A stretch of 24,759 nt of DNA, from the IMG/VR virus record IMGVR_UViG_3300030012_001199, positions 1 to 24,759 of that record. One strand, 5' to 3'. The notes beneath the pieces are model-generated. The model saw nothing but the letters and a program-made list of their open reading frames with translations, made no database searches and was not told where the DNA came from. The stretch comes from a virus. Position 1 is the first letter of the stretch. Each line of letters opens with the position of its first letter. Position numbers and translations under genes: made by a program. Positions 1 through 24,759 of this stretch are shown piece after piece.

Positions 1-5
1 AGGCG

Positions 6-104
6 ATGAAAAACAAACGTGCTAGTTTTAAGGCGCGTCATCGTAGAAACATAGCCAAGGGCAAACTGTCTGCGGCTTACTGGGCAAACAAGGTGAAGTG
101 GTGA
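6..104 (+). CDS. Very small basic phage protein (32 aa)
   Basis: A 32-residue ORF from ATG at 6 to TGA at 102-104, rich in Arg and Lys with an aromatic end (AAYWANKVKW). The pattern RxSFKxRHxxNIxKGKxSAAYWANK recurs, from memory, in tiny proteins of marine phages near structural genes; their function is not known. The reading frame stays open to the window edge, so the real start could lie upstream, but the ATG fits the compact array that follows. The net positive charge suggests nucleic-acid binding, which is inference only. Its stop overlaps the GTG start region of the next ORF. Confidence 0.6.
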   Translation: MKNKRASFKARHRRNIAKGKLSAAYWANKVKW

Positions 105-403
105 GCAATATGGAAAACGATAAACCTTACACAGTTAATGGACGAAAAGTTAAAGATAAAAAAACTGCGCTTAAACTTGCATCGCGCGGATTTGAAGGCA
201 AAGAAACTAAATCAAAAAGGCTTTCGTCAAACCGTACAAAACGAAAGGCGTTGAAGGCTTTGCAATCCGCCGCAAAGAAAGCTGTACCTATTTTGGGAAT
301 TGGTCTTGCTGTTGGTGAAATGCGTAAAATTCATAAAGACATGAAACAAAATGATGAAAAACGATATGGATCAACAAGTTTATTTAAAGTTCTTACAAAG
401 TAA
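98..403 (+). CDS. Small basic hypothetical protein (about 100 aa)
   Basis: The ORF opens with GTG codons at 98 and 101; ATG at 110 is an alternative. An AAGGTG element at 90-95 sits at a good distance from GTG 101, so I favour a GTG start overlapping the previous stop. The protein is Lys/Arg-rich, with a basic middle (residues about 35-60) and one hydrophobic patch near residues 63-73 (VPILGIGLAVG) that is too short and too close to charges to be a confident membrane segment. I do not recognise a family. It belongs to the array of small basic genes before the terminase. Confidence 0.6.
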   Translation: MVSNMENDKPYTVNGRKVKDKKTALKLASRGFEGKETKSKRLSSNRTKRKALKALQSAAKKAVPILGIGLAVGEMRKIHKDMKQNDEKRYGSTSLFKVLTK

Positions 404-422
404 AAGAGAAGTGGTAGATAAA

Positions 423-743
423 ATGGATTTTAAGTTTACAAAACCTAAAAGTTTATTTGACATGGTAACAAAAGACTTCAAAGGATCGTTTGACGATAAA
501 GTTATGTCATTATCTGGTATGATGAATCCCTCACTTAATTATTCGCGGGAAAGTGCTGGCAAACGAAGGCGTATGTATGAAATAGGACAGAATGTTCTTA
601 GAAAAGAAATGAGAAAAGCGCGTACTCAAATTAGAAAAATGGATGCTTCACCTGAAGAAAAACGTAAAGCTGATGCGGCGGCACAAAAGCAAGTTGAAGC
701 AATAGATACTCAATTTAAAAATCTTTTAGGTTTCAAAAAGTAG
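423..743 (+). CDS. Small basic hypothetical protein (106 aa; start uncertain)
   Basis: The frame is open from 351 (130 aa), with ATGs at 351, 354, 366 and 423. I chose 423 because it follows the previous stop (403) by 19 nt and has a purine-rich AGAGAAG at 405-411, whereas the earlier ATGs have no visible ribosome site and need an overlap of up to 53 nt. The product is highly charged and helical, with clusters of Lys and Arg around the middle (AGKRRRMYEIGQ) and a C-terminal half suggestive of an amphipathic helix. No family is recognised. It is probably part of the same small-protein operon. Confidence 0.6.
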   Translation: MDFKFTKPKSLFDMVTKDFKGSFDDKVMSLSGMMNPSLNYSRESAGKRRRMYEIGQNVLRKEMRKARTQIRKMDASPEEKRKADAAAQKQVEAIDTQFKNLLGFKK

Positions 744-752
744 GAGTGCGCT

Positions 753-848
753 ATGTATGGCAAATCACTATTACAAAAAAAGAAAAAACCAATGAAGTCC
801 AAAAAGAAAAAAAGATCTGCCAAACCTGCTGGTAAAGGTATGTACTAA
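753..848 (+). CDS. Tiny lysine-rich protein (31 aa)
   Basis: A 31-codon ORF from ATG 753 to TAA 846-848, preceded by TAGGAG (741-746), a clear ribosome site that also contains the previous stop. About half the residues are Lys or Arg (QKKKKPMKSKKKKRS), so it could hardly do other than bind nucleic acid or membrane. It shares one base with the next ORF (TAATG), which supports it as a translated member of the operon rather than chance. Function unknown. Confidence 0.55.
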   Translation: MYGKSLLQKKKKPMKSKKKKRSAKPAGKGMY

Positions 849-1036
849 TGGCAAAGGGTGTTCCGCATTTCAAAAGGGATGGTTCTTTGTTTAAGGGCAA
901 AACTCATAAGATGAAGGATGGTGAGGTGCATACTGGTGCAAGCCACACTAAATCTAGTGAGAAGCTGTTCCATTTGAAAGAGTTGCCCAATAAATCTAGA
1001 CAACGTGCTTTGGCTTCTATGAGGAGGAAAGCGTAG
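848..1036 (+). CDS. Small conserved marine-phage protein (62 aa)
   Basis: The start ATG overlaps the previous TAA (TAATG). The sequence runs GVPHFKRDGSLFKG, then THKMKDGEVHTG, then HTKSSEKLFHLKEL, with His residues at regular spacing. I recall this signature in short marine-phage proteins just upstream of terminase genes, always without a known role. The spaced His/Lys pattern could suggest metal or nucleic-acid contact, but no Cys is present and this is inference. A strong ribosome site for the next gene (GAGGAGGAAA, 1021-1030) lies inside its 3' end, so the two are probably translationally coupled. Confidence 0.65.
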   Translation: MAKGVPHFKRDGSLFKGKTHKMKDGEVHTGASHTKSSEKLFHLKELPNKSRQRALASMRRKA

Positions 1037-1203
1037 TGGCTGTCAATGCGGCGGGTAACTATACAAAGCCAGCGATGCGGAAGCGTTTATTTAATAGTAT
1101 TAAGGCTGGTGGAAAGGGTGGCGCTCCTGGGCAGTGGTCAGCCAGAAAAGCCCAGATGCTTGCTCGTGAATATAAGAAACGTGGTGGTGGTTATACCAGT
1201 TGA
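1036..1203 (+). CDS. Small basic protein with GGKxGxPGQWSARKAQ motif (55 aa)
   Basis: The ORF starts with GTG at 1036, sharing a base with the previous TAG, with an excellent ribosome site GAGGAGGAAA at 1021-1030. It ends at TGA 1201-1203. The core GGKGGAPGQWSARKAQ followed by REYKKRGGGY is a distinctive motif seen in small proteins of marine phages and giant viruses. I believe it is catalogued among DUF5872/DUF6321-type domains, but the name is from memory. It is strongly basic with conserved Trp, Gly and Tyr, and its function is unknown. It is too short to appear in length-filtered gene calls. Confidence 0.65.
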   Translation: MAVNAAGNYTKPAMRKRLFNSIKAGGKGGAPGQWSARKAQMLAREYKKRGGGYTS

Positions 1204-1216
1204 GAAGAAGTAGATT

Positions 1217-1474
1217 ATGGCACTCAAAAAGTCACAGAGAAGCCTACTTTCATGGGGCAAGCAGAAGTGGAGAACAAAAAGCGGGAAGCCTTCTACTCAG
1301 GGGCGAGAAGCTACAGGTGAGCGTTATCTCCCTGAAAAAGCGATTAAAGCTCTATCGTCCCGTGAATACGCCGCCACTACTTCTGCTAAACGCAGAGCGA
1401 TTAGAAAAGGTAAACAATTTTCTAAACAACCGCGCAAAATTGCGCGAAAGACAGCGGGCTATAGAAAGACGTAA
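1217..1474 (+). CDS. Small basic protein with WGKQKWRTKSGKPS motif (85 aa)
   Basis: ATG 1217 follows a purine-rich GAGAAGAAG (1202-1210). The sequence carries LSWGKQKWRTKSGKPST, then GERYLPEKAIKALSSREYAATT, then GKQFSKQPRKIARKTAGYR. This three-part pattern recurs in small basic proteins of marine phages, cyanophages and giant viruses, and I recall it beside the ARKAQ-type protein that precedes it here. The pI must be very high. A histone-like or DNA-compaction role is conceivable but unproven. Its TAA shares a base with the next ATG (TAATG). Confidence 0.65.
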   Translation: MALKKSQRSLLSWGKQKWRTKSGKPSTQGREATGERYLPEKAIKALSSREYAATTSAKRRAIRKGKQFSKQPRKIARKTAGYRKT

Positions 1475-1665
1475 TGTTTTTGCACACGATAAACGAAGAA
1501 GAAAGACGCATCCTTAGAACGATTGTAAAGAAGGTGCATCTGAAACATCATCCAGAGCAGTTCTGCACTGACTATGAAGCAGACAAACTCATATCCATTA
1601 TTGCACCCGAAGTGGTTGAAAAGCTGATGAAAGTTGGCAAGGATATGAATATTGACAACATTTAA
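1474..1665 (+). CDS. 63-aa protein before large terminase (candidate small terminase)
   Basis: The ORF begins at ATG 1474 in a TAATG overlap and ends 14 nt inside the large-terminase gene. The product is predicted all-helical: an N-terminal basic helix (EEERRILRTIVKKVHLKHH) and a C-terminal one (EADKLISIIAPEVVEKLM). No recognised domain can be read off. By position it occupies the slot of a small terminase subunit, the DNA-recognition partner of the packaging motor (T7 gp18 is also short and precedes gp19). That is an inference from synteny; a plain hypothetical protein is equally compatible. Confidence 0.6.
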   Translation: MFLHTINEEERRILRTIVKKVHLKHHPEQFCTDYEADKLISIIAPEVVEKLMKVGKDMNIDNI

Positions 1666-3172
1666 ATACAAACCTGATGGGGAAGTACTCAAATCCTTTA
1701 TGAAGGATGATACTTTTTTCCGTGGTGTTCGTGGCCCCGTTGGTTCTGGTAAATCTGTTGGCTGTTGTGTGGAAGTGTTTCGTAGAGCATTGTCACAAGA
1801 AAAGAATGCAGAAGGTGTACGCAAGTCTCGCTGGGCAATCATAAGAAACACAAACCCACAGCTTAGAACTACTACTATCAAGACTTGGTTAGATTGGTTT
1901 CCTGAAGATACATGGGGCAGATTCCAATGGTCTGTTCCCTATACTCACCACATAAAGCAGGGTGATCTTGATCTGGAAGTAATATTCCTAGCTCTTGATA
2001 GACCTGAAGATGTCAAAAAACTACTGTCACTTGAACTTACAGGTGTCTGGGTGAATGAGGCACGAGAAATACCAAAGTCTATTATTGATGCATGCACTAT
2101 GAGGGTGGGTCGTTTTCCATCTATGAGAGAGGGTGGCCCCACTTGGACAGGAGTGATTGCAGATACTAACGCACCAGAGGAGGATCATTGGTGGCCTATT
2201 ATGTCGGGGGAAGTGCCAATACCAGACCACATAACCGCAGACGAGGCAAAAATGTTGGTGGCTCCCGACAATTGGAAGTTCTTTACACAGCCAAGCGGAA
2301 TGGAAGAAGTAAAAGACGAGGACGGATCAATCATCGAATACCAACCAAACACGAGTGCAGAAAATCAAAAAAACCTATTGGGGACGTATTACTCGAATCT
2401 GATACAGGGCAAGACGAAAAGCTGGATAGACGTATATGTGATGAATCGCCTTGGAACTATTAATGAAGGCAAGCCTGTTTACCCAATGTGGGTAAGTGAT
2501 ACACATATATCCAAAGAAGAAATACCAGTTGCCGCAGGGTTGCCAGTATATGTAGGACTAGACTTTGGACTTACACCAGCCGCAGTATTTGGTCAGTGTG
2601 TAAGAGGTCGTTGGTTGATACTGCAAGAGATTGTAGCTTTTGACATGGGTATTGTTAGGTTTGCAGAACTGTTGAGGCAGGAAATAGCAACCCGATATTC
2701 AATGTGTGAGGTTAATATTATTGGTGATCCAGCAGGTGACTTCCGCGCACAAACGGATGAAAGTACTCCATTCCAGGTGTTGCGTGGTGCAGGGCTTACT
2801 GCAAGACCAGCACAATCAAATGATGTTGCACTGAGGATTGAAGCAGTAGCTGGCACATTGAATAGAATGGTAGAAGGTCAGTCAGGTATACTTGTAGACT
2901 TTAGATGCAAAGAACTTATCAAAGGATTTGAAGGTGGGTATGGATATCGGCGTATACAGGTATCAGGTGAACGCTATGATGATAAACCAGATAAAAATAG
3001 ATTTTCACACATACATGATGCTTTACAATACTTGATGCTGGGTGGTGGAGAAGGAAGGCATGTGCTTGGACGTAAATCAGTAGCTAAACCTGTTACACTG
3101 CGTAGAGACTTTGATATCTTCACAAGGAAAGAAAAAAAGGCTAAAACTAGTAATTGGTCAAGGATGATGTAG
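1652..3172 (+). CDS. terL: Terminase large subunit (DNA packaging ATPase/nuclease)
   Basis: A 506-aa packaging motor that pumps DNA through the portal and cuts concatemers. The start is TTG 1652, supported by AAGGA at 1639-1643 (8-nt spacing) and by the conserved N-terminus (TFKYKPDGEVLKSFMKDD). Walker A is GPVGSGKS at residues 28-35. A Walker B-like strand ends in VWVNEARE (132-139), with Glu136 the likely catalytic acid. The C-terminal nuclease half shows acidic motifs GLDFG (Asp304), IIGDPAG (Asp359) and HIHDALQY (Asp456). Length and motif order fit T7-like terminases. It overlaps the previous ORF by 14 nt, suggesting coupled translation from a non-ATG start, and is followed by the portal-proximal genes. 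Confidence 0.93.
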   Translation: MTTFKYKPDGEVLKSFMKDDTFFRGVRGPVGSGKSVGCCVEVFRRALSQEKNAEGVRKSRWAIIRNTNPQLRTTTIKTWLDWFPEDTWGRFQWSVPYTHHIKQGDLDLEVIFLALDRPEDVKKLLSLELTGVWVNEAREIPKSIIDACTMRVGRFPSMREGGPTWTGVIADTNAPEEDHWWPIMSGEVPIPDHITADEAKMLVAPDNWKFFTQPSGMEEVKDEDGSIIEYQPNTSAENQKNLLGTYYSNLIQGKTKSWIDVYVMNRLGTINEGKPVYPMWVSDTHISKEEIPVAAGLPVYVGLDFGLTPAAVFGQCVRGRWLILQEIVAFDMGIVRFAELLRQEIATRYSMCEVNIIGDPAGDFRAQTDESTPFQVLRGAGLTARPAQSNDVALRIEAVAGTLNRMVEGQSGILVDFRCKELIKGFEGGYGYRRIQVSGERYDDKPDKNRFSHIHDALQYLMLGGGEGRHVLGRKSVAKPVTLRRDFDIFTRKEKKAKTSNWSRMM

Positions 3173-3179
3173 GTGCAAC

Positions 3180-3647
3180 ATGACTGAATATACAATTCAA
3201 GGAATACAAGATCGACGCAGAGAAGTAGACAGTATTCGGAGAATGCTTGCGCGTGTGCCAATGGAGCCAGGGCTAGGCAGATTCTTTACACCAAGTTTAT
3301 TAGCAGATGCTACACAAGAATTAAATGAATATACAGCAGGTTATAATTCTCAAGTAAGAGCGCAAGAAGAAGCAATTCGAGCAGAACAAGAAGCAGAAAG
3401 AAGAAGAATTGAAGAAGAACAAAGACGACTTCAAGAGCAACAAGAAACAGAACAAAGAGAGCAAGAGTTTGGTGTACGGGATCCAGCCGATGTTCCAGGT
3501 GTTATAGAAAATAGGCGTAGACAAGCGGCTGTTGATAAAGCAAGTAGCATGGCTCTCAAAATGACAAGCCGTGCAACACGGGGGCGCAGAGGTACATCTG
3601 CTACACCGAAGCGCGGCAGAGGTTTTTTTGATAGGTATTTTGCTTAA
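3180..3647 (+). CDS. Coiled-coil virion-associated protein candidate (155 aa)
   Basis: The ORF starts 7 nt after terminase. Residues about 57-98 form a Glu/Gln/Arg-rich coiled coil (IRAEQEAERRRIEEEQRRLQ). The C-terminus is basic and ends with GRRGTSATPKRGRGFFDRYFA. The next protein ends with an equivalent tail (RRGRKSLVTG, then GFFDQYFDA), so both probably use the same C-terminal signal. In T7 the same interval before the portal holds gp6.7 and gp7.3, small ejected virion proteins; from memory gp7.3 has a basic KKSL-type C-terminus ending in Gly-rich residues. I infer an analogous minor virion or tail-assembly role. No enzymatic motif is seen. Confidence 0.7.
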   Translation: MTEYTIQGIQDRRREVDSIRRMLARVPMEPGLGRFFTPSLLADATQELNEYTAGYNSQVRAQEEAIRAEQEAERRRIEEEQRRLQEQQETEQREQEFGVRDPADVPGVIENRRRQAAVDKASSMALKMTSRATRGRRGTSATPKRGRGFFDRYFA

Positions 3648-3668
3648 TTAAGTATTAGGAATTATTAA

Positions 3669-4088
3669 ATGGCGCATCGTAGAGGGCATTCAAGTAAAAG
3701 CAGTTGGGGTAATTTTTTTGGGAGCATTTTAAAAGCCGCGCCTAGTTTGCTTTATATGGGTGCTACCTATGCATCAATTCGTGAACAATCAAAAGCGGCA
3801 AAACAAGCATCTCTAGCACAACAGCGCATACTTGAAAAAGAAGGTTTGGCATTAGACCAACAACGCGCTTCGTTAGAAAAAATTCAAGAAGAATCTGCTA
3901 GAGCAAGAGAATCTGCTGAAGAACAAAGAAAACGAGAAGCAAAAAGAATTGAAGAAGCTAAACAAGAAACCAAACAAGAAACATTAGAAAAAGATGTAGA
4001 GCGCATTAAAAGACGCAGAGGTCGTAAATCTTTGGTAACTGGACAAAAAGGTGGTCTTGGATTCTTTGACCAATATTTCGATGCATAA
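3669..4088 (+). CDS. Coiled-coil virion-associated protein candidate (139 aa), GFFDxYF tail
   Basis: Residues 1-15 are basic and His/Ser-rich. Residues about 17-35 (FGSILKAAPSLLYMGATYA) are apolar, possibly membrane-active. Residues about 40-115 form a long Lys/Glu/Gln coiled coil, and the C-terminus reads RRRGRKSLVTG then GFFDQYFDA, matching the tail of the preceding protein. The gene sits directly before and overlaps the portal gene by 8 nt. An apolar patch plus coiled coil plus conserved tail next to the portal suggests a minor protein held in the virion and ejected on infection, as for T7 gp6.7/gp7.3; this is inference. Confidence 0.72.
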   Translation: MAHRRGHSSKSSWGNFFGSILKAAPSLLYMGATYASIREQSKAAKQASLAQQRILEKEGLALDQQRASLEKIQEESARARESAEEQRKREAKRIEEAKQETKQETLEKDVERIKRRRGRKSLVTGQKGGLGFFDQYFDA

Positions 4089-5610
4089 AGAACAAACAAA
4101 AAAGTTTCTTCAAAAGTATAAAAAAGCAAAAGCAGAACGTGCGGTTTTTGAAGATTTATTTCAAGAGTGCTATGATTATGCATTACCACAAAGACGCGGG
4201 TATTATTTTGAAGCACCTGGTCAACGGCGCGATGAGCGCATTTTTGATGAAACAGCAGTAGTTGGTACACAAGAGTTTGCATCTCGGTTGCAATCTGGCC
4301 TTGTTCCAAACTTTGCACGATGGGCAGATCTTGTTTCAGGCAGTGAAGTTCCTGCAGAAGAACAAGATGAAATCAATAACAAGCTAGACGAAGTAACTGA
4401 ATATATCTTTGAGGTATTGCAGAACTCAAACTTTGGTCAAGAAATACATGAGTGTTTTTTGGATCTTGCTGTAGGTACTGCTTGCCTGATGGTTACTGAG
4501 GGTGATGCAGTACATCCTGTTAAGTTTAGTGCTGTGCCTATGCCTCAGATTGTTTTGGAATCGGGGCCAGACGATACTATTGACCATGTTTATCGTGAGC
4601 GCGAAATGCGTTATTCCGATATTCCACATGTCTACAAAAAGGCAACCATATCTACAAACCTTGCTAAGAAGATGGAGCAAGATCCAGAAGGTAAGTGCAA
4701 ACTCCTTGAGGTTGTTTGTCGTTTGTACGACAAGCCGAATGAGGAACGCTTTGGTTACTATGTGATTGAGCAACAGTCTCAGGAGATGATCTTTACTTCT
4801 GAGTTCAAGGGTGTTGGCTCTAATCCGTTTATTCCTTTTCGTTGGGCAAAAGCGGCTGGCGAAACTTATGGACGGGGGCCACTAGTCAATGCTTTGAGTG
4901 CTATTAAAACAACCAACCTTACTGTTGAGTTGATTCTAGAAAATGCTCAGATGGCTATTTCTGGTATTTATCAGATGGATGATGATGGTGTAATTAATGT
5001 TGATACTATTAATTTGGTTCCAGGCACTGTCATACCAAAAGCACCAGGTACAGGTGGATTGCAGCCAATACAACCAGCAGGTAGTTTTGATGTAGCTAAT
5101 CTTGTTCTGAATGATATGCGGTTGAATATCAAACGTGCCTTGTACAATGATATGTTAGGTGATCCTAATAAAACACCAGCAACAGCTACAGAGGTAGCTG
5201 AAAGAATGGCTGACTTGTCTCGCAGAATTGGCTCTGCATTTGGTCGTTTGATGGCTGAAATGGTTCAGCCTATTTTGCAACGTGTAGTATTTATTTTGAA
5301 AAAGCAGGGACGTATTGATCTGCCAAATGTAAATGGCAGAGAGGTAAAGGTACGTAGTGTATCACCACTTGCACAAGCGCAAGCTAATCAAGACATTGGA
5401 ACTGTAGATAGGTTTCTTGAAATGGTTGCTGTTAGGTTCGGGCCAGAAATGGTTAATATGTTGGTGAGTTCAGAGGAGGCGGCAATATATCTTGCCAAGA
5501 AGTTTGGAGTTCCAGATACATTGGTAAGAGATGAAGCAGAGCGTCAGCAAATGCAACAAATGGCGGCTATGATGCAACAGCAACAAGCGGCTCTGCCACC
5601 GCAACAATAG
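4081..5610 (+). CDS. Head-to-tail connector (portal) protein
   Basis: A 509-aa protein of the T7 gp8-like head-tail connector family (PF12236). It would form the ring at one capsid vertex through which DNA is packaged and to which the tail is attached. Diagnostic segments are the N-terminal KKFLQKYKKAKAERAVFEDL, DYALPQRRGYYFEAPGQ, and EFASRLQSGLVPNFARWADL, with NDMLGDPNKTPATATEVAER further on. The C-terminus is Gln/Met-rich (QQMQQMAAMMQQQQ), as often seen in this family. The frame is open upstream to a GTG at 4051, but ATG 4081 gives the normal N-terminus and overlaps the previous gene by only 8 nt. It abuts the next ATG without a gap. Confidence 0.93.
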   Translation: MHKEQTKKFLQKYKKAKAERAVFEDLFQECYDYALPQRRGYYFEAPGQRRDERIFDETAVVGTQEFASRLQSGLVPNFARWADLVSGSEVPAEEQDEINNKLDEVTEYIFEVLQNSNFGQEIHECFLDLAVGTACLMVTEGDAVHPVKFSAVPMPQIVLESGPDDTIDHVYREREMRYSDIPHVYKKATISTNLAKKMEQDPEGKCKLLEVVCRLYDKPNEERFGYYVIEQQSQEMIFTSEFKGVGSNPFIPFRWAKAAGETYGRGPLVNALSAIKTTNLTVELILENAQMAISGIYQMDDDGVINVDTINLVPGTVIPKAPGTGGLQPIQPAGSFDVANLVLNDMRLNIKRALYNDMLGDPNKTPATATEVAERMADLSRRIGSAFGRLMAEMVQPILQRVVFILKKQGRIDLPNVNGREVKVRSVSPLAQAQANQDIGTVDRFLEMVAVRFGPEMVNMLVSSEEAAIYLAKKFGVPDTLVRDEAERQQMQQMAAMMQQQQAALPPQQ

Positions 5611-5865
5611 ATGTCAAATATATCTCTTGATGGGTTCCCGCGCTCTAAAGCGGTAGATAATAAAATATCTCAAAATATCCAGGCACTGTTTACAGATGAC
5701 CTTGGTAAAGAAGTTCTGTCTTACTTACGTTCAATTACTATTGAATCAGTTAGTGGGGCGAACATTAGTGACGCTGAATTAAGACATCTTGAAGGTCAGC
5801 GTTATTTAGTCGGCCTTATTGAAAGGCGTATCAAACATGCAGAAAAGGTAAAAGCAAATGAGTGA
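5611..5865 (+). CDS. Bbp19-like small phage protein (84 aa)
   Basis: The ORF begins on the base after the portal stop and overlaps the scaffold gene by 8 nt. The pattern LFTDDLGKEVLSYLR followed by LRHLEGQRYLVGLIERRI matches what I recall of the Bbp19-like family: Phe-x-Thr/Ser-x-x-Gly-x-x-Val-Leu-x-x-Leu in the first helix and EGQRxLVxxI in the second. These small helical proteins lie between portal and scaffold in many podoviruses; their role is not established. The family assignment rests on this motif and position. Confidence 0.68.
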   Translation: MSNISLDGFPRSKAVDNKISQNIQALFTDDLGKEVLSYLRSITIESVSGANISDAELRHLEGQRYLVGLIERRIKHAEKVKANE

Positions 5866-6568
5866 AGCAACAGATAATGTGGAAGCGGAAGTAGAAGCAC
5901 CTGAAGCAACATCAGAAACAATGGAACGTCCTGAGTGGCTTCCTGAAAAATTTAATACCCCTGAAGATTTGGTAAACTCTTATTCCTCACTTGAAAGCAA
6001 GTTAGGCAAAAGTGATGAAGAAATACGAAGTTCTTTGATTCAAGAATTAGAAGCATCAGCTAATGAGGGTATGCCAGAAAAAGCTGGTGACTATAAAATT
6101 CCTGAAAAATACACACAAGAGGAAGATGAAATAAATTATGAATTTCTTGAAAAGTATGGAGATTTTGCGTTTAAAAATGGATTTAATCAGGAAGAATTTG
6201 ATGAAAACCTGGAAGCAATTATCTCTATGGTTCCAGCGCCAGATCAAGAAGAAGAAGTAAAAAAACTAGGTGAAAATGCTAATGCTCGTATTGAGGCAGT
6301 AGGATTGTGGGCGCAAAAGTTTTTTCCTGAAAATTTAGGAGCAGAAATTATGCGTATTGGGCAAACTGGTGATGGTGTTATTCTTCTTGAAACAGTTATG
6401 AATGCACTGAATGAAACGCCTATTTCTAGTGAATCGGTAAGCCCATCACGACTTACTCAAGATGACTTGAATACAATGATGAAAGATCCAAGGTACTGGA
6501 ATCCTACTCAGAGAGATCAGGCATTTATTAAAGAAGTAGATGAAGGCTTTCAAAAATTATTTAAATAG
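5858..6568 (+). CDS. Capsid assembly scaffolding protein
   Basis: A 236-aa acidic, helical protein, T7 gp9-like by motif and place. It starts with an acidic Glu/Ala stretch, then RPEWLPEKFNTPEDLVNSYS and SLESKLG, a segment typical of podovirus scaffolds. The C-terminus MMKDPRYWNPTQRDQAFIKE, then VDEGFQKLF, is also characteristic, and ends with basic and aromatic residues that in scaffolds contact the coat protein. It would nucleate the procapsid and be expelled during packaging. It overlaps the preceding gene by 8 nt and is separated from the capsid gene by a 143-nt leader. Confidence 0.9.
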   Translation: MSEATDNVEAEVEAPEATSETMERPEWLPEKFNTPEDLVNSYSSLESKLGKSDEEIRSSLIQELEASANEGMPEKAGDYKIPEKYTQEEDEINYEFLEKYGDFAFKNGFNQEEFDENLEAIISMVPAPDQEEEVKKLGENANARIEAVGLWAQKFFPENLGAEIMRIGQTGDGVILLETVMNALNETPISSESVSPSRLTQDDLNTMMKDPRYWNPTQRDQAFIKEVDEGFQKLFK

Positions 6569-6711
6569 TCTTGCAAGTATTTAGTTATTTATGCAATATC
6601 AACAGTGATAGGCCTGTATGTAGCTGATAGCCCCATTGGGATAACTAGATGAAGCGATGACAGACAACCAATCCTGAACTTAAATGTAACTTGTTTTAAG
6701 GAAGTGTAGAA
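6569..6711 (+). promoter_or_regulatory. Structured leader before the major capsid gene
   Basis: This is the longest non-coding gap in the rightward operon. It contains TTGCA (6571-6575) and TGCAA (6592-6596) around an AT-rich stretch, and a CCC-ATT-GGG hairpin (6632-6640). ATTGG in that hairpin can instead pair with CCAAT at 6668-6672. CTGT (6614-6617) can pair with ACAG (6660-6663), enclosing the hairpin. The segment ends with the capsid ribosome site AAGGAAG at 6698-6704. It may hold a late promoter or a mRNA structure boosting capsid expression. No known promoter or RNA family is recognised. Confidence 0.35.
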
Positions 6712-7524
6712 ATGGCTAATACAATAGATCAAGCCTTTATTACGCAGTTTGAAACTGAAGTGCATCTTGCTTATCAGCGTATGGGGTCTAAACTCAGAAA
6801 CACTGTGCGCCAGGCAACGAATGTTACTGGTTCAACTGCACGTTTCCAGAAAATTGGTAAAGGCACTGCTAATACCAAATCTCGAAACGGTGATGTAACA
6901 AGCATGGAGCTTGTACACACAAATGTAACCGCAACTCTGACGGATCATTTTGCTCCCGAATACATCGACAAACTTGACGAACTCAAAACAAACATTGATG
7001 AACGTCAAGCTGTTGCTCAATCGGCGGCATATGCTCTTGGTCGTAAGACTGACGAGTTGCTTGTGACTGCTATGGATGCAGGTGCTAACAGCACTCAAAT
7101 TCACGACACTAGTTCTGCTGTTGAAAAAGCAGATCTTTTGGCAACATTTGAGACTTTTGGCGGTGCTGACATTCCAGAGGACGGTGGACGATATATTGCC
7201 ATGAACTCCAAAGGTTACGCAGACTTGTTTAATATTAATGAGTTTGCATCAAGTGACTTTGTGGGTGAGCAAAATCTGCCGTTTGCTGGTGGCATGACAA
7301 TGAAAGAATTTCTTGGATTTAAGATTTTCTCAACATCCGCAGTGTCTGCTGGTAAGTCATTTGCTTACCACACATCTGCTGTTGGTCTTGCTGTTGGTTC
7401 AGATGTATCTACTGAAGTGAACTATGTTCCTCAGAAAGTAGCACATCTTGTAACTGCTCATATGTCTATGGGTGCTGTTGTTATTGATGACAATGGTGTC
7501 TATGAACTTCTTGACAATAACTAG
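6712..7524 (+). CDS. Major capsid protein
   Basis: A 270-aa coat protein of the type found in marine podoviruses, expected to adopt the HK97 fold. Its start reads ANTIDQAFITQFETEVHLAY, followed by GSKLRNTVRQ and GSTARFQKIGKG. Later segments include ADIPEDGGRYIAMNSKGYAD, FAGGMTMKEFLGFKIFSTS, and a C-terminal strand region ending VVIDDNGVYELLDNN. It is preceded by a good ribosome site (AAGGAAG, 8-nt spacing to ATG 6712) and flanked by scaffold upstream and a probable decoration protein downstream. It is shorter than T7 gp10A (about 345 aa). No frameshift extension like gp10B is evident at its 3' end. Confidence 0.92.
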   Translation: MANTIDQAFITQFETEVHLAYQRMGSKLRNTVRQATNVTGSTARFQKIGKGTANTKSRNGDVTSMELVHTNVTATLTDHFAPEYIDKLDELKTNIDERQAVAQSAAYALGRKTDELLVTAMDAGANSTQIHDTSSAVEKADLLATFETFGGADIPEDGGRYIAMNSKGYADLFNINEFASSDFVGEQNLPFAGGMTMKEFLGFKIFSTSAVSAGKSFAYHTSAVGLAVGSDVSTEVNYVPQKVAHLVTAHMSMGAVVIDDNGVYELLDNN

Positions 7525-7533
7525 GAGGTAGTA

Positions 7534-7803
7534 ATGGCATACGCGGCTTCAGGACTTACCAATCTTGCATCAGCTTCAGGTGTAAACCTGTGGCATTACA
7601 CAACCACTGATACTATTGCTACTGTTAATACTGCAAATTATTTTAATGATGCAGTAGGCATGATCGGTGCAAATGATGTAATTATTGCTGTAACGTCAAC
7701 AGGTGGAACACCTGCTGTGACACTGACTTATGCAAACTCAGTAACAGCATCAGCTATTGACGTAGTTGATGGTCTTACTGTAACTGCAACAGACAGTGAC
7801 TAA
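7534..7803 (+). CDS. Putative capsid decoration or minor structural protein (89 aa)
   Basis: The gene starts 9 nt after the capsid stop with TAGGAGGTAGTA before ATG, a strong ribosome site suggesting high expression. The product has almost no charge and is rich in Ala, Thr, Val, Ser and Asn. Segments NLWHYTTTDTIATVNTANYF, then VGMIGANDVIIAV, then DVVDGLTVTATDSD suggest a small beta-sandwich. I recall very similar short proteins following capsid genes in marine and alphaproteobacterial phages. A head-decoration role is inferred from position, expression signal and all-beta character. It is followed at once by a strong hairpin. Confidence 0.72.
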   Translation: MAYAASGLTNLASASGVNLWHYTTTDTIATVNTANYFNDAVGMIGANDVIIAVTSTGGTPAVTLTYANSVTASAIDVVDGLTVTATDSD

Positions 7804-7810
7804 TTAGGAT

Positions 7811-7833
7811 AAGGGGGGAGAAATCCCCCCTTT
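7811..7833 (+). terminator. GC-rich hairpin after the capsid genes (T7 Tphi-like position)
   Basis: AAGGGGGG (7811-7818), loop AGAAAT (7819-7824) and CCCCCCTT (7825-7832) form a perfect 8-bp stem, followed by only one further T (TTTG). The stem is strong but the T run is short, so termination may be partial, as at the T7 terminator after gene 10. The G-run in the left arm is the only Shine-Dalgarno-like element before ATG 7840, so folding could also hide or reposition a ribosome site. Confidence 0.65.
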
Positions 7834-7839
7834 GACCTT

Positions 7840-8427
7840 ATGACATCGACAGCCTCAAACTCAGCTATAGATATTTGTGCAAGGGCTTTGATCCTCATTG
7901 GAGCAGAGCCTATTACGTCATTTGATGATGGAACAACAGAATCATTAGTAGCTGTAAATATGTATGAGGATATTGCACGAACTAACTTGTGTTCTTCACG
8001 ATGGCGGTTTGCAACAGAACAAAAGCAAGTCAGCGAACTTACAGAAGAACCCACAGGCAGGTTTGATAGAGCGCATCAATTACCTAGTGACCTTCTTATG
8101 CTTCATGCATTAACAGTGAATGACATTGTTTTTGAGTACCAGGTCTATGGTGACAAAGTATTTTCTAATGCTAGTAGCAATGAAGTAGTTATTGCAGACT
8201 ATACATTTCGTGCATTAGAAATTAGCTGGCCTTCATATTTTACTATTGCTGTTGAGTATGCAATGGCGGCGGTTTTTGCTGGCAGTATTGCTAGAGATCC
8301 AAATTTGATTCAACTTATGGAAAGCAAGTATGATATTGCTATGAGAAAAGCAAGATCACTGGATAGTCAGCAACAGACATCTCGAAAACTTGCAACATCG
8401 AGGTTCGCGGCTGAAAGGAGAAGTTGA
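7840..8427 (+). CDS. Tail tubular protein A-like head-tail adaptor
   Basis: A 195-aa protein matching T7 gp11-type adaptors. The hallmark is the N-terminal helix AIDICARALILIGAEPITSF, then YEDIARTNLCSSRWRFATEQ, the conserved tract in which the chain returns along the connector ring. A middle FDRAHQLPSDLLML segment and a C-terminal helical stretch (ESKYDIAMRKARSLDSQQQ) also fit. It would assemble beneath the portal and bind the nozzle. The gene is followed by the nozzle gene with a TGATG overlap, and begins just after a hairpin with no separate ribosome site. Confidence 0.88.
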   Translation: MTSTASNSAIDICARALILIGAEPITSFDDGTTESLVAVNMYEDIARTNLCSSRWRFATEQKQVSELTEEPTGRFDRAHQLPSDLLMLHALTVNDIVFEYQVYGDKVFSNASSNEVVIADYTFRALEISWPSYFTIAVEYAMAAVFAGSIARDPNLIQLMESKYDIAMRKARSLDSQQQTSRKLATSRFAAERRS

Positions 8428-10655
8428 TGCAAAGGATAAAGATTCCTATCAACAGCTTCGAGTTTGGTGAACTAAGCCCTTCTTTTACTTCTCGTGTTGA
8501 TACAGAGGTATACAAAGCAGGTGCCAATACAATCAAAAATCTTACAATTCTTGGCGAGGGTGGTGTAAAAAAACGTCCTGGCACAAGTCGAATTGCGGCT
8601 TTTAGTAGTCCAGCAGTATCTACTGGCAGATTAGAATTACGTTTAGAACCATTTATTTTTTCTGATGATGAACGATATATTTTTGCTTTTAGTAATGCTC
8701 GTTTAGAAATATTCCAAATTAATCCTACTACTGGTGCTGTAACTAGTATTCAAACAATTACTCAAGACGTTGATTCTGCCGCTTTGCCGTGGACAACAGC
8801 GCGTCTTGAGCAATTTACTTATGCAACTAATGGTGACTTTATGTTTGTCTGTCACTCAGAGTTTGCAACACGAAATATTGTAAGAACAAGTTTAACTACA
8901 TTTCAGGTAGAAACATTTGAATTTGATACATTTGCAGGGAATACAAAAGTTGCTCAACCATATTATGATTTTCAAAGTGAAGGCATAACAATAACACCAT
9001 CAGCGACTAGCGGAACAGGTGTTACGCTTACTGCTAGTGCATCATATTTTGAAAGCAGTCATGTTGGATCATATATTAAAATACATGATACTCACTGTGA
9101 AATTACAGGTTTTACGAGCGCAACAGTTGTTACGGCAACAGTATACGGCACTATACGAAAGCAACTTTCGATTGATCCTTTCCAAACAAGTAATGGCAGT
9201 GATCGAGTTGTTGTTACGCACCCTGCTCATGGTTTATCAGCAAGTACCTCTGTTACTATTGATCGTGCTGATACTGTCGGGGGCATTTCTGCAAGCAATC
9301 TCAATGGCTCTAGGACAATTGCTGAAATACTTGATGACAATACTTATGAAATTACAGCAGGTGGTACAGCAAATTCGAGCGCAATAGGTGGTGGTGCGCC
9401 ACGAATATCTAGCACAGCGGCTACAAGTGAGTTTCAAGAGCAGAGTTATTCTACTGTTAGAGGGTTTCCGCAAGCTGTTACATTCCATGAAAATAGATTG
9501 TGGTTTGGTGGAACGCCATCTCAACCCGATTTTATTTGGGGATCACAATCAGCAAAGTATTTTAACTTTGATATTGGAAATGCACTGGATAACCAAAGCA
9601 TTGAAATCAATGGTGGCTTTGGTGCGTTTAGCCAGGTTAAACATTTAGTATCTAACAGAGACTTGCAAGTATTTGGCACATCATCCGAATCATACGTACC
9701 TGCACTTACTGAACGCCCTATTACACCGACAAATGCACAAGTAAAACGACAAACAGCTTTTGGTGCGGCAGATCTTAAACCACAAGCATTTGATGGGACT
9801 ACAATATATCTACAGGCAAATGGTAAGATGGTAGGTTCTTATCTCTACAATGATGCCGAACTTGCATACAATACAAGCAATATTGCAGTAACAGCACCAC
9901 ATCTTGTAAAGAATCCAACACAAGCAACAGTATTGCAGGGCGGGTTTAGTAGACCAGAAAGTTACATTTATTTTGTAAACCCAGATGGAACACTTAGTAC
10001 GTTTTATTCATTGAGGTCAGAACGCAAAGCAGGGTGGGCGCAATGGTCAACATCAGGCAAGTTTCATAGCCTGTGTTCTGTAGGTCAACGATTGTTTGCG
10101 GCAGTGCAAAGAGATAATGGATCAGGTTCTAATGCTTACTACTTAGAAGAAGTGCTAGAAGATATACCGATGGATTACTCAAAAGAGTATTCAGGATCCA
10201 GTGGTGTGTTTACTGTATCTGGTGAGTTTGCAAATGGCGCAACAGTAAAAGTTGTAAGTGGTACAGACTTTTTAGGTGAGTTTACTGTTGCTGGTGGAGA
10301 GGTAGATGTATCAGCAGTTAAGTCAGTTTCATCTGCTTATATTGGCTATCAATTTGATGTAGAGCTTATCACATTGCCTATAGATGCTAATCTTGCAACA
10401 GGTGTGATGACTAGTGACCCAAGACATATTGTTATGGTTACATTGGATTTGGTAGATACATTGTCTGTATCAGTAAATAACAAAGATCTTGTGATACGTT
10501 CAGTAACAGATGACTTTTCGTTGGCTCGTCCTAAGTTTAATGGTCGGAAAGAATTTAGGTTACTTGGATATAATCAAGATCCTAAAATTACTATTTCTCA
10601 GGATGTTCCATTTGATTTACAAATAAATGGCATGGTTATTGAGGTTATTGTGTAA
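8427..10655 (+). CDS. Tail nozzle protein (tail tubular protein B-like)
   Basis: A 742-aa protein from ATG 8427 (AAGGAG at 8415-8420, 6-nt spacing; the TTG three bases earlier is a frame extension). The N-terminus INSFEFGELSPSFTSRVDTE, then YKAGANTIKNL and LGEGGVKKRPGTSR, is the signature of a broad family of podovirus tail proteins that follow the adaptor gene. Further marks are FPQAVTFHENRLWFGGTPSQ and a beta-rich remainder. By length and place it corresponds to T7 gp12 (about 794 aa), the hexameric tail tip that opens for DNA release. The functional equivalence is inferred from synteny. Confidence 0.84.
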   Translation: MQRIKIPINSFEFGELSPSFTSRVDTEVYKAGANTIKNLTILGEGGVKKRPGTSRIAAFSSPAVSTGRLELRLEPFIFSDDERYIFAFSNARLEIFQINPTTGAVTSIQTITQDVDSAALPWTTARLEQFTYATNGDFMFVCHSEFATRNIVRTSLTTFQVETFEFDTFAGNTKVAQPYYDFQSEGITITPSATSGTGVTLTASASYFESSHVGSYIKIHDTHCEITGFTSATVVTATVYGTIRKQLSIDPFQTSNGSDRVVVTHPAHGLSASTSVTIDRADTVGGISASNLNGSRTIAEILDDNTYEITAGGTANSSAIGGGAPRISSTAATSEFQEQSYSTVRGFPQAVTFHENRLWFGGTPSQPDFIWGSQSAKYFNFDIGNALDNQSIEINGGFGAFSQVKHLVSNRDLQVFGTSSESYVPALTERPITPTNAQVKRQTAFGAADLKPQAFDGTTIYLQANGKMVGSYLYNDAELAYNTSNIAVTAPHLVKNPTQATVLQGGFSRPESYIYFVNPDGTLSTFYSLRSERKAGWAQWSTSGKFHSLCSVGQRLFAAVQRDNGSGSNAYYLEEVLEDIPMDYSKEYSGSSGVFTVSGEFANGATVKVVSGTDFLGEFTVAGGEVDVSAVKSVSSAYIGYQFDVELITLPIDANLATGVMTSDPRHIVMVTLDLVDTLSVSVNNKDLVIRSVTDDFSLARPKFNGRKEFRLLGYNQDPKITISQDVPFDLQINGMVIEVIV

Positions 10656-11173
10656 TGGCTGATAAATTTGAAGCACGATGGGATTTGTTTGGAGAAGCGG
10701 CTCTTGTTGGTACTGCTGGCTATATAACTGCTACCTCTGGTATGCGCGCTGTATCTGCCCAGGCACGTGTTGGTGTAGCTGAATCTGTCGAAGCCGCAAA
10801 AACAGCACAACAATTACGAGACTCTATACCTGATATAAAATTAGAAGCAGATCAAAAACACCAAGACGTAGTACGACAATTAAGTGATTGGATGGCTGTT
10901 GCAGGTTCTACTGCTGGATATATGAATATGTCTGACAATACACTGGATGCTTTAACTGGTCGTGTTACTGCAGATGCGGCAGAAACTTCTTCACGGATTA
11001 CATTGCAAGCCGCAAGAGAAAAAGCCAAACGATTGACAGAAGCAGAAACAATGTCTCGTGCTGGTATTGTTGCGGCTGAATCTGCATTTGAACAAGCAAA
11101 AATTGGCAAACGTCAAGTGTACGCACAAGCATTAGGAACTGCGGCATCTTTGTTTAGATTGGATTATGACTGA
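10655..11173 (+). CDS. Internal virion protein, gp14-like
   Basis: A 172-aa protein whose ATG overlaps the nozzle stop (TAATG). It has an N-terminal apolar segment (EAALVGTAGYITATSGM, residues about 14-30) and is otherwise a long Ala-rich helix with regular heptads (for example AETSSRITLQAAREKAKRL). T7 gp14 is similar in size (196 aa), lies directly after the nozzle gene, and is ejected into the host outer membrane to form a pore. This ORF has the same size, helical character and place, so the role is inferred by synteny rather than clear sequence identity. Confidence 0.74.
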   Translation: MADKFEARWDLFGEAALVGTAGYITATSGMRAVSAQARVGVAESVEAAKTAQQLRDSIPDIKLEADQKHQDVVRQLSDWMAVAGSTAGYMNMSDNTLDALTGRVTADAAETSSRITLQAAREKAKRLTEAETMSRAGIVAAESAFEQAKIGKRQVYAQALGTAASLFRLDYD

Positions 11174-13245
11174 TGGTTCAAATAAAAGTACCACAAAAAC
11201 GCTCTTTTATTAACACACCTGTTGGTGTTGCTAAAACAGATACAGGTGAGGCTAGAGCCGCGCAACAGATTGCTAATGCATCTCGCACATTATCCAATGC
11301 AACATTTAATACTGCATCTCAAATCATGAGTGCTGGACAAGCGGTACAGCAAGATTTTGAACAACGTAAGTTTACTGAGTGGGCATCAAAAGTACCGATT
11401 GTTACAGAATCTGGTGAGTATGCAACTTATGAAATGCCACGATATATAAGTGGCAAAACTCGTGATCAAATAGATCAAATCTTACAGAATAGATATAAGG
11501 TAGACAGTGAAGTCCGTTTAAGTCAATTTATGGTTCAAAAACGGGCTGAGTATAAAAATGATGAAGAAAAATTTAGTCTGGCTGTATCTAATTTTATAAA
11601 AGATACACAGCAAAAAATATCGGCGTCTGGCGGCGCAAAATTTGCACAAGATTTTGCCGATATAGGTATTCAAATACAATCTCGACATATAAATGATATA
11701 AGAAAAAATTTATCGGAAGCGGCTGATGCAGTTGCGCTTTCTACGAAACAGACTGATTTAAATCAAAAAGCAAGTATAGTATATAATCAATTCGCTAATA
11801 ATGATCCAAATGCTCAAGAATCACTTGATGCTTTGTTGCTAGAAATTGATGAACTGCCAAAGAGTTATAAGGTAGGGCCAGCATTTCTTAGTAATACAAA
11901 AGCAGTAATTTTATCTGATGTAGCTAGAACACAAATAATTACGGCAGGATTTACAGATTTACCTGATGACCAACGACAAATAGTTATGTCTGAAATACAG
12001 ACAGGTGTATTAGATCAATCTTTTACTATTTTGCCTATACTGCAAGAATTAATGGCACCTGATGGGCTATTAAATACTACAGCTAATCGAGAACGTGTAT
12101 TAAGCCAATTAAGCGAAGCAGATACAAAACTAAGAAATGCTTATAATTTTAGTCAAAAACAAAATAGCTTACGAAACACTGACTTCACTAAAACAGGTGA
12201 AAAAGAACAAGAAGCTATTGAGTTAATTTTGAGAGAACGATTTGGTTTTACTAATCTTAATGAATTAGTTACTGCCGCAAAAACTAATACTGAGTTTAAT
12301 GATACTTTGCAAGATGTGAATGTTTTACCTCTTTCAATAGTAAGAGGATTAAATGCTCGAAGAATTGATCCTGGAAATGAAGCTGATTTGCAAAGTCTAT
12401 TTGATTTAGTGGATGTCACCAAAGATGCAATATTTGATGCAACAGGAGACAAAGCAAAAACACATGATAAAGGATTAAAGCCAGAAACAATGGCTTTTGT
12501 GCTAGCTGTTGACGGCATTAGAGATGCATATGAAAATCCTACATCTCAATTAGAAGCAATAAAAAGATTAACTGGTGACTTACAGGAAGTTGATGCACTA
12601 GGACGAAAATTTGCAGAAGCAGATCGTATTGAAGCAAAAGATAGTTATGCAAAAGCAACAGCAATCGGTTTAGCTAAAAATGCGTTATCTAGAAAAAAAG
12701 ACTTTAATCCTGAATTTGTAGAGAAATTTGCAGGTGTGTATGCACGAATAGCAGGTGTTACAGATTTAGATGAAGCCGATAAAATTATTAGAAAAATCTA
12801 TAACACTTATTACACAAGATATGAAAATGCGTATGTAGGAAACAACGCATATAAAGAGCAAGCATTTATGCCTACATCATATTTTGATGGTCTAGGATTA
12901 TTAAAGTTTAATGCTGTTTTAGGGCAGGTTGTTAATAAATATAATAATGAAACTAATAATGCAGTGCAATTAAGTTTAGGTAAAACAGCGTTTGTAAGAC
13001 CAGATCCAATGAATACAAGAGAGTATGGTCGGTGGGTTCTTGTTAATGAACAGGGAACCCCATTAATGCGTAATGCAAATGAATTTATTACTGTTGATAC
13101 CAACGCAATAGAAGCAGAAACAATACTGCAAAGACGCATGCGTATAAATGAAAGAGAAATGGAAAAAGCAATAGCAATTCAAAAAAATCGTATTCGTAAT
13201 ATACCAACACTTCAAGCAGGGCAAATGTTTCTAGGGGGGAGGTAA
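11173..13245 (+). CDS. Internal virion protein, gp15-like
   Basis: A 690-aa, predominantly helical and charged protein with no signal peptide or membrane segment. Its ATG overlaps the previous stop (TGATG). The N-terminal region VPQKRSFINTPVGVAKTDTG, then a helical repeat-like body, resembles middle ejection proteins of podoviruses. T7 gp15 (747 aa) lies in the same position between gp14 and gp16 and forms part of the periplasmic DNA conduit. No catalytic motif such as a lytic transglycosylase signature is visible. The 3' end carries the ribosome site of the next gene (AGGGGGGAGG at 13233-13242). Confidence 0.76.
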   Translation: MVQIKVPQKRSFINTPVGVAKTDTGEARAAQQIANASRTLSNATFNTASQIMSAGQAVQQDFEQRKFTEWASKVPIVTESGEYATYEMPRYISGKTRDQIDQILQNRYKVDSEVRLSQFMVQKRAEYKNDEEKFSLAVSNFIKDTQQKISASGGAKFAQDFADIGIQIQSRHINDIRKNLSEAADAVALSTKQTDLNQKASIVYNQFANNDPNAQESLDALLLEIDELPKSYKVGPAFLSNTKAVILSDVARTQIITAGFTDLPDDQRQIVMSEIQTGVLDQSFTILPILQELMAPDGLLNTTANRERVLSQLSEADTKLRNAYNFSQKQNSLRNTDFTKTGEKEQEAIELILRERFGFTNLNELVTAAKTNTEFNDTLQDVNVLPLSIVRGLNARRIDPGNEADLQSLFDLVDVTKDAIFDATGDKAKTHDKGLKPETMAFVLAVDGIRDAYENPTSQLEAIKRLTGDLQEVDALGRKFAEADRIEAKDSYAKATAIGLAKNALSRKKDFNPEFVEKFAGVYARIAGVTDLDEADKIIRKIYNTYYTRYENAYVGNNAYKEQAFMPTSYFDGLGLLKFNAVLGQVVNKYNNETNNAVQLSLGKTAFVRPDPMNTREYGRWVLVNEQGTPLMRNANEFITVDTNAIEAETILQRRMRINEREMEKAIAIQKNRIRNIPTLQAGQMFLGGR

Positions 13246-16200
13246 TGGCATTTGAAATACCAAAACCTGACTTTGGCTTAGATGATTTACGAGATCGTGG
13301 ATTTTGGGAAAATTTATCTAACGCCTATGCCTATCAATATTCACCAATAGTGTCTCGTACTAGTGAGATGTTGCAATTTGATAGTATGGAACGCGACCCA
13401 GACTATGATTATAGAGATGATCTTGAGGGTTATGAGTTGTATGCAGAGGATTTGTACCGAGCAAGAAATAAAGCACATGCTCAACATATTAAAGGTCAAA
13501 TAAACAACTCACTTAGAATACGCAATGAGTTAGGAAATACATCTTGGTATTATCCATCACAGTTAATAGCCGCTGTTGTTGATCCAATAAATATATCATT
13601 TGCTTTACCTGTTGCTGGTCAATTGGGGTTGCTTGCAAGAGGTGGCATGACAGTACGGCAAGCGGCTACTGCATCTGCAAAGGGTGGTTTTGCGGCTGGT
13701 GTTGCTAGTGAGGCTACACGCGCTCCATTTGATCCTAATGCTACTAAAGCAGAAGTTGGAATGACACTTGCCGCTTCTACTGCGCTAGGCAGTTTATTTG
13801 GTTCTATTCCTTCTATTTACAAAAATATGAAAGTGCATACCACTGATGCCTTAAATAGAACTAAAGACATGCAAACAGATCGTGGTGATTTTGTTGGAGA
13901 GGTTGAAGGGTATACGGTTTCTTATGTTCGTGATGGTGGATCACCGAGAACAACTCAAACATCGGATACAAGAGGCGATACAGTTATTGTGTTTGATGCG
14001 GCAGGTAATGAGTTTGAAGCAACAGTAATAGATAGATCAGACAGTGGAACTATTCTTGTTAAAGATCAAGAAGGCAATTCAGTTATTGTTGATCAATCCG
14101 CTACTGCTGTTCGAGTTAATGTAAACAATCCAGAATATACAATTCAAAGTGCTGGGTTTGGAATGCAAGGTCGTAGAGTTCGAGATATTGAGGACTTAGA
14201 TGCGGCTGAAGCATCTGCAATTGACAATTTAAATAAGGGTAAAGAAGCAGGTGATTTTGGATATACCACACAATTAAATGCAACTTTAGATATTAATGCA
14301 ATTAGAATTGAACGGAAAAGAAGAAATGGTCAATTACCACAAAAACCACCCGCAAAAGCAGTAGTAGTTGAAAAAGACCAAATTGAAATAAACGAAGATA
14401 TTGCCGATGCTGAATATGATGCAGGTGTTTGGACACAACCAGAAGTTCCTGGTGCAAAAGCATTTAATCCAGGTGATATAAAAAGCCGCAGAGAATATAA
14501 AGATTTTTTGGTTCATAAAGAAATTGTTCGATCACAAGTAAAACGAATAGCTGGCGAATCTGATGCTAGTTATGTAGATCGTATAAACAATTTAGCTTAC
14601 GAAAGAACTATTGCTGGGGAAGGTTTGAAGAAAACAGCCGCAACAAAAAATATTCTTTACAGAGCATTGTCTACACCAGCAAAACGCATTTTGTTAAATG
14701 ATAAAATACCAGAAGCTGTAAAACGTATTTACACTACAATTAATGGCAATGCGGCAATGGCTACAATCAGAAACATGGCTGGCAAAGGCTATCAATCAAT
14801 TATGCAACGTGTTCCTGTGCATCAAGCAAAAGGTGAGGCAATGTTGCGAGAGTTGCGTAACCTATATGATAAAGAAGTTTTGGTTGATAGATCTTCTGTT
14901 TTGGCTGGGAATGATGCCAGTGCTTTATATACATATAGATTTTGGTCTACTAACCCAAGTTTTGAACAATGGTTTGACGATTTAGCTAAACGCTATATTG
15001 AGTTTGGTGAAGATTGGAATGTTCCAAATAGATACGATAGCTTGTCAGATGTAGACAAACAAAGTTTTACAATACTTAGAGAGTTTTTTAAGGACTTTGA
15101 AGATCGTGCTGTTGAATTAAATCTTTGGAAAAGTCAAAAAGATGTTCAAGACAGCATTGCTAATCTAAAAGAAAAAATAGAAGAAACTGAAGCTAAGATT
15201 GAAAACATCAAAACAACTTTTAATAATAAAGCTAAAAAATTAGACGATGAACTTGGAGAGTTGGAAGGAGAAGCCGAAGTTCTTGATGAAGCTGCAAATC
15301 AGTTTAATGATATAGAAGTAGAAAAAGAAATTAGAAAAGACATAGATAAAATAAGAGAAAAAATTTCTGCTAAACTTAAACAACAAAAACGTCTTGAAAA
15401 AGGTTTAAGTAAAAACGATCAAGCTCATATTACTAAACTTGAGGAAACCATTGCCAGACTGCGTAATGATTTAGAGTATAATGAAGCCCTGCTTTCTAAT
15501 GGTATTGATCGGGCAAGATTTTACTTTCCAATTTACTATGACAAGTTGAAGTTGCGCGACCCAGAGCAACGAGAAGTTTTTACCAATATTATTGAGGAGC
15601 ATGTTCGGCAAAACCCAAAGAAACTTGTTTGGGACAGGGACTCCGAAAAAATGGTTGAGCGCAATCCAGCAATTACAGATCGTGAGATTGCTGAAGGTAT
15701 TGTTCGCACCATTATGGAAGAAGCAGAAAACTACACACCAAGCACAGGGTTAGTAGGTAGTAAGCACACTCGTATGCGTACTCTTGATATTCCTGAGTGG
15801 AAAGTAAAAGACTTTATTATACGCGACCAACAGGTTATTTCGGCCTATACCCGCAAAATGGGTCAGCGTATTGAATGGGCTAGTAATTTTGGCAACAAAA
15901 ATATTGATGACATTTTAGATGAAGCTGAAGAATTAATGTACCGAGAGGGCAAACTTACACCAAAAGAAATTGCACAAGTGCGCCGAGATTTAATTGCTGA
16001 TTATGAATATACAATGGGTATGTATAGAAGAAACCCTGATAGGTGGGATCAACAAATAATTGATGGTTTGAAAGACATTGCAGGTCTTACTTATCTTAAT
16101 AATGCTGGTATAGCCGCATTAGGTGATTTAGGTGCAGTTGTATTTGAGCATGGTTTTCGTAGAGTTCTTGACCCGATAATAAGTAATACAAAAGGTGAAA

Positions 16201-17351
16201 CCTATGGACTTGCATTAAAAGAACAAAAAAAAATGTCGAGGGGGTTAGACCTTATTCTTAATGCTGTAGCAAAAGCTAGAATGGTATCGGACAATATTAC
16301 TCGTGTAACACCTAATGCTAAAGAACGCGTACTAAATCCAATTACTAATGCATTCTACAATATACCTTTGATTGGAAATAACCTCGGAGTTATTACTCGA
16401 TTTGGCAGAATGGTAGACGCAATATTAAGGCAAAGTCATTACATTGAAAGAATCAAACGTATTGCTGATGGCAAAGCACAAGGTGATGATATTGAATATA
16501 TGGCTCGATATGGTCTTGAGTTAGAAGATTGCCAGGACATAGCTAAGTTTGATGCCATTATTAAAGATGGAAACTTTTACTTTGCTAATGTAGACAACTG
16601 GCCTCAAGCAACTGCAAGAGAACGTGAGTTACGTTTTAAGTGGGAAGCTGCAATGGACAGAGGTTTAGGCAACACAATTATGTTTGCTACAGCCTTTGAT
16701 AAGCCAATTATTACCCGTGGTGTTGTGTATGTACGAGAAAACTGGGCAACAAAACAACTTGGCTATACGGCAGATAAACAAGCATCAACACGAGATGTAA
16801 ATCTTGTGCGTATTGAAAGTGGTATGATGACACTGCCATTCCAGTTTTGGGATTTTGGTCTTGCCGCAACAAACAGAATTACTGCACAGATGGCAGATCC
16901 ACAAAGAATGCATAGAGTACAAGGTGCAATAGCATTGTTTGGTATGGCATATTTATCTCAAAAGTTTAGACAGCCTGATTGGTGGTTTGAAAGCAAAGAT
17001 AATGTAGACATTATTGCACGAACTTTTGATTATTCTGGAATTATGGGTGTATATTCAGATATTGCATATATGGGATTGCACATGGCTATCGGAATAGGTG
17101 CAATAGATCCAGAGTATTCGATTATACAAGGTAAGTATCGACCAACTGGAACTGATGCATTTTTAGAGCCAGGCGGTGCAGTACCAGGAATGATAGGTGA
17201 GTGGGTTGGTGCTGTGAATGACTTGCTAGAAGGTAATGAATCTGAAGCGGCAAAGAAGTTTGTATATAACGTTCCTCTTGGTTGGGGATCACTGTTTGGG
17301 TTAGATCAAGATGTTCGTGGATTTGTTAGAGAAAGTTTGAGTGGTAACTAA
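13245..17351 (+). CDS. Large internal virion (ejection) protein, gp16-like
   Basis: A 1368-aa protein, the largest in the window, close in size and place to T7 gp16 (1318 aa), which crosses the cell envelope ahead of the genome. The N-terminus includes RDRGFWENLSNAYAYQYSPI. Near residues 107-135 comes an apolar segment (LIAAVVDPINISFALPVAGQ). Residues about 635-750 form a long Lys/Glu coiled coil, and the C-terminal third contains several apolar helices (YLNNAGIAALGDLGAVVFEH). Unlike T7 gp16 I see no N-terminal transglycosylase motif, so wall opening may depend on another protein. The start overlaps the previous stop (TAATG). Confidence 0.82.
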   Translation: MAFEIPKPDFGLDDLRDRGFWENLSNAYAYQYSPIVSRTSEMLQFDSMERDPDYDYRDDLEGYELYAEDLYRARNKAHAQHIKGQINNSLRIRNELGNTSWYYPSQLIAAVVDPINISFALPVAGQLGLLARGGMTVRQAATASAKGGFAAGVASEATRAPFDPNATKAEVGMTLAASTALGSLFGSIPSIYKNMKVHTTDALNRTKDMQTDRGDFVGEVEGYTVSYVRDGGSPRTTQTSDTRGDTVIVFDAAGNEFEATVIDRSDSGTILVKDQEGNSVIVDQSATAVRVNVNNPEYTIQSAGFGMQGRRVRDIEDLDAAEASAIDNLNKGKEAGDFGYTTQLNATLDINAIRIERKRRNGQLPQKPPAKAVVVEKDQIEINEDIADAEYDAGVWTQPEVPGAKAFNPGDIKSRREYKDFLVHKEIVRSQVKRIAGESDASYVDRINNLAYERTIAGEGLKKTAATKNILYRALSTPAKRILLNDKIPEAVKRIYTTINGNAAMATIRNMAGKGYQSIMQRVPVHQAKGEAMLRELRNLYDKEVLVDRSSVLAGNDASALYTYRFWSTNPSFEQWFDDLAKRYIEFGEDWNVPNRYDSLSDVDKQSFTILREFFKDFEDRAVELNLWKSQKDVQDSIANLKEKIEETEAKIENIKTTFNNKAKKLDDELGELEGEAEVLDEAANQFNDIEVEKEIRKDIDKIREKISAKLKQQKRLEKGLSKNDQAHITKLEETIARLRNDLEYNEALLSNGIDRARFYFPIYYDKLKLRDPEQREVFTNIIEEHVRQNPKKLVWDRDSEKMVERNPAITDREIAEGIVRTIMEEAENYTPSTGLVGSKHTRMRTLDIPEWKVKDFIIRDQQVISAYTRKMGQRIEWASNFGNKNIDDILDEAEELMYREGKLTPKEIAQVRRDLIADYEYTMGMYRRNPDRWDQQIIDGLKDIAGLTYLNNAGIAALGDLGAVVFEHGFRRVLDPIISNTKGETYGLALKEQKKMSRGLDLILNAVAKARMVSDNITRVTPNAKERVLNPITNAFYNIPLIGNNLGVITRFGRMVDAILRQSHYIERIKRIADGKAQGDDIEYMARYGLELEDCQDIAKFDAIIKDGNFYFANVDNWPQATARERELRFKWEAAMDRGLGNTIMFATAFDKPIITRGVVYVRENWATKQLGYTADKQASTRDVNLVRIESGMMTLPFQFWDFGLAATNRITAQMADPQRMHRVQGAIALFGMAYLSQKFRQPDWWFESKDNVDIIARTFDYSGIMGVYSDIAYMGLHMAIGIGAIDPEYSIIQGKYRPTGTDAFLEPGGAVPGMIGEWVGAVNDLLEGNESEAAKKFVYNVPLGWGSLFGLDQDVRGFVRESLSGN

Positions 17352-17375
17352 AGATTATTATGATAGGATTCGCCT

Positions 17376-19745
17376 ATGACTATAAGTATTGCAGATAACA
17401 ACCCACGCATAGCGTACACAGCAACTGCTTCACAAACAGCATTTACTGTTCCGTTTGAGTTTTTTGATAACTCAGACTTAAATGTGTATATAAATGAAAC
17501 ACTTAAAACGATTACTACTCATTATACAGTGAGTGGTGGTAGTGGTTCTACTGGCACTGTTACACTTACATCAGGTGCAACAGTAAATGACAAAGTTGTT
17601 ATTACTCGTGATGTAACACTGCAAAGAACTACTGACTTTCCATCTTCGGGGCCGTTCCAGGTTGCATCACTTAACACTGAATTAGACAAAATTATTGCCA
17701 TGATTGCAGACCTTGAGGATCTTGCAAGTCGTGGTATTACTCTTGCTGATAGTGATACTGTTGTTAGTGTTACCCTTCCAAATGTAACTGGTCGTGCTGG
17801 CAAAGTACTTGCGTTTAATGCAAGTACTGGTGCTGTTGAAGCGGGGCCGACAATTACAGCAACTCAAACTGTTGCAGAGATATCTGCGGATATTTCTACT
17901 GTTGCTGGTGTGTCAGCTAATGTAACCACTGTTGCTGGCATTGCTAGCAATGTAACAAGCGTAGCAGGTATAGCCGCTAATGTTACTACAGTTGCTGGTA
18001 AGGCTAGTTTAATTACTTCTGATTTTGTTTCTGATCTTAATGCGTTGGCAACAAGCGCAATTATTGAAGATTTAAATACTTTAGCTACAGCTGATATTGT
18101 TTCAGACTTAGATACAGTATCTACAAATATAAGTGCAATCCAGGGTGCTTCTGGAAATGCTAGCACAGCAACAACAAAAGCATCTGAGGCGGCAACATCA
18201 GCTACAGGAGCTGCATCATCAGCAACTGCGGCGGCTTCATCTGCTACAGCGGCGGCTAGTTCTGCAACTGCGGCGGCATCCTCACAGACTGCGGCGGCGG
18301 CTTCTGCGGCAAGCGCGGCATCTGCATTTGATAACTTTGATGATACTTACCTTGGAAGTAAAAGCAGTAACCCAACAGTAGATAATGATGGTGATGCGCT
18401 TACTAGTGGCGATCTCTATTTTAACTCTACCGCCAATGAGATGCGCGTATACGATGGTGCAAACTGGATTGCCGCAACATCGGCTGGCAATGTAAGTTTA
18501 ATCCTGTATGAATACACTGCCACTGCTGGGCAGACTACGTTCTCAGGCAGTGACGATAACAGCGCAACACTGAGTTACACTGTAGACAATTTGCAAGTTG
18601 TAATGAATGGTGTGGTGCTTGACCCGGCAGATTTTACTGCAACCAATGGCACCAGTGTTGTGTTGGATAGTGGTGCAACTGTTGGCGATCAAGTAAACAT
18701 CTATGCTTTCAAATCCTTTACTACCGCAGATATGGTTTCCAAAACTGCTGGTGGCACGTTTAGTGGTGCTGTTGGATTTGGTGGTGGAATTACAGGTGAT
18801 GTAACCATTGATGACAAAATTGTACATGCTGGTGACACAAATACCGCAATTAGGTTTCCTGCGGCAGACACCGTTACCGTTGAAACTGGTGGGTCAGAAC
18901 GCGCTAGGGTTGACAGTTCGGGACGCTTACTTGTGGCAAAGACTGCCGCCGACAGCGGTGTAGCAGGATTTGAGGCTCGTAACACTGGAGAGACTTTTGC
19001 AACTGCATCAGGAACAGCACCCCTTTATGCTCACAGATTGTCAGATGATGGAGCCGTAGTAACTATCCAACAGGGTGGAAGCACTGACGGTCAAATTAAT
19101 TCTATTGGTGGAGATATAGCTGTTGGCTCTGGGGACACAGCTTTCAAATTTGAGTCTTCAACTGATGCTATCAAGCCTTTCAGTGTGACCTCGAACGGTG
19201 CAAGAGACAATGAAATATCTTTAGGAACTTCTGGTGCAAGGTATGATGATGCGTTTATTACTAATGGAGCCACAACAGGTTCCGACCAAAATGAAAAGCA
19301 ACAGATTGCCAGTTTAACTAGCGCAGAAATCGCGGCGGCGAAGCGTATCTCAAATGGCTTCAAGACATTCAAATGGAATTCTGCAGTAGAAAGCAAAGGC
19401 GATAACGCCAGAACTCATACAGGTGTAATTGCACAAGAAGTTCGGACTGCACTGGAAGCAGAAGGTTTAGACGCAACTAAATACGCTTTTTGGTGTTCTG
19501 ATACTTTTTGGGAAAAAGACGTTGAGGTGCCAGCAGTGGAAGGTGACGAAGAAAAGGGGCTCGAAGCAAGAGAAGCATTTACCCGCACAGATGTCTACGA
19601 AACAGAAGGTGAAGCACCAGAAGGTTCAACAGAGCGCACCCGACTTGGCATCCGTTATCCCGAATTGCTGGCCTTTATCGGTGCGGCTACCGAACAGCGG
19701 TTGACTAGTATTGAAACACGATTAACTGCGTTGGAGGCTGGATAA
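17376..19745 (+). CDS. Tail fibre with T7-like N-terminus and S74 self-cleaving chaperone
   Basis: A 789-aa trimeric fibre candidate. Residues 1-116 resemble the T7 gp17 N-terminal attachment domain (PF03906): YTATASQTAFTVPFEFFDNS, then SGATVNDKVVITRDV and a helix. Residues 166-215 are five 10-residue repeats (VAGxxANVTT), 261-316 an Ala/Ser coil, and 346-366 a GDLYFNSTANEMRVYDG unit. Residues 376-446 repeat the N-terminal fold type (YTATAGQTTF, SGATVGDQVNIYAF). The C-terminal 154 residues are a Peptidase_S74 intramolecular chaperone: GSDQNEK gives the Ser636/Lys641 dyad for self-cleavage, followed by HTGVIAQEVR (681-690) and a terminal coil. It recognises the host surface. Confidence 0.9.
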   Translation: MTISIADNNPRIAYTATASQTAFTVPFEFFDNSDLNVYINETLKTITTHYTVSGGSGSTGTVTLTSGATVNDKVVITRDVTLQRTTDFPSSGPFQVASLNTELDKIIAMIADLEDLASRGITLADSDTVVSVTLPNVTGRAGKVLAFNASTGAVEAGPTITATQTVAEISADISTVAGVSANVTTVAGIASNVTSVAGIAANVTTVAGKASLITSDFVSDLNALATSAIIEDLNTLATADIVSDLDTVSTNISAIQGASGNASTATTKASEAATSATGAASSATAAASSATAAASSATAAASSQTAAAASAASAASAFDNFDDTYLGSKSSNPTVDNDGDALTSGDLYFNSTANEMRVYDGANWIAATSAGNVSLILYEYTATAGQTTFSGSDDNSATLSYTVDNLQVVMNGVVLDPADFTATNGTSVVLDSGATVGDQVNIYAFKSFTTADMVSKTAGGTFSGAVGFGGGITGDVTIDDKIVHAGDTNTAIRFPAADTVTVETGGSERARVDSSGRLLVAKTAADSGVAGFEARNTGETFATASGTAPLYAHRLSDDGAVVTIQQGGSTDGQINSIGGDIAVGSGDTAFKFESSTDAIKPFSVTSNGARDNEISLGTSGARYDDAFITNGATTGSDQNEKQQIASLTSAEIAAAKRISNGFKTFKWNSAVESKGDNARTHTGVIAQEVRTALEAEGLDATKYAFWCSDTFWEKDVEVPAVEGDEEKGLEAREAFTRTDVYETEGEAPEGSTERTRLGIRYPELLAFIGAATEQRLTSIETRLTALEAG
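17871..18020 (+). repeat. Five tandem 10-residue (30-bp) repeats in tail fibre
   Basis: Units begin at residues 166, 176, 186, 196 and 206 and follow VAGhxxNVTx (VAGVSANVTT, VAGIASNVTS, VAGIAANVTT); the first and last are degenerate. The DNA copies differ at synonymous sites, so they are kept by protein selection or are old. They probably form a shaft segment. Confidence 0.75.
18156..18323 (+). repeat. Ala/Ser-rich low-complexity repeat in tail fibre
   Basis: Residues 261-316 repeat ASSATAA with period seven, built from GCG-GCG-GC and TCATCTGC-like units. They are expected to form a heptad coiled coil in a fibre trimer. This is the locally most GC-rich and most repetitive stretch of the window and a likely site of slippage or unequal recombination. 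Confidence 0.8.
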
Positions 19746-20833
19746 TGACTAGCAAAGCAAGACAATTAGCACAATCTGCAAGCGCACCCGATGGTCGTAA
19801 AAACATGGTAATCAACGGTGCAATGCAGGTGGCACAACGAGCAACGTCAGCCACAGGTATTAATAGTTCCGGCTATTACACTGTTGATAAAGTTGATGTG
19901 GCTATGTCAACAACATCAGGACAATTCACACAGTCTCAAGTTACTGACGCACCAGATGGCTTTAGTCATGCTTTGAAATTTGATTGCACCACTGCTGACA
20001 CTTCGGTTGCGGCTGGGGAAACTACGATTGTGATGTGGCAATTGGAGGGTCAAGATGTTCAGGAAATGGCAAAAGGTACGTCTGCGGCGAAAGAAGTAAC
20101 AGTATCTTTTTATGCAAAAGCAAACGCATCCAAAACCTACATTTGTGAATTAAAAGATTTTACCAACACACGAACTGTTTCTAAAACATTTACTGTAGGT
20201 ACTTCCTACACTAGGCACGAAATAACTTTTCCTGCCGACACAACAGGTGCAATTACCAGTGACAATGCAAAAGGGTTTGCGATGAATATCTGGTTACATG
20301 CTGGTAGCACATACACAAGCGGCTCTCTGCAAACGACTTGGGGAGCGCAGACCAACGCTAATCGTTGCGTAGGGATAGGCAGTTTTTATAGCAGTACAGA
20401 CAACACGTTTTTTATTACAGGCGTACAGATGGAGGTTGGCTCTGTAGCCACTGAGTTTGAGCATCGTAGTTTTGCTGAAGATTTAGCATCTTGTCAGAGG
20501 TATTATTATCAAGTAAACAGCAAAGCCACAGGCGGCAGTCATATACCTTTTTCAATGCACCGAATGGTGACTAGCGTGAACTCGTACACGGGCGTTTTAT
20601 TTCATCCAACATTTATGAGGGCGGCTCCGACTGTGACTTTTGAAAGTGGGATGCGATGCCACCTTCCTACGGTTGCGGTTGAAGCTGGTACATTTACAGC
20701 AAACCTTCCAGATACACAGTCAGTAAATCTTACAATGGTTCCTGGTTCGACTAATAACAGCGCAGTTATTGTTGCGTCTTTTGATGGAGATGGGTCAGAT
20801 ACTAAAAATATATTCGTTGATGCGGAGTTATAA
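19745..20833 (+). CDS. Second tail fibre / receptor-binding protein (362 aa)
   Basis: The ATG overlaps the fibre stop (TAATG). After a short leader, GRKNMVINGAMQVAQRAT (residues 18-34) opens a beta-sandwich of carbohydrate-binding type that is common in marine-phage fibre proteins. The domain closes with TFFITGVQMEVGSVATEFEH (221-240) and RSFAEDLASCQRYYYQ (241-256). The last 105 residues form a separate beta-rich module with no family I recognise; it is likely the variable tip. It probably acts with or is mounted on the S74 fibre. Base use is more GC-rich than in the ejection genes, matching the end of the fibre gene. Confidence 0.78.
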   Translation: MTSKARQLAQSASAPDGRKNMVINGAMQVAQRATSATGINSSGYYTVDKVDVAMSTTSGQFTQSQVTDAPDGFSHALKFDCTTADTSVAAGETTIVMWQLEGQDVQEMAKGTSAAKEVTVSFYAKANASKTYICELKDFTNTRTVSKTFTVGTSYTRHEITFPADTTGAITSDNAKGFAMNIWLHAGSTYTSGSLQTTWGAQTNANRCVGIGSFYSSTDNTFFITGVQMEVGSVATEFEHRSFAEDLASCQRYYYQVNSKATGGSHIPFSMHRMVTSVNSYTGVLFHPTFMRAAPTVTFESGMRCHLPTVAVEAGTFTANLPDTQSVNLTMVPGSTNNSAVIVASFDGDGSDTKNIFVDAEL

Positions 20834-20835
20834 TT

Positions 20836-21021
20836 ATGAATGAGATAAATATTACATCGGCACAATATATTTTGGGGAGTTTATCTATGGAAAAATCTTC
20901 AATTAAAGCAACTATTGAGGGTGTGGAAATGTTTGTCCCACTCGACCCAACTAACCGACACTACGCCGAAATCCTACGCCAAGTAGAGGCTGGCACACTT
21001 ACTATTCAGGATGCTGAATAA
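20836..21021 (+). CDS. Small conserved protein with PLDPTNRHYAEIxRQVEAGxLTIxDA motif (61 aa)
   Basis: ATG 20836 has GGAG at 20824-20827 (8-nt spacing). The product starts NEINITSAQY and ends PLDPTNRHYAEILRQVEAGT, then LTIQDAE. This pairing of a short ITSAQY start with a NRHYAEI end is one I recall in tiny proteins after fibre genes of many phages, with no assigned function. An internal ATG at 20887 has a stronger ribosome site (GGGGAG, 20874-20879), so a 44-aa form lacking ITSAQY may also be made. It shares a base with the next start (TAATG). Confidence 0.72.
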   Translation: MNEINITSAQYILGSLSMEKSSIKATIEGVEMFVPLDPTNRHYAEILRQVEAGTLTIQDAE

Positions 21022-21191
21022 TGCCAAAGCCAACAGTGCAATCAGTTAAAACACAGATCGACACGCATGAAGCTGTTTGTGCGGAGCGTTGGCAAGAAAC
21101 AATTAATCGCATTAAACGCCTGGAAATGGTTATTGTAGGCACTGGTGGGGCAACAATAGTTTTACTTCTTAATATTGTAGTGGGTGGTTAA
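21021..21191 (+). CDS. Small single-pass membrane protein (56 aa), lysis-associated
   Basis: The ORF runs from ATG 21021 (TAATG overlap) to TAA 21189-21191. Residues 1-34 are a charged helix (IDTHEAVCAERWQETINRIK), and residues 35-54 are apolar (MVIVGTGGATIVLLLNIVVG), ending at the C-terminus. This charged-helix plus C-terminal membrane segment is typical of small phage membrane proteins next to lysis genes, such as holins of unusual topology, antiholins or spanin-like parts. Position just before two more membrane proteins and an M15 peptidase supports a lysis role. The exact function is not readable, and the gene is short enough to be missed by automated calls. Confidence 0.62.
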   Translation: MPKPTVQSVKTQIDTHEAVCAERWQETINRIKRLEMVIVGTGGATIVLLLNIVVGG

Positions 21192-21202
21192 CAGGTGATG
21201 AT

Positions 21203-21673
21203 ATGGTTGAACCAATATCTGCCGCATTAACAGGAATTGCCCTAGTACAAAAGTCTGTTGATTTTATCAAATCTAATATAGCTACAGCTAACGATATCAA
21301 AGACATTGCAGGTGCTTTGGATGGTTTGTTTGCTGGTGAAAAGCAAGTTCAGAAAGAACGCTTTTCAGACAAATCTATGCTGGGGCAAACAAAGGATGCC
21401 GCAACAAAAGTGATTGACGCCAAACTTGCGGCAGAAGCAATGCATGAAATGAGAACTTTGATCAATCATCGGTTTGGTCATGGAACATTTCAACAAATTA
21501 TTGCAGAGCGTAACAAGGCTATTAGGGAGGAAAAGGAGCGTATTGCTGAACAAAAGCGTATTGCTCGTAAACAAGCTCAACAACGTAAAGAAATGATGAT
21601 GGTTATTGGTTCCGTTGTAGGCGGTATTGGTGTTTTCTTATTTGTTCTTTTTATATTTTTGATGTCGCAATAG
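21203..21673 (+). CDS. Tail-anchored coiled-coil membrane protein (156 aa), lysis-associated
   Basis: Residues 1-45 contain an amphipathic start (VEPISAALTGIALVQKSVDF). Residues about 97-130 form a long Lys/Glu/Arg helix (REEKERIAEQKRIARKQAQQ), and residues 131-154 are a C-terminal membrane segment (MMMVIGSVVGGIGVFLFVLF) followed by SQ. The bulk would lie in the cytoplasm. I recall similar proteins upstream of GTA-type holins in marine phages. Its role could be holin regulation or inner-membrane support of lysis; no spanin lipobox or signal peptide is present. An AGGTGAT ribosome site at 21194-21200 supports ATG 21203. Confidence 0.66.
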   Translation: MVEPISAALTGIALVQKSVDFIKSNIATANDIKDIAGALDGLFAGEKQVQKERFSDKSMLGQTKDAATKVIDAKLAAEAMHEMRTLINHRFGHGTFQQIIAERNKAIREEKERIAEQKRIARKQAQQRKEMMMVIGSVVGGIGVFLFVLFIFLMSQ

Positions 21674-21682
21674 GAGTGAGAT

Positions 21683-22075
21683 ATGTGGGGTAGTTTGATA
21701 TCACCCCTTGCAGGGATTGTAGGTAACTACATGGAAGGCAAGGTAGAGGAATCAAAAGCTAAAGCTAAAGCCAAAGTTGCAAAGGCAGAAGCACAAGCAG
21801 AGGTATCTAAAAAAGTAGCATCAGGTAAAGTTGACTGGGAAAATACAATGGCTGATGCCACAAAAGATTCCTGGAAAGACGAGCTTTCTTTGGTGGTTTT
21901 GCTACTTCCTTTGCCACTTGTAATGTTTGAAGGCACACGAGAGGCTGTCAAAGAAGGTTTTGCCATACTCGAAACACTCCCTGATTGGTATCAATACCTC
22001 TTGTTTATAGCCATAAGTAGTAGTTTTGGAATCAAAGGCGCAGACAAACTAATGGGTATGCGCAGAAAAAAGTAA
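21683..22075 (+). CDS. Holin-like membrane protein (GTA_holin_3TM-like)
   Basis: A 130-aa protein with an N-terminal Lys/Ala/Glu helix (residues 18-48), then DSWKDELSLVVLLLPLPLVM containing membrane segment 1 (69-82). After EGTREAVKEGFAILETLPDW comes segment 2 (103-117), YQYLLFIAISSSFG, and a basic C-terminus (RRKK). The WKDE...LP..YQ....A..SFGI pattern resembles the holin family of gene-transfer agents and marine phages (PF11351, from memory). It would make the inner-membrane lesion that lets the downstream M15 peptidase reach the wall. It is preceded by TAGGAGTGAGAT, a strong ribosome site, and lies 11 nt before the peptidase gene. Confidence 0.78.
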   Translation: MWGSLISPLAGIVGNYMEGKVEESKAKAKAKVAKAEAQAEVSKKVASGKVDWENTMADATKDSWKDELSLVVLLLPLPLVMFEGTREAVKEGFAILETLPDWYQYLLFIAISSSFGIKGADKLMGMRRKK

Positions 22076-22086
22076 AGGCTCCTGCA

Positions 22087-22548
22087 ATGAAACTATCACC
22101 ACACTTTTCTTTGCAGGAGATGACAAAGAGCCAGACAGCACTCAGGAGTGGGATTGATAACACTCCTACTACCAAGCACAAAGAAGCATTAGAAGCCCTC
22201 TGTGTGAACGTCCTAGAGCCTATACGGGGCAATTTCAAAGCACCTGTGATTATATCTAGTGGATATCGTAGTGAAGCATTGTGTTTGGAGGTTGGTAGTA
22301 AAGCAACCAGCCAACATGCAAAGGGGCAAGCCGCAGACTTTGAGATCATTGGTGTTTCTAATTATGATGTTGCTTGGTGGATACGAGAAAACTTAGTGTT
22401 CGATCAGCTGATACTTGAGTATTACACACCAGAAGATCCTAACAGTGGCTGGATTCATATTTCTTACAGGGATGATGGCAAGAATAGAGATCAATGTCTG
22501 ACATTTGATGGCACTGATTATACTGTTGGATTGGCTAGAAAAAAATAA
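22087..22548 (+). CDS. Peptidase M15-family endolysin
   Basis: A 153-aa zinc peptidase (PF08291-type) that cleaves peptide cross-links in peptidoglycan. The N-terminus KLSPHFSLQEMTKSQTAL is standard. VIISSGYRSEALCLEVGS comes next, then SQHAKGQAADFE supplies His77 and Asp84 as zinc ligands. WIHISY supplies His124, and Glu111 or the nearby acidic residues could serve in catalysis. No signal peptide is seen, so release through the upstream holin is expected. It is the last gene of the rightward operon. Its final Lys codons and stop overlap the T run and stem of the terminator used by the opposite strand. Confidence 0.9.
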   Translation: MKLSPHFSLQEMTKSQTALRSGIDNTPTTKHKEALEALCVNVLEPIRGNFKAPVIISSGYRSEALCLEVGSKATSQHAKGQAADFEIIGVSNYDVAWWIRENLVFDQLILEYYTPEDPNSGWIHISYRDDGKNRDQCLTFDGTDYTVGLARKK

Positions 22549-22580
22549 GGGGCAGTGCCTCATGACAGAACACTACCCCT
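22539..22580 (-). terminator. Rho-independent terminator of the leftward unit (possibly bidirectional)
   Basis: Read leftward, AGGGG-T-AGTG and CACT-G-CCCCT pair around a 13-nt loop with a single mismatch (stem 22548-22580), followed by TA and seven consecutive T (the A run 22539-22545 on the + strand). This is a classical intrinsic terminator for the recombination genes. Rightward, the same stem is followed by a second hairpin AAGTG-A-CACTT (22584-22594) and AAATTTT, so some rightward termination is plausible. Confidence 0.8.
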
Positions 22581-22731
22581 AGTAAGTGACACTTAAATTT
22601 TCCTCATCTTTTTACGACTAACAAGGCTTTGCGATAATATTCTATGCTGAACATATGGACATGGAATATCACGATTTAAATTATAAATTACGAGACACAC
22701 TTACTTGCCCCGTCGTCCAAAAAGGGGTTAG

Positions 22732-22950
22732 TCAACCAATTCCTTTTTTAAATTGTTCATCAATATGCACCACCCGCAGTGGTTTGTTTGGGGTTCGTTT
22801 TGTTAGTTCTATTTTGATTTCTTTTGCAGACATACCTGCGTTACTTAGACTGTGTATTGAGTTGCGTAGTTCGTAGTATTGCTTCCAGCGTCCACCCCAT
22901 TTGCTTGTTGGGGGGCAACGTTGGATTTGTACTGGAGCCTGGTCTGACAT
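22732..22950 (-). CDS. Small hypothetical protein (72 aa), possible helix-turn-helix
   Basis: The ORF starts at ATG 22950-22948, overlapping the upstream gene's TGA (TGATG), and ends at TGA 22734-22732. A TTG three bases earlier is in frame but unnecessary. Residues about 27-50 (ELRNSIHSLSNAGMSAKEIK, then IELTKR) have the spacing of a helix-turn-helix, with AGMSAKEI as the turn and second helix as in resolvase-type domains. The N-terminal CPPTSKWGGRWKQYYELR is basic and aromatic. No family is recognised. It is the last gene of the leftward unit before the terminator. Confidence 0.6.
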   Translation of the reverse strand: MSDQAPVQIQRCPPTSKWGGRWKQYYELRNSIHSLSNAGMSAKEIKIELTKRTPNKPLRVVHIDEQFKKGIG

Positions 22951-23156
22951 CAATCAAGTGTATCAGACATACTCTTATCTAGTAAAGGTACGCAGGTTGC
23001 AAAGGTAAAACTACCAATCGGTTCTTCCTCATTGTATTCTTCTGCTTGTTCTATGCATTCTTCTGGTGAGGTTTTGTAGGCTACATCTCTGATTGTGTAT
23101 TTGTGTGGATCACTCAAAGAGGTTGCTACAAATACAATCAATAAATAATCAAACAT
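22950..23156 (-). CDS. Small exported or membrane-anchored protein with two Cys (68 aa)
   Basis: I place the start at ATG 23156 because AAGAAAG lies nine bases upstream; in-frame ATG 23165 and GTG 23195 are alternatives. The N-terminus MFDYLLIVFVATSLSD is an apolar stretch like a short signal or anchor. The rest is acidic, with Cys in SPEECIEQAEEYNEEEP and in FATCVPLLDKS, which could form a disulphide outside the cytoplasm. Many phages carry small two-Cys proteins of this layout with unknown role. It overlaps the next gene by one base and follows a 10-bp hairpin. Confidence 0.58.
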   Translation of the reverse strand: MFDYLLIVFVATSLSDPHKYTIRDVAYKTSPEECIEQAEEYNEEEPIGSFTFATCVPLLDKSMSDTLD

Positions 23157-23183
23157 TGGACACATCTTTCTTTGGAGGGATGG

Positions 23184-23219
23184 TGGCAGGGTCACGAAAG
23201 GAGTTAAGCGACCCTGCCA
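23184..23219 (-). promoter_or_regulatory. Perfect 10-bp inverted repeat in leftward intergenic region
   Basis: TGGCAGGGTC (23184-23193) and GACCCTGCCA (23210-23219) are exact reverse complements around a 16-nt spacer. It lies between two leftward genes (stop at 23226, start at 23156). No T run follows on either strand, so a standard intrinsic terminator is unlikely. In the leftward mRNA the loop reads CTCCTTTC, similar to the 3' end of 16S rRNA. It could be an mRNA-processing or stabilising hairpin, or a protein-binding site. Confidence 0.6.
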
Positions 23220-23225
23220 TAAACC

Positions 23226-23594
23226 TTAGAAGCCTACATCGGGCCCTGTGGTTTCACCACGTTTGTCTGACAAAGAGCAAGACATATAGTTTAGTCCTGT
23301 TTCTTTGGCTTGTTTAGTCCAGACAGAAACACGTCTGTTTCCAAATGGCCCCGAATAATCGGGATGTTTGTCGGTTTTCTTATCATTGTTTTGGTATAGC
23401 GTCCCGACTTTTTCATAGAGGTCGATAATATCTTTACCATCTCTGGTCGTGACCATAATAGCGGCCACCCGTTTTTTCTGTCCATTGTCATTAATCTCAC
23501 CTGTTAGTATGACTCTGCTATTTGGTTCAGAGGAATCAGGTTTGTTGCGTGGTGGGAATAGTGCGCCACGATTAGTATCATCAAATTGCGTCAT
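23226..23594 (-). CDS. DUF736-like protein with duplicated motif (122 aa)
   Basis: It starts at ATG 23594 with AAGGAGATATACT in front, a strong site. The N-terminus has DDTNRGALF, seen in marine-phage proteins near ssDNA-binding or recombination genes. Two tandem units follow the DUF736 plan (x-G-x-I-x-x-N-G-x-x-x-R-x-x-x, then x-x-G-x-x-Y/L). The first is residues 28-67 (VILTGEINDNGQKKRVAAIM) and the second 77-109 (HPDYSGPFGNRRVSVWTKQA, ending YMSCSLSD). The family function is unknown, and small beta-barrel ssDNA binding is an inference. Downstream of ERF and YqaJ, it probably belongs to the recombination module. Confidence 0.68.
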   Translation of the reverse strand: MTQFDDTNRGALFPPRNKPDSSEPNSRVILTGEINDNGQKKRVAAIMVTTRDGKDIIDLYEKVGTLYQNNDKKTDKHPDYSGPFGNRRVSVWTKQAKETGLNYMSCSLSDKRGETTGPDVGF

Positions 23595-23612
23595 AGTATA
23601 TCTCCTTCTGTA

Positions 23613-24158
23613 CTATTGTTGCGCCCAAGCATTTGGGTTTGATTGTGGTGTTTCTGGTTCTTTGGGTTGTTTGTCTGGCAGTGTCTTGGCAAGGTTCTTC
23701 TTTCTACCATCCTGTTTTGCTTTTTCTTCTTTTGCATTGGAAAGATCGTCAGCATCATCATCAGGTGTTGGCAGTCCAAAAGCCGCACATAGTCCATAGC
23801 GTTTGGCATATGTAATACCTGCACCATGCTTTTGTGGATTTGATCTATCCTTTTCTTGTACATGAATGGGTGTACGGCTCACTTGGCTTTCACCAGATTC
23901 ATGCATCAGTATGGTGCGTATATAATTCACTTGCGGATTGTGATCTAGAAAATCAATCTCTTGTGTGAATGTAAGGCCAAACTGACAGGCACCACGAACA
24001 GTATCAATAACCTGATTGATATCCGCATATGTACCCCAGACACCAGAAGCATTCTGTGATGCTGTTGGCCTGGTTTCATGGAAAGCAATCAAGGCTTTGA
24101 CCAATGTGTCAGGTTTTGATTTGGCAGTTGGTTTACGTTTGTCTTTCGTTTCCGTCAT
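23613..24158 (-). CDS. erf: ERF-family single-strand annealing recombinase
   Basis: A 181-aa protein starting at ATG 24158, preceded by AAAGGAGAAA; an in-frame upstream ATG at 24176 lacks support. The ERF core (PF04404) reads YADINQVIDTVRGACQFGLT (residues 44-63), TQEIDFLD, YIRTILMHESGESQVSRTPI (79-98), and NPQKHGAGITYAKRYGLCAA (107-126), then FGLPTPDDDADDL. ERF proteins coat and anneal single strands, promoting homologous recombination and genome circularisation. After residue 140 the tail is a low-complexity basic and Pro/Gln-rich linker ending NAWAQQ. The gene follows a YqaJ-type exonuclease, the usual partner that produces the single strands. Confidence 0.9.
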   Translation of the reverse strand: MTETKDKRKPTAKSKPDTLVKALIAFHETRPTASQNASGVWGTYADINQVIDTVRGACQFGLTFTQEIDFLDHNPQVNYIRTILMHESGESQVSRTPIHVQEKDRSNPQKHGAGITYAKRYGLCAAFGLPTPDDDADDLSNAKEEKAKQDGRKKNLAKTLPDKQPKEPETPQSNPNAWAQQ

Positions 24159-24187
24159 GTATGTTTCTCCTTTCATACTACAAACGA

Positions 24188-24759
24188 TTAGCTGGTTATG
24201 GTTATTCGCTTGAATCCTCTCTTGTCACGTTTGACTGTTAGAGCATTGCAATGCACCTCACGTTCATTGTCAGCTACCAATGACTTGAGGCTTTTGGCGG
24301 CAGTTGCATTACGATCTGCCGCTTCTTTTGTTTCTACATATTCGTGTGCCAGACTTACAAACTGATTGTCAGTATTAGCATCACGGGCAACCATGTCATT
24401 GATTTTGATATGATCAATGCTAGGCATTTCAGCAGGTAAATCATGACTTGGTGCTATATCAGTTGTTACGCACTCCCAAAAATGTTGAATGTGCTTAATC
24501 AATAGTTCTTGATACTCTTGGTCTGCATCTATTTTTACATAATCATGCTTTTGATTACCAAAGATGCACGACAGGTACATGGATGATATTGCTGATATCT
24601 GCATGTAAAACTGTAGCTGAGGCATGTACCTATCAAGTTGTTTGGTCATGTTTGTTGTTTGATTAGTATGCTTGCACTCCAAACCAATGCGTTGCCCATA
24701 CTCTGTAAAGACACCATCAAGCGTACCTCGACATGGAACACCATTCCACATCATGTTGA
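24188..24759 (-). CDS. YqaJ-like phage recombination exonuclease, 5' end outside window
   Basis: The frame is open to the window edge, so the start lies beyond it; about 190 residues are visible. The PD-(D/E)xK core shows GTLDGVF (Asp) and GLECKHTN (Glu-x-Lys), spaced as in YqaJ-type nucleases. PQLQFYMQI and YLSCIFGN follow, the latter matching the family's YM/Q motif and beta strand. The C-terminal part is a charged helix region. It would resect double-stranded ends to feed the ERF annealase encoded 29 nt downstream, an arrangement equivalent to lambda Exo/Beta. A plausible full length is about 280-320 aa. Confidence 0.85.
   Translation of the reverse strand, partial: NMMWNGVPCRGTLDGVFTEYGQRIGLECKHTNQTTNMTKQLDRYMPQLQFYMQISAISSMYLSCIFGNQKHDYVKIDADQEYQELLIKHIQHFWECVTTDIAPSHDLPAEMPSIDHIKINDMVARDANTDNQFVSLAHEYVETKEAADRNATAAKSLKSLVADNEREVHCNALTVKRDKRGFKRITITS

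Follow-up and report, generated by a model that had tools for sequence, protein, structure and literature searches.

Two adjacent genes of the window, by which we mean the whole 24.8-kb stretch of viral DNA analysed here, encode proteins (A and B) that differ in their bodies and end in the same peptide, which poses the question of what this shared tail is for and on which partner it acts. The gene order is that of a T7-like podovirus, running from the terminase large subunit (TerL) through A, B, the portal, a Bbp19-like protein, the scaffold, the capsid protein, the adaptor and the nozzle to the internal virion proteins, and the source of A and B is a short-tailed marine virus of bacteria. The features on which the analysis bears are the following:

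1652..3172, + strand: TerL, the upstream border of the interval, assigned from its position and the annotation of its relatives (Pfam returned no domain)
3180..3647, + strand: protein A, 155 amino acids, a helical body followed by the shared tail (ORF, homologues L006-L014, AlphaFold)
3579..3644, + strand: tail with which A ends, residues 134-155, RGRRGTSATPKRGRGFFDRYFA (conservation in the family, low pLDDT)
3669..4088, + strand: protein B, 139 amino acids (ORF, homologues, AlphaFold)
4011..4085, + strand: tail with which B ends, residues 115-139, RRRGRKSLVTGQKGGLGFFDQYFDA (conservation in the B family, codon changes)
4081..5610, + strand: portal, the head-tail connector (PF12236, E 1.7e-98)
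7840..8427, + strand: tail adaptor, T7 gp11-like (phrog_394 "tail protein", E 2e-32)
8424..10655, + strand: tail nozzle, T7 gp12-like (phrog_376 "tail protein", E 7e-115)

The ATG start codon of the portal at 4081 overlaps the end of B (GATGCATAA) by 8 bases (4081-4088), an arrangement that suggests coupled translation and by which the residues after GFFDxYF in B are fixed. At the other border of the interval, the 63-amino-acid protein encoded at 1474-1665 is conserved and overlaps the TerL start in many relatives as well as in pelagiphage Hodr; it has no match in Pfam, and its position would suit a small terminase-associated protein. Many relatives, and Hodr as well, also encode upstream of TerL the basic protein with KSQRSLLSWGKQKWRTKSGKPSTQG (1217-1474), which likewise has no match in Pfam. 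The small protein MAKGVPHFKRDGSLFKGKTHK...HLKELP (848-1036) has a clear relative, MAKSVSHYLKDGTKYSGGTHK...HFSELP, located in locus L064 between the tail proteins and the portal, hence this gene has moved relative to TerL.

A shared tail on two different proteins

Both ORFs are present as the original prediction had reported, with RGR-x(10)-RGxGFFDxYF-like C-termini that amount to a common tag of 22-25 residues. Their likeness is beyond chance, as the last 30 residues of A and B gave a local alignment score of 57 and the best of 2,000 shuffled pairs reached 45. The bodies do differ, as had also been claimed, and are related by a weak coiled-coil-like match alone (score 68 against a shuffle maximum of 60). 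In the AlphaFold models the body of A is mostly helix (residues 6-24, 38-97 and 108-132), and B consists of a hydrophobic N-terminal PSLLYxGA segment, a single long helix (residues 12-123) and the shared tail. The latter is unfolded in both models, and its low pLDDT in A indicates that it has no fold of its own, as would be expected of a peptide that becomes ordered on a partner. The FFDxYF residues are encoded by TTT TTT GAT AGG TAT TTT in A and by TTC TTT GAC CAA TAT TTC in B, and the use of different codons for identical tail residues argues against a recent DNA duplication. Searches with A and B in Pfam, PHROGs and NCBIfam and by tblastn in named phages returned nothing specific; matches of A/B-like coils to spanins, tape measures and flagellar proteins were taken as coiled-coil noise.

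The original prediction had made its case depend on conservation of the last 25 residues in homologues, and these turned out to be the best conserved part of both proteins: pairwise identity over the last 24 residues is 73% in the A family and 79% in the B family, against 31 and 45% in the respective bodies. Codon changes follow the same trend, with 2-9 synonymous and 1 nonsynonymous between the tail of B and each of four close relatives, and 5-14 synonymous and 3-5 nonsynonymous between the tail of A and its close relatives. The tail is built from a basic patch, a Ser/Thr-Leu step, a Gly-rich turn and an aromatic end; the basic patch occurs in nearly all members, and the uncharged part (Ser/Thr-Leu, Gly-Gly-x-Gly-Phe-Phe/Tyr) is conserved at least as well as the basic one.

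Occurrence between TerL and the portal

A tail profile was searched against all 4,519 six-frame ORFs of 86 loci with a related portal. It matched 112 ORFs, all of which lie shortly before the portal gene on the coding (+) strand, and none of the 4,519 outside that stretch. Some of the training tails came from these same 86 loci, so that the positive count leans upward, while the absence elsewhere is independent of this. At least one tail protein was found in 69 of the 73 loci having both TerL and a portal (one in 41, two in 26 and three in 2). These loci are redundant and fall into 16 portal clusters at 95% identity, of which 10 have one, 4 have two and 2 have three tail proteins. The four loci with no match are L027, L029, L030 and L041, yet each of the 16 portal clusters includes at least one locus with a match, and an eroded form of the tail (SFFGGYLKG) is present in L029 and L030. 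The tail proteins themselves form 50 clusters at 80%, with bodies of 70-247 amino acids. Among the long bodies (L025, L040, L053 and others) a common internal AGxDPRT(I/V) motif was observed, even in tandem copies with different N-termini.

To look further afield, a profile made from the window-type tails alone was run on the 976 ORFs of 19 named-phage loci. The best scores were those of Hodr (E 6.7e-8), HTVC028P (1.4e-4) and Lederberg (6e-4, protein Lederberg_23), then BcepC6B (0.028), and each of these genes lies between TerL and the portal. HTVC028P and Lederberg belong to a separate pelagiphage lineage in which, as for A and B, two adjacent tail proteins with different bodies occur in 68 of 80 loci; the pairing is thus found in at least two podovirus lineages. 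The tail pattern also appears in epsilon15, BPP-1 and BcepC6B, mostly in proteins of PHROG 831, annotated as "unknown function", whose members include epsilon15 gp3, Lederberg_22, Lederberg_23 and, weakly, BPP-1 bbp22. Proteins of PHROG 831 resemble A and B in being encoded just upstream of the portal, by one gene or more, and in their C-terminal GRxSTxLTGxxG, but past the Gly turn they have a second conserved end, K-x-LLG, where A and B have GFFDxYF, and neither A nor B matched the PHROG 831 model at E <= 0.1. PDB searches with epsilon15 gp3, Lederberg_23 and the Flu_PA14_3 protein retrieved no solved relative, and we found no description in the literature placing epsilon15 gp3 or bbp22 in a virion. 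In passing, we noted that positions 34567-35178 of NC_023841.1, deposited as "Dunaliella viridis virus SI2", encode part of a podophage portal; the entry may be a phage that was assigned to an algal host.

What is new is how widely the tag occurs and that a single phage uses it on several proteins. Our literature search, of incomplete coverage, yielded no description of the shared tail, and an earlier one may exist. The observation itself stands, and it indicates a general rule.

Relationship to T7 gp7.3 and LUZ19 gp29

The parallel with T7 gp7.3, drawn in the original prediction, was borne out by the deposited genome, in which gp7.3 is encoded shortly before gene 8, the portal gene, and has the C-terminus GGKKSLSVARSSGGGINI. 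Among the relatives whose role has been explained, gp7.3 is the closest. Its last residues (84-98, GKKSLSVARSSGGGIN) have been solved within the tail channel, at the junction of nozzle and adaptor, where six copies clasp neighbouring nozzle (gp12) subunits, each copy being anchored to two adjacent nozzle proteins, and where K84/K85 touch the DNA end (PMC11784390; PDB 9jyz). The authors of that structure suggest that gp7.3 is a scaffold for seating the nozzle and propose that it is the first to leave; gp6.7 and gp7.3 are ejected together and degraded in the host afterwards (PMC11784390).

Like A and B, T7 gp7.3 is small and encoded just upstream of the portal, in a genome with the same type of adaptor and nozzle as the window, and it combines a variable body with a conserved basic, Ser-Leu and Gly-rich C-terminus; its relatives also keep a constant tail and vary in the body. 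In the tail profile search, gp7.3 of CHF7 (E 0.058) and of T7 (E 0.21) took two of the first three places among ORFs that did not belong to the training set. When the tail profile was aligned with a profile of gp7.3 tails, the two were in register (P 0.002-0.005), with GRKSLVTGQKGGLGF aligned to GKKSLSVARSSGGGI, and none of 400 column shuffles reached the alignment score. The two tails have some 15 residues in common, simple in composition, and single-search E-values are 0.06-0.2, so that the likeness is suggestive of common descent rather than proof of it. A and B matched neither of the gp7.3 family models, PF11653 (VirionAssem_T7) and PHROG 1320, both of which T7 gp7.3 itself matches, and a search of PDB sequences with the tail profile did not retrieve gp7.3, giving instead chance matches, mostly to dinucleotide-binding enzymes (GRxxLVTGxxGGxG). 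Further differences are that A and B are two proteins with longer helical bodies, and that their GFFDxYF end has no close counterpart in the GGGINI end of T7. A and B are set apart from the gp7.3 family in that its models do not match them and in that one phage can have two or three tagged proteins. T7 has one such tail per phage, so that in the present case two or three proteins would have to be accommodated on six sites.

LUZ19 gp29 is another protein encoded immediately upstream of a portal, with a coil-like body, a basic patch and a Gly-rich C-terminus, classified as "virion structural protein" (PHROG 3112), annotated as "phage particle protein" and named "tail channel protein" in PDB 9s0y, a structure for which we found no paper. 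The tail profile did not match it directly, and its link to A and B runs only through intermediate PHROG families (Lederberg, PHROG 831, Flu_PA14_3, PHROG 4893, LUZ19 gp29), a chain that may lean on coiled-coil residues.

Candidate docking site of the tail

The original prediction took the tail for a docking signal acting on the portal or capsid. The docking role gained support from the behaviour of the tail as a docking element, its conservation and the gp7.3 parallel, which is clear in position and modest in sequence; the choice of portal or capsid did not, since the tail of gp7.3 was solved on the nozzle, and by this comparison the nozzle-adaptor junction is the more likely dock. We consider it probable, by analogy with T7, that A and B are minor proteins of the short tail, in each of which a body that is variable and mostly helical is followed by a docking peptide at the C-terminus. 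As in T7 gp7.3, the peptide would bind at the junction of nozzle and adaptor, between adjacent subunits of the nozzle, with the window nozzle (8424..10655), the putative gp12 equivalent, as predicted receptor, and the adaptor (7840..8427), the putative gp11 equivalent, as part of the site. The basic patch would contact the packaged DNA at its end, with the bodies extending along the DNA within the portal-tail channel; A and B would thereby aid the seating of the nozzle on the adaptor and be the first to leave on tail opening. Two or three proteins of a phage carrying the same peptide probably share, alternate at or stack on one ring of sites.

The main rival keeps the dock of the original prediction: the tail would bind within the head, either to the portal barrel or to the internal core, and A and B would be core or ejection proteins comparable with T7 gp6.7 (PF17570). 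That protein is also small, comes from the same gene interval before the portal, is ejected with gp7.3 and is situated between portal barrel and core (PMC11784390), and the long helix of B would fit a core protein. We nevertheless regard this placement as unlikely: the contacts resolved in the virion between gp6.7 and the portal barrel and core involve N-terminal and central residues (2-15 and 34-50) rather than the C-terminus (PMC11784390), gp6.7 matches A and B neither over the whole protein nor in the tail, and the tail profile, which retrieves gp7.3 weakly, does not retrieve it. The N-termini of many 70-amino-acid tail proteins (MCxxxxPxxP) look slightly gp6.7-like by eye, but an N-terminal profile made from them failed to retrieve gp6.7 and this connection was abandoned.

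Less probable still is that the tail mainly binds the DNA end, its basic patch retaining in the channel the DNA that was packaged last, and that the remainder has no specific partner. The near-universal basic patch and the position of gp7.3 K84/K85 on the DNA end (PMC11784390) are in line with this reading; charge alone, though, does not explain why the uncharged part is so well conserved. We give the least credence to a role after ejection instead of in assembly, with the tail as a leader or sorting signal for host membrane binding or as a breakdown tag. The aromatic end and the fate of T7 gp6.7 and gp7.3 in the host would agree with it, but the corresponding T7 segment is ordered on the nozzle before ejection (PMC11784390), and related tails occur in phages of Pelagibacter, Salmonella, Bordetella and Burkholderia, which points to a virion partner rather than a host partner.

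Returning to docking at the nozzle-adaptor junction, a bolder version can be put forward tentatively. The tail may be a modular loading tag of the podophage tail channel, able to seat whatever body it is attached to at the nozzle-adaptor ring for first delivery to the host. Two or three species would then occupy the six-fold ring together, forming a plug that is mixed or stacked, and tagged proteins may have multiplied and diversified accordingly (one to three per genome, 70-247 amino acids). If true, many genes of "unknown function" beside podophage portals (PHROG 831 and the unnamed families described here) would fall into a single class whose position in the virion can be tested, and the assorted small proteins known from T7 and LUZ19 would be instances of a single rule. 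Sequence alone would then mark the first-delivered infection proteins in abundant marine phages, and the peptide would be a candidate tag for loading other proteins into the tail channel of short-tailed phages.

The 70-72-amino-acid proteins (L066, L084, L085 and similar) and epsilon15 gp3 share an N-terminal M-C-x(3-6)-P-x-x-P motif that is conserved separately from the tail and may be a second docking site.
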